A program made the translations under genes and the position numbers. The notes below the pieces were generated by a model that was not told where the DNA came from, made no database searches, and was given only the letters and a program-made list of their open reading frames with translations. Below, piece by piece: positions 1-46,725 of a DNA stretch of 46,725 bases (position 1 is the first letter of the stretch; each line of letters begins with the position of its first letter). Location: NCBI GenBank assembly GCA_902573085.1, contig CACGHY010000001.1:1-46725 (forward strand), written 5' to 3'. Origin of the DNA: an uncultured Candidatus Poseidoniales archaeon. GTDB lineage: Archaea; Thermoplasmatota; Poseidoniia; Poseidoniales; Thalassarchaeaceae.

Positions 1-1
1 C

Positions 2-589
2 GATTTAGATTATGGGATAATTGAGTCCATCAGATACTCCATGTTTCAGGCAATCTCAATCACCAGTACTGGTTACTCTAGTGCAGATTTCTCTCAGTGG
101 CCAGTCTTCAGTCAATTTGTTCTGCTACTCCTGATGATCATAGGGGCCAGTGCTGGATCTACTGGTGGCGGACTCAAGGTGCTTAGGATCCGTATCGCTT
201 TCGAACTTGCGAAGAGGGAGGTCATGAAGATAATTCAGCCAAGGAAGGTTGTTGCGATTAGGTTCAATAGATCAGTTGTCGATGAGCAGCGGGTTTGGAT
301 AATTCTTGGAATGGTAAGCTCATGGATGGTCTTGGTCACAGCCTCTATGCTCACTATTTCCTTCCTAGAGCCAGAATTGACTATGACAGATGTACTCTCT
401 GTTTCCATCTCCCTTCTCGGTAATACTGGTCCCGCGTTGGGGGAATTCGGACCTTCCGGTGCGGCTGCTGCATGGGCTGGGATGAGTGTCCCTTCGATAC
501 TGGCTTCTACGGTATTGATGTGGCTCGGTCGTCTCGAGCTTCTGACTGTACTCGTTCTTCTCCATCCAAGGACTTGGGATTCAGACTAA
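2..589 (+). CDS. TrkH/KtrB-type potassium transporter subunit, C-terminal part (partial)
   Basis: This is the 3' end of a membrane subunit of a Trk/Ktr potassium uptake system. The reading frame is open to the left edge of the window, so the start lies outside. The visible 196 residues hold a selectivity-filter-like segment (TSTGYSSADF) and the following GASAGSTGGGLKVLRI stretch, which is typical of the last pore repeats of TrkH. Several hydrophobic helices follow, including the last 30 residues. It would act in the cytoplasmic membrane with a TrkA/KtrA regulatory protein, which is not in the window. The stop overlaps the convergent rfcL stop by four bases. TrkH versus KtrB cannot be separated from this fragment. 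Confidence 0.88.
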   Translation, partial: DLDYGIIESIRYSMFQAISITSTGYSSADFSQWPVFSQFVLLLLMIIGASAGSTGGGLKVLRIRIAFELAKREVMKIIQPRKVVAIRFNRSVVDEQRVWIILGMVSSWMVLVTASMLTISFLEPELTMTDVLSVSISLLGNTGPALGEFGPSGAAAAWAGMSVPSILASTVLMWLGRLELLTVLVLLHPRTWDSD

Positions 590-2109
590 CCAAAACTATC
601 TAGCGTGGATTGGCTCTCTACATTGTTTTGCTCCACTATGTCCTTTGATACGGCCTCCTCTATCTCGAACTTCTCTACTGCCTCTCCGAACTCCTTCAGT
701 ATTGACTTCCCAACTTTACTGGTCTTTGGAATACCTAGAACCGCAAGATGATCTTCCCCAGTCATCCCTATCTTCTTCGCTACGGTAAAGTCGCTCTCAG
801 ATGCTCCTAGGCTCTTATCGTGAATCGCTAGAAGAGCAGGCCATAGATCTTCTCTGAATGATGATTTGCTAGTTCCTAGTGATCCCGCTAGCCTCTCAAT
901 CAGGTCGATGTTCCTCCAAGTCTCACCCCCCCTTCTCAGGAATTCTGGAAAACTAATGAATACGCCCCCATCGTTCTTTGAATTAGAGACCGCTGCGATG
1001 GCTTGAGTAGGCAATGATGAGCCCCAATACCAGGATCTGAAAGCACGATTGGTGAATTTTGTAGCCAGATAGGAATCCGAGTTGCACATCGCTCCCGAGA
1101 TCTCCTCAAGGCCTCTGCTGCTAATCACCGATTGGTTGTTCCACGAGAACCATGCTAGAATCTCGTCTGGGTCCTTATCGGAGTTTAGGATGGCCTCTGA
1201 TGCTAGAAGGCCCGAATCAGAATTGTAGGCTCTTTTCAGGGATTCGAACACGTTAATCTGTGAGTCCCTGAGTACCGATCCAGATAGCTCACTCACTGAG
1301 GCCATGTCTACGTGTCCATTCGCAGTAACAGATAGAGATTGTAAATCCTTCACGAGAGCCCTGAGGTCTCCGGGATTCCTTCGAATTAGAGCATCTAGAG
1401 CCTCTGGATCAATTCCTACACTTTCCGAATCAAGAACTCTTAGTGCTATCCTCCTAAGGTCAGCTGCCCCGACTCTCTCGAATATGATGTTTTCAGATAC
1501 TCGGTTTACCCTATCCCTATTCCTTCTCCAATTCCCCCTGCCCCAGAGCTTCATCGGATTATTACAGGTCATAATTACTGGATTTTCAGTTTTGTTGAGT
1601 AGATTAAGTAATTCCGCCTTCCCGCCCGAGTCTCCCTTCAGTACTGGTCCTTCTTCTGACCCCATTGTGGTGTGGATTCTTTCTTCTGATACCTGTGAGA
1701 ATCCTCCACTAAGGTGATCTACCTCATCTAGGAGTATCACAGTTTTTCCAGTAGTTCCGGATCCCTTGGAGAAGTTCTCTAGTGAGACGTATTGCGAACC
1801 CCTGGTTGCAGAGGATCTTATGGCGGCCGCATTCCTCTGTTCGGAGGCATTCAATTCTACAATCGACCAACCCTTCTCTTTAGCTATCGCATGCGCCAAC
1901 GTAGTTTTCCCCACTCCCGGGGGACCAGAGAGAAGTAACCCCCTCTTTTTCGGAGTCTTTCCGGCCTCCCATCCTTCCAGCCATATCCTCACTCTTCTTA
2001 TCTTATCTCCATTACCCTCCATATCCGACAAAGTGGAAGGGCGGTATCTCTCCGCCCAGTCATCATCCTCCTTGCCCTGCTCCATGAGGGAAAATTTACG
2101 CGGCGACAC
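586..2109 (-). CDS. rfcL: Replication factor C large subunit (clamp loader)
   Basis: AAA+ ATPase of the archaeal clamp loader, which opens and loads the PCNA ring at primer ends together with RfcS. The N-terminus has the family signature WAERYRPSTLSDMEGN, then a Walker A (GPPGVGKTTLAHA, about residues 62-74), a Walker B (ILLDEVDHL) and the sensor I region (MTCNNP). The length of 507 residues is normal for RfcL. The C-terminus ends QSTLDSFG, which resembles the PCNA-binding PIP box (QxxLxxF) found at the end of archaeal RfcL; this is seen in the sequence. The GTG at 2109 is taken as start; an ATG eight codons in (2085) is equally possible, as neither has a clear ribosome-binding site. It lies 12 bases after glyS, so co-transcription is likely. 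Confidence 0.95.
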   Translation of the reverse strand: MSPRKFSLMEQGKEDDDWAERYRPSTLSDMEGNGDKIRRVRIWLEGWEAGKTPKKRGLLLSGPPGVGKTTLAHAIAKEKGWSIVELNASEQRNAAAIRSSATRGSQYVSLENFSKGSGTTGKTVILLDEVDHLSGGFSQVSEERIHTTMGSEEGPVLKGDSGGKAELLNLLNKTENPVIMTCNNPMKLWGRGNWRRNRDRVNRVSENIIFERVGAADLRRIALRVLDSESVGIDPEALDALIRRNPGDLRALVKDLQSLSVTANGHVDMASVSELSGSVLRDSQINVFESLKRAYNSDSGLLASEAILNSDKDPDEILAWFSWNNQSVISSRGLEEISGAMCNSDSYLATKFTNRAFRSWYWGSSLPTQAIAAVSNSKNDGGVFISFPEFLRRGGETWRNIDLIERLAGSLGTSKSSFREDLWPALLAIHDKSLGASESDFTVAKKIGMTGEDHLAVLGIPKTSKVGKSILKEFGEAVEKFEIEEAVSKDIVEQNNVESQSTLDSFG

Positions 2110-2121
2110 TTGAAGATTAGC

Positions 2122-3840
2122 CTAGAACATCGAGGATAAAGAACCCGATTTTAGACCACCAATCAAACTATCTAGGTCGGTACGAACTTGGTTTTGATCA
2201 TCTCTTCTCCTGATTGTAACAGTGTTGTCCTCTAATGATTGATGGTCAATTGTCACCGCCCAAGGAATCCCAATCTCATCGGCTCTTGCATACCTTCTTC
2301 CTATCGATCTGCTGGTATCTATTTCTGCAATTATTCCTCTGAATGAGTTTATGCGCGCCATAATATCTCTTGCCATTTGGTCCATTCCGTCTTTATCGAA
2401 AAGAGGAAGAATAACTAGATCGGCCGGGGCAATCTCGGGATTTAGTGACAAGATCGTATACCTCTCGCCCTCTTTGTCCACTTCCTTGTAGTTATGATCA
2501 AGAATATGCCATATTATCCTATCAATCCCAAATGCTGGTTCGATAACGTGTGGCGTGAAATATTCTCCAGAAACTACGGTATCCTCTACGGCGCTATTGA
2601 CCATATCTTCTCCGATATGCACGATGGTCCCATCCGGGAGTTCCAATTCAAACGGGAATGACGATGGAACCTCTTGTAATTGAGATAGGGCAGAAGAAAC
2701 CTCGCGTGCCCTTTCTCTAAAAATTGGACCAATCACCGAACCTACGGGCTTGATAATCTCCGACTTCTTCTTTATTGGTTTATCGTATATCCTCCACGCC
2801 CGTAAAAGACTAGATTTCGAGTGCACTTCGTGAGATTCCAGATCATGACAGGTCCTATTGGCAATTCCTACGACTTCTACCCAACCATGCTCTCCCATAA
2901 GCTCACAGTCCCAGCAATCAGATGCATAGTGAGCCATCTCCGAGCCTGCATGTTGCCTGAATCGAACTTTTGTCCTATCTATCCCTACAAACTCGAGAAA
3001 CTCCATGGTCATTGCTAGGAACCACGCTACAGTGGGGTGCTTCACAATTCCAGACTCTAACGCTTCCTTGAATGACATCTCAAACTCTCCGGGTCGTGGA
3101 CCATCAGGATCGGGGACCATGCAAACTCTATCTGGCCATTTGCTGAGGTCTTCAATCGGCGGGTCATCTGGATCAATGAAGTACTCAAGCTCGGCCATAT
3201 TGAATTCTCTAAGCCTAATCATCCCCTGTCTCGGACTGATTTCGTTCCTGTATCCCTTCCCCGTCTGCATCGCACCGAAAGGTAACTTCTGTCTGAAGTG
3301 CCTGTATAGGGCGGGGAATAGCATGAACATTCCCTGAGCGGTTTCCGGCCTCAGAAATGCGGTCCTCGATCCGCCCATTGCTCCAATGCTGGTCTGGAAC
3401 ATTAGATTCATCGGCATTGCCTTTTTCCAGTCAAATACGTCACAACTCGGACATCGTACGCCCTCTCTTTCAATCAGATCATCGAGTTCATTGGAGCTAA
3501 GAGTGTCTGGAGCCTCGTGGAACTCAGCCACAAGGTGATCGCTTCTGAAAGCACCACCGCAAGATCTGCATTCTGACATTTTGTCGTTGAACTCTCCAAC
3601 ATGGCCGCTCGCGATAAGCACAGACTCCGGAGTGATGGTGGGGGAGTCTATCTCTACAACGTTTGTAATGCTGCCCCAGTGTTCAATCCAGGCATCAATT
3701 ACTCTTCTCTTTATCCTTGCACCAACTGGTCCATAGTCAACAAGACCGGAGACCCCGCCATAAATTTCGAATGATGGAAGAACTAATCCTCTCCGCCTTA
3801 GGAGTGAGACAAGTCTAGACATCCTTTCTCTGTCTTCCAC
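2122..3840 (-). CDS. glyS: Glycyl-tRNA synthetase (class II, eukaryotic/archaeal type)
   Basis: Charges tRNA-Gly with glycine in the cytoplasm. The N-terminus PSFEIYGGVSGLVDYGPVGA is the class II motif 1 region of dimeric GlyRS. RPETAQGMF and FRNEISPRQGMIRLREF (here YRNEISPRQG) are motif 2 segments, and the region ending EPAFGIDRI is motif 3. A zinc-knuckle-like pair CRSCGG and CPSCDV sits at about residues 90-155. The C-terminus matches an HGTP anticodon-binding domain. The length of 572 residues fits the archaeal family. GTG 3840 is used as start; ATG 3822 (MSRLVSLLRRRG) is a plausible alternative. It is divergent from the Lhr helicase and leads the glyS-rfcL pair. Confidence 0.96.
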   Translation of the reverse strand: MEDRERMSRLVSLLRRRGLVLPSFEIYGGVSGLVDYGPVGARIKRRVIDAWIEHWGSITNVVEIDSPTITPESVLIASGHVGEFNDKMSECRSCGGAFRSDHLVAEFHEAPDTLSSNELDDLIEREGVRCPSCDVFDWKKAMPMNLMFQTSIGAMGGSRTAFLRPETAQGMFMLFPALYRHFRQKLPFGAMQTGKGYRNEISPRQGMIRLREFNMAELEYFIDPDDPPIEDLSKWPDRVCMVPDPDGPRPGEFEMSFKEALESGIVKHPTVAWFLAMTMEFLEFVGIDRTKVRFRQHAGSEMAHYASDCWDCELMGEHGWVEVVGIANRTCHDLESHEVHSKSSLLRAWRIYDKPIKKKSEIIKPVGSVIGPIFRERAREVSSALSQLQEVPSSFPFELELPDGTIVHIGEDMVNSAVEDTVVSGEYFTPHVIEPAFGIDRIIWHILDHNYKEVDKEGERYTILSLNPEIAPADLVILPLFDKDGMDQMARDIMARINSFRGIIAEIDTSRSIGRRYARADEIGIPWAVTIDHQSLEDNTVTIRRRDDQNQVRTDLDSLIGGLKSGSLSSMF

Positions 3841-3846
3841 ACACTT

Positions 3847-3863
3847 ACCACGACCAACGTGGT
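3847..3863. promoter_or_regulatory. Perfect 6-bp inverted repeat in the glyS promoter
   Basis: ACCACG-ACCAA-CGTGGT lies 7 to 23 bases upstream of the glyS GTG. The TATA-like box on the minus strand at 3878-3886 predicts a transcription start near 3857, so this palindrome would straddle the start site. It could be an operator for a repressor or a small leader hairpin. The symmetry is seen directly; the function is inference. Confidence 0.35.
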
Positions 3864-3877
3864 TTTCAAGCCATCCT

Positions 3878-3886
3878 AGTATACAG
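3878..3886 (-). promoter_or_regulatory. TATA-like box for glyS
   Basis: CTGTATACT on the minus strand is centred about 42 bases upstream of the glyS GTG. This is a plausible archaeal TATA element giving a short leader. It is a sequence match only. Confidence 0.4.
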
Positions 3887-3960
3887 CGCCCTAGTTGTTA
3901 TTGTGGGACCATAGTGTATTCCCCAGCATTTGCGTACGAAAAACGCTGAAAATAGAGAAG

Positions 3961-3971
3961 CATTCATTTAT
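3961..3971 (+). promoter_or_regulatory. TATA-like box for the Lhr helicase gene
   Basis: The A/T-rich segment CATTCATTTAT is centred about 44 bases upstream of the helicase ATG at 4010. It fits an archaeal TATA element followed by a short leader. It lies in the only divergent intergenic region (3841-4009) of this part of the window. Confidence 0.35.
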
Positions 3972-4009
3972 CCAATCGATAGCCTGAGTCGCAAGGTGAC
4001 TAGGAAAAA

Positions 4010-7000
4010 ATGCCCGAAATAAAGTATGTATCCGAGATTTCGGAATCTGATGACATCCTGTCCAAACTTTCAGCGCCGGTGAGAAATTGGTTCTTGGACA
4101 AGTTCCCAGACTTTACCGAGCCCCAGAAAGTGGCGATTCCTCAGATTCTTGCTGGGGAGCATCTACTTCTGTGTTCCCCCACTGGTTCAGGAAAGACCCT
4201 AACTGCGTTTCTTTCGATAATTGACGATCTGGTTCGCCAGTCAATGGCAGGATCTCTGTCTGATACAGTTCATTGCATCTACATCTCTCCAATTAAGGCT
4301 CTAGCAAATGACATTCAGAAGAATCTGATAGGTCCACTTAATGAGATCAAAGAGAGATTCCTCCCCGGAAGAGCTCAGGACATCAAAGTTGGACTCAGGA
4401 CGGGCGACACTCCCCAGAAAGAGCGAGAGAGAATGCTCAGAAAACCGCCTCATATCCTAATCACAACTCCCGAGTCTCTAGGACTTGCGTTGGCATCCAA
4501 GAGATTTCGGCCCCTATTGAATGACTTGAAATGGCTGATAGTGGATGAGTTGCACTCCCTTGTACCCACTAAAAGAGGAACACACCTTTCATTGAGTCTA
4601 GCATTGATGGATTCTGTTGTGGAATCTGATGTTCAGAGAATCGGTATTAGCGCGACAATGGAGCCTCTGAACGAGGTCGCTGAATTTCTGGTAGCAAGCG
4701 ACTCAAGGGAGGATGAGGGAGATGCCCAGAGAGTCTCTATAGCAAAGATCTCGGGATCAAGGAAACTAGACCTCGACATCATCTTGCCTACTCCAAGGTT
4801 CACATCGATACCAGTAAAGGAGATTCTAGATCACAATATTGATCGAATCAAGGAACTAGTCGAGTCCCATACCACGACCCTTGTCTTCGTAAATACCAGA
4901 AATATGACGGAGACATTCGTCCAACGCCTCAAAGTTGCCGGATTGGAGGGAGTGGAGGGGCATCACGGATCAATGGATAAATCGATCCGACTGGATGTAG
5001 AGCAGCAACTCAAGGAAGGCAAGCTGAGATGTGTTGTCTCTTCATCCAGCCTAGAGATGGGGATAGATATCGGATCCGTTGACCTTGTCATTCAGGTCGG
5101 CTCCCCAGGCTCGATTGCTACTGCCCTACAAAGGATTGGGAGGGCCGGGCACCAAGTAGGGGGCCTTCCTAGAGCTAGATTCCTCCCGACTTCCTCGCAC
5201 GACTTGCTTGAGATAGTAGCCCTCCAGAACGGGATCCTCTCCGGCAATATGGACCTGCTAAAGTTCCCGCAGAATTGCCTAGACGTACTCGCTCAGTTCT
5301 TAATCGGGCTCACAATCATTCGAGAATGGGACATAGATGAGGCTTACGAATTGGTTCAGCTATCTTGGCCATATCGGAACCTTCCATACGACGATTACAT
5401 TGAGGTTCTAGACCTGCTAGAGGAAGAAAGGAGAATATGGGTAGACTGGGAGGAAAATCGTTTCGGAAAGAGAGGATACGCCCAGATGATCTACTATACC
5501 AATATCGGCACGATATCTCCCGACAACAATTACCTAGTTTTCACATCCGATGGCACGCTGGTCGGACAACTCTCCTCATCCTTCGTTTCAAGCCTGAGGA
5601 ATGGAGATGTATTTCTCCTTGGAGGATCTACCTACAGGGTCTCAAGCATAATTGGAACTAGGGTAAATGTCACGCCCGCGACAGGATTCAGGCCCACCAT
5701 CCCTTCATGGACAGGAGAGGCTATGAGCAGGACCAGCGAACTAAGTTTCGAGGTCCTAGAACTGCTCAGCATCCTTACTGTCCAATATAGGAGGGGCAAC
5801 TCGATTACTCCTTTTCTAATCGATGTCCTGGGACTGAACAAGCCAGTAGCCAGCGCACTTTCCCAATTTCTTGATGAGCACTCTGCCACTACGTTCCAAG
5901 TACCTTCCAAAGATAGGATCCTCGTGGAACAGGTGGAAGCTCCACTGCCCACCTATGTCGTGACTACATGCAGGGGCCGAGCATTCAATCTCGCTCTAGG
6001 ATATCTTTTCGCAGGAATGGCAGTCAGGGACGAGATTACTGTTCACGAGCTTTCATTCGACGAGAATGGGTTCATGGCCAAATTAAGCCATGAGGTGGAG
6101 ATTTCCTCTATTCCCGAGGTTTTTCGCAGCAAAGGTAGTGAGGAAATTCTGAACAAATACCTGATAGACTCTCAACTTTTTGCAAAACGATTCAGAGAGG
6201 TCTCCTCTAGGAGCATGCTAAACCCGAGAAGAATAGGGGCCGAGGAAGTAAGCCCCAAGCAATTCCAACTCAAAGCCGAGCAGATCATGAATCGGCACCG
6301 CACCATGGAAGACTCGGTAATTGTCAGGGAGGCCATGAATGAAATCCTAACCACCGACCTGGAGATGGGTCAGCTTCGACAATTCATGGAGAGAATGGGT
6401 AGCGAGGATGTAAGAATCGTACATCGTAGGGTGAAGATCCCGTCTCCACTTGGACTAACTCTCTTCATGTCCTCGTTTGAGGACCTCCTTTCGCTTAGGA
6501 CCAGAGCTTACCTAATCAAGGATGTAGACCCAGAGATTTTGAGGAGGCTACTGGGGGCGCGTTCCCTCGCTACCGAACTGGATAGAGAAAAGCTCTCCCA
6601 GTACTATCAGTCGAAGGTCTCAGTTCCAAAGAATGCCAATGAACTCCTCAGACTAATGGATATGGGCGGTGGATTGGAGAGGCAACTCACACACCCATTA
6701 TACAGCGACAAGCTAAAGCACATCGAATTCGAAACCATGAGGTCCTGGGTCCACGAGCTCGCGGAGAGAGGCCTGATAACTAAGGTCAGAGGAACCGGAC
6801 TCGAGAAGATTGACGACAAATGGTTCTCTATGAGAATGACCGAGGTCCATGGGACATTGGGTTGCCTTGCAGTGGCTGGAGCTGCCGAGATGGACGACCT
6901 TAGGGAGCTGTACACCGGTGGATTAAGCTACGAGGTCGGAGAAGGATTCGTGAGAGGCGAACCCTCAAAGTGGAAGGAAAAGCACCTTTCCGACCCATTG

Positions 7001-9307
7001 GATTGCCTCAGGTTGAAACTTCTTGATATGCTGGGCTCGGAAGGTCCCCAGACCATCGAATCTCTGAGTGACCGCCTCCCTTTCCCGACAGCTCAGGTGG
7101 AAGCCATTCTGCAAGAGCTAGAGATGAGAAATCTAGTATCTATTGGTTTTTTCACACAAACAGAAGAAGGCGAGTTCATCCTAAGGATAGACGAATACAG
7201 AATAACTGGCGGAGAATTCAACGTCATTGACTACAGAACTCTTCAGACACTAATTCTCAACAAGTCCTTCTCAAAATTCGAGGATCCCGCAGATGCAATA
7301 AGAAATCTAACCTTCGTCCAGAGGAGAGAGGAATTACTCCACAGAGTTGAAAACTACAGATTCCGCGATTGGAAGGATATAAAACACGACTCAGACATAT
7401 ACAACGGTAGACTCCTACACAATAGAGTAGGATACACGCTGGGTGAGAAGCTCCCGATGTTAATGGGTCTTAGGGCGGAGCCGTGGTTCGGACCTCTAGA
7501 GGAGGAGCTGATTGAGAAAATTCCCGAGGAGGGGATATCCAGAAACGACCTATTTTCCGATTACCCTAAGGGCAAGGAAAACGCTCATATCCAGAGAAGT
7601 CTGAAATCAGCCCTTTCAAACATGGAGAGGCAGCTTGTGGTCGCTAAGCAGTTCGTGGACGTTCCAAATAGAAAGCGATCAATGGCCATCTTCAAGCGAC
7701 TTCACGGTAAAGTCAAACCACTCCCATTTGACAAGGCACTAACCGAGCTGATTTCTAGAATTGGGCCAGTTCGACTGCATACCCTCAGACTGTTCGTCTC
7801 AAGGCCCGTAGAGGAGTTGGCGGACACGCTAAGGGAATTAGAGAGAAGGGGCTCCATTGCAAGAGTAGTTGCCCTGCAGCCAGACCCAACCGACTACTAT
7901 TCTTCACACGAGGACGCAGAGAGGCTACTTTCGCCTATGCAGGAGGACAGGAAAATGCGTATCCTCGCACAATCAGACCCCTTTAGTAGCAGGTTCATCC
8001 AGGAAGTTCGTCTTCTACTAAAGCAGGGCTGGTACTATCCTGTTTTCAAGGGAGTCGACCCTATCGGGCGAGTACTTATGTTCGTGATTAACGACTACCT
8101 CGAAATAAAGGACATAAATATCCCGCACTCATACCTAGACGATTTCAAGGAGACCTTCGCAGAATTGTTAGAGAACTACAGGGACAGGTTGATCGACGTC
8201 TCCGTTCTTCATGCATTCAATGGGGTACCTGTCCATGATTGCGATGAGAATATCCAGCAGATTCTGTCAGACCTCGGATTCTCCTCTATGGGTGACGGTG
8301 AGAGATACATCAGAGGGGGAGTGGTTGAACCTAGGTCTAGGAAGGAGATCAATAGATTACTATTCTTCCATCACTCTATACACCAGAATAGTAGATGGGA
8401 AAACGAAACACTAGCATTGGAGAACTCCATTGAGCTGCGCGACGACTTCTCACTCAGGGGAAGATGTGAGATGTTCAGAGTAAACCTTGATTCAATGGTG
8501 GCCGCACACCAGTTGCACCAAGGTTCGAACCTTAGAGGTCATCTGGTTTGGGCCCGATACCAGCATTTTCAACGTCTTCTTTGTATTCGTAACGTGCCCA
8601 CTGAACCCGAGGATGATGAGATTCTCCAGTTCTTTAGGGACACAAATGATCCAGGCTTGTATATGGAAAGGAACGCCATGTCTCGCTCAGAATTTAGAAA
8701 GCTAGTTTCTCCTTTGGTCAGGAGTGGACACCTCATACAAGATTACAGAGGAGGGTTCAGAACTGTCGACCCTTTACGAAATTTAGACTTGTGGGATGTC
8801 AAGCGCAACTATTTACGAAAATTAGTCGAAGACTATCCTGTAATCACTTTGAAGCAGGTTGAGAGGCTAGCAGGAGCCTCATTTGCACCAGAAGAGATTA
8901 GCGATGTGATGCATGATTTTGAGGATGATGGGACGCTGATCAAGGGATTCCTAGTAGACGATTTGCAGGACATATGCTGGGGCAGGCTGGACATGCTCGA
9001 GGGAATTGGCAGGATTAGTCGGACAAGGGACCTAGTAATACCTCCCTCGGACCCCCTGATTCACTACTTTGGAAGTTTACTTAGGGAAAGATTTGGCTTC
9101 GGTTCCGCGTACCTGGTTTTCCACAAAGAGGAGCCGATTGCTGCATTCAAGGCAAACACTAGGAACGACAAGATAGAGCTCACTGACTTTGTTGGCGACT
9201 CTGATTTAGAAAAAGAAGCGATACGAGTCATGAAAGAGTTTGCCTGGGAACACGACATGCCCCTTTCTGGGAAGCTATTCGATAGGATCCGTTCACGAAT
9301 CGTCTGA
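4010..9307 (+). CDS. lhr: Very large Lhr-type superfamily 2 helicase (1765 aa)
   Basis: ATP-dependent nucleic-acid helicase of the Lhr (large helicase-related) group, implicated in archaeal and bacterial DNA repair or RNA handling. Visible motifs: I SPTGSGKT (56-63), II DELH (179-182), III SAT (214-216), V SSSLEMGIDIG, and VI QRIGRAGHQVG (from 374). The helicase plus Lhr core would occupy roughly residues 30-870. The remaining about 900 residues form a long C-terminal region that looks like repeated winged-helix and Lhr-CTD-type segments; this is inferred from length and charge pattern. The whole is larger than E. coli Lhr (about 1540 aa). No frameshift interrupts it. The last 15 bases overlap the convergent archaeosortase gene. 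Confidence 0.9.
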   Translation: MPEIKYVSEISESDDILSKLSAPVRNWFLDKFPDFTEPQKVAIPQILAGEHLLLCSPTGSGKTLTAFLSIIDDLVRQSMAGSLSDTVHCIYISPIKALANDIQKNLIGPLNEIKERFLPGRAQDIKVGLRTGDTPQKERERMLRKPPHILITTPESLGLALASKRFRPLLNDLKWLIVDELHSLVPTKRGTHLSLSLALMDSVVESDVQRIGISATMEPLNEVAEFLVASDSREDEGDAQRVSIAKISGSRKLDLDIILPTPRFTSIPVKEILDHNIDRIKELVESHTTTLVFVNTRNMTETFVQRLKVAGLEGVEGHHGSMDKSIRLDVEQQLKEGKLRCVVSSSSLEMGIDIGSVDLVIQVGSPGSIATALQRIGRAGHQVGGLPRARFLPTSSHDLLEIVALQNGILSGNMDLLKFPQNCLDVLAQFLIGLTIIREWDIDEAYELVQLSWPYRNLPYDDYIEVLDLLEEERRIWVDWEENRFGKRGYAQMIYYTNIGTISPDNNYLVFTSDGTLVGQLSSSFVSSLRNGDVFLLGGSTYRVSSIIGTRVNVTPATGFRPTIPSWTGEAMSRTSELSFEVLELLSILTVQYRRGNSITPFLIDVLGLNKPVASALSQFLDEHSATTFQVPSKDRILVEQVEAPLPTYVVTTCRGRAFNLALGYLFAGMAVRDEITVHELSFDENGFMAKLSHEVEISSIPEVFRSKGSEEILNKYLIDSQLFAKRFREVSSRSMLNPRRIGAEEVSPKQFQLKAEQIMNRHRTMEDSVIVREAMNEILTTDLEMGQLRQFMERMGSEDVRIVHRRVKIPSPLGLTLFMSSFEDLLSLRTRAYLIKDVDPEILRRLLGARSLATELDREKLSQYYQSKVSVPKNANELLRLMDMGGGLERQLTHPLYSDKLKHIEFETMRSWVHELAERGLITKVRGTGLEKIDDKWFSMRMTEVHGTLGCLAVAGAAEMDDLRELYTGGLSYEVGEGFVRGEPSKWKEKHLSDPLDCLRLKLLDMLGSEGPQTIESLSDRLPFPTAQVEAILQELEMRNLVSIGFFTQTEEGEFILRIDEYRITGGEFNVIDYRTLQTLILNKSFSKFEDPADAIRNLTFVQRREELLHRVENYRFRDWKDIKHDSDIYNGRLLHNRVGYTLGEKLPMLMGLRAEPWFGPLEEELIEKIPEEGISRNDLFSDYPKGKENAHIQRSLKSALSNMERQLVVAKQFVDVPNRKRSMAIFKRLHGKVKPLPFDKALTELISRIGPVRLHTLRLFVSRPVEELADTLRELERRGSIARVVALQPDPTDYYSSHEDAERLLSPMQEDRKMRILAQSDPFSSRFIQEVRLLLKQGWYYPVFKGVDPIGRVLMFVINDYLEIKDINIPHSYLDDFKETFAELLENYRDRLIDVSVLHAFNGVPVHDCDENIQQILSDLGFSSMGDGERYIRGGVVEPRSRKEINRLLFFHHSIHQNSRWENETLALENSIELRDDFSLRGRCEMFRVNLDSMVAAHQLHQGSNLRGHLVWARYQHFQRLLCIRNVPTEPEDDEILQFFRDTNDPGLYMERNAMSRSEFRKLVSPLVRSGHLIQDYRGGFRTVDPLRNLDLWDVKRNYLRKLVEDYPVITLKQVERLAGASFAPEEISDVMHDFEDDGTLIKGFLVDDLQDICWGRLDMLEGIGRISRTRDLVIPPSDPLIHYFGSLLRERFGFGSAYLVFHKEEPIAAFKANTRNDKIELTDFVGDSDLEKEAIRVMKEFAWEHDMPLSGKLFDRIRSRIV

Positions 9308-10273
9308 GGGAAAAGCATTCTTCGCTCGGAACCCCATTGGCCTGAGGATCCTCATGATGTGGCGGTGAAGTTCCGGAAGAAGGTCGAATAGGGCGATTGC
9401 CATTAGGAACATCGCAAACAGACTGGCCACCTTAGCAGCATAGCTATGCGCGAAGTCAAAAATTCCTATTCCCGAAAGACTCCACTCTGGATAGGAATCT
9501 GTAAGCCAGACTATTCCGGCATTCCTGAAAACATTCAGAATATGAATTGTTGGAATGGCGATAAATAGTGCTCTAGCCCTCCTCTTCCAGTGTACTGAAT
9601 TTAGTGCAACTATGGCCCCTATGAATACCGCCATAGATTGTAAAGCCGAGCAGGCGAGAATGAAAGCCACCACAGACTCTCCGTTTTCATTGACCATAGG
9701 CGCGTAAAAACCACCCTCTCCTAGGGGCTCGGTTAGGATGAGCCTGCTTCCTCCCCATTCAGTGACGGGAATGGCGGATTTCTCATGTCTCTCAATCATC
9801 ATTGGGCCTATCTCGTATCCTCCTATTCCCACAAAATCCAGCATCAAGTCTGCACTTACTGCCGTGAACTGAACGAATGCCATATTCAGATATGGAACCC
9901 CGAAAACTAGGTAGTAAGGAACCATAGACCAAACAACAAACCCCCTCATCCAAATCCTCGTATCGTTATTCGCATCATCTACCTTCCACTCCCAGTATGA
10001 CATGGCTATCCCGGCGGGCAAAGCAGCCGCCGTCATAAGTATCAGAACCGGATCTGAAATCTCTACAAAATATCCACAATATAGGTAGAAGAAGAGGCCA
10101 ATAAGCGGCCAAGCAGCAATAGCAACAATTGTCGATTTACTGTCCGAATGTCTATGAAATGAGATAGCCATTAGAATCAGGCCGATTGCCCCAATCAACA
10201 GTTGCATCGTGACATCCGAGACTCCCATGAATATCGCGAGAGAGCCTGTGAAGGATGCCACCGGGTCCTGCAT
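9293..10273 (-). CDS. Archaeosortase/exosortase family transpeptidase
   Basis: Integral membrane cysteine protease/transpeptidase of the exosortase-archaeosortase superfamily. These enzymes process C-terminal sorting signals such as PGF-CTERM and are thought to couple surface proteins to lipid. Multiple hydrophobic helices are visible. The three signature residues are present: Cys in LACSALQSM (about 208), Arg in LNVFRNAGIVW (about 250) and His in FAHSYAAKV (about 276). The spacing is close to that of ArtA. A longer frame runs upstream to 10699, but it crosses the divergent isomerase gene and is not membrane-like, so the ATG at 10273 (326 aa) is chosen. A TATA-like stretch at 10296-10306 lies about 28 bases upstream. 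The ArtA subfamily is likely but unproven, and no target with a CTERM tail is in the window. Confidence 0.87.
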   Translation of the reverse strand: MQDPVASFTGSLAIFMGVSDVTMQLLIGAIGLILMAISFHRHSDSKSTIVAIAAWPLIGLFFYLYCGYFVEISDPVLILMTAAALPAGIAMSYWEWKVDDANNDTRIWMRGFVVWSMVPYYLVFGVPYLNMAFVQFTAVSADLMLDFVGIGGYEIGPMMIERHEKSAIPVTEWGGSRLILTEPLGEGGFYAPMVNENGESVVAFILACSALQSMAVFIGAIVALNSVHWKRRARALFIAIPTIHILNVFRNAGIVWLTDSYPEWSLSGIGIFDFAHSYAAKVASLFAMFLMAIALFDLLPELHRHIMRILRPMGFRAKNAFPSDDS

Positions 10274-10295
10274 AGCCACGGTGCTTTCATCAACC

Positions 10296-10306
10296 CGTAA
10301 ATAGGA
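10296..10306. promoter_or_regulatory. A/T-rich element between archaeosortase and GmhA-like genes, possible bidirectional TATA
   Basis: CGTAAATAGGA on the plus strand (TCCTATTTACG on the minus) lies about 30 bases from both the plus-strand ATG at 10332 and the minus-strand ATG at 10273. That distance fits leaderless or near-leaderless archaeal transcripts in both directions. It is inferred from position and composition. Confidence 0.4.
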
Positions 10307-10331
10307 TGCCCCCACCCGGGCACATGGGAAT

Positions 10332-10901
10332 ATGGGTTTCGACTTCACAGAATTTGCCGAGTCATACGCTGAATCTCTTAATGATACATTGGCAAAACTC
10401 CCGTATTCTAGCATGGAGAAACTATGGGAAATTGTCGAGAAGGCCAGAGAGCAGGGATCAACTGTCCACTTCATTGGAAACGGCGGCAGCGCAGGCACTC
10501 CCTCCCATAGTGCAGGTGATTGGTCCAAAGAACTGTCTTTGAGAACGATATCCCACGTAGATAATTCCTCTGCTCTGACGGCATGGGCCAACGATACAGA
10601 CTTCGAGAATGTTTTTGTCGGGCAACTATCTACTTTCGTAACTCCTGGTGATGTGGTGATTGGCTTTAGTGGTTCAGGAAACTCTGCTAATGTGATCAAC
10701 GGTATTCAGTACTCCAAGGATAATGGATGCATTACCGTGGCAATCACAGGAAACTACCGCGGAATGGGCGGGGGCAAATTAGCAGAAGTAGCAGATCTAA
10801 CGGTCCAGGTTCAATCCGAGTCCATGGAGCGAATTGAAGATGTCCAATTGGTCATCAATCATATCATAAAAGAGGCAGTCAAGTCCAATAACGGACTGTG
10901 A
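10332..10901 (+). CDS. SIS-domain phosphoheptose isomerase-like protein (GmhA family)
   Basis: Sugar-phosphate isomerase of the SIS fold, probably converting sedoheptulose 7-phosphate to D-glycero-D-manno-heptose 7-phosphate. It shows the phosphate-binding segment FIGNGGSAGTPSHSAGDW, a second SIS motif GFSGSGNSANVINGI, and the C-terminal ERIEDVQLVINHII, close to the GmhA IEDVHLxxxH stretch. The length of 189 residues is normal for GmhA. The next gene, a GmhB-like phosphatase, overlaps its stop (TGATG), which supports a heptose nucleotide pathway. The divergent neighbour is an archaeosortase, so the product may serve surface glycosylation; that link is inference. Confidence 0.85.
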   Translation: MGFDFTEFAESYAESLNDTLAKLPYSSMEKLWEIVEKAREQGSTVHFIGNGGSAGTPSHSAGDWSKELSLRTISHVDNSSALTAWANDTDFENVFVGQLSTFVTPGDVVIGFSGSGNSANVINGIQYSKDNGCITVAITGNYRGMGGGKLAEVADLTVQVQSESMERIEDVQLVINHIIKEAVKSNNGL

Positions 10902-11557
10902 TGAAAATGCTGCCCCCTCACAGACATCGATCTTCTCTTGAAGAACCCCTGAGACTTTCCGATCTCCCGGGTATTATTGATTGGTCAGGAAAAATTGCAT
11001 ATCTGGACAGGGACGGAGTACTGAACAAATGGAGGGAGGGCTATGTCAATAGTCCAGAAGAGCTAGAAATGTTGGATGGAGCTGGATTTGCAGTTGGACT
11101 CCTAAGGAGAAATGGATTCAGAATCTGCATAGTCACAAATCAGTCTCCGGTCGGAAGGGGTTTATGGGGGCATGACGTACTATCGCAAATTCACGACAGT
11201 TTGCAAGAACAATTACTCAACGAGGACAAAGATGCAGAGATTGATCTCATACTTTACAGCCCATATCCCCCAGATCAAGGAGCATGGGCAAGAAAACCAA
11301 GACCCGGTATGCTGGAGGCTGGGAGACAGCTGATAGAGAATTCTGAATTCAACTCCGACCAACCAACCTCCATATCATATGGGAAAAATTGGATTAATCG
11401 GCCTAGTGAGAAAGGGTCAATTCTCGTAGGAGACCGGGAATCAGACATTTTGGCAGCAGAAACCTTCGGAGTTAAAGGAATACGGTGCAATCCTGAGACT
11501 GGAATAGCAGGGGTGATTGACATGATTATCTCGCCAGAATTGGAGGGCCAAAATTGA
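10901..11557 (+). CDS. HAD-family histidinol/heptose-bisphosphate phosphatase-like protein (GmhB-like)
   Basis: HAD-superfamily phosphatase related to D-glycero-manno-heptose 1,7-bisphosphate 7-phosphatase. Motif I is YLDRDGVLNKW, with the nucleophile in DRD. The next motif is TNQSPVGRG, then KPRPGM, and the terminal acidic motif is VGDRESDILAA. The cysteine/histidine zinc loop usual in GmhB between the TNQS and KPRPGM motifs is missing: YSPYPPDQGAWARKPRPGM has no Cys. The ATG at 10901 overlaps the upstream stop by one base and is preferred to the GTG at 10898. It is translationally coupled to the isomerase and followed by tiaS with a four-base overlap. Exact substrate uncertain. Confidence 0.82.
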   Translation: MKMLPPHRHRSSLEEPLRLSDLPGIIDWSGKIAYLDRDGVLNKWREGYVNSPEELEMLDGAGFAVGLLRRNGFRICIVTNQSPVGRGLWGHDVLSQIHDSLQEQLLNEDKDAEIDLILYSPYPPDQGAWARKPRPGMLEAGRQLIENSEFNSDQPTSISYGKNWINRPSEKGSILVGDRESDILAAETFGVKGIRCNPETGIAGVIDMIISPELEGQN

Positions 11558-12798
11558 GATGCCGACTGGGTCTTGATGACACGGATCATGCCGATGAGGG
11601 ATGTACGACCTCTAGTTTTGATGAGTTGCTCTCAGAAATCCAAGGAGAAATGGATTGTGAAGTTCTCGAGAGGAGACTGGTTAGACTGTGGCCCTTTGCT
11701 GAAAGGAGGACAAGAGGAAACGGAGCACTTGGTGCCATCATAGATATTCCAGACAAAGACGAAGTATTACTACAGAAAATATGCAATGATTGGTTCGATA
11801 GACTGCTAACCAGAGTAGCTGGATATCCGCCCTCGAAGATTCCAGTAGCCCCGTGCCTCGCCATTTCATTTGACAAAGCTCCGGAGCATTGGTACTGGGA
11901 TGCGGTCAGGGGCTATGTGGATCCAGAAAATATTCTACGAGAAGCAGCAAATACAGGGGTTATCCTATTGCTGAAAAATGAAATTTCTGGAGTCGTAGGT
12001 GCTTGCGCGGCAATCTCATGGGAGAGTAATCCAAACTCATCATGGGAACTGATTGCCTGGAGAAATGAGACATCGCTAGGTTCAGAGAGGAGAGTATCAT
12101 CCACTTCAGTATCTCAACTTGGATATCTATTTCCGGGAACTTTCCTAAACAGAGATCCAACCAAGGACAAGGGATTGATTGCCCCTAGGACTCCATGCCC
12201 TGTCCTGTATGGGATTCGAGGATCTTCATCTTCCGAGGTTGAAAAAGCACATACTTGGCTACAGTCAGAAGAGGGTGTGGAGAGTTGCAAATCCTATGCA
12301 ATCCATCGTTCGAACCAAATTAGCGACGACCACATAGAATCCACCAAATCGGGGTCAGTCATTTGTAAACCCAAAGAGACAAAGGGTGGGCACGCCTGTG
12401 TTTCTGTATTCTCCGGAGGCAAACCACTCAATCTTGTTGCTTTCCAAGAAGGTGGACCTGTTAACAGACTACTCAGAACATTAGAGCCAGGAGACAAAAT
12501 CACCTGGGTAGGGCTGCATTCTCCTGACGGATCAATACATTTAGAACGCTTGAGGATGGATTCTGCCACTCCTAGGATTTTCAGTAGACCCATATGTTGC
12601 AAAAAGACAATGCGGAGCTCTGGACGAAATCAAGGACTTAGGTGCCTATCCTGTGGAAGAAAGGAGAGAAAGACATGGTATTCCATTCATTTTGACGATA
12701 TACACGAATATCCCTCGGGCAAGTGGCTAGAACCAACCCCATCTAATCGCCGGCATCTCTCGAGACCTCTCTCTCAAGGACTCCCGGGAACAAACTAA
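11554..12798 (+). CDS. tiaS: tRNA(Ile2) 2-agmatinylcytidine synthetase
   Basis: Modifies the wobble cytidine of tRNA-Ile (CAU anticodon) to agmatidine with ATP and agmatine, so that it reads AUA. The N-terminus MRCRLGLDDTDHADEGCTT is the TiaS kinase-like signature. An OB-fold-like segment follows at about residues 275-335. A C-terminal zinc ribbon has CCKK...CLSCGRKE. The length of 414 residues matches the family. The start is a TTG whose second base begins the TGA of the preceding gene (TTGA overlap); conserved residues begin at once, which fixes this start. Confidence 0.93.
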   Translation: MRCRLGLDDTDHADEGCTTSSFDELLSEIQGEMDCEVLERRLVRLWPFAERRTRGNGALGAIIDIPDKDEVLLQKICNDWFDRLLTRVAGYPPSKIPVAPCLAISFDKAPEHWYWDAVRGYVDPENILREAANTGVILLLKNEISGVVGACAAISWESNPNSSWELIAWRNETSLGSERRVSSTSVSQLGYLFPGTFLNRDPTKDKGLIAPRTPCPVLYGIRGSSSSEVEKAHTWLQSEEGVESCKSYAIHRSNQISDDHIESTKSGSVICKPKETKGGHACVSVFSGGKPLNLVAFQEGGPVNRLLRTLEPGDKITWVGLHSPDGSIHLERLRMDSATPRIFSRPICCKKTMRSSGRNQGLRCLSCGRKERKTWYSIHFDDIHEYPSGKWLEPTPSNRRHLSRPLSQGLPGTN

Positions 12799-12822
12799 AC
12801 ACTTTCTCGCTTTCCGGAATGC

Positions 12823-13059
12823 ATGGCCTCCGGTACAGAGATACTGCTAACATTGGTAATGGGGGGGGTATCCATAGTCCTTGTCCGCACAATCCTAGTT
12901 ATCAGGAATCGAAGACTAAGATACGCTGTTGAAGGGGGAGATGACTATGTTGGCGATGCTAAAGATCCTAAAGCTCTCTCAAAGCCAGATTCAGATGCAC
13001 TAGAAGATATGGACAAACTTCTGGAAAGGGCAGGATTCAACATGCCAGAAGATGAATAG
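12823..13059 (+). CDS. Small single-pass membrane protein, unknown
   Basis: A 78-residue protein with one N-terminal transmembrane helix (about residues 6-26, ILLTLVMGGVSIVLVRTILV), a basic stretch (RNRRLR) that should face the cytoplasm, and an acidic C-terminal tail. I do not recognise a family. It lies 24 bases after tiaS and 5 before another small membrane protein, so all may share a transcript. Confidence 0.65.
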   Translation: MASGTEILLTLVMGGVSIVLVRTILVIRNRRLRYAVEGGDDYVGDAKDPKALSKPDSDALEDMDKLLERAGFNMPEDE

Positions 13060-13064
13060 GGGCA

Positions 13065-13313
13065 ATGATAATTACGAATCCGCAACTAGAAACAACTGTG
13101 AAACAGGATAACACCCCAGAGCGAATTCCAAGGCGCCCTCCTCCCGATTTCAACCATTCCGAATCATCAATTATTCAGGGGGTTATGGAGGAAGGGTTCC
13201 TGAATGTGGCTCTTGATGATGCAAACCAGTATGGTCCTCACGCTATGATTATGCTCCTCCTTGCCGTAGCATCAATTACGGCACTTTTCCTCCTCGTGCC
13301 ATCAGTACTCTGA
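13065..13313 (+). CDS. Small C-terminally anchored membrane protein, unknown
   Basis: An 82-residue protein with a polar, proline-rich N-terminal half (RIPRRPPPDF) and one hydrophobic helix at the very C-terminus (about residues 60-80, MIMLLLAVASITALFLLV). This arrangement resembles tail-anchored proteins. No family recognised. Its end overlaps the convergent purB stop by 12 bases. Confidence 0.62.
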   Translation: MIITNPQLETTVKQDNTPERIPRRPPPDFNHSESSIIQGVMEEGFLNVALDDANQYGPHAMIMLLLAVASITALFLLVPSVL

Positions 13314-14657
13314 GCAAAGCTCTCTAGCCATCGAAACCGAATTGGCCACTATCTCTTCCGACGAGCCAAGATGGGACTCCGGTGCGAAAAGTTCTGCGAC
13401 CTCACCCCCTTCAAACAGCCCCATTATCTCACTAGAATTTCTACAAATATCTTCTAGGTTAGATCCAGATTCGACTGCCTCCATGGATGCCGACCTCAAC
13501 TCTTCATGAGCCAAATCTCTCGGCATGCCACGGTTTACCAGCTCGAGCATTACCTTCTCTGCCATGATCAGTCCCTTTTGATCCTCGATATTCTTCCTCA
13601 TTCTGTCTCTGTCGACGACTAGTCCTGAAAGTACCTTGTCGCATTTTGAAATAACATCATCAAGCAGAATCATCGAATGCGAAAGAGTGAATCTCTCGCT
13701 TGAGGAGTTAGCCAAGTCCCTCTCGTGCCATAAGAGTGCATTTTCGTAAGATGGTATAACCATAGAACGGACTATTCTTGCGAGACCACATGCATTCTCT
13801 GCGGTAATAGGATTCTTCTTGTGAGCCATAGTGGATGAACCGACCTGCTTCTTTGAGTCAAACTCCTCCGCAACCTCTCCTATCTCAGTCCTCTGGAGGT
13901 TTCTGACTTCCTGAAGTATCTTCTCTATACTCGTAGCGACATTTGCCATCCACCCGACCCATTCTATGTACCTGTCCCTTCCAACCACCTGAGTAGTTGC
14001 GACGGGAACTTCCAAACCCAAATCACCAAGAATCAGACTCTGCAATTCTAGTGCTCCCTCTCCCTGCGCTGCTCCAGTTCCTACCGCTCCTAGGAATTTC
14101 CCTGTTATGCACCTAGGACGCATTTCCTCTAGCCTAACCAGATGACGCCTCATCTCGTCTACCCACACCGCGACCTTTAGACCGAACGTGATTGGAACCG
14201 CAGCCTGCCCATGTGTTCTTCCTAACATTACTGTTCCAGACTCTCTCTCAGCAATCCTACACAAATTCAGAATCAATTGAACAAGAGACTGCCTTTGGAT
14301 GTCTATGCTGTCCCTTATCTGCAGAGCTACAGCGGAGTCCACAATATCATTACTGGTTGCTCCGAGATGGATGCACCATCCAGCATCTCCCGCAGCCTCG
14401 GACATAGCTTTTGTAAGTGCCATAATATCGTGTTTTGTCTCAGCTTCTAACTCGTCCACCCTGTCCGCAGTGACTATTCCAGGATCAGAGATTTCTGCAA
14501 CTGCGTCATAATCTTCTGGTGAAACCCTGCCCATCTTACTGTGTGCCCAAATCAATGCCCTCTCAACTTCAAGAGATCTGGCGTGCCTGCCCTCCCTGGA
14601 CCAGATTTCCTTGGCTATATCTCTTCCATACCTGTAATCCAAAGGGGAAACTGGCAT
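13302..14657 (-). CDS. purB: Adenylosuccinate lyase
   Basis: Catalyses two fumarate-releasing steps of purine synthesis: SAICAR to AICAR, and adenylosuccinate to AMP. The fumarase/aspartase superfamily signature GSSTMAHKKNPI is present, with TSNDIVDSA and the GRTHGQAAVP segment carrying the catalytic His. The frame is open to 14696, but the N-terminus MPVSPLDYRYGRDIAKEIW aligns with archaeal PurB starts, so ATG 14657 (451 aa) is preferred. The diphthamide ligase gene lies just upstream on the same strand. Confidence 0.94.
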   Translation of the reverse strand: MPVSPLDYRYGRDIAKEIWSREGRHARSLEVERALIWAHSKMGRVSPEDYDAVAEISDPGIVTADRVDELEAETKHDIMALTKAMSEAAGDAGWCIHLGATSNDIVDSAVALQIRDSIDIQRQSLVQLILNLCRIAERESGTVMLGRTHGQAAVPITFGLKVAVWVDEMRRHLVRLEEMRPRCITGKFLGAVGTGAAQGEGALELQSLILGDLGLEVPVATTQVVGRDRYIEWVGWMANVATSIEKILQEVRNLQRTEIGEVAEEFDSKKQVGSSTMAHKKNPITAENACGLARIVRSMVIPSYENALLWHERDLANSSSERFTLSHSMILLDDVISKCDKVLSGLVVDRDRMRKNIEDQKGLIMAEKVMLELVNRGMPRDLAHEELRSASMEAVESGSNLEDICRNSSEIMGLFEGGEVAELFAPESHLGSSEEIVANSVSMARELCSEY

Positions 14658-14703
14658 ACGTACTAGACACCCGACTGGGGTCTCCTGTTTGAGCATAGCG
14701 ATT

Positions 14704-15447
14704 TCAAGAAAGTTTACACGAAAGAACCTCTAGTGAACCCCTAGAACCTTTCCAGACTACTTCACCTTCGATTTTTACGTCCTTTCTCATATGGGGGGCA
14801 CTAACCACAATTGTCTCAAACTCTCCGCCCTCACCATCCAAATTGAATCGATGTCTCTCGGAGAGATCTATCAATTCCTTCAGAGACTCTCCCTCAAGGT
14901 TCCTCCCAACCCATTCTGCACCCATTCCGTCCGTAGAAACCGAGGTAAATATCACTCCGAAACCATGATCTGCAAGGGACTGCATGTGTTCCCTCGAATC
15001 CTTATGCCAGAGTGGACAGAACGAAGCAACGCCTAGTCTTTGGCACATCCTGTCAATCCTGGTCTTCTGGTAATCTGAGCGTAGCGCACCCACTACTAAA
15101 GCGTCAATATCCAAGGGGCTGGAGTGAATCGCCAAATCCTCAGGAATGTCGATTCCTGGCGGAAAAATCTCTTTGAAATCTAAAGTCCCTCCCTCTGAAA
15201 TTATTGAAGACTCTAGATCCCTTATCTCGTTATCCTCCTCTCCAAGTGATATTATCGGTTTCCAGGGGATCCCCGATGATGAAGCTTGGAACGCGGTTAT
15301 CCAGGTATTTTGTAATTGAAACATCATTGAATCATCGCCTTTTACCAAGACCGTGACTAGCGAAACAACTTCCCATCCCTGAAGTTGAGCCCACCATGAT
15401 GCGTACGTCGAGTCCTTTCCGCCTGAAGCTAAAACTGCTACTCGCAT
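14704..15447 (-). CDS. Diphthine--ammonia ligase (DPH6/ATP-pyrophosphatase family)
   Basis: ATP-dependent amidotransferase-like ligase for the last step of diphthamide synthesis on EF-2. The PP-loop is at the N-terminus (ASGGKDSTYA, residues 7-16). GALRSDYQKTR and the C-terminal GEGGEFETIV are hallmarks of the DPH6/MJ0570 family. The longer frame to 15504 begins with residues lacking homology; ATG 15447 gives the canonical MRVAVLASGGKDS start (247 aa). The target, aEF-2, is encoded at 24866 with its diphthamide histidine intact. Divergent from psmA. Confidence 0.88.
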   Translation of the reverse strand: MRVAVLASGGKDSTYASWWAQLQGWEVVSLVTVLVKGDDSMMFQLQNTWITAFQASSSGIPWKPIISLGEEDNEIRDLESSIISEGGTLDFKEIFPPGIDIPEDLAIHSSPLDIDALVVGALRSDYQKTRIDRMCQRLGVASFCPLWHKDSREHMQSLADHGFGVIFTSVSTDGMGAEWVGRNLEGESLKELIDLSERHRFNLDGEGGEFETIVVSAPHMRKDVKIEGEVVWKGSRGSLEVLSCKLS

Positions 15448-15542
15448 GACCCCACCTAACATTCTTGTCAGAATGGTCGCTCGATTGAGTCTTCCCCCGA
15501 CCAATGTTGATAAGAGTCCCTCGGGACAAGAGCCTGATTACG

Positions 15543-16253
15543 ATGCAGCCAAGCGGACGAGGATATGACCACGGCGTCTCCACTTTCTCTCCTGATGGAA
15601 GGTTATACCAGGTCGAATATGCCCGCGAATCCGTCAAGAGAGGCACAACTACAGTAGGATTGGTGTACAAGGATGGAGTAGTCCTGATTGTTGATAAGAG
15701 AGTACAGAGTAAGTTGGTAATCACCGACTCAATCGAGAAGATGTATCAAATCGATAATCATGTAGGGATTACCACTTCAGGTCTTGTAGCAGATGCTCGT
15801 CAACTCGTTGATAGAGCAAGAGTTCAATGTCAAATAAATCGAATGACGTACGGTGACAATATCCCAGTCTCCACACTAGTCAAGAAGATGTGCGATTACA
15901 AACAGTCTTTCACCCAGTATGGCGGCGCAAGGCCGTTTGGAACAGCCCTACTAATAGCCGGATTCGATGACGAAGGCGCACATCTATTCGAAACAGATCC
16001 TTCCGGTGCATATCAGTCCTATAATGCAGGAGCAATAGGAAAAGGAAAGGCGACGGCAATAGACTACTTCGAAGATAAGTGGAAGAAAGGAATGACCCAA
16101 AATGCAGCTATAAAGATGGGACTAGAGGCACTAAGAGACTCTCTAGAGGAAGACTTGAACCCAGATACCGTAGAAATCGGCTGCGTGGACAAGAGCGGCT
16201 ATGAAAAACTGAACAGGGAGACTACCCTGAAGCATCTGGGCAAACTATCCTGA
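15543..16253 (+). CDS. psmA: Proteasome subunit alpha
   Basis: Forms the outer heptameric rings of the archaeal 20S proteasome and gates substrate entry. The N-terminal region YDHGVSTFSPDGRLYQVEYARE is the alpha-subunit signature that forms the gate helix. The frame is open from 15504, but the ATG at 15543 gives the usual short N-terminus (MQPSGRGYDHG), 236 aa. As in many archaea it leads into SBDS and the exosome genes. Confidence 0.96.
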   Translation: MQPSGRGYDHGVSTFSPDGRLYQVEYARESVKRGTTTVGLVYKDGVVLIVDKRVQSKLVITDSIEKMYQIDNHVGITTSGLVADARQLVDRARVQCQINRMTYGDNIPVSTLVKKMCDYKQSFTQYGGARPFGTALLIAGFDDEGAHLFETDPSGAYQSYNAGAIGKGKATAIDYFEDKWKKGMTQNAAIKMGLEALRDSLEEDLNPDTVEIGCVDKSGYEKLNRETTLKHLGKLS

Positions 16254-16291
16254 TACCCCACCATGATAAGTCAAAGCCCTTATCATACTCC

Positions 16292-16981
16292 ATGGTGAGT
16301 CTTGACGACGCCGTCCTAGCACGTCTCGAGAAGGGAGGAAGTAGGTACGAGATCCTTGTAGATCCCCAATTGGTGAATGAATGGAAATCAAATAACGAGT
16401 CGGTCGAAGTCTCGGAATTACTTGCTATTGAGGAAGTCTGGTCCGATGCCAGGGCAGGAGAAAGACCAACCAGCGAGGCGCTAAAAAAAACGTTTGGTAC
16501 AACAGATATTTCCATTTGTGCTAAAACCATAATAGAAAAGGGCAGCATCCAGTTAACCACGTCCCAGAGAAAGAATCTGGTGGATGAAAAGAAACGTCAG
16601 ATAATCAATGAGATAGCCTCTACAGCTACAGACCCCAAGACCAAAATGCCCCATCCCAGAACAAGGATAGAAAACGCCTTGGACGAGATTAGATTCTCGG
16701 TCGATCCATTCAAGTCGTTAGAAAGTCAGGTGGGGGATGCTGTTAAATTGCTAAGACCGGTTATTCCACTCCAATTTATCACGGTCTCGTTGGCATTCAT
16801 GGTCCAAGGTAAGGACTACGGAGCAGTAAGTCAGATGCTAAGGGACTCAATACAGAAGGAAGAATGGATGACTAACGGTAATTGGGCTTGTGTTGTCTCT
16901 GTTCCTGGGGGCATGAAAAATGACATTATGGACAAAGTTGCTTCCAGGTCTCCCGACGTAGAAGTCAGAGAATTAGACTGA
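16292..16981 (+). CDS. SBDS/Sdo1 ribosome maturation protein
   Basis: Archaeal homologue of the Shwachman-Bodian-Diamond protein, which in eukaryotes works with an EF-2-like GTPase to release eIF6 from the 60S subunit. The N-terminal FYSH domain spans about residues 1-85 and the second domain has QRKNLVDEKKRQIINEIASTA and PHPRTRIENAL. The third, ferredoxin-like domain covers the C-terminal 70 residues. The length of 229 residues is typical. It lies 38 bases after psmA and 29 before rrp4, the conserved archaeal order. Confidence 0.95.
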   Translation: MVSLDDAVLARLEKGGSRYEILVDPQLVNEWKSNNESVEVSELLAIEEVWSDARAGERPTSEALKKTFGTTDISICAKTIIEKGSIQLTTSQRKNLVDEKKRQIINEIASTATDPKTKMPHPRTRIENALDEIRFSVDPFKSLESQVGDAVKLLRPVIPLQFITVSLAFMVQGKDYGAVSQMLRDSIQKEEWMTNGNWACVVSVPGGMKNDIMDKVASRSPDVEVRELD

Positions 16982-17010
16982 TTGAGCGAATATTCGCAGC
17001 ATCAACGGTT

Positions 17011-17709
17011 ATGAACGGTGGTCCGGTCGCGCGGCCCGATAATATGACGAAAGAGAATGGTGCGGCAGGGCCGCAAGGGAATAAGCGAGGCAACAACCTC
17101 GCAGTGCCGGGTGATGATCTGGGCGACTCAGAGGGCTTTGAGCCCGGGCATGGCGTATTAGTGATGTCAGGCCGACTCAAGGCCTTAAAGAAAGGAAGAA
17201 TAATGGAAAAGGGCCGATTAATTTCTGTAGAGCCCGTACACACCAGATACACCCCCAGACCGGGAGATCTGGTAATTGGATTCATAGAAGGATGCACAAA
17301 TAATCTATGGTTCGTAGAATTAGGTGCCCCGTTCAACGCAATTCTCCCTATGAGCCTAGGACCGGGGAAGGTTGACTTCGGAGGGACCAGATCCCTAATG
17401 GACGTCGGCGATGCTATACTCTGCCGAGTCCAAGAAGTAGAGGAAACGCACTCAAGCGTTGTCACCATGAAGGGAATGGGGCTACGGAAGATTCGTTCTG
17501 GAGTGATTGAAGAAATCGATCCTCATTTGCTCGGAAGGATAATTGGAAAGGGGGGCGAAACCCTCAGAAGGATGAAAGCTGAGACAGAGTGCCGCATCGT
17601 TGTGGCCGACAACGGAAGGATGTGGATTGACGGCGAACTCGACGGTATACTAGATGTCCGCAATAGGTTGTCCGAAATTTCCAGAGTCAGCAGAGGAGGT
17701 AGAAACTGA
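17011..17709 (+). CDS. rrp4: Exosome complex RNA-binding protein Rrp4
   Basis: Caps the archaeal exosome and guides RNA into the Rrp41/Rrp42 ring. The order is N-terminal domain (NNLAVPGDDLGD...), S1 domain (GDLVIGFIEG to about residue 155) and KH domain with GRIIGKGGETLRRM. The length of 232 residues is normal. The first 30 residues are low in homology, and ATG 17044 is a possible later start. Its stop overlaps the rrp41 ATG by one base (TGATG in frame TGA/ATG), implying coupled translation. Confidence 0.95.
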   Translation: MNGGPVARPDNMTKENGAAGPQGNKRGNNLAVPGDDLGDSEGFEPGHGVLVMSGRLKALKKGRIMEKGRLISVEPVHTRYTPRPGDLVIGFIEGCTNNLWFVELGAPFNAILPMSLGPGKVDFGGTRSLMDVGDAILCRVQEVEETHSSVVTMKGMGLRKIRSGVIEEIDPHLLGRIIGKGGETLRRMKAETECRIVVADNGRMWIDGELDGILDVRNRLSEISRVSRGGRN

Positions 17710-18428
17710 TGGGGGGGTATGGAGATGTCCAGATGATCGATGAAAACGGTGTCCGGGCTGATGGAAGGGGTCCAGGAGATATTCGACCAATCACAATTGA
17801 AACTGGGGTCGTACCTGTTGCCGATGGATCGTGTAGGATGACTTGGGGCACCAATGAGGCTATTGTCGCAGTCTATGGGCCGATGGAGGCCCATCCAAGG
17901 AAGATTCAGCGACAGGATCGTGCTGTCTTGGACGTTGCATACAACATGGCTCCGTTTTCGACAACCGATAGAATGAGGCCCGGTTTCAATCGCAGAAGCA
18001 GAGAGGTCAGCAAGGTTACTCAGGATGCACTCGAGAGCGTTGTTCTTCTCGAGTTATACCCACGCTCAAAGATTAGGATCAGCATTGAGATCGTATCCGC
18101 CGAAGCTGGAACGAGATGTGTTGGCCTCACTGCTGCCTCTGTAGCACTAGCAGATGCTGGAATACCCATGACGGACTTAGTGGTCAGCGTTGCTAGTGGC
18201 AAGATCAACGACGTGGTCGTTTGCGACCTCAATAAGGAAGAGGACAACTACGGCGAGGCTGACCTTCCCATGGGAATATTGCCTAATTCTGGTGAACTTG
18301 TATTCCTACAAATGGATGGGGATCTTTCACAAGATGAATTTAAGCAGGCTTGGAAGTATAACATGGATGCTGCACAGGAAATTCACAAACTGATGGTTGA
18401 GGCACTAAAGGAGGGAGATTCACAATGA
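17709..18428 (+). CDS. rrp41: Exosome complex catalytic subunit Rrp41
   Basis: RNase PH-type phosphorolytic 3'-5' exoribonuclease subunit; with Rrp42 it forms the hexameric ring. RADGRGPGDIRPITIETGV is the family start, NRRSREVSKV carries phosphate- and RNA-binding arginines, and DLNKEEDNYGEADLP holds the catalytic acidic residues. It is 239 residues long and overlaps rrp4 and rrp42 by one and four bases. Confidence 0.96.
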   Translation: MGGYGDVQMIDENGVRADGRGPGDIRPITIETGVVPVADGSCRMTWGTNEAIVAVYGPMEAHPRKIQRQDRAVLDVAYNMAPFSTTDRMRPGFNRRSREVSKVTQDALESVVLLELYPRSKIRISIEIVSAEAGTRCVGLTAASVALADAGIPMTDLVVSVASGKINDVVVCDLNKEEDNYGEADLPMGILPNSGELVFLQMDGDLSQDEFKQAWKYNMDAAQEIHKLMVEALKEGDSQ

Positions 18429-19204
18429 CAATCCCAATAGTGCCAAAACTGCTTAGATCACACCTTTCCGATCTCGCAGAGAGAGATGCCAGGATAGATG
18501 GTAGGGGGAGATGGGAAGGGAGGGAGCTCGAGGTTCAACACTCAATACTTCCCAGAGCTGAAGGCTCCGCACGAGTAAGAATGGGGGACACAATCGTATT
18601 GGCAGGGGTCAAATTCCAAATTATGACGCCTTATCCAGACCGTCCCAACCAAGGTGGACTGATGTGCTCAGCGGAGGTCAGGCCAGTGGCAGGAAGGAAC
18701 TGGGAATCAGGCCCACCTAGTCCGGAGTCCATAGAACTCGGAAGGGTAGTTGACAGGGGGATTAGAGAGTCTGGGTGCATAGATGTTGACTCACTATGCA
18801 TCATTCCAGGAGAAAAGGCGTGGCAGGTCATTCTGGACCTATTTGCCATCTCTGATGATGGCAACCTTTTCGACGCGTTTGCATTGGCTGGAATCACCGC
18901 ACTTAGGAACGCTACTGTACCCGCAGAGAGATTCGAGGTCGGAGAGGACTATCAGTTGTCAGTCTCCAAGACGCCCATGATGTGCTCATATCACAGGGTC
19001 GGGGGTAGATTCGTGTTCGACGCTACCGCAAGAGAAGAGCTCGGAGGGGACGAGAGGATCCATATCACCCTAGGAGACGATAACAATGTCCACTCCTTGC
19101 AGAAGGGTCTAAAGGGAATTTTCTCAGCCGAGGAGTTCACTGAAATCATGGATAATGCCATAGAAAGAGCAGAGGAACTGAGAAAAATCGTCGATGAATT
19201 GTAG
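18425..19204 (+). CDS. rrp42: Exosome complex subunit Rrp42
   Basis: Non-catalytic RNase PH-fold partner of Rrp41. It has RIDGRGRWEGRELEVQHSIL near the N-terminus and GSARVRMGDTIVLAGVKF, but lacks the Rrp41-type acidic active-site stretch, as expected. It is 259 residues long. The four-base ATGA overlap with rrp41 suggests stoichiometric coupled expression. Confidence 0.95.
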   Translation: MTIPIVPKLLRSHLSDLAERDARIDGRGRWEGRELEVQHSILPRAEGSARVRMGDTIVLAGVKFQIMTPYPDRPNQGGLMCSAEVRPVAGRNWESGPPSPESIELGRVVDRGIRESGCIDVDSLCIIPGEKAWQVILDLFAISDDGNLFDAFALAGITALRNATVPAERFEVGEDYQLSVSKTPMMCSYHRVGGRFVFDATAREELGGDERIHITLGDDNNVHSLQKGLKGIFSAEEFTEIMDNAIERAEELRKIVDEL

Positions 19205-19212
19205 GTTATAAC

Positions 19213-19581
19213 ATGGCAAAAAGAACACAGAAGGCTGGCGCGACTGCTCGATTTGGAGCTAGGTACGGAGTCAGTGTTAGGAGAAGAGCTGGCTCAGCAA
19301 TCTCCAAGAAATCTAGAGTCTATACTTGTCCGAGCTGCCATTATCGTAAGGTACGTAGGAAGTCTGCAGGAATCTGGGAGTGCAGGAAGTGCGGCCATAC
19401 ATTCTCTGGAGGGGTCTGGGAGCCTTATACTAGAGCAAGTGATGCAAACAAGAGGATAGTTAGGCGTTCCCTTGAAGGCGCCACTGCAACAGATATGACC
19501 GTTATAGCGCAACAGGCAGCTTTGGAATTCGAGAGAAAAATATCCGAGAGAGGGTCAGATGAAGGAACAGAAGAGGAATGA
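19213..19581 (+). CDS. rpl37ae: Large ribosomal subunit protein eL43 (L37Ae)
   Basis: Zinc-binding ribosomal protein of the large subunit. MAKRTQKAGATARFGARYG is the family N-terminus, and the zinc ribbon is CPSC at about 39-42 with CRKC at about 57-60. At 122 residues it is longer than the usual 80-95, with an acidic, glutamate-rich tail (ending DEGTEEE) that overlaps the next gene by 23 bases. The rpoP gene that often follows it in archaeal exosome operons is absent here. Confidence 0.93.
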   Translation: MAKRTQKAGATARFGARYGVSVRRRAGSAISKKSRVYTCPSCHYRKVRRKSAGIWECRKCGHTFSGGVWEPYTRASDANKRIVRRSLEGATATDMTVIAQQAALEFERKISERGSDEGTEEE

Positions 19582-19798
19582 CTCGGTTTCACTCAAACTG
19601 ACTTTGGAGCACAGTGACACACGCTCCCTCTCATCTTCACTAGTTACAGAGGCCCATTTTGTTACTGAAGATGAAAAAATTTCTGTCTCCTTTCAATCTG
19701 ATTCTTTCAATGATACCAGGGCAAGATGGAACTCAATAATGCGAGCCCTCATAGCCTCTGACAGGTCCCTAAATGCTACCAGAGGTGGGAGAAATTAG
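19559..19798 (+). CDS. pcc1: KEOPS complex subunit Pcc1
   Basis: Small dimerising subunit of the KEOPS complex, which makes t6A37 on ANN-decoding tRNAs. The 79-residue length, the beta-rich N-terminal half and the C-terminal helix DTRARWNSIMRALIASD match the Pcc1 pattern, although identity is weak by eye. The position between rpl37ae and prefoldin beta is the usual archaeal location of Pcc1, which supports the call. It overlaps both neighbours. Confidence 0.75.
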   Translation: MKEQKRNDSVSLKLTLEHSDTRSLSSSLVTEAHFVTEDEKISVSFQSDSFNDTRARWNSIMRALIASDRSLNATRGGRN

Positions 19799-20114
19799 CA
19801 CCAGGCCTTCCACAGAGGACATTCAGGCCCTAGCAAGGGAGCTACAATCTCTGAGAGGGCAGATACAGTCCATATCTTCACAGTGTTCCGAATATGGTAT
19901 CACAATAGAATCCCTTTCGGAACAAGATCCAGATAAGCCTGTCTACCGCTCACTTGGCAATATACTTCTGGAGGTGGATGATCGAGACTCACTACTCGAA
20001 GAGCTAAAGTCCGCAGAAAAAGCACTAACTGAACACCTGTCCAGGTTAGCGGAGAGAGAAGAAAGTATCAGGGGAAAGTACGAAGAAATGGCCGCGCAAT
20101 TCGAGATGGGGTGA
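19773..20114 (+). CDS. pfdB: Prefoldin subunit beta
   Basis: Cytosolic hexameric chaperone subunit that hands unfolded proteins to the thermosome. It has two long coiled-coil segments (about residues 12-50 and 72-110) flanking the beta-hairpin region with PVYRSLGNILLEV, the PfdB signature. It is 113 residues long. The ATG at 19773 lies inside pcc1 (26-base overlap). It ends the recognisable exosome superoperon. Confidence 0.9.
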   Translation: MLPEVGEISTRPSTEDIQALARELQSLRGQIQSISSQCSEYGITIESLSEQDPDKPVYRSLGNILLEVDDRDSLLEELKSAEKALTEHLSRLAEREESIRGKYEEMAAQFEMG

Positions 20115-20247
20115 AAATCTGACAGGAGCTAAATCCAGCGAAAAAGGCTCCATTCCCGATTCCCTTATTTTCAAGTCTCTTCTTTCACAGGGAAAGAAAG
20201 AAGAGGCCCTAAAGCTGAGTGAAAATATACTGGCCCAATCAAGAATA

Positions 20248-20964
20248 TTGGATCAACGTGATTTTGAGACAGAGGCTTGGATTAGGATGGAAAGGGCCCT
20301 ACTCGGGGAGATGGAAAATACTGATCTGGGCCAAGAACTGAGATGGTGTGTAGATCGATTAGCGTCAGTGGCACCTGGCTCTCCTCTTCACGGAATATCG
20401 TTATTGAATCTAGCAGCATGGCATCGAAACCGAGGTGAGCAAATGATGTCCTTGGTTACACTTTCCGACATCTCATCAGATGCAGGGCACTCTTCGGACA
20501 TAATTGGCCTGTCAAGATTGGAATCTGGGAGGATTCTCACATTAATAGGGGACTTAGAACCCGCAATGAGGCACCTATGGATAGCAATGAGGCGCTTATC
20601 CTCTGTCGATATGCCCGCAGAATCGGTAGTCTGTGCTATCGAATGGCTCGATATAGCATTGGAGGAGATTGAGGCCGACTCCCCTACGATGGATCAGAGA
20701 ATAGCCGACGCAAAACCACGAGATAGTCCAGGAATGTCGACAGTTCCCTCGAATCCGAATGATATCAGGGAATGTGTTGAACTCATACTCTCGGTGGCTC
20801 TTATTGATGTCTCTGGTACCCAGAGGGACGATCTTGGATTGGTGCTTGACGCAAGCGAGGCTATTCTAGAGCCCAAATGGAAGACAGAGATAGGGAAGAG
20901 GAGCCACGAAATTCAGGACTCAAGACTTCTTGAAGTACTCCAATCATGGTCGATAACCGACTGA
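20248..20964 (+). CDS. TPR-like helical protein of unknown function
   Basis: A 238-residue soluble protein rich in amphipathic helices, e.g. LRWCVDRLASVAPGSPLHGI and LGRILTLIGDLEP-like repeats, resembling a TPR superhelix. No family recognised. The TTG at 20248 is the first ATG/GTG/TTG codon in frame, but the frame stays open up to 20050 and the upstream translation (SLLSQGKKEEALKLSENIL) also looks like a TPR helix pair. The true start may therefore be a non-standard codon between 20115 and 20248. It follows pfdB and converges with a Nudix gene, overlapping it by 52 bases. Confidence 0.6.
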   Translation: MDQRDFETEAWIRMERALLGEMENTDLGQELRWCVDRLASVAPGSPLHGISLLNLAAWHRNRGEQMMSLVTLSDISSDAGHSSDIIGLSRLESGRILTLIGDLEPAMRHLWIAMRRLSSVDMPAESVVCAIEWLDIALEEIEADSPTMDQRIADAKPRDSPGMSTVPSNPNDIRECVELILSVALIDVSGTQRDDLGLVLDASEAILEPKWKTEIGKRSHEIQDSRLLEVLQSWSITD

Positions 20965-21287
20965 ATTTCCTCAGATCCCCATGCAGAGGACTCAGGAATT
21001 TGAAGACACCAACCTACCTCCTCGATTGAATCGTCAGAAGAAATCCACGGTTCTGGACTTACCTCTCTTTCTACCCTTACCAGAACAACATAGCCTCCAA
21101 GTATCAAATCTAACTCAACGGCCTTTGCGGTTCCTAGAATGCCGGTCTCTTCATACAACTCTCTAAGAGCTGCTTCCTCTGGATGTTCGCCTGCATTGAG
21201 ATGACCCCCAGGGAACTCCCAGCCCCTGCTTTTATTCTTCACCATGATCCAGGAATCATCCCTGTCCATTGGCAGAGCCAAGACCAC
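20913..21287 (-). CDS. Nudix hydrolase
   Basis: Small Nudix-fold pyrophosphohydrolase (124 aa). The complete Nudix box is visible: GHLNAGEHPEEAALREL followed by YEETGI, fitting Gx5Ex7REUxEExGU. Such proteins cleave nucleoside diphosphate-linked substrates; the substrate cannot be named. The start is a GTG 13 bases after the upstream TPR gene, with AGGG shortly before it. Its C-terminal end overlaps the convergent TPR-like gene. Confidence 0.82.
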   Translation of the reverse strand: MVLALPMDRDDSWIMVKNKSRGWEFPGGHLNAGEHPEEAALRELYEETGILGTAKAVELDLILGGYVVLVRVEREVSPEPWISSDDSIEEVGWCLQIPESSAWGSEEIQSVIDHDWSTSRSLES

Positions 21288-21300
21288 GACGAAATCCCTG

Positions 21301-22269
21301 TCAACGATTTAAATCACCCAAAATCTCTGTAACCATTTTTTTTGCGCCCTCGACTCCTTCTGCGGCCATCCTTCTTGCTAGGAAGAATGCCTCAGTATCT
21401 CTTCCTTGCTTTCTAAGCGCTTCTAATCGTGAAACTTCTAATTCCTCCTCATCATTAGTGAGCACTTCATCGTCAATTTCCTTCGTTGAAAGGCGACCAA
21501 GGCGACTGAGGAATTGAGATCTGTCAGTAATCGACGGCTCTGTCCAAGGTTTTTCAGCCAATCCACCAACCTTAGCCTCCATTCTTTCCCTAAACCTCTC
21601 TCTAGCAGAGGATCGAGGGTGAACAACATTGGCTTGGTCATAACAAAGCCATGCCTCATCATATTCCTCCCTTCTCTCATACAACATTCCCAATTGTTCC
21701 CATAACTCATGATTTGCCGGCCTTTGGGACAGGAGAACTCTTGAAAGCTCAAGGAACTCATCCTCATGCCCTCCTTTTCTCAGTCTCTCGAGCCTTCTTG
21801 AATACAGTATATTCGACCTCTGGTCAGAAACATCGAGAGTACGAAGTCTTTCAAAGAACACTTGAAGCTCATCTGGTTTATCGCGGATTCCGGACCACCA
21901 CTTGTCAGGATCCAGGGGGTCTGATAAGAATGCCCCATCGAGTAGATTTTCGCACGATGCTACGATGTCTATCTCGGATAGCTGAGACATAAGTTCTGGA
22001 TTTCTGCCCAAAACAGAAAACAGGTCAGATAAAACGGATCTCGCCCCTTCTGAGTCCTTCATCAGAACCTTGATCCGAATCAAAACTCTCCAATTTTCTT
22101 CATTTGTGAAGTCATACAAGACACTCTGCTTAGCACTCTGTTCGGCCCAAGATATATTGGCCCCTCCGTCGCCAAGTTTGAGGAACTTTTCAGCTTGAGT
22201 TCTATATCTGTTACCGAGACTTCTACGGGGGTGCTGTAGAGACTGGCTAAGCGCATTATCTTCTTCCAT
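21301..22269 (-). CDS. TPR-repeat protein of unknown function
   Basis: A 322-residue soluble protein with tetratricopeptide-like repeats, clearest in the segment ELWEQLGMLYERREEYDEAW at about residues 193-212, which is followed by LCYDQANVVHP. There is a charged, Glu-rich C-terminal region. It may be a protein-protein scaffold. The flanks are a UbiD-family decarboxylase upstream (9 bases) and a Nudix hydrolase downstream, all on the minus strand and probably one transcript. Function unknown. Confidence 0.72.
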   Translation of the reverse strand: MEEDNALSQSLQHPRRSLGNRYRTQAEKFLKLGDGGANISWAEQSAKQSVLYDFTNEENWRVLIRIKVLMKDSEGARSVLSDLFSVLGRNPELMSQLSEIDIVASCENLLDGAFLSDPLDPDKWWSGIRDKPDELQVFFERLRTLDVSDQRSNILYSRRLERLRKGGHEDEFLELSRVLLSQRPANHELWEQLGMLYERREEYDEAWLCYDQANVVHPRSSARERFRERMEAKVGGLAEKPWTEPSITDRSQFLSRLGRLSTKEIDDEVLTNDEEELEVSRLEALRKQGRDTEAFFLARRMAAEGVEGAKKMVTEILGDLNR

Positions 22270-22278
22270 TTTGACTAC

Positions 22279-23550
22279 TCACAATACAGATTCAAACGGG
22301 CTTCTGTCGACACCTGGCTCAATCGTCGCATCAAAACCTATCTTGCTTGTAGTTCCATCCCCAGAACGGCTCGGATCTAGGCTAGATCCCTTTTGGTCGG
22401 ATAAAATAAGCGTATCCTTGTCTGGCTGCCACCTGGTCATCAGGGCCCACTCTACTCTGGTGGAATTCGTCACGTCGATATCGGCATCAACCACGATTAC
22501 TTGCTTCATCGATTTGTGTCCGTCAAGCGCAGCTCGTATGGCCCTCATGCCATCGCCAGAATTCTCAGGAACAATTTGAACCACAGATGAAAGCCAACCA
22601 CTCCCACCGTCTGTTAAGTAAACATCTGTGCAGGTAACCTCTTTCGAAACGGCCGTCTTGATGGTTGGGGCTCTGGGCATTCCCATCAGAGTCATGTGCT
22701 CCACTCCCGCCGGAATCAATGCATGGAATATCGGCTCGTTCCTGTGGTATATTGAGTCATATTCAATCACTTGCTCCTGTCTGATGTCGTCAACGGTACC
22801 TGTAATGTCCACATATGGCCCCTCATCATCCAATTTTTTGGTAATCCTCGCCTCCATGGCATATTCTGAATCTGCTGGGACTTGAACTCCATTGGGCAAC
22901 TCCACCAGTCCCAGTTTAGCACCGTACAACCGCTCATGTAAAGCTGAGGCCACTCTTAATTCATCTATCGGCTCGTTGAATGACATTGCTGCTGCAAGTA
23001 AAACCAATGGATCAGGGCCATTTACAACTACAATGGCCACATCATCATTATTCTCGAAAGCCTGATCTGCCATAGTTCGGAGATGACGGGGAACCAGCCT
23101 CACGGTGGTCCTATCCGGGCCTTTCAAGAGTTGCCTGTGAAATGAGGTATTTCTCTGCCCTCCGTATTGGGCGACGATAATTGACGAAGACTGGTACCTA
23201 CCTCCATCCTCCCTGTAGTGCCAGGGTATGGGGAGTAAGGAGATGTCTGTATTCTCAATCCTGTTCTGCAGTACTGGGGCTGAATCGGGGTCTACAAGGA
23301 CCGTATCGCATGGGTTCTCCATGGCCCATGAAAGTATATCGATCAATTCTCCCGGCTCAACATTGAAAGCCTCGCATAGCCTATGACGTGTGAGTATGTT
23401 CGTCACCGCTCTATGCCCTGGTGATTCTATAATTTGAGTGAAAAGTAGAGGCTCGTTCGCTGAAGATTCAGAAGCAATTTTCATGTCATAATTCACACTA
23501 ATTGGATCATTCACCGTTCGAATTCCATCAACAAGATCTCTGAATCCCAT
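22279..23550 (-). CDS. UbiD-family decarboxylase (candidate anhydromevalonate phosphate decarboxylase)
   Basis: Prenylated-FMN-dependent decarboxylase family, 423 aa. The family-wide N-terminal pattern (FRDLVDGI), an SSIIVAQYGGQRNTSFHRQ metal/cofactor region, the VPADSEYAMEARI segment with the paired glutamates of the active site, and GPYVDITG are visible. Three roles are possible. In many archaea a UbiD homologue decarboxylates trans-anhydromevalonate 5-phosphate ahead of isopentenyl phosphate kinase, which is encoded 5 kb away. MqnL of the futalosine menaquinone pathway is also UbiD-like, and mqn genes are in the window. It could also act on an aromatic acid. The mevalonate role seems best by context but is inference. 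Confidence 0.8.
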   Translation of the reverse strand: MGFRDLVDGIRTVNDPISVNYDMKIASESSANEPLLFTQIIESPGHRAVTNILTRHRLCEAFNVEPGELIDILSWAMENPCDTVLVDPDSAPVLQNRIENTDISLLPIPWHYREDGGRYQSSSIIVAQYGGQRNTSFHRQLLKGPDRTTVRLVPRHLRTMADQAFENNDDVAIVVVNGPDPLVLLAAAMSFNEPIDELRVASALHERLYGAKLGLVELPNGVQVPADSEYAMEARITKKLDDEGPYVDITGTVDDIRQEQVIEYDSIYHRNEPIFHALIPAGVEHMTLMGMPRAPTIKTAVSKEVTCTDVYLTDGGSGWLSSVVQIVPENSGDGMRAIRAALDGHKSMKQVIVVDADIDVTNSTRVEWALMTRWQPDKDTLILSDQKGSSLDPSRSGDGTTSKIGFDATIEPGVDRSPFESVL

Positions 23551-23584
23551 GTGTTACTCCGGACTACTAAACCGCTTGAATGTT

Positions 23585-23611
23585 CGGCTCTTATCGTTGT
23601 AACGAGAGCCG
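23585..23611. promoter_or_regulatory. Strong interrupted palindrome between UbiD gene and rps12
   Basis: CGGCTCT-tat-CGTT-gt-AACG-AGAGCCG: eleven base pairs match symmetrically, with only a three-base asymmetric insertion. It lies 35 bases upstream of the minus-strand UbiD ATG and about 76 upstream of the rps12 TTG. It could be an operator for a dimeric regulator of either gene, or an RNA stem. The symmetry is seen directly; the role is unknown. Confidence 0.45.
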
Positions 23612-23639
23612 ATATTGATCAACTCCCACCCGTCAGTAT

Positions 23640-23646
23640 CATAAAT
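23640..23646 (+). promoter_or_regulatory. TATA-like box for rps12-rps7
   Basis: CATAAAT is centred about 44 bases upstream of the rps12 TTG, which would give a transcript start near 23668, just before the ribosome-binding site at 23675. The assignment rests on sequence and spacing. Confidence 0.4.
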
Positions 23647-23686
23647 GGACTGCAGGTCGCTGGGCTGTCATTTTGAGGTGTACAAT

Positions 23687-24127
23687 TTGGGACGAGGCCT
23701 TTTTTCCGGTTCTAAGATGAAGTCCGATCGGAAGAGGTATAGGTGGAAGGAGCGGAAATTTAGGAATAGACAGGCCAAGAGAAAACAGGGGGGAGTTCTG
23801 AAACACGACCCCCTAAGAGGAAGCCCTCAAGCCAAGGGGATAGTCATTGAAAAAGTAGGATTCGAGGCTAAACAACCAAACTCGGCAATTAGGAAAGCAG
23901 TTAAAATCAGCCTTATTCGAACTGGAAACCGACTAACTGCGTTCGCGCCTGGGGATGGGGCAATCTCATTCATTGACGAGCACGACGAAGTAATGGTTGA
24001 AGGAATTGGAGGCAGTAAGGGCAGATCATACGGCGACCTTCCAGGAGTTAGATACAAAGTAATCAAAGTGAACGGGGTATCTCTTGACGAGATGGTAAGA
24101 GGAAGAAAGGAGAAGCCAGTACGCTGA
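23687..24127 (+). CDS. rps12: Small ribosomal subunit protein uS12
   Basis: Decoding-centre protein of the 30S subunit. It shows the universally conserved [13 protein letters not shown] and [18 protein letters not shown] segments. The start is decided by the sequence: the archaeal N-terminus MGKGLFAxRKxxxDRKxxRWK is matched by [21 protein letters not shown], whose first codon is the TTG at 23687, with a good GAGGTG ribosome-binding site six bases upstream (23675-23680). The ATG at 23717 would lose ten conserved residues, and the ATG at 23645 adds an unrelated extension. The product is 146 aa. It is followed by rps7 and aEF-2. Confidence 0.95.
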
Positions 24128-24137
24128 GGTATTTCTG

Positions 24138-24773
24138 ATGGAAGAAGAGGACATGCAGATTTCGGAAGCACCCGCTGTCGCAGAGGAGCCAGAATCTCCG
24201 ATAGCTGGTATCGGAACTATGGTTTTTGGTAAGTGGGATGCAAGTGAGGTTGTTTGCAGCGACCCGGGCATCTCTAGATACGTCAATCTGAAGATGATTG
24301 GAGCTCCTCACACGGGAGGACGTCATGCTAACGCGTGGTTCGGGAAACAGGATCTCTCTGTAACTGAGAGATTTATCAACAACCTCATGAGATCGGGAAA
24401 GAACAGTGGAAAGAAGCAATACTGTGCTAAGTCTCTAGACGAAGCCTTCGACAGAATTTACCAGAAGAGCGGTGAAAATCCACTTCAGAAGTTCATAGAC
24501 GCTATAACAGAGGCTGCGCCATGTGAAGAGACCACCAGAGTAAGGATTGGAGCTGTGAGCCAACCAAAGGCAGTTGACTCCTCCCCTAGCAGGAGACTTG
24601 ATGTCGCATTGAGGAACCTAGCAATAGGTGCTGCGTCGGCAACGATGAAGAGTAAAAAGTCACTCACAGAGGGGATAATCTCTGAACTCACAAAGGCCGC
24701 GGACGGAGACGTCAACTCCTTTGCCGTGGGGAAGAGACACGAGGTAGAGAGGATAGCGGCATCCGCTCGGTAA
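24138..24773 (+). CDS. rps7: Small ribosomal subunit protein uS7
   Basis: Binds the 3' domain of 16S rRNA at the head of the 30S subunit. The conserved segments are SVTERFINNLMRSGKNSGKKQ, NPLQKFIDAI and VRIGAVSQPKAVDSSPSRRLD, with the C-terminal KKSLTEGIISEL and SFAVGKRHEVERIAASAR. The 211-residue length includes an acidic N-terminal extension of about 25 residues, common in archaea. It lies 10 bases after rps12. Confidence 0.96.
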   Translation: MEEEDMQISEAPAVAEEPESPIAGIGTMVFGKWDASEVVCSDPGISRYVNLKMIGAPHTGGRHANAWFGKQDLSVTERFINNLMRSGKNSGKKQYCAKSLDEAFDRIYQKSGENPLQKFIDAITEAAPCEETTRVRIGAVSQPKAVDSSPSRRLDVALRNLAIGAASATMKSKKSLTEGIISELTKAADGDVNSFAVGKRHEVERIAASAR

Positions 24774-24855
24774 TATCAATCCGCGAAACAATTCTTACTT
24801 TCTTCAATCACACTCAATTGTCTTTATGAACCGTTTTCAGGTCGCGAAATTAACT

Positions 24856-24864
24856 AGGTGAGGA
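24856..24864 (+). promoter_or_regulatory. Ribosome-binding site of aEF-2
   Basis: AGGTGAGGA ends one base before the ATG at 24866, and its AGGTGA part is a good match to the 16S rRNA tail at a spacing of four bases. It is one of the few clear Shine-Dalgarno sites in the window and fits a highly expressed gene. Confidence 0.55.
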
Positions 24865-24865
24865 T

Positions 24866-27073
24866 ATGGGCCGAAAGGAAGACAACATTAAGCGCGCAAC
24901 TGAGGTTATGCATAACCGTGAAAGAATTCGAAATCTAGCCATAGCTGCCCACATCGACCATGGGAAGACCACCCTTTCAGACAATCTAATCGCTGGAGCA
25001 GGGATGATGTCAGAAGAGCTTGCGGGAAAATCACGAGTATTGGACTTCGATGATCAGGAAAGCGCTCGAGGAATTACGATTAATGCTGCCAGTGCATCCA
25101 TGGTGCACGGTGTCGATGGCGAAGATTATCTCATCAATCTGATTGACACCCCAGGTCACGTAGATTTCGGAGGTGACGTCACAAGGGCAATGAGGGCTGT
25201 GGATGGATGCATCATACTTACCTGCGCTGTTGAGGGGGCTATGCCCCAAACAGAAACCGTGGTTCGACAGGCTCTGAAGGAGAAAGTTCGCCCAGTCCTA
25301 TTCATCAACAAGGTGGACAGACTAATCAACGAACTACAGGTAACCCCTGAGGATATGATGGCTAGATTCCAACAGCAGATAATCAAGGTCAACGATCTGA
25401 TTAGGACGTTTGCCCCCGAACAGCACAAGTCCGATTGGCAAGTCGACGTCGCCAAGGGAACGGTTGCTTTCGGATCTGCATACCACAACTGGGGTATAAC
25501 TGTCCCATTTATGCAAAAGACCGGAGTTAACTTTCCTGAGATTTTTGAATACTGCAACAACGAGCAACAGAAGGAACTAGCGAAGAAGGCACCCGTCCAC
25601 GAAGTTTTACTCGATATGGCGGTAGAAAAACTCCCATCCCCTTTGGTTGCTCAGGAATATAGAATACCTAACATCTGGCAAGGAGATCTTGAATCAGAAG
25701 TGGGCAAGACCATGGTCAATTGCGATGCAGATGGACCGTTATCCCTCATGATAACTAAGATTTGGATGGACCCACATGCAGGCGAGGTAGCAGTCGGGAG
25801 AGTTTATTCTGGGACAATAAAGCAAGGGGAGACAGTTTGGGCAAGTGGGGCCGGCAAAGCTGAGCGCGTCCAGCAGGTTAGTATGATGGTAGGTGGAGAT
25901 AGGATCCAAGTTCCAGGAGTTTCAGCAGGGAACATTGCTGCACTGACCGGGGTTAGGAGCGCTGCAGCCGGTGTCACAATTACGAGGGATAAGGACGAGA
26001 CTCCATTCGAGGCAATCAGGCACTACTCTGAACCAGTTGTTACAGTGGCTATTGAACCAAAATCAATGAAGGACCTGCCCAAATTCATCGGAGCCCTTCG
26101 CAGTTTGGCCAAATCAGACGCATCCCTGTCTGTAGAAACGAACCACGAGACTGGAGAGGCACTACTATCTGGGATGGGGGAACTTCATCTTGAGATCACT
26201 ATTTATAGATTAGAAGAGGAACAGGGAATCAAGGTAAATCAGAGTAATCCAATAGTAGTTTACAGGGAATCAATAGGCGCGGAAAATAAGGGCAGGCCAT
26301 TCGAGGGCAAATCTCCCAACAGACACAACAGATTCTACGTCGAGGTAGAGCAGCTTCCAGAAAACGTCATCACCGCTTTGAGAGAGGGCGATTTAGGGGA
26401 CGGACCGGTTAGGAACAAAGATGCCAAGGAGGTTGGCAATAAATTTGGCGAACTTGGAATGGACAAGGATTTAATGAGGAAAATATACGCAATAAATGCG
26501 ACTACAGTCCTCGTTAATGATACAAAGGGGATTCAGAACCTTCATGAGACGAGGGAACTTATCATAGAGGCGTTCAACGATGTGTGCAAGAAAGGGCCAA
26601 TTGCCGACGAGCCACTGACAGGAGTCCTGGTTAGACTAGTAGACGCGAAGTTACACGAGGACGCTATACACAGGGGACCTGCTCAGACTATTCCGGCAGT
26701 TAGGAACGCAATAAAAGGGGCCTTATTGAGGGCCGATTCAGTACTCTTCGAACCAATTCAGAAAATTCGTATCGATGCTCCTTCTGAATGGGCCGGAGGA
26801 ATCACTAGGCAGCTTATAACCCGAAGAGGCGTGATTGAAGATATGCCCGTCGAAAACGATGTTACGACTGTGATAGGTAAAATGCCCGTCGCAGAATCAT
26901 TCGGATTCTCAAACGACATAAGGGCAGCAACACAGGGAAGAGCCGTTTGGAATACTGAAAATGCCGGTTATGATCAGGTCCCACCAGAGCTTTTCCACAA
27001 GATTGTCGGTGACATTAGACAAAGGAAGGGTCTGAAAGAAGAAATCCCAGGGGAGTCCCAATACACGGATTGA
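24866..27073 (+). CDS. fusA: Translation elongation factor aEF-2
   Basis: GTPase that drives ribosomal translocation. G1 is AHIDHGKTTLSD, G3 is DTPGHVDFGGDV and G4 is NKVDRL. Domain IV carries LHEDAIHRGPAQ, whose His602 is the residue modified to diphthamide in archaea and eukaryotes; the DPH6 ligase gene lies at 14704. The length of 735 residues is typical. It is preceded by a 92-base gap after rps7 with its own ribosome-binding site, so it may also have its own promoter. EF-1alpha and rps10, which often follow, are absent; the next gene converges with no gap. Confidence 0.97.
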   Translation: MGRKEDNIKRATEVMHNRERIRNLAIAAHIDHGKTTLSDNLIAGAGMMSEELAGKSRVLDFDDQESARGITINAASASMVHGVDGEDYLINLIDTPGHVDFGGDVTRAMRAVDGCIILTCAVEGAMPQTETVVRQALKEKVRPVLFINKVDRLINELQVTPEDMMARFQQQIIKVNDLIRTFAPEQHKSDWQVDVAKGTVAFGSAYHNWGITVPFMQKTGVNFPEIFEYCNNEQQKELAKKAPVHEVLLDMAVEKLPSPLVAQEYRIPNIWQGDLESEVGKTMVNCDADGPLSLMITKIWMDPHAGEVAVGRVYSGTIKQGETVWASGAGKAERVQQVSMMVGGDRIQVPGVSAGNIAALTGVRSAAAGVTITRDKDETPFEAIRHYSEPVVTVAIEPKSMKDLPKFIGALRSLAKSDASLSVETNHETGEALLSGMGELHLEITIYRLEEEQGIKVNQSNPIVVYRESIGAENKGRPFEGKSPNRHNRFYVEVEQLPENVITALREGDLGDGPVRNKDAKEVGNKFGELGMDKDLMRKIYAINATTVLVNDTKGIQNLHETRELIIEAFNDVCKKGPIADEPLTGVLVRLVDAKLHEDAIHRGPAQTIPAVRNAIKGALLRADSVLFEPIQKIRIDAPSEWAGGITRQLITRRGVIEDMPVENDVTTVIGKMPVAESFGFSNDIRAATQGRAVWNTENAGYDQVPPELFHKIVGDIRQRKGLKEEIPGESQYTD

Positions 27074-28801
27074 CTAGCTTATCCTTATCAATTGGAAGTC
27101 GGTTAACTCCCTCAATACCGATAGAGCAGGTGACTTCTCGACCTTGTTGAGACACTCATGTGCGAGTGAATGGTGGTGCATTGCTCTCCTCTTCGCATAG
27201 TCAATTGAACCGGAATCCTCTAATTCCGAAACAGCTCTAGACAAATCCTCTTCATTGCATTGTCCAGAGCCGAATACCGCGTTGAAGCTTGTAAGCTCTG
27301 AATCGCTTTGCAAAGCATGTATAGCAATTAGCGTCCTCTTCCCTTGGACGATGTCAGATCCAGCTGGTTTACCTAGTGTCTCTGTATCTCCCGTGACGTC
27401 AATCAAATCATCCATTAATTGGAAGCATAATCCCAGATTCAAGCCCCACTGCGCCATATTGGAAACTTCCTCATCACTAGCCCCTGCTAGGATTGCTCCA
27501 GTTCTGGCACAGGTCTCAAACATAGCACTTGTCTTTCCAGCAATCATCGCTATGTATTCATCTTCAGTTACCTTATCTCTGGCTTCGAATTCAATATCTT
27601 CTTGTTGCCCCTCCGCGACCTTCCTAACCATTTCGCCAATTGATCTTATCAGATGGCCTAGCAGTTTGTCAGGCACATCTTCTGACTCTGCTAGAATCTC
27701 GAACCCGACTGCTAGCATGGCGTCTCCAGCATTGATTGCAGTTGCATCGTCGTACTCCACGTGAACGGCATCCAAACCCCTCCTAATTGGGTCTTGATCG
27801 ATAATATCGTCGTGTATCAATGTAAAATTATGAATAATTTCTATCGATGCACCCAGCGTATAGTGGCCTTCGTTTGCCTTTCCCACCGCCTCTCCAACAA
27901 GCCTAGGCAGTATTGCTCTCAGCCTCTTGCCTCCTCCTTTGAATAAATGCGTCATTGCACCATAGAGGTTCTTCTGTTTCATCTTCGATAGACTGGACAT
28001 TATCTCATCCTCCACCTTATCCCTATGACCCGAAAGTGCGTCTAGTAGTGTTTGACCCGGATTTAGAGGACTACCATCCATATCTACTTCACCGCAATAA
28101 GTGATAACATCGTTTATTTGCCTTGTCATCGTTGTAAAATCACAATCGTTCGGAATTACATAGTGTTGCCAAATTAGTCTGAACCACGGAGCAATCACTT
28201 GATCGTGCCACTTTCCATTTCCGTCCATCATCTTATTGACTTCATCAGGTTTAGCCCATAGAACCTCTGAAATCTCATTGAGATTATGGTCCACAGTTGG
28301 ATCTGCACGAACCACCATGATGTGATCAATCTCCCTCTCTATCCAATCCTTGTTCCACCTGCAGGCGTATTCCATCCTTCCTATATGATGAAAAATCCAC
28401 CCATCGGTTTCATTTTGCGGGATTCCTAACTCCTGATGCAGCTTCCTTTTCGCAGCCGTAATAACTCCCTCTGGACCGTTTTTCTCTGATTCTATGTCAA
28501 GTGGATGACTGCAGCAACTATTAGCCCATACGCCTGGAAAAGTAATCTTCTCTGAGGCTCTCTTCTGAACAAGTAGCCTTCCTTCGGAATCGAATATCAA
28601 CACGCTGAAAGCTCTATGCCTAAAGCCCTCATTTCTGTGACAATCTAGTTTTGACTCTGAACCAATCACTCTGTCCTCTGGATCCACCAATAGGCACATC
28701 TCATCCATCATCTGTAACTGGGAGGCATCATGGTCATCCAGATTCACTTCTCCCGTGGACATATGTTTCAATGGGAAGGAGGCGCATATATGAAGACTCA
28801 A
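27074..28801 (-). CDS. Fusion of type I IPP isomerase and geranylgeranyl diphosphate synthase-type prenyltransferase
   Basis: Bifunctional isoprenoid enzyme of 575 residues. Residues about 30-215 are a type I (Nudix-fold) isopentenyl diphosphate isomerase, with the catalytic Cys in NSCCSHP (about 97) and Glu in the EYAC region (about 144). Residues about 245-575 are a trans-prenyltransferase: GGGKRLRAILPRL, first Asp-rich motif DDIID (331-335) with RR at 340-341, and second Asp-rich motif DDLID (464-468). A Phe sits five residues before the first motif, as in C20-type archaeal synthases, so GGPP is the likely product. The TTG at 28801 overlaps the IPK stop (TTGA); ATG 28762 is an alternative. 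The gene is coupled to the kinase that makes its substrate. Confidence 0.93.
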   Translation of the reverse strand: MSLHICASFPLKHMSTGEVNLDDHDASQLQMMDEMCLLVDPEDRVIGSESKLDCHRNEGFRHRAFSVLIFDSEGRLLVQKRASEKITFPGVWANSCCSHPLDIESEKNGPEGVITAAKRKLHQELGIPQNETDGWIFHHIGRMEYACRWNKDWIEREIDHIMVVRADPTVDHNLNEISEVLWAKPDEVNKMMDGNGKWHDQVIAPWFRLIWQHYVIPNDCDFTTMTRQINDVITYCGEVDMDGSPLNPGQTLLDALSGHRDKVEDEIMSSLSKMKQKNLYGAMTHLFKGGGKRLRAILPRLVGEAVGKANEGHYTLGASIEIIHNFTLIHDDIIDQDPIRRGLDAVHVEYDDATAINAGDAMLAVGFEILAESEDVPDKLLGHLIRSIGEMVRKVAEGQQEDIEFEARDKVTEDEYIAMIAGKTSAMFETCARTGAILAGASDEEVSNMAQWGLNLGLCFQLMDDLIDVTGDTETLGKPAGSDIVQGKRTLIAIHALQSDSELTSFNAVFGSGQCNEEDLSRAVSELEDSGSIDYAKRRAMHHHSLAHECLNKVEKSPALSVLRELTDFQLIRIS

Positions 28802-29592
28802 TAGGGAAGAATCTTGGTACCCCTAGTTTCCCCAGATCTCAATAGCTCTACAATTCTCTCAGGACGCCGTCCATCTAAAATCCATACCTCCTCAACATCT
28901 GATGCAATCTTCCTGGCCCTATCTATTTTCAGTCCGATTCCGCCTGTAACATCGATTTCTGAGTAATGAGGCCCTTCAATCTCGACCCTTGTCTCCAATC
29001 TATTAATCAACTTCGATCCTTCCTTATCGGGCGGGCCGCTCAAGACTCCCTCTGCATCTCCAATAAGGAAGATACAGTGTGATACCTCCAATTCTCTGGA
29101 AAGCCTCAACATCAAATCATCCCCAGAAAGTATTCCAAACTCCAATTCATCATTTGTATTCACAACATCTCCGAAGGTAATAGGGATGGGTTCCTCGACT
29201 TCTCTTTGAAAATTTATAATCTCACCTTGGAATTTTGATCCAGTACCAATCGCCCATTCAGATGGTGGTAGAGCTTCAGATTCCAATCCTGACTCTGCAA
29301 GCCTAGTAACAATCAACCTATTCAATTCCCTCATGTCTGAACGTATTTTTTTCACAATCATTCGCTGCTTTTCGGCAATCTTCTGGTCCAGTCCATCCGA
29401 TATTGACCATTCTTTTGCCAGTAAATGTCCGAAAGATCCTGCACCATGAACTATGATTATGGGCACTCCAATCTCAACGACTAGGGATATCGACTCGACA
29501 ACCCTTTGTACAGACTCAGAATCAAACTTCTTCATTGAACCCTTGTCTGTAATTAGGCCCCCGCCTAGTTTGATTACGACCCTAGATGCCAT
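28798..29592 (-). CDS. Isopentenyl phosphate kinase
   Basis: Amino-acid-kinase-fold enzyme that phosphorylates isopentenyl phosphate to IPP in the archaeal mevalonate pathways. The N-terminus MASRVVIKLGGGLITDKGS is characteristic, HGAGSFGHLLA carries the catalytic His region, and GILSGDDLMLRL and DVTGGIGLKI are conserved. The frame extends to a TTG at 29634, but the ATG at 29592 (264 aa) gives the usual start; an A/T-rich AAATATTAG about 35 bases upstream fits a TATA box. It is followed, with overlap, by the isomerase-prenyl synthase fusion. Confidence 0.92.
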   Translation of the reverse strand: MASRVVIKLGGGLITDKGSMKKFDSESVQRVVESISLVVEIGVPIIIVHGAGSFGHLLAKEWSISDGLDQKIAEKQRMIVKKIRSDMRELNRLIVTRLAESGLESEALPPSEWAIGTGSKFQGEIINFQREVEEPIPITFGDVVNTNDELEFGILSGDDLMLRLSRELEVSHCIFLIGDAEGVLSGPPDKEGSKLINRLETRVEIEGPHYSEIDVTGGIGLKIDRARKIASDVEEVWILDGRRPERIVELLRSGETRGTKILPY

Positions 29593-29658
29593 GACGATTG
29601 AAGTTGGGGGGGACTCGTATTCTAATATTTTCAACTTAATACATACAGTTTAACGCTG

Positions 29659-29997
29659 ATGCTCTGCCCAACAACCGTGGTCGACACTTCGGAACTTGAG
29701 AGGTTTCAGAGATGGCTTCAATCTGAATTAGCCAATGCATCTCTTCTAGACGACAAGGATGACAAAGGACGCAGGACCCTTCAAATCGAGCTCGCAATTT
29801 CCGAGGTGATGAGATACAGGGAGATTCTGAGTAGTCTAGATCAATCTCATGCTTCTCCATTTGTTGAGAGAGAGGAATCTGTACGCGTACAGAATAACTC
29901 TGAAGTGAAACCGGTTACCAAATCCGGAGAGTGTCACTCATGCGGCGCGGAGAAACTAAGCGATTTGCAATTCTGTCCGGTTTGTGGTGAGTTTTGA
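29659..29997 (+). CDS. Small zinc-ribbon protein, unknown
   Basis: A 112-residue protein with a helical, charged N-terminal 75 residues (possible short coiled coil) and a C-terminal zinc ribbon with CHSC at about 93-96 and CPVC at about 107-110. Such a ribbon at the end of a helical region is common in small archaeal proteins of unknown role. It is divergent from IPK, and its stop directly abuts the convergent kptA stop. Confidence 0.7.
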   Translation: MLCPTTVVDTSELERFQRWLQSELANASLLDDKDDKGRRTLQIELAISEVMRYREILSSLDQSHASPFVEREESVRVQNNSEVKPVTKSGECHSCGAEKLSDLQFCPVCGEF

Positions 29998-30687
29998 CTA
30001 CTCTTCTTCAAACCAGGTTTCTCTTAGTAAAGATAGCTCGGGATCGTCTTGGCCAACTATTGAAAGATACTCCCCTGCGACACTCTCGGATAGATAGACT
30101 GTAACTCCGGCATGCCAAATCGTTTCTCCAGAGGCAACCATCCTAGCTGTATCTACCTCAATTATCGATGGATCATTGTGATGAAACCTTCCTGCCTCAG
30201 CAGCATGCCTAATGGATGCAGAAAGGTGAACATGGGACCTGTCTCCCGGGCTTATCCCAATTTCAATTAGATTTTCTGCCTCACCTGGATCACATGGATA
30301 GTATAGGGAATCCGGAATATCACTGGATGGTAGGTCCAACTCTATCTCGACTGTATGGCCATAGGTAGCCCTCATCATATTACCTCTTACCTCATATCTC
30401 CCTTTTGGATCGGTCTCTGAGATAGCAACTATGTGATGGGGCCTCAGCCAGTGCTGTCTACGCCTGCCACCATCTTTGAATTTCCTTACAATGTCTCTGA
30501 CATCTATCCAACCATTTATGTCCATTTCCAGATCAAACTTTTCAGGGGCATGTCTGAGAACCAATGCTAACTTTCTTGCCATTCCGTCTCTTTCTCTGGT
30601 ACTCATTATGAACTTACCTTCCGAGTTACATGCCGGACATAGGTCGTCGTCCGAAAAGTATCCGTGTATTGGGCATTCCCTAATCAT
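29998..30687 (-). CDS. kptA: RNA 2'-phosphotransferase (Tpt1/KptA)
   Basis: Transfers an internal RNA 2'-phosphate to NAD+. Residues 1-25 form the archaeal zinc-binding extension (CPIHGYF...CPAC). The catalytic domain shows LALVLRHAPEKFDLEMD (with the LRH motif), GWIDVRDIV, YEVRGNMMRATYGHT, and SHVHLSASI with RH following. The length of 229 residues fits. The frame starts at a TTG (30693), but the ATG at 30687 gives MIRECPIHG and is preferred. Archaea lack fungal-type tRNA ligation, so the natural substrate is unclear. Confidence 0.92.
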   Translation of the reverse strand: MIRECPIHGYFSDDDLCPACNSEGKFIMSTRERDGMARKLALVLRHAPEKFDLEMDINGWIDVRDIVRKFKDGGRRRQHWLRPHHIVAISETDPKGRYEVRGNMMRATYGHTVEIELDLPSSDIPDSLYYPCDPGEAENLIEIGISPGDRSHVHLSASIRHAAEAGRFHHNDPSIIEVDTARMVASGETIWHAGVTVYLSESVAGEYLSIVGQDDPELSLLRETWFEEE

Positions 30688-30730
30688 GAACAACCCCCGT
30701 TGAGGTTATTCAAGAACCCCTCGGTCGTTC

Positions 30731-30742
30731 AAAATTATTTAC
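30731..30742 (+). promoter_or_regulatory. TATA-like box for the thiolase gene
   Basis: AAAATTATTTAC is centred about 45 bases upstream of the GTG at 30782, in the 94-base divergent gap between kptA and the thiolase. Only composition and spacing support it. Confidence 0.4.
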
Positions 30743-30781
30743 TCTGGGAATCGTTATGGGCTCGCCACATTACGGCTTATT

Positions 30782-31915
30782 GTGAGTTCAGTAATTGTTG
30801 ATTGGCGTCGAACCCCGTTCACTAGGTCCCATAGAGGTGAATTGTCCGAAGTAAGGCCTGATGAATTCGCTTCCCAGGTGCTAATTGAGCTGCTTAATTA
30901 TCAAAATATCACTCCAGACAAGATAGACGATGTCATAGTCGGATGTGCATATCCGGAAGGTGAGCAGGGATACAATATTGGACGCATTATTGCACTTATG
31001 TCAGGACTACCGAAGAAGACTCCAGGGGTAACAATAAACCGACTATGCGGATCTTCCATGCAGGCTATAATCTACGCATCGGCAAATATTTCTGCGGGCT
31101 GGGGAGAATGTTTTGTGTGCGGTGGAATAGAATCAATGTCGCGTGTAAAGAGAAGGGGCTTCAATTGGAGCCCACATCCAAAATTCGAAACTGATTTTCC
31201 CGAGGCCTATGTGAACATGGGCATCACTGCAGAGAATGTTGCAAACTTGTATGGGATATCCAGATTGGAACAGGAGGAATTCTCCCTCCTTTCCCATAAA
31301 AAGTCATCAAATGCCGAACAGACGGGTAAATTCACAGATGAGATAGTTCCCATAGTTAACAACGATTTTTTAATTTCTAAAGATGGGTGCATAAGGCCTA
31401 ATTCCTCTCTGGAATCGATGTCTCGTATAGCTCCAGCCTTCATTGACGGAGGGACAGTAACCGCCGCTACCTCTTCTCCATTAACCGATGGTGCCGTTTT
31501 TTCAATTATTTGCAGTGAAGATTTCGCCAGAAAAAATGAATTGAAACCATTGGCCAGAGTAGTTTCTGCTGCAACCACGGGGTGCCCGCCCGAACTAATG
31601 GGCTTAGGTCCCGTTTCTTCTACCAGACTCGCATTAGAGAGGGCAGGTTGGGACTCTAACGAAATCGATGTATTCGAATTAAATGAAGCCTTTTCCTCAC
31701 AGAGTATTGCTTGCATCAGGGAACTCGGATTAAATCCGGAAATCGTCAATATCGATGGAGGAGCTTTGTCCATAGGCCACCCATTGGGGGCTTCTGGAGC
31801 AAGGATTGCCTGTAAGGCTGCCAGCATATTATCTAGGGAAGGTGGTAAAAAAGCCCTTGCATCTATGTGTATTGGTGGTGGGATGGGAATCTCAATTGCA
31901 ATGGAGTCGCTGTAA
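30782..31915 (+). CDS. Thiolase-family acetyl-CoA acyltransferase
   Basis: Thiolase of 377 residues that makes or cleaves 3-ketoacyl-CoA. The acyl-accepting Cys is in NRLCGSSMQAI (about residue 89). The C-terminal catalytic elements are ELNEAFSSQS, GGALSIGHPLGASGARI and MCIGGGMG. It looks like the degradative/biosynthetic thiolase branch (AtoB/FadA), not the archaeal SCP2-like thiolase that pairs with a DUF35 protein. It stands alone, without HMG-CoA synthase or other beta-oxidation genes nearby, so fatty-acid breakdown versus acetoacetyl-CoA synthesis cannot be decided. It starts with GTG and reads into coaBC. Confidence 0.9.
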   Translation: MSSVIVDWRRTPFTRSHRGELSEVRPDEFASQVLIELLNYQNITPDKIDDVIVGCAYPEGEQGYNIGRIIALMSGLPKKTPGVTINRLCGSSMQAIIYASANISAGWGECFVCGGIESMSRVKRRGFNWSPHPKFETDFPEAYVNMGITAENVANLYGISRLEQEEFSLLSHKKSSNAEQTGKFTDEIVPIVNNDFLISKDGCIRPNSSLESMSRIAPAFIDGGTVTAATSSPLTDGAVFSIICSEDFARKNELKPLARVVSAATTGCPPELMGLGPVSSTRLALERAGWDSNEIDVFELNEAFSSQSIACIRELGLNPEIVNIDGGALSIGHPLGASGARIACKAASILSREGGKKALASMCIGGGMGISIAMESL

Positions 31916-31959
31916 CCACGCATCGACGACCTCATGAATGAACATCCAATAGGAAAGGT

Positions 31960-33153
31960 ATGAGCGAGGATACCGGAGTCTCAGTCATCGGGGACAGCCT
32001 GGAAGGGAAGAGGGTCATCTTGGCCGTTTCCGGCGGAATTGCCGCCACAGAGTCTGTCAAGCTCGCAAGAGAACTAAGGAGACATGGTGCAGAAGTCTTC
32101 CCAATGATGACTAAGTCAGCAGAGAAGGTAATCACTCCACTTGCTCTGTCATGGGGGTCTGGGATCGACGTAGTTACTGATTGGGATTCAGAAATGTCAC
32201 AACTCGGAGGATTCGATGGTTTGATTCTGGCCCCAGCAACCAGGAACACCATTGCTAAGTTCGTTCACGGCATCCTTGACTCTCCGATAATGATGGCAAT
32301 TTCCGCAGCATCTGGAAGCGGAATCCCAATTCTATTTGTGCCGTCTATGCATAACGATCTTTTCCAAGACAAGGTTACTGATGATCTATTATCTGATTCC
32401 GTTAATCGTGGAGTGCATATGATGATCGAAGATCCCCAAGAGGGTAAGAGGAAGCAGCCTGACCCCGTAGAGATAGTCGCGATGTTCTGCAATTTAGTAA
32501 ACCGAAGTATTGCGGGTAGGAAGAGAGTAGCAATTACACTCGGCGCAAATGCTGCTCCAATTGATTCGATAAGGAATATTGTGAACACATCTTCAGGAAA
32601 TACCGGTTGGTCAATTGCCGAGTACCTGCATCGAATGGGTCATGACGTAGTATGTATCTCTGGAATAACCAGTAGAAAACCAACATTTAGTTTGCCAGAT
32701 ATACGAATCGCCGAGTCGTCAGATTCAATGCTTGCAGAATCTATTCTCGTCGCTAACTCTGAAAAAAGGCCAGAATATTGGGTTCATGCAGCAGCTATTC
32801 TGGACTATTCCCCTGAACCCTTTTCTGGCAAATTCCCCAGTAAATCTGGAGAATGGGTGATCACACTAAAGCCAACGGTGAAGCATCTTAAGGAATTAAA
32901 GGAGCATACAATAGGAGCCAAAAGAATTGCATTCAAATTGGAGGTAAATGGCGTAGAGGAAAATCTAATTGACAAATCAATGGACTTGATATCCGAAAAC
33001 GAACTAATAGCAGTAGTGGCAAATATGCTAAACGATGTCCAAGGTGAAACCAACTCTAGGTGCAGAATTGTTTTTTCTGACGGTAAGATTTCGGAAATCA
33101 CTGACATAGATGATATGTGTTTAGAAATCGAGAGGATCATCTCGACTCATTGA
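31960..33153 (+). CDS. coaBC: CoaBC, bifunctional phosphopantothenoylcysteine synthetase/decarboxylase
   Basis: Two successive steps of coenzyme A synthesis. The N-terminal CoaC flavoprotein domain (about residues 15-185) has VSGGIAATESVKLAREL, ILAPATRNTIAKFVHGI and PSMHNDLF. The C-terminal CoaB domain (about 190-395) has ITLGANAAPIDSIRNIVN and HAAAILDYSP, with a lysine-rich KPTVKHLKEL. Odd point: the HIxL motif holding the CoaC catalytic histidine, expected just before the ILAPAT segment, reads EMSQL here, so the decarboxylase His seems to be lost or shifted. The length of 397 residues is normal. It sits between thiolase and proS on the same strand. Confidence 0.9.
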   Translation: MSEDTGVSVIGDSLEGKRVILAVSGGIAATESVKLARELRRHGAEVFPMMTKSAEKVITPLALSWGSGIDVVTDWDSEMSQLGGFDGLILAPATRNTIAKFVHGILDSPIMMAISAASGSGIPILFVPSMHNDLFQDKVTDDLLSDSVNRGVHMMIEDPQEGKRKQPDPVEIVAMFCNLVNRSIAGRKRVAITLGANAAPIDSIRNIVNTSSGNTGWSIAEYLHRMGHDVVCISGITSRKPTFSLPDIRIAESSDSMLAESILVANSEKRPEYWVHAAAILDYSPEPFSGKFPSKSGEWVITLKPTVKHLKELKEHTIGAKRIAFKLEVNGVEENLIDKSMDLISENELIAVVANMLNDVQGETNSRCRIVFSDGKISEITDIDDMCLEIERIISTH

Positions 33154-33196
33154 CGTAACTTAAATCGAATAATTCAAGCCAACAAGCTAGGAGCGC

Positions 33197-34720
33197 ATGA
33201 CTGTGCCAGAAACTTCTAGGGCCAAGCGAGGTATCCCTCCAAAATCTGAATTCAACAAATGGTACCCAGCGATAGTCGAAATTGCTGATCTGGTGGATAA
33301 GAGATATCCCATAAAAGGGATGGATGTATGGAAGCCGTACGGACTAACCGCAATGAGTCTTATTGACTCACTTGCTAGAAGGGAGATGTCCAGGACAGGA
33401 CATCATGAGTATCGCTTCCCACTATTAGTTCCAGAGGATCTTTTAGACAAGGAAAACAAACTAGTCTCCATCTTGAAGGAAGCTCGCGAATCAGGCATCG
33501 ATCCGTCAGAACTGAGATTAGATGAAGAAGCATCCGGATTCAAGAAAGAAGTGTATTGGGTTACTCACGGAGGAGAGAATAAGCTAGAGATGCCAATGTT
33601 TCTCAGGCCGACTTCCGAGACTCCCATGTACACTATGTTCTCACTTTGGGTCAGAAGTCATGCTGATCTACCGTTAAAGACATTCCAAATCGTAAACACC
33701 TTCAGGTATGAGACAAAACAAACTCGCTCTTTCATCAGGGTAAGGGAGATTCACTTCTTCGAGGCACATACTGTGCATGCTGACCAAAAGGGTGCGGACG
33801 AACAGATAGAGGAAGATGCTGAGATGGTTCAGAACATATTGCACGATCTATGCCTGCCCTCCTTGGTTTCAAAGAGGCCAGTTTGGGATACCTTTCCAGG
33901 AGCATGGTACACAAAGGCCGCTGACGTTGTAATGCCCAATGGCAGGACACTCCAGGTAGCAACCTATCACCATTACAAGGACCAGTGGGCGAATTCATTC
34001 GACCTTTCTTATGAAGACCCAGAGGGGAACACACAGCCCTGCCATCAAACAACTTTCGGAATGTCAGAGAGACTTCTTGGTGCTGTGGTCGGCATGCATG
34101 GTGACGATAAGGGCCTAATCCTTCCTCCCTCTATAGCTCCTATCCAAGCAGTAGTTTTTCCGATAGCTGCACATGCAGACAGCAAGGTGGAACCGGCTGC
34201 AAAAGCACTGGCAGAACGCCTTTCCGCGGCTGGAATTAGGGTTGAACTAGATACTAGGGACGTTCGACCTGGTGTGAAACACTACGACTGGGAGATAAAG
34301 GGGGTGCCAATCAGAATAGAGCTGGGCCCTAGGGATTTGTCCGCAGGGCAGTTTGTCCTCACTCTGAGAACGGGATCCAAGTCTGAGATTAGTATAGATG
34401 AAGCCGAGAATTATGTATTGGAGTCACTTGAAGAATTGGCGGAGGATCTTCGTCAGAAGGCAAAATCTCTAGTTTCGGATAAAGTGAAGCCTTTCCCCTT
34501 CGATAATCTGGATTATTATAAACCCCAAGAATCTTCTATTGAAAGTGGGTTAGTATACGAGATAGCGTTTGAAGGAAATGACTCAGATGCAGAATTTTTA
34601 GAAAAGAAGACAGGTCTAACACTCCTAGGAGAATGCGACGATGATTTTTCCGAGGAAAGGAAGTGCATAGTGACGGGTGAGTCAACTTTCAAGCGATGCT
34701 TCATTGCTAGAATGTATTGA
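33197..34720 (+). CDS. proS: Prolyl-tRNA synthetase (archaeal/eukaryotic type)
   Basis: Charges tRNA-Pro. It is a class II synthetase of the ProS type 3 architecture: the N-terminal catalytic core has FNKWYPAIVEIADLVDKRYPIKGMDVWKPYG, motif 2 FRYETKQTRSFIRVREIHFFEAHT and motif 3 near TTFGMSERLLGAVVGMHGDDKG. Then comes the HGTP anticodon-binding domain (PIQAVVFPIA...), and a C-terminal zinc-binding/Tyr-ended domain with CDDDFSEERKC and a final Tyr (IARMY). It is 507 residues long. Its end overlaps the convergent membrane-protein gene by 39 bases. Confidence 0.96.
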   Translation: MTVPETSRAKRGIPPKSEFNKWYPAIVEIADLVDKRYPIKGMDVWKPYGLTAMSLIDSLARREMSRTGHHEYRFPLLVPEDLLDKENKLVSILKEARESGIDPSELRLDEEASGFKKEVYWVTHGGENKLEMPMFLRPTSETPMYTMFSLWVRSHADLPLKTFQIVNTFRYETKQTRSFIRVREIHFFEAHTVHADQKGADEQIEEDAEMVQNILHDLCLPSLVSKRPVWDTFPGAWYTKAADVVMPNGRTLQVATYHHYKDQWANSFDLSYEDPEGNTQPCHQTTFGMSERLLGAVVGMHGDDKGLILPPSIAPIQAVVFPIAAHADSKVEPAAKALAERLSAAGIRVELDTRDVRPGVKHYDWEIKGVPIRIELGPRDLSAGQFVLTLRTGSKSEISIDEAENYVLESLEELAEDLRQKAKSLVSDKVKPFPFDNLDYYKPQESSIESGLVYEIAFEGNDSDAEFLEKKTGLTLLGECDDDFSEERKCIVTGESTFKRCFIARMY

Positions 34721-35266
34721 TTTTTTCCTAGAGAATAAGCCGAACATTGTAATGATGAGGAAAGTTGAGAGTAACACAACGTCTGCGACAGAGTAGTCCA
34801 GAGGCTGAGTCCAAGCTTCGGGACTGTGAAGCCTATCCCAAGAGTACCCCTCTTCAATTATTAATTTGTAGTTAGCATTAGAAGGATTACAAATGTAGGG
34901 ATCATCAGCAAAACCTACCGAACAAAGTATGTACCCACCACCAATTACAACATTTATGCTTGTACCAATAAGGCCAAAAATACCAAAAAACAATGTCATT
35001 AGACGCATTTTTCCTCGGCTTGCCTTTTCTGTCTTTAGAGTTGGAATGCTAGGCATGAAGTCTGGAAGAGTTATATCGTTGGGCATCAATCCAACTCCGT
35101 CTTGGTTACCAGCGTCATCTACTTCTGGGGGCGATACTCCCATTTCTTCCAGAACCTCAGAGCCATAAATCCTCTCCGCCATTGAGTAAAGGTTGGCATC
35201 TCCCTCAATTTCGCTAGGATCGATTTCTCCTTCTAGGAGTCTCCTAACTGCGTCTGGTGAAGACAT
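34682..35266 (-). CDS. Two-helix membrane protein, unknown
   Basis: A 194-residue protein with an acidic soluble N-terminal part (about residues 1-85), a hydrophobic helix at about 90-115 (LMTLFFGIFGLIGTSINVVI), an exterior loop with two cysteines (CSVGFADDPYIC) that could form a disulfide, and a second helix at about 160-180. No family recognised. The last 39 bases overlap the proS 3' end in the opposite orientation. Confidence 0.6.
   Translation of the reverse strand: MSSPDAVRRLLEGEIDPSEIEGDANLYSMAERIYGSEVLEEMGVSPPEVDDAGNQDGVGLMPNDITLPDFMPSIPTLKTEKASRGKMRLMTLFFGIFGLIGTSINVVIGGGYILCSVGFADDPYICNPSNANYKLIIEEGYSWDRLHSPEAWTQPLDYSVADVVLLSTFLIITMFGLFSRKKSIHSSNEASLES
34721..34726 (+). terminator. 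Possible T-rich terminator after proS
   Basis: Six T residues follow the proS stop directly. Archaeal termination often uses such U-tracts without a hairpin. The tract lies inside the coding region of the convergent membrane-protein gene, which weakens the case. Confidence 0.3.
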
Positions 35267-35321
35267 CTAGCTGTATTGTCGAATAGTAGTCCCTATCAAA
35301 TGAACCCTAGAGCGAGCCTAT

Positions 35322-36272
35322 TCAGGGTCTGTTTTTGCGTTCCACAGATCTACGCGCAGCCTCACAAATGTCAGATTCCGTCAAACCCATCATTTCCATT
35401 AGCTCCATGGAACCTCCACTCTGTCCAAACATATCATTCACGCCTACCATCTCCAAAGGAATAAGGCGGTTTGTAGCAATCCACTCAGAAATAGCCCCAC
35501 CAAGGCCCCCAACCACGGAATGATCCTCTGCAGATACAAAACACCCACATCTCGCTGCAAGTTTTGAAATCAGATCCTCATCCAGAGGTTTGACAGTATG
35601 CATGTCTACTACAGTACACTCAATACCTTCAGCGGATAAAGTATCAGAAGCCGCCATAGCTTCTCCAACCATAACCCCACATGAGAAAATAGCTACATCT
35701 CCTCCCTCTCGTAATACCGATCCTTTGCCAATTCTCAATTTCTCACCGTCTTCATACATCCTAGGAACTTTGTTTCTGGTTGTCCTCATGTAAGAAGGGC
35801 CATTCAATTCAAGCAATTGAGTGGTTAACTCTTCAGCCGATATATCGTCACAGGGGTGAACCACAGTCATTTTCGGAATTGTTCTGTAGATAGCAAGATC
35901 CTCAATCGACTGCGCACTGCTGCCATCTGAACCTGTATGGATGCCACCATGACTGCCGCAAATATGCACAGGAAGGCCTGGGCGCGCAATTCCATTACGA
36001 ACTTGCTCGAAGGCCCTTTCAGTGAAAATGGCGAAAGTACTGGCAAACGGAATTTTCCCTGAAGACGCCATTCCAGCTGCAACAAGCATCATATTCTGCT
36101 CTGCAATACCCAATGAAATAGTTCTGTCTGGATGTAGGTCACGAAAGTGGCATGATTTAGTCGATTTACCCAGATCTGCTTCTATTACGACTACACGTGG
36201 ATCTTCTGCAATTCGCAGAAGCCCCTTGCCATACCCGTCCCTGGATGCACCTCCCGTAGAAGGCGCAGTCAT
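35322..36272 (-). CDS. Transketolase, C-terminal subunit
   Basis: Second half of a split transketolase: pyrimidine-binding domain plus C-terminal domain. It has the SLGIAEQNMMLVAAGMASSG segment, with the Glu that activates thiamine diphosphate, and GSHGGIHTGSDGSSAQSIED. The length of 316 residues is typical for the archaeal split enzyme. Its ATG overlaps the stop of the N-terminal subunit by four bases. In archaea this enzyme probably supplies pentose and erythrose phosphates; its product pool could also feed the sedoheptulose 7-phosphate used by the GmhA-like enzyme (inference). Confidence 0.93.
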   Translation of the reverse strand: MTAPSTGGASRDGYGKGLLRIAEDPRVVVIEADLGKSTKSCHFRDLHPDRTISLGIAEQNMMLVAAGMASSGKIPFASTFAIFTERAFEQVRNGIARPGLPVHICGSHGGIHTGSDGSSAQSIEDLAIYRTIPKMTVVHPCDDISAEELTTQLLELNGPSYMRTTRNKVPRMYEDGEKLRIGKGSVLREGGDVAIFSCGVMVGEAMAASDTLSAEGIECTVVDMHTVKPLDEDLISKLAARCGCFVSAEDHSVVGGLGGAISEWIATNRLIPLEMVGVNDMFGQSGGSMELMEMMGLTESDICEAARRSVERKNRP

Positions 36273-37096
36273 GCCAACTCCCCCAGTGCGATACGCAACT
36301 CTTCATCATCTGGGGCCTTTCCATGGAAGGATGGATTGTTTTCCATGAATGAAACACCATTTCCCTTGATAGTATTCGCCACGATAGCAACAGGCCCCCC
36401 ATCTTCTCTGTCAGCCCAATCTACTACATCAACCAAAGAAGTCATGTCATGGCCATCCACTTCCTTGACCTTCCAACCGAACGATCGAAACTTCTCCCCA
36501 ACATCTCCAATTTCCATTTGTACATCCACGAAGTCATCATTCTGAATCCTATTGCGATCTACAATTGCCCTAAGGTTGGACGCATTATGAAAACTAGCAG
36601 CCATAGCTGCTTCCCATATCTGACCCTCTTGGGTTTCTCCATCGCCCAACATGACCCAAATTTTCCTGCCACTTGAATCCATTTTAGCCGAAATAGCGCA
36701 TCCCAGCCCGAACGACAAACCCATCCCCAGACTCCCTGCCGAGAAATCCACCCCCCTGGTCCAATTCATGTCTACGTGGCCTTGGCAAACAGAACCAAGC
36801 GTCCTGAATCCCATGATATCGTCCTCATCAAGGACTCCCATCTGGTGTAAAATGGCATACATCGCAGGACTTGCGTGGCCTTTGCTCATGATGAATCTGT
36901 CACGATCTTCCCAATCCGGATTGCTTGTATCAAAGCGAAGACATGTACCATAAATCGCCACCATGCTGTCTATCGCCGAAAGAGCTCCTCCAGGATGTCC
37001 AGATTTGGCGGCATGTGTCATTTTAAGAATGTCAATCCTACATCTCCTAGCCATTTCCTCGAGTTCACTAACGTCTACCTCGGCTCCGTCTCCCAT
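36269..37096 (-). CDS. Transketolase, N-terminal subunit
   Basis: Thiamine-diphosphate-binding half of a split transketolase (275 aa). HAAKSGHPGGALSAID is the substrate-binding start, SKGHASPAMYAIL is conserved, and the ThDP motif is GDGETQEGQIWEAAM followed by the Asn-rich NRIQNDD. It is translated with the C-terminal subunit through an ATGA overlap, which suggests equal amounts. Divergent from mqnE. Confidence 0.94.
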   Translation of the reverse strand: MGDGAEVDVSELEEMARRCRIDILKMTHAAKSGHPGGALSAIDSMVAIYGTCLRFDTSNPDWEDRDRFIMSKGHASPAMYAILHQMGVLDEDDIMGFRTLGSVCQGHVDMNWTRGVDFSAGSLGMGLSFGLGCAISAKMDSSGRKIWVMLGDGETQEGQIWEAAMAASFHNASNLRAIVDRNRIQNDDFVDVQMEIGDVGEKFRSFGWKVKEVDGHDMTSLVDVVDWADREDGGPVAIVANTIKGNGVSFMENNPSFHGKAPDDEELRIALGELA

Positions 37097-37250
37097 GTGG
37101 GAAAGTGGAGCGTCAGGGCTATTGATGGTTTTCGATGAGTTTTTTGTTTAACCATTCAGCAGAGTGATTCAAATCATACCAGTAGTTCGCCCATTCGTGA
37201 ATTCGGACTTCTCGGGCTCTGAGCGCAATTGGCGTGAAGAACTATCAAGA

Positions 37251-38399
37251 ATGATAATCCCAATTTCAGTCAAAAATGATGTTTTACTGAACAAAACCCT
37301 TCAGAGTTTAATAAAACATGGAAGAGTTTCTTGTGATTTGGGAGAGGAATTGCATAACAAAGCCCCATTGCCCGGATTGACCGCACTAGCAATGATGATC
37401 AAAAGGTCAAGGTTTGGAGATAGTATATTCTTCAATGAAAACCTCCATGTCAATACAACGAATGTATGCACTCTTGCGTGTAGATTCTGTGCTTTCAGGA
37501 AGGGGCCAAGGCACAGTGACGCATATTCTCTTACTCCTGAAGAGTTCGTATCCAGAATAGAACCGTTCGAAGGAAAAATCGACGAGGTCCATGCAGTGGG
37601 CGGACTACACCCAGATTGGAATATAGATCACTATTCGGACATTTACCGAATCACCAAGAAGAGGTTCCCAGAAATCAGCATCAAGTCACTAACCGCAGTC
37701 GAAGTAAAGCATATTGCATCCAGATCTGGATTAGGTGTTTTGGAGACACTGACTATTCTGAGAGACTCAGGCCTAGACTCCCTGCCGGGTGGAGGAGCAG
37801 AGATTCTAGTAGATACGATCAGGGATCGTATTTGCATGGGTAAAGAGAAATCGGCCGAATACTTGGAGATACACGGCATTGCACACGAATTGGGCATCCC
37901 AACAAATTGCACGATGCTATTCGGAACCATTGAAACAAACCAAGATCGCGTCACTCATCTTAACAAACTGAGAGAACAGCAGGATGCCTCTGGGGGATTC
38001 CAGTGCTTTGTGCCCTATCCGTTCCTCGAGGACAACACAAGATTGCCAGAAGCACGACTTGCCTCTGGGGCAGAGGTGATCAGAATAATTTCTCTTTCAA
38101 GGATAATGCTTGACAATATCCCGCACATCAAGGCTTACAGGATGAATATTGGAGATCACCTTGCGACAATTGCAATCAACTCCGGAGCGGATGACATAGA
38201 CGGCACTGTCGGTCACGAGGAAATAATGCATGTCGCGGGTAGTACAACAAATTTGAATTACGACTCGTACAAACTGGGAAATCTGATCAAGTCTGCAGGT
38301 CAGAATCCTGTGAAGAGGGACTCCACATATACGCGTTTCGAGCCTTTCCAAATTAAACCCAAAAGAGAAGGCCACCTACTCCCGATAATAGGTCAGTGA
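37251..38399 (+). CDS. mqnE: Aminodeoxyfutalosine synthase (radical SAM)
   Basis: Radical SAM enzyme joining SAM and 3-enolpyruvylbenzoate in the futalosine route to menaquinone. The cluster motif is CTLACRFCAF (CxxxCxxC). MqnE-like features separate it from MqnC: GGLHPDWNIDHYSDI, LTAVEVKHIASRSGL, DSLPGGGAEIL, and TNCTMLFGTIETNQDRVTHL. The frame begins at a GTG (37164), but the ATG at 37251 gives 382 residues, close to the family length, and is preferred. mqnA follows four bases after its stop. Confidence 0.88.
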   Translation: MIIPISVKNDVLLNKTLQSLIKHGRVSCDLGEELHNKAPLPGLTALAMMIKRSRFGDSIFFNENLHVNTTNVCTLACRFCAFRKGPRHSDAYSLTPEEFVSRIEPFEGKIDEVHAVGGLHPDWNIDHYSDIYRITKKRFPEISIKSLTAVEVKHIASRSGLGVLETLTILRDSGLDSLPGGGAEILVDTIRDRICMGKEKSAEYLEIHGIAHELGIPTNCTMLFGTIETNQDRVTHLNKLREQQDASGGFQCFVPYPFLEDNTRLPEARLASGAEVIRIISLSRIMLDNIPHIKAYRMNIGDHLATIAINSGADDIDGTVGHEEIMHVAGSTTNLNYDSYKLGNLIKSAGQNPVKRDSTYTRFEPFQIKPKREGHLLPIIGQ

Positions 38400-38403
38400 A
38401 TCC

Positions 38404-39201
38404 ATGTCATGGGACGGAGTACTTGGCAGGGTTTCGTTCATCAACTGTGATCCAGTATTCCATGCGATTCCTGACGGCTGGCAGGTTCTCTCCGCACCTC
38501 CGTCTTGGTTAAGTGGACATCTTTTACGTAGAGACTGCATTACAGCTCCAATACCTACCGCCGATTATGCGTCCAATATGGATAAACTCAGCCTTATCAG
38601 AGATATAGGGATAGTTGGCCGTGAGTCTGTCGGCTCGGTGCTTCTATTCGGAAATAGGCCAATCGAGACTATGAGGGACATTGCATTGCCCTCAGACTCC
38701 TCGACATCCAATATGCTAATGAGATGGATACTCAAGCAGAGGGGACTCGATCCGAAATATGTCAAAATGGGCCCTGATATGGACCTGATGCTTGATGAAT
38801 GTGATGGGGCACTAATAATCGGAGATCGTGCAATAGCTGCTGCAATCAATAATCCCGACTTGGTTAGGATGGATCTGGGCAGAGAATGGGCAGAGGTAAC
38901 CGGACTGCCGATGGTCTTCGGGGTATTCGCAGCAAGGAAAGATTCCAACGGCCTTTCAATAAGCAGGGCAAGAGAATTGATGCTCAACAATTACAACATA
39001 TTCCTCGAACAAGAAAATGTAAGAGATATTGTAATTTCAAACGCTTCGAAAAAAGTCAACCTGTCCGTCGAAAGGGTGGGAGAATATTATGAGAATGAGG
39101 TCTCAAATATACTCAATCCAGAGTCAATCAAAGGCTTGAAATTCTTCCTTGAGGAAGTTTGTAAGGAAAAATCAGACCCGGACTGGTTCGACCACATTTA
39201 G
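38404..39201 (+). CDS. mqnA: Chorismate dehydratase, menaquinone biosynthesis
   Basis: Converts chorismate to 3-[(1-carboxyvinyl)oxy]benzoate, the first step of the futalosine pathway, making the substrate of the adjacent MqnE. It is a periplasmic-binding-protein-fold enzyme of the MqnA/MqnD family: an N-terminal VSFINCDPVFHAI, APPSWLSGHLLRRD, and DGALIIGDRAIAA with the following REWAEVTGLPMVFGVFAAR are characteristic. It is 265 residues long and begins four bases after mqnE, so the two are surely one transcript. Confidence 0.88.
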   Translation: MSWDGVLGRVSFINCDPVFHAIPDGWQVLSAPPSWLSGHLLRRDCITAPIPTADYASNMDKLSLIRDIGIVGRESVGSVLLFGNRPIETMRDIALPSDSSTSNMLMRWILKQRGLDPKYVKMGPDMDLMLDECDGALIIGDRAIAAAINNPDLVRMDLGREWAEVTGLPMVFGVFAARKDSNGLSISRARELMLNNYNIFLEQENVRDIVISNASKKVNLSVERVGEYYENEVSNILNPESIKGLKFFLEEVCKEKSDPDWFDHI

Positions 39202-39683
39202 TCCGTGTACTCAAGTTTCTTGCTGGATACCCAGTTTAGGAGATCTATGGCTACTTCACAGGATTCTGCTACAACCACCTCTTCGTCCGATGAGAACTTT
39301 TCCAGCGTACTCATGGCAACCCTGTTGCCAATAGCACCCAAGGCTTCCGCTGCCTCATGCCTAACCATCACATCTTCCTCCAGATCCTCCAACCTTTCTA
39401 TCAGGTAAGGGACCGCGTTATCGTCCTGCATTTGCCCTAAAACGTACGCAATCTCGTGCTTCAGTAATGCTGATCTGGACTCAAACGCGTCTGCCAGCGA
39501 GTCAACGGCGGGCTTACCTCCGATATTCCTCAAGGCGAATAGAGCCCTCATCCTCTGAAACATCTTCTCCTGCTCGTCGCACAAGGTTTCGCGTAGTTTC
39601 TCAACGGTTTGGTCGTTGCTAGCAGGTGGGGCCGGATCAACTGATCCAAACTCGCTAACCTCGGGCTTATCATTCATGCTCAT
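39198..39683 (-). CDS. Half-size deoxyhypusine hydroxylase-like HEAT-repeat protein
   Basis: A 161-residue HEAT-repeat protein strongly resembling the C-terminal half of eukaryotic deoxyhypusine hydroxylase (DOHH), the di-iron enzyme that finishes hypusine on eIF5A. Seen: the SVDPAPP linker found between the two DOHH halves, RALFALRNIGG, and two His-Glu iron-ligand motifs in SALLKHEIAYVLGQMQ (76-77) and VMVRHEAAEALGAI (109-110). The motif spacing is 33, as in human DOHH. SCEVAID and a final EYTD follow. Full DOHH is about 300 residues with four HE motifs; here two imply a homodimer if active. ATG 39683 is used; ATG 39677 is possible. It overlaps the mqnD 3' end by 14 bases. A generic PBS-lyase HEAT protein is the alternative. 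Confidence 0.82.
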   Translation of the reverse strand: MSMNDKPEVSEFGSVDPAPPASNDQTVEKLRETLCDEQEKMFQRMRALFALRNIGGKPAVDSLADAFESRSALLKHEIAYVLGQMQDDNAVPYLIERLEDLEEDVMVRHEAAEALGAIGNRVAMSTLEKFSSDEEVVVAESCEVAIDLLNWVSSKKLEYTD

Positions 39684-40521
39684 CAGCTCCAATGAACTTC
39701 AGACCACTAGCATCGAAATCACTCCTGACTAGGCCAAGTTCCACTCCCCTCTCCAGAAACATTCTAACTGCATTGCGGCCATCTTTACCATAGTCTATTG
39801 TACGTTTATTTACGTACATCCTTACAAATTCTTCGTTGGTATCCTTATCTATACCCCTTCCCCACTTAATTGCGTCTTTTAGCGCATCCCCGGGATTCTC
39901 AAGCGAGAATTCAATACTTCTTTTGATATCGTCACAAATTTGTTCACACACAGATTCTCCTAGGTCCTTCCTTACTATATTCCCACCTAATGGGAGTGGA
40001 AGCCCAGTCTTCTCGTTCCACCAAATTCCTAAATCTAAAACCATGAAAGCTCCTTCATCAGACCACGTTAACTGGCCCTCGTGAATGATTACCCCAGAGT
40101 CATATTCCCCACTCAATACCCCTGGAAGTATTTCGTCAAAGGGTACCTCCAGCACATCTACTCTCCCCAATGCCAGAAGAAGAGCGAGATATGAACTCGT
40201 GCTCCTTCCCGGCACTGCAATAACTGAACTTTTTGCTTCTTCAACACTCATTTCCTTTTTTGAAATTAAGATTGGCCCATACCCCTCACCCATAGAGGCT
40301 CCACAGTTCATTAGATAGTAAAAATCAGATATTTTTGGGTAGGAGTGAATGCTTACGGCGGAGACTTCGAAAGTGCCCAGCTCGGCCTCTCTATTCAGTG
40401 TGTCAATATCTACCAAGACGTGCTCATACCTTCTGTTACCCGTGTCAATTGCCCCATTTGTCAATGCATGGAACATGAAAGCATCATCGGGATCCGGGGA
40501 ATGCCCTATTCTGATGGTCAC
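39670..40521 (-). CDS. mqnD: 1,4-dihydroxy-6-naphthoate synthase, menaquinone biosynthesis
   Basis: Converts cyclic dehypoxanthinyl futalosine to 1,4-dihydroxy-6-naphthoate. The N-terminus IRIGHSPDPDDAFMFHAL matches the MqnD start (SPxPNDTFxFHAL), with GTFEVSAVSIHSYP, GEGYGPILIS and HEGQLTW conserved. The frame runs to 40662, but most of that extension lacks homology. The GTG at 40521 (283 aa) lies about 32 bases from the TATA-like CTTAATTAC (40549-40557) and starts just before the conserved region; GTG 40536 is another candidate. It is not next to mqnA but faces it, with the DOHH-like gene between. mqnB and mqnC are not in the window. Confidence 0.88.
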   Translation of the reverse strand: MTIRIGHSPDPDDAFMFHALTNGAIDTGNRRYEHVLVDIDTLNREAELGTFEVSAVSIHSYPKISDFYYLMNCGASMGEGYGPILISKKEMSVEEAKSSVIAVPGRSTSSYLALLLALGRVDVLEVPFDEILPGVLSGEYDSGVIIHEGQLTWSDEGAFMVLDLGIWWNEKTGLPLPLGGNIVRKDLGESVCEQICDDIKRSIEFSLENPGDALKDAIKWGRGIDKDTNEEFVRMYVNKRTIDYGKDGRNAVRMFLERGVELGLVRSDFDASGLKFIGADEHE

Positions 40522-40548
40522 TGTGTCTTCGTTCACGTTCCATGGGTT

Positions 40549-40557
40549 GTAATTAAG
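40549..40557 (-). promoter_or_regulatory. TATA-like box for mqnD
   Basis: CTTAATTAC on the minus strand is centred 32 bases upstream of GTG 40521. This is the spacing expected of a leaderless or nearly leaderless archaeal gene. Confidence 0.4.
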
Positions 40558-40588
40558 TTGAAATGCGTTTTGATTCACATTTCTCCGC

Positions 40589-40597
40589 GATATAATG
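40589..40597 (+). promoter_or_regulatory. TATA-like box for the small gene at 40624
   Basis: GATATAATG is centred about 30 bases upstream of ATG 40624, consistent with a leaderless transcript. It supports choosing that ATG over upstream in-frame codons. Confidence 0.4.
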
Positions 40598-40623
40598 AAA
40601 TGGTTTACATCACAGGGGCGGTT

Positions 40624-40818
40624 ATGCCTGATCCATCTAAGCTTACAACTGCCTCTGGACAACTTGGTCCTGTGTGCGCAATTACTGGAAAGGCCCTGAA
40701 GTTCTCTGAAGCGATCGTTCTCGACGATGAGTATGTTTGCTGGGAAGCCTATATCGAAGCAACTGGAGCCTCGCCATCAACAGATGGCAAGGAAGTTGGC
40801 GGACTTAAACTAGGCTAA
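40624..40818 (+). CDS. Small protein of unknown function (64 aa)
   Basis: A short soluble protein starting MPDPSKLTTASGQLGPVC and ending GGLKLG, with two cysteines (CAITGKAL and YVCWEAY) that do not form a standard zinc ribbon. The in-frame extension back to 40345 lies antisense to mqnD and is judged a shadow; ATG 40600 is a second possible start. It is divergent from mqnD and lies 36 bases ahead of the primase gene. No family recognised. Confidence 0.6.
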   Translation: MPDPSKLTTASGQLGPVCAITGKALKFSEAIVLDDEYVCWEAYIEATGASPSTDGKEVGGLKLG

Positions 40819-40854
40819 TTGAAAACTTATGTCCCTAGTCCCTTCTTTCACTCC

Positions 40855-42070
40855 ATGGCCGGAGGCTGGAGTAGATTCGCGCTACGATTTTCCGAGTATT
40901 ACGACTCCATACCTCCAGAATCGATTTGGACGCCACCTAGGTTAAGGAACAGGGAGTGGATGTTCATACCATGGGGGGGGCGCCCCGCCGGATAGACATC
41001 GCTCATTCTCCAACAAGACCTCACTTCATTCTTATCTCAAAACAAGGGCACCACACTCATGCTTCCACAGCACGGCCTACTATGACGACCCGTCTAAGGG
41101 CAAAATGGTAGAGAAGGGATGGCTGGGTGCAGATTTGATTTTCGACCTCGATGGGGATCATCTCCCTGGCGTTTCGGACAATGACTTCCCGTCTATGATC
41201 GAAGTTATCCAGGGCCAAGCTTGGAGGCTATGGAATGAATTTCTAGAACCTGAATTCGGATTCAAACAAAAATACGCGCAATTCACATTTTCTGGACATC
41301 GAGGATTTCACATTCACTTGAGAGATCCTTCTTTATTACAATTAGACTCTAATGCACGAAGGGAGATAGTGAACTACATCAGGGGAGAGGGGATAGATAT
41401 CCAATCAACGATCAATGCGGACTCTGGTTGGGGAAAAAGGGCCATCGATGGAATCGACTCTACCCTAGGCCAACTTTCTCAGATATCCTCTGGAATGGAA
41501 GGAAAGACGCGTACACTGAGTCAACTCCACGAGATAATAAAGACCAGAACTAAATCACCTAATGTCAATCTCAAGTCCTCGAGCAAAGCCAGTATTGAGG
41601 AATTGGCCCGTCTAGCAGATGTGAGGGATGATTTTGGTCTCGATAGGATCTCTAGATTGAAAGATGATCCATCTTTGGAGGTTTTTGGGAAACTCACTCC
41701 CTTATTCTGGGAACTTGTGAAAGGAGACTCATCCGTAGTAATCGGGACAGCAGGCGAGACCGACGAGGTAGTAACTGTAGACACCAAGAGAGTGATTAGG
41801 TGGGTCGGCAGTCTTCATGGTAAATCTGGTTTGAAAGTTACTGAATTACCACTCAATCGATTAGATCCAGACTCGAGCAATTGTTTTGACCCTCTAAAAG
41901 AGGCGGTCGTCTTTACCGGAGGATCTGTGAAAGTGAGAATTCTTGCAGACGATATATGTGCTAGCATATCCGGAGAACAAATTGAGCCTTCAATAGGCGA
42001 AGAAATCTTGGTCAAGGAGTCAATGGCTATGTTTCTGTGCCTAAAAGGATGGGCAGAGATATGCAAATAG
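40855..42070 (+). CDS. priS: DNA primase small (catalytic) subunit, interrupted by a +1 frameshift at a G8 run
   Basis: Archaeo-eukaryotic primase that makes RNA/DNA primers for replication. Frame 1 from ATG 40855 gives MAGGWSRFALRFSEYYDSIP to RNREWMFIPWGG, then hits a TAG at 40993. Frame 2 continues without loss: APPDRHRSFSN, HSTAYYDDP, KGWLGADLIFDLDGDHL with the catalytic DxD, and SGHRGFHIH, to the stop at 42070. The switch falls in eight G residues (40973-40980). With seven G the gene would read through as 404 residues, a normal length. Because the rest is well conserved, a sequencing or assembly indel is most likely; programmed frameshifting or a strain mutation are alternatives. Confidence 0.88.
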
Positions 42071-42128
42071 CCAGCTTCAATGGATTTATGCATTAATTGA
42101 CACATCAGGTTTACGAATACGGAGAATA

Positions 42129-43139
42129 TTGAATAGTGTTGCACTGCGGACATTGACTGTGGCTGACCCTTTAGACGATATAGAAGACGAGTCTAATCCG
42201 ACTTCTGGCGTATTGCCACCGCCTCCTCCGGGAATTTCAATGCCTCCTCCATTGGCTGATCCGGATCTGCCTGAAATACCCCCGCTTCCACTCAGCCCAC
42301 CCGGCCCTAAGTTCGGCTTCTCGCCAGAGCAGTCTTCTGACGGAGACCTATTAGACGCAGCAAGCTCCCTTTCGGTATCCACTGAATCTTCAGATATGCC
42401 AGAGTCTACGGATTTCAAATCAGTCTGGAACAAGAGGAAGTCCAACGATCCCTCCATTTCGAGCGGCTCCAGAGACAAGATATATGAGAGGATTGAAAGA
42501 ATTTCAACAGGAAAGGGAGACTCCCTTATGGAAAGGTACTCTGATAGGTTCGGTTCAGACCTAGATAGAGAAATCATCATTCTCAGGAAGAAAGACCAAG
42601 AAAATCTTGCAACAATAAAACCTACCGTTGAGGTGATATCTCAATCGACAAACAACGAGATGTCTTTGGATGAATTCATTGAGGCGATGGAAGACTCGGA
42701 TTTCATTCGTAGAGTTTCCGAGAAAACTGGTGTTTCAATCGAGAAGATCGAAGAATTAGATATGGATTCGATGAAATCTTTTTTTGAGCAAGCAGATATA
42801 GACAACTCAGGCACTCTGGACTTTGACGAATTCGTGAATGGCATTATCCAGAGTTTCCGCAGTTATGACGAGGATTTCTCTCACTTCTTTACGGTAGTCA
42901 ATGGATTACTGGGAGAATTGCCAGATGAGAAAACTAGCGAATTCATTTCATCAGATGGTTTTGAGATGTTCAAGACCGTAGGGGAAGATCCTGTGTCCAC
43001 AGATTCGGATACTAGAGGTCAGTTCTTCGCGATGGTTAATGAACTGCTTGCCGACTTGCCTGAACCAGTTATGAAGTCATTCACAGAATCTCAAGACTTT
43101 GAGTTGTACAAATTGATTGCAGAAAGGTACGGTGGTTGA
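42129..43139 (+). CDS. EF-hand protein with proline-rich N-terminus, unknown
   Basis: A 336-residue soluble protein. Residues about 25-60 are proline-rich (PPPPPGISMPPP and further PP repeats). At about residues 217-245 there is a canonical EF-hand: loop DIDNSGTLDFDE (223-234), flanked by helices MKSFFEQA and FVNGIIQSF. An upstream segment NNEMSLDEFIEAM may be a degenerate partner. Calcium binding is expected from the loop; the partner is unknown. The start is a TTG (42129); GTG 42159 is an alternative. It is followed immediately by a membrane protein with a charged N-terminus, probably co-transcribed. Confidence 0.72.
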   Translation: MNSVALRTLTVADPLDDIEDESNPTSGVLPPPPPGISMPPPLADPDLPEIPPLPLSPPGPKFGFSPEQSSDGDLLDAASSLSVSTESSDMPESTDFKSVWNKRKSNDPSISSGSRDKIYERIERISTGKGDSLMERYSDRFGSDLDREIIILRKKDQENLATIKPTVEVISQSTNNEMSLDEFIEAMEDSDFIRRVSEKTGVSIEKIEELDMDSMKSFFEQADIDNSGTLDFDEFVNGIIQSFRSYDEDFSHFFTVVNGLLGELPDEKTSEFISSDGFEMFKTVGEDPVSTDSDTRGQFFAMVNELLADLPEPVMKSFTESQDFELYKLIAERYGG

Positions 43140-43943
43140 TTGGGACTACTAGAGAAGGCTGGACAGATAGAGAGCGGCAAGCCCTCAGTTGACAAGCCAG
43201 AGATAGTCGAGCCTGAGAGTGTAAAAGAAGCATCGGAACCCATTGCCCAGCCTGATCCGGTCAAGACCAAGAAGGAAAAGAGAAGTAGAAGGAAGAAGAC
43301 TAGGAAACCTCGAGAGAGGAAGGTGAGGGCGCCGAAAGTTTTGCCAGAGGACTCTGAGCTTGCTTCTCCAACTCAATTCAGGATCAAAAAGTACTCCGAC
43401 TTCTTAGTCTCCTGGGGATGGACCATACCACTGGTAGGTTTCACCGCATGGGGTAATGACTTCCAGCCTACTATTTTCGTTCTTGCTGGAATGGGCCTGA
43501 TAGCATTTAACCTAGGGTTCATGGCTTATACTACAGGCAGGACCACTGGTAACTGGATTACTCGGACGATTTACGTAAATACTAAGGGAGAAAAACCCCA
43601 CCAATCCTACATTTTCCTCAAGGGAATGACATTCCCACTCGTTATTCTTGGTATTATAGCAATTCTTACAGCCACAGCTACCGGGCTAGCAGAGAATGCG
43701 GGAAGGATACAGCTAGCTCTTGGACTGTTCTTTCTCCTCCCTCCACTCCTAGACTACCTGTTCTACAGATTCAAGAGCGATGATTTAGGCCTATGGGATA
43801 CCCTGTACGGCGGTGTGTGGCTGGTTAAGACCGCAAAGACAGCTGAGTCAAAGGGCTGGCTGAAGAGGCTAGAGCAACTGGGGGACTACACCGAGGCTCA
43901 AGGATGGTTGTCGGACAGCGACTCTAAGGAATCCTCAGACTGA
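43140..43943 (+). CDS. Multi-pass membrane protein with charged N-terminal tail, unknown
   Basis: A 267-residue protein. The first about 75 residues are hydrophilic, with an acidic part and then a very basic Lys/Arg stretch (KTKKEKRSRRKKTRKPRERK). Four hydrophobic segments follow: about 90-105, 112-132, 158-182 and 190-215. The membrane part loosely resembles RDD-type domains, but I cannot assign a family. The TTG start directly follows the stop of the EF-hand gene, which implies coupling. The basic tail may contact nucleic acid or acidic protein (inference). Confidence 0.65.
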   Translation: MGLLEKAGQIESGKPSVDKPEIVEPESVKEASEPIAQPDPVKTKKEKRSRRKKTRKPRERKVRAPKVLPEDSELASPTQFRIKKYSDFLVSWGWTIPLVGFTAWGNDFQPTIFVLAGMGLIAFNLGFMAYTTGRTTGNWITRTIYVNTKGEKPHQSYIFLKGMTFPLVILGIIAILTATATGLAENAGRIQLALGLFFLLPPLLDYLFYRFKSDDLGLWDTLYGGVWLVKTAKTAESKGWLKRLEQLGDYTEAQGWLSDSDSKESSD

Positions 43944-43955
43944 TTCGACTCGCTT

Positions 43956-45014
43956 CTACTCTGAATCGGAATCATACCTTCTCTTGGCTAGTTCTCGCAT
44001 ATCTTCGTGTAGCATACCGTCCTCGATAGCATCTTGATCCGACTCGTCAACAATTTCGACTCCCAGTAGAGTTTCGATAATGTCTTCCATAGTAACCAAT
44101 CCAGCCGTACCGCCGAATTGATCTTTGGCGACTAACAATTGCTCCTTGTTCTCCAGTAGGATATCGAGGGCACGGTCCACGGATGTTTCTACGTCGCACG
44201 TCACAAGTTCTCTACAAATCTCTGACATATTGGTATCGAAATCGTCATCAGCTGCTCTTCTGAGAATCTCGCTACGGAGAACTAGACCCACCATTTCATC
44301 GATATTATCCTCGTAAACGGGCATCCTGCCATGTGTCATGATGGGAATTCTATCCATCACCTCTCTGACAGATTCAGTGGACCTAACAGAAGTAATTACA
44401 ACTCTTGGAGTCATAATCTCTGTCACTTTCATCTCTCTCAGCCTCAACAGATTCTGAATAACGGCCTCCTCGTCTTCTTCTATCACGTCCGATTCCTCAG
44501 CAATATCTGCTAGTACAGATAGCTCCGTCCGAGTAACTGTCTCGGTCTCAACTTGAGGGAACGGTGCCCTCATCACCTCTATGATTACCACGATAGGCCA
44601 TAGGATCCACATCAATCCTCTAAGTGTATGGTAGGAGATTACAGTAAGTCTTCTCCAGTACAAGGCCCCGATAGTCTTTGGAAGGATCTCGCTTAGCAAA
44701 AGTATTGCAATAGTTAGTATTGCAGCAGAACCGGCTATAACATACTCTCCTTCGAAATTATTTTCAACTTCTGAACCAACGCCAAGAGCTCCGACGGTAT
44801 GGGCTATTGTGTTCAATGTGAGTATTGCCGTCAACGGCCCCTCTGGGTCTTCTTTCCATTTCGACCACGTTGCGCTTACTTTAGCGTGTGTGTCCTTCAG
44901 TGCAACGATATGTCCATGAGACGTGGACAGTAGTACCGCCTCAAGAATACTACAAAGGAACGAGGCTCCTAACGCCAGAACGGCGTAAGCAATCATCAAA
45001 GTATAGTCAGCCAA
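43956..45014 (-). CDS. CNNM/CorC-type transporter with CBS domains
   Basis: Membrane protein of the CNNM/CorC (DUF21) family, implicated in Mg2+ or other cation efflux. Residues about 1-165 form the DUF21 membrane domain with SFLCSILEAVLLS and SEILPKTIGALYWRR. Residues about 185-320 hold a CBS pair beginning VTEIMTPRVVITSV. The C-terminal CorC_HlyC domain found in many bacterial members is absent (352 aa). The start is TTG 45014; ATG 44996 is possible. Divergent from metG. Confidence 0.88.
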   Translation of the reverse strand: MADYTLMIAYAVLALGASFLCSILEAVLLSTSHGHIVALKDTHAKVSATWSKWKEDPEGPLTAILTLNTIAHTVGALGVGSEVENNFEGEYVIAGSAAILTIAILLLSEILPKTIGALYWRRLTVISYHTLRGLMWILWPIVVIIEVMRAPFPQVETETVTRTELSVLADIAEESDVIEEDEEAVIQNLLRLREMKVTEIMTPRVVITSVRSTESVREVMDRIPIMTHGRMPVYEDNIDEMVGLVLRSEILRRAADDDFDTNMSEICRELVTCDVETSVDRALDILLENKEQLLVAKDQFGGTAGLVTMEDIIETLLGVEIVDESDQDAIEDGMLHEDMRELAKRRYDSDSE

Positions 45015-45025
45015 TTCTTATGCCT

Positions 45026-45040
45026 CTTGGAGTTTCCAAG
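45026..45040. promoter_or_regulatory. Short perfect palindrome upstream of the CNNM-type gene
   Basis: CTTGGA-gtt-TCCAAG lies 12 bases upstream of the TTG at 45014, in the 130-base divergent gap with metG. It could be an operator. A match of this length can occur by chance. Confidence 0.25.
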
Positions 45041-45107
45041 GCAACGAGAAATGTCCAGTTTGTTCCTCCACAGCGTTTAGCTCCAGACCAATCCGAGCGA
45101 ACATGAC

Positions 45108-45115
45108 ATAAATAT
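45108..45115 (+). promoter_or_regulatory. TATA-like box for metG
   Basis: ATAAATAT is centred about 33 bases upstream of the metG ATG at 45145, the spacing of an archaeal promoter with a very short leader. Confidence 0.5.
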
Positions 45116-45144
45116 CTAACTTGACGGGGGAATGGCGGACTTCC

Positions 45145-46725
45145 ATGGACTATGTTGCAATTTTCATGGCCTGGCCATATGCCAATGGTCCACTACATCT
45201 CGGTCACGTTGCAGGAAACTGCCTTCCTGCAGATATCCAGTACAGGTATGAGAGAGCTAGAGGTAGACGGGTACTGATGTGCAGCGGTTCGGACGAGCAC
45301 GGGACGCCAATCACGATAACCGCTGATGAGATGGGAGTGACCCCACAAGAGGTTGTTGACAAATATCACCAAATAAACTCGCAGGCATTGGCAGATCTAG
45401 GCTGCTCTTGGGCAAACACAGTAGATCCGCGTGGCATTGAGTACGGAGGCGCCCTTTACAATAGGACATCCGATGTCATGCACAAGGAAATCGTCCATGA
45501 AGTTTTCACCAATTTAATGGACTCAGGATTCCTAGAAAAGATGACTATGCAACAGTACTGTTCAGTTTCTAAGGACGGAGAGGTTAGATTCCTTCCTGAC
45601 AGATATGTCGAGGGACAGTGTCCAGCATGTTCAGAGGATGGAGCGAGGGGGGACCAGTGCGACTCATGCGGCGCAACATACGAGGCCCATGAGCTTGTCA
45701 ACCCGAACTCCAAGCTCGATCCAGAATCTGACATAGAGGTCAGGGACACTGAACACTTTTTCTTACGTCTTAACGACTTTCAAGACCCCTTGAGGCTACA
45801 TTCATTGGAGAAAAAGAATGTTTGGAAACCAAACGTGCGGGCCATGTCAAAGAATTGGCTCGACATGGGCCTCCGACCACGTGCAGTTACTAGGGATATC
45901 GAATGGGGCATCAGTATACCACTTGAAGGAGAAGATTGGCAATCCAAGAGAGTGTATGTTTGGTTCGAGGCAGTACAGGGATACTACTCATGCGCCCGCA
46001 TCTGGGCTTCTAGGAATGCAAATGCTGCGGGGCATCCGGACGGAAAGGATGCCTGGAAAAATTGGTGGCAAGTTTCCGAGAATGGTGAATCACCCAAGCA
46101 CATCTACTTCATGGGCAAGGACAACATCCCATTCCATACTATCATCTGGCCTGCAATAATAATGGGTTTGAACGCCACAGACTCATCAGAAGTTTCACAT
46201 TTGCCCGGACCTGGTGATCTAGTGCTGGAAGACAACGTCTGTGCCAACGAGTATCTGATGCTTCAGGGTGGCCAATTTAGCAAGAGTAGGAAGCACGCCG
46301 TGTGGCTTCCTTCATACCTAAAGCAGTACGATGCAGACTCCTTGAGGTATTACCTATCTATTAACATGCCAGAGACTCATGATACGGACTTCAGGTGGGA
46401 CGAATACGTAGATAGGGTGAACAACGAATTGATAGGAACCTATGGGAATTTCGTCCATAGAGTGATGACACTTACCCACAGGCTGCAATGCGACAGCGGA
46501 AACCCACTTTCGAAATATGACCGCTTCTCCGATCACAGTAAAACTGTGGAGGAGGTAGAGAGTCAGATTGCTAGCGCTATCGAGTCAATGGAGAAACAGA
46601 GGTTCAAGGAGGCTCTTCGTAGCATCATGGGAATCGCACAGATTGGAAACTCACTTCTCCAAGAAGCAGCCCCCTGGAAGTATATCAAAGAAGACGAATC
46701 TGACGAGAGGAGCTCATCCTTGTCC
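45145..46725 (+). CDS. metG: Methionyl-tRNA synthetase, N-terminal part (runs off the window)
   Basis: Class I synthetase charging tRNA-Met; 527 residues are present and there is no stop before the right edge. The HIGH motif is PLHLGH, followed by CSGSDEHGTP. The zinc-binding insert has CPACSEDGARGDQCDSC. The KMSKS-equivalent reads GGQFSKSRKHAVW. DADSLRYYLSINMPETHDTDF starts the helical anticodon-binding domain, with APWKY near the end. The ATG at 45145 is supported by a TATA-like box about 33 bases upstream; a TTG at 45121 is also in frame. Confidence 0.95.
   Translation, partial: MDYVAIFMAWPYANGPLHLGHVAGNCLPADIQYRYERARGRRVLMCSGSDEHGTPITITADEMGVTPQEVVDKYHQINSQALADLGCSWANTVDPRGIEYGGALYNRTSDVMHKEIVHEVFTNLMDSGFLEKMTMQQYCSVSKDGEVRFLPDRYVEGQCPACSEDGARGDQCDSCGATYEAHELVNPNSKLDPESDIEVRDTEHFFLRLNDFQDPLRLHSLEKKNVWKPNVRAMSKNWLDMGLRPRAVTRDIEWGISIPLEGEDWQSKRVYVWFEAVQGYYSCARIWASRNANAAGHPDGKDAWKNWWQVSENGESPKHIYFMGKDNIPFHTIIWPAIIMGLNATDSSEVSHLPGPGDLVLEDNVCANEYLMLQGGQFSKSRKHAVWLPSYLKQYDADSLRYYLSINMPETHDTDFRWDEYVDRVNNELIGTYGNFVHRVMTLTHRLQCDSGNPLSKYDRFSDHSKTVEEVESQIASAIESMEKQRFKEALRSIMGIAQIGNSLLQEAAPWKYIKEDESDERSSSLS

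Follow-up and report, generated by a model that had tools for sequence, protein, structure and literature searches.

Hypusine is a rare amino acid that occurs in a factor for protein synthesis; in eukaryotes its formation is completed by deoxyhypusine hydroxylase (DOHH), an enzyme that uses O2. A review (PMC9117371) gives H56, H89, E90, H207, H240 and E241 of human DOHH as the residues that anchor its di-iron centre, and E57, E90, E208 and E241 together with two glycines as those that bind deoxyhypusine. For archaea, PMC3306375 (2012), PMC5178350 (2016), PMC6105217 (2018) and PMC8153317 (2021) report that a DOHH orthologue was not known, even though some archaea contain hypusine. According to PMC5178350 and PMC6105217, aIF5A of Haloferax carries deoxyhypusine only, and hypusine is made in Sulfolobus, in which a DOHH had not been found. 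In the Haloferax model DHS transfers agmatine and agmatinase then completes deoxyhypusine (PMC5178350). The accessible sections of PMC12868627, PMC8835957 and PMC12803844 make no statement about an archaeal DOHH, and a literature search over partly accessible sources, which covers neither preprints nor most subscription journals, showed no report of one in the titles and abstract openings listed.

The window analysed here, i.e., the whole stretch of 46,725 nucleotides of contig CACGHY010000001.1 from an uncultured Candidatus Poseidoniales archaeon, contains a gene whose product resembles one half of DOHH. Compared with the eukaryotic enzymes (human 4d4z, yeast Lia1), the HE motifs, their spacing and the half-fold are the same, and DHS and IF5A are present as well, but the protein is archaeal, is 161 aa long (the human PDB chain has 294), has a single HEAT domain and is encoded by a gene that was lost repeatedly within its order; four HE motifs would take two chains, each with two. 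For one archaeal lineage, a conserved half-length DOHH in marine archaea thus supplies a specific candidate for the step that had been missing.

Homology, conserved residues and copy number

The gene is an open reading frame of 161 codons plus stop (Table 1). The sequence-only reading had its extent right; the gene lies on the minus strand, and the plus strand across the same interval contains many stops.

Table 1. Positions of the half-length gene, its landmarks, its upstream neighbour and its decayed relatives (in the window unless a locus is given)
Feature	Position	Strand	Remark
Half-length DOHH homologue	39198..39683	minus	ORF; matches human DOHH
Start ATG	39683	minus	gives 161 aa
Alternative start ATG	39677	minus	gives 159 aa; GGAG 9 nt upstream; agrees with starts of several relatives
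Further alternative start TTG	39692	minus	
GGAG, possible ribosome-binding site	39687..39690	minus	letters seen, putative role
SVDPAPP segment, residues 14-20	39624..39644	minus	aligned to inter-domain linker of human DOHH
First HE motif, H76-E77	39453..39458	minus	aligned to human H56-E57 and H207-E208
Second HE motif, H109-E110	39354..39359	minus	aligned to human H89-E90 and H240-E241
MqnD-like gene (PF02621)	39670..40662	minus	directly upstream; end overlaps DOHH start by 8-14 nt
DOHH relic	L161:1156-1296		
DOHH relic	L163:2063-2155		
DOHH relic	L165:1096-1336		
DOHH relic	L167:1081-1275		
DOHH relic	L170:1378-1635		

Human DOHH (4d4z) is by far the top phmmer match in the PDB (E=4.8e-75), and its two halves match about equally well (N half 122.7 bits, C half 130.3 bits); the second-ranked matches are designed alphaRep proteins (E 1e-46), for which no single stretch among the matches listed exceeds 49 bits. 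A profile built from 44 relatives gave 306 bits (5e-91) for DOHH, 196 bits over six stretches for the best alphaRep-containing chain, 3e-57 for designed HEAT repeats and 26-27 bits for MTH187 and YibA. The sequence-only reading had called for a comparison with the phycocyanobilin-lyase HEAT proteins, and a grouping with these, which would have spoken against DOHH, was not seen: CpcE reaches 32 bits with this profile. The PBS-lyase HEAT proteins (CpcE, NblB) and alphaRep have HEAT_PBS repeats and a similar superhelix in common with our protein, but match it more weakly than DOHH does. Identity to the human halves is 47% (N) and 48% (C) over 132-144 aligned residues. The alignment with human DOHH ends at residue 150, and yeast DOHH presumably has ELEYA at the place of the EYTD tail.

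The Pfam families HEAT_PBS and HEAT_2 match above their gathering cut-offs (58.4 and 53.3 bits), which is a fold label only, and the NCBIfam models NblB (42.8 bits, cut-off 300) and CpcE (27.5 bits, cut-off 330) both fall far under theirs; the Pfam and NCBIfam scans returned HEAT repeats, lyases and weak chance-like matches and no DOHH model. When 389 genomes of the phylum Thermoplasmatota were searched with the profile, the weakest uninterrupted full-length match had an E-value of 1.9e-43 and the best generic HEAT match 5e-13, with only fragments and relics between and under these two scores; the generic HEAT loci of the phylum thus rank far below the DOHH family. By these comparisons, the homology to DOHH goes beyond that of HEAT repeats in general.

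The AlphaFold2 model of the monomer (mean pLDDT 88.4) has eight helices that form four hairpins. Its best Foldseek match is again 4d4z (E about 1e-9), onto whose N half it aligns with a VIA-align Z of 20.2 and an rmsd of 1.9 Å over 138 residues; the alphaRep proteins follow behind human DOHH with Z values of 18.3 or less. Because helical repeat proteins commonly give high Z values, we regard the sequence as stronger evidence than the structure match. DOHH has two halves on one chain (eight HEAT repeats); the model has four hairpins only, and the chain carries two His-Glu motifs, not four. As only one half is present, we class the protein as a half-length variant and not as a standard DOHH.

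Are the residues on which DOHH depends present in this half? A comparison of 105 distinct proteins (this one included, decayed copies excluded), derived from 139 fetched loci with match E-values of 1e-15 or better, shows no variation at H76, E77, H109, E110, G83, R52, S71, Q84, R108, E113 and G116 in any of them, and D16 and P17 are each kept in all 104 proteins that align at the SVDPAPP segment. The two HE pairs are 33 residues apart, as had been read from the sequence alone, and by alignment H76, H109 and E110 are the counterparts of the human iron-holding residues. For the N-half glycine our alignment gives human G63, where PMC9117371 prints G65. The earlier description of the protein as an archaeal DOHH homologue of half length, with a full half-set of putative metal ligands, is thus supported at the level of sequence.

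The gene has one match in its own genome, in most other carriers and in the one-contig genome G002. Four genomes (G030, G099, G101 and G132) hold two matches each, in what look like duplicate or foreign contigs, and in G085, as in G161, the two matches are a single gene split into adjacent pieces. On the small contig C45 (locus L053) of G132, a genome of family f2, the DOHH protein is identical to that of G155 (L012) in family f1, and this copy is probably assembly contamination. The full-length matches in the order Poseidoniales occupy open frames with 153 to 234 codons, which leaves no room for two DOHH halves (a few matches are fragmentary or have stops), and no gene for a partner half was seen in the own genome, in 193 genomes of the order or in the 389 phylum genomes. 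Since the gene is normally single-copy and a second half was not found, we infer that the active enzyme is probably a homo-oligomer, and the homodimer suggested in the sequence-only reading gains in plausibility.

The protein is probably, in our judgement, a single-domain, homodimeric di-iron deoxyhypusine hydroxylase whose reaction converts the deoxyhypusine of aIF5A to hypusine; its dimerisation, iron binding, substrate and product are predicted. Such an enzyme would work as follows: a chain of about 18 kDa would fold into four HEAT hairpins equivalent to one eukaryotic DOHH half and would carry one His-Glu set (H76, E77, H109, E110); two identical chains would pair with the symmetry of the human DOHH halves, so that one iron per chain would give a single di-iron, peroxo-forming site; DHS, possibly with agmatinase, would set deoxyhypusine on the aIF5A lysine in the loop SKPGKHGSAK; and the homodimer, with O2, would hydroxylate the deoxyhypusine side chain to give hypusine. 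If this reading is true, the protein offers a minimal two-fold symmetric di-iron oxygenase for enzymology.

Origin of the half-length protein

The sequence-only reading had noted that SVDPAPP resembles the inter-domain linker of DOHH and had taken this as a hint that a eukaryotic gene lost its N half after transfer. The two do align in the PDB search, but the deduction drawn from them is not supported: an identical or similar segment opens the DOHH-like proteins of six other Thermoplasmatota families, and the nine carriers outside the order have [VIT]DP at their start in 9/9 cases and DPAP in 7/9. As the segment is a general N-terminus of the archaeal proteins, it is not good evidence of N-half loss, and the module may have started with it from the outset.

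Trees were built from 21 archaeal half-proteins and from DOHH of human, yeast and Arabidopsis, each divided into its N and C half; the yeast and Arabidopsis sequences were entered by hand and are presumed to be correct. In the unrooted tree the eukaryotic N halves form one clade (98/90). Another group (94/91) unites the C halves with the Poseidoniales and f31 proteins, and seven other Thermoplasmatota proteins stand apart from it (96/95). Distant HEAT outgroups, whose branches are very long, place the root among the archaeal half-proteins with weak support. In AU tests, neither all archaea as one clade, nor the eukaryotic N and C halves as one clade, nor the N halves with Poseidoniales and f31 was rejected (p 0.393 in each case), and with human DOHH alone, halves placed together, p was 0.177. 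Five positions discriminate N from C halves in the sequences used; our protein agrees with the C halves at two of them, with the N halves at one and with neither type at the other two.

That the protein has the same function and descends from the C half of a eukaryotic or stem-eukaryotic DOHH, its N half lost after an ancient transfer, is somewhat unlikely in our estimation. The position of the eukaryotic C halves beside Poseidoniales and f31 in the unrooted tree and the segment common to the C-half start are what speak for it, but the three C halves (two of them the sequences entered by hand) form a clade of their own (98/95), and nesting the archaea within them, in four arrangements, costs 11.0-15.6 log-likelihood units with p-AU values of 0.034-0.168. 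One of these four values lies below 0.05, and it is weak because six AU tests were run in that set, four of them for the nesting arrangements. The archaeal half-proteins, in eight families, are moreover as little as 37% identical to ours, while among the eukaryotic C halves compared identity is 52-54%; the outgroup root, however weakly placed, and the nearly equal identity to both human halves also count against descent from the C half, and gene order (below) indicates that the gene is old in the order. We lean, tentatively, towards the archaeal half-protein being ancestral rather than derived. A fuller version of the ancestral origin is a serious possibility that we hold tentatively: the half-protein would be a surviving ancestral homodimeric DOHH, eukaryotic DOHH would have arisen by duplication and fusion, and its SVDPAPP linker would be the fossil N-terminus of the second copy. 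The archaeal proteins offer a route to study how the eukaryotic enzyme was assembled from two halves.

Neighbouring genes, pathway partners and substrate

The gene just upstream belongs to PF02621, and Pfam searches of the neighbours gave menaquinone biosynthesis (PF02621) and CofH/MqnC; we take the genes to be MqnA-, MqnC- and MqnD-like and name them so here. A second, MqnA-like PF02621 gene converges on the DOHH gene from the other side. Altogether, the menaquinone genes that surround the DOHH gene at 37164-40662 are these two PF02621 genes and one for a radical SAM protein of CofH/MqnC type.

This setting raises the possibility that the protein is a homodimeric di-iron hydroxylase of DOHH fold that acts on another substrate, for example in a menaquinone-linked step. 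In 77 of the 80 named loci (best 80 of 238 relatives), the gene directly upstream on the same strand is MqnD-like, with a median distance of 10 nt between matched ends, and the remaining three gave no mqnD match within the sequence examined. The mqnD gene is found in 163 of the 193 genomes of the order, i.e., in 139 of 143 DOHH carriers and in 24 of 50 non-carriers. DHS and aIF5A (below) are near-universal, so their presence singles out no substrate. Against this stand several observations. Adjacency by itself would make two genes go missing jointly in draft assemblies, and in the 34 genomes of highest completeness mqnD is present in 23/23 carriers and also in 8/11 non-carriers; joint absence of the two genes may reflect lost contigs or joint deletion. 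Four carriers (G093, G137, G146 and G173) have no mqnD match, and the neighbours are others in G146 (L042) and in other Thermoplasmatota families. Five of 20 non-carriers, picked because they have mqnD, hold decayed DOHH relics directly behind it (G009, G022, G034, G044 and G059; that of G034 is weak, E 0.003), and the other 15 have no DOHH trace at E 0.05; mqnD thus outlives the loss of DOHH. Finally, the Glu and Gly positions of DOHH that bind deoxyhypusine are conserved. We consider another substrate distinctly unlikely, and mqnD is probably merely a transcription partner of what we take to be a deoxyhypusine hydroxylase gene.

Families f1 and f2 have different gene orders, yet MqnD followed by DOHH is kept in both, which argues for an old presence of the gene in the order; genomes outside the order have other neighbours of DOHH. 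The DOHH gene was lost repeatedly within the order, and hydroxylation is thus probably useful but dispensable. Natural losers, among them genus g5, are available for comparison.

The sequence-only reading had proposed to look for dhs and aIF5A genes in the genome. DHS is present in the own genome and in 192 of 193 genomes of the order; its family, PF01916, has two matches rather than one in most of them. A search for aIF5A gave no match in the own genome, whose completeness is 62.6%, but it is present in genomes of the same genus (e.g., G005), and the NCBIfam model TIGR00037 matches 48 of 60 genomes of the order. The Pfam model PF01287 (eIF-5a) matched 0/193 genomes of the order, a value that we set aside in favour of TIGR00037 because the model matched in only two control genomes, which did not include M. 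jannaschii or H. volcanii. The lysine loop of aIF5A reads KPGKHG in 10/10 loci, with SKSKPGKHGSAK around the lysine in all 10.

The arginase/agmatinase family was found in 37 of 40 genomes of the order, the own genome included, spermidine synthase (PF01564) in 0/40 and pyruvoyl arginine decarboxylase in 1/40. These counts give only partial support to a route that leads to deoxyhypusine through agmatine, as modelled for Haloferax. The likeness to the Haloferax pathway lies in DHS acting on aIF5A and in the agmatinase-family gene, and the difference in the presence here of a DOHH homologue too. In the one-contig genome G002 the gene, dhs, aIF5A and the agmatinase-family gene are all far apart.

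Distribution, oxygen and the remaining alternatives

At an E-value of 1e-8 the gene is present in 143 of the 193 genomes of the order, including 23 of the 34 most complete; its absence from the other 50, including 11 of the 34, marks it as dispensable. Of the 389 phylum genomes in the profile search, 127 belong to the order and 262 do not; the order contributes 98 of the 122 matches, and the remaining 24 come from outside it. Nine of the 262 outside genomes are strong carriers (match 2e-43 or better; families f4, f15, f21, f31, f32 and f39), and their proteins are likewise half-length, with longer frames in L146, L148 and L152 that gave one match each. The other 15 outside matches are weak (5e-13 or worse), and the four of them that were listed (L154, L156, L157 and L158) read as generic HEAT proteins. 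In the class of G193 the gene occurs in 5/7 genomes, and none of seven genomes from another order of the Poseidoniales' own class is among the phylum profile matches. The best 80 of 238 relatives in the contig scan all carry archaeal titles (Marine Group II, Poseidoniales, Thalassarchaeaceae, Euryarchaeota or Thermoplasmatota). Two scans of viral contigs and a search of phages gave no relative, and a plasmid scan gave one weak match (40.7% identity over 47% of the query).

Does the distribution follow that of oxygen use? COX1 is found in 191 of the 389 phylum genomes and in 74 of the 262 outside the order, and it is present in all nine DOHH carriers outside the order (hypergeometric P 8e-6, relatedness ignored), which are not nine independent cases since they fall in six families. 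A haem-copper oxidase in 9/9 outside carriers is what one would expect if the enzyme uses O2. Within the order, COX1 and DOHH show no link: the 10 genomes with no COX1 match, which are drafts of 79-92% completeness, are all DOHH carriers, and many non-carriers have COX1.

Two alternatives fare worse than those above. A non-catalytic HEAT-repeat adaptor that merely resembles DOHH is highly improbable: HEAT repeats are common binding scaffolds and the Pfam and NCBIfam matches include no DOHH model, but both HE motifs and further DOHH site residues do not vary among the 105 proteins, and DOHH scores well above the other HEAT proteins. A truncated pseudogene, an assembly error or eukaryotic contamination, to which the eukaryotic best match and the decayed or interrupted copies in relatives might point, is ruled out by the same half-length frame in most of the 143 matching genomes, the gene order conserved in two families and the invariance of the site residues in 105/105 proteins.

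Elsewhere in the window, positions 42129-43139 encode a proline-rich protein with weak EF-hand matches, whose gene adjoins a primase-like gene in many relatives.
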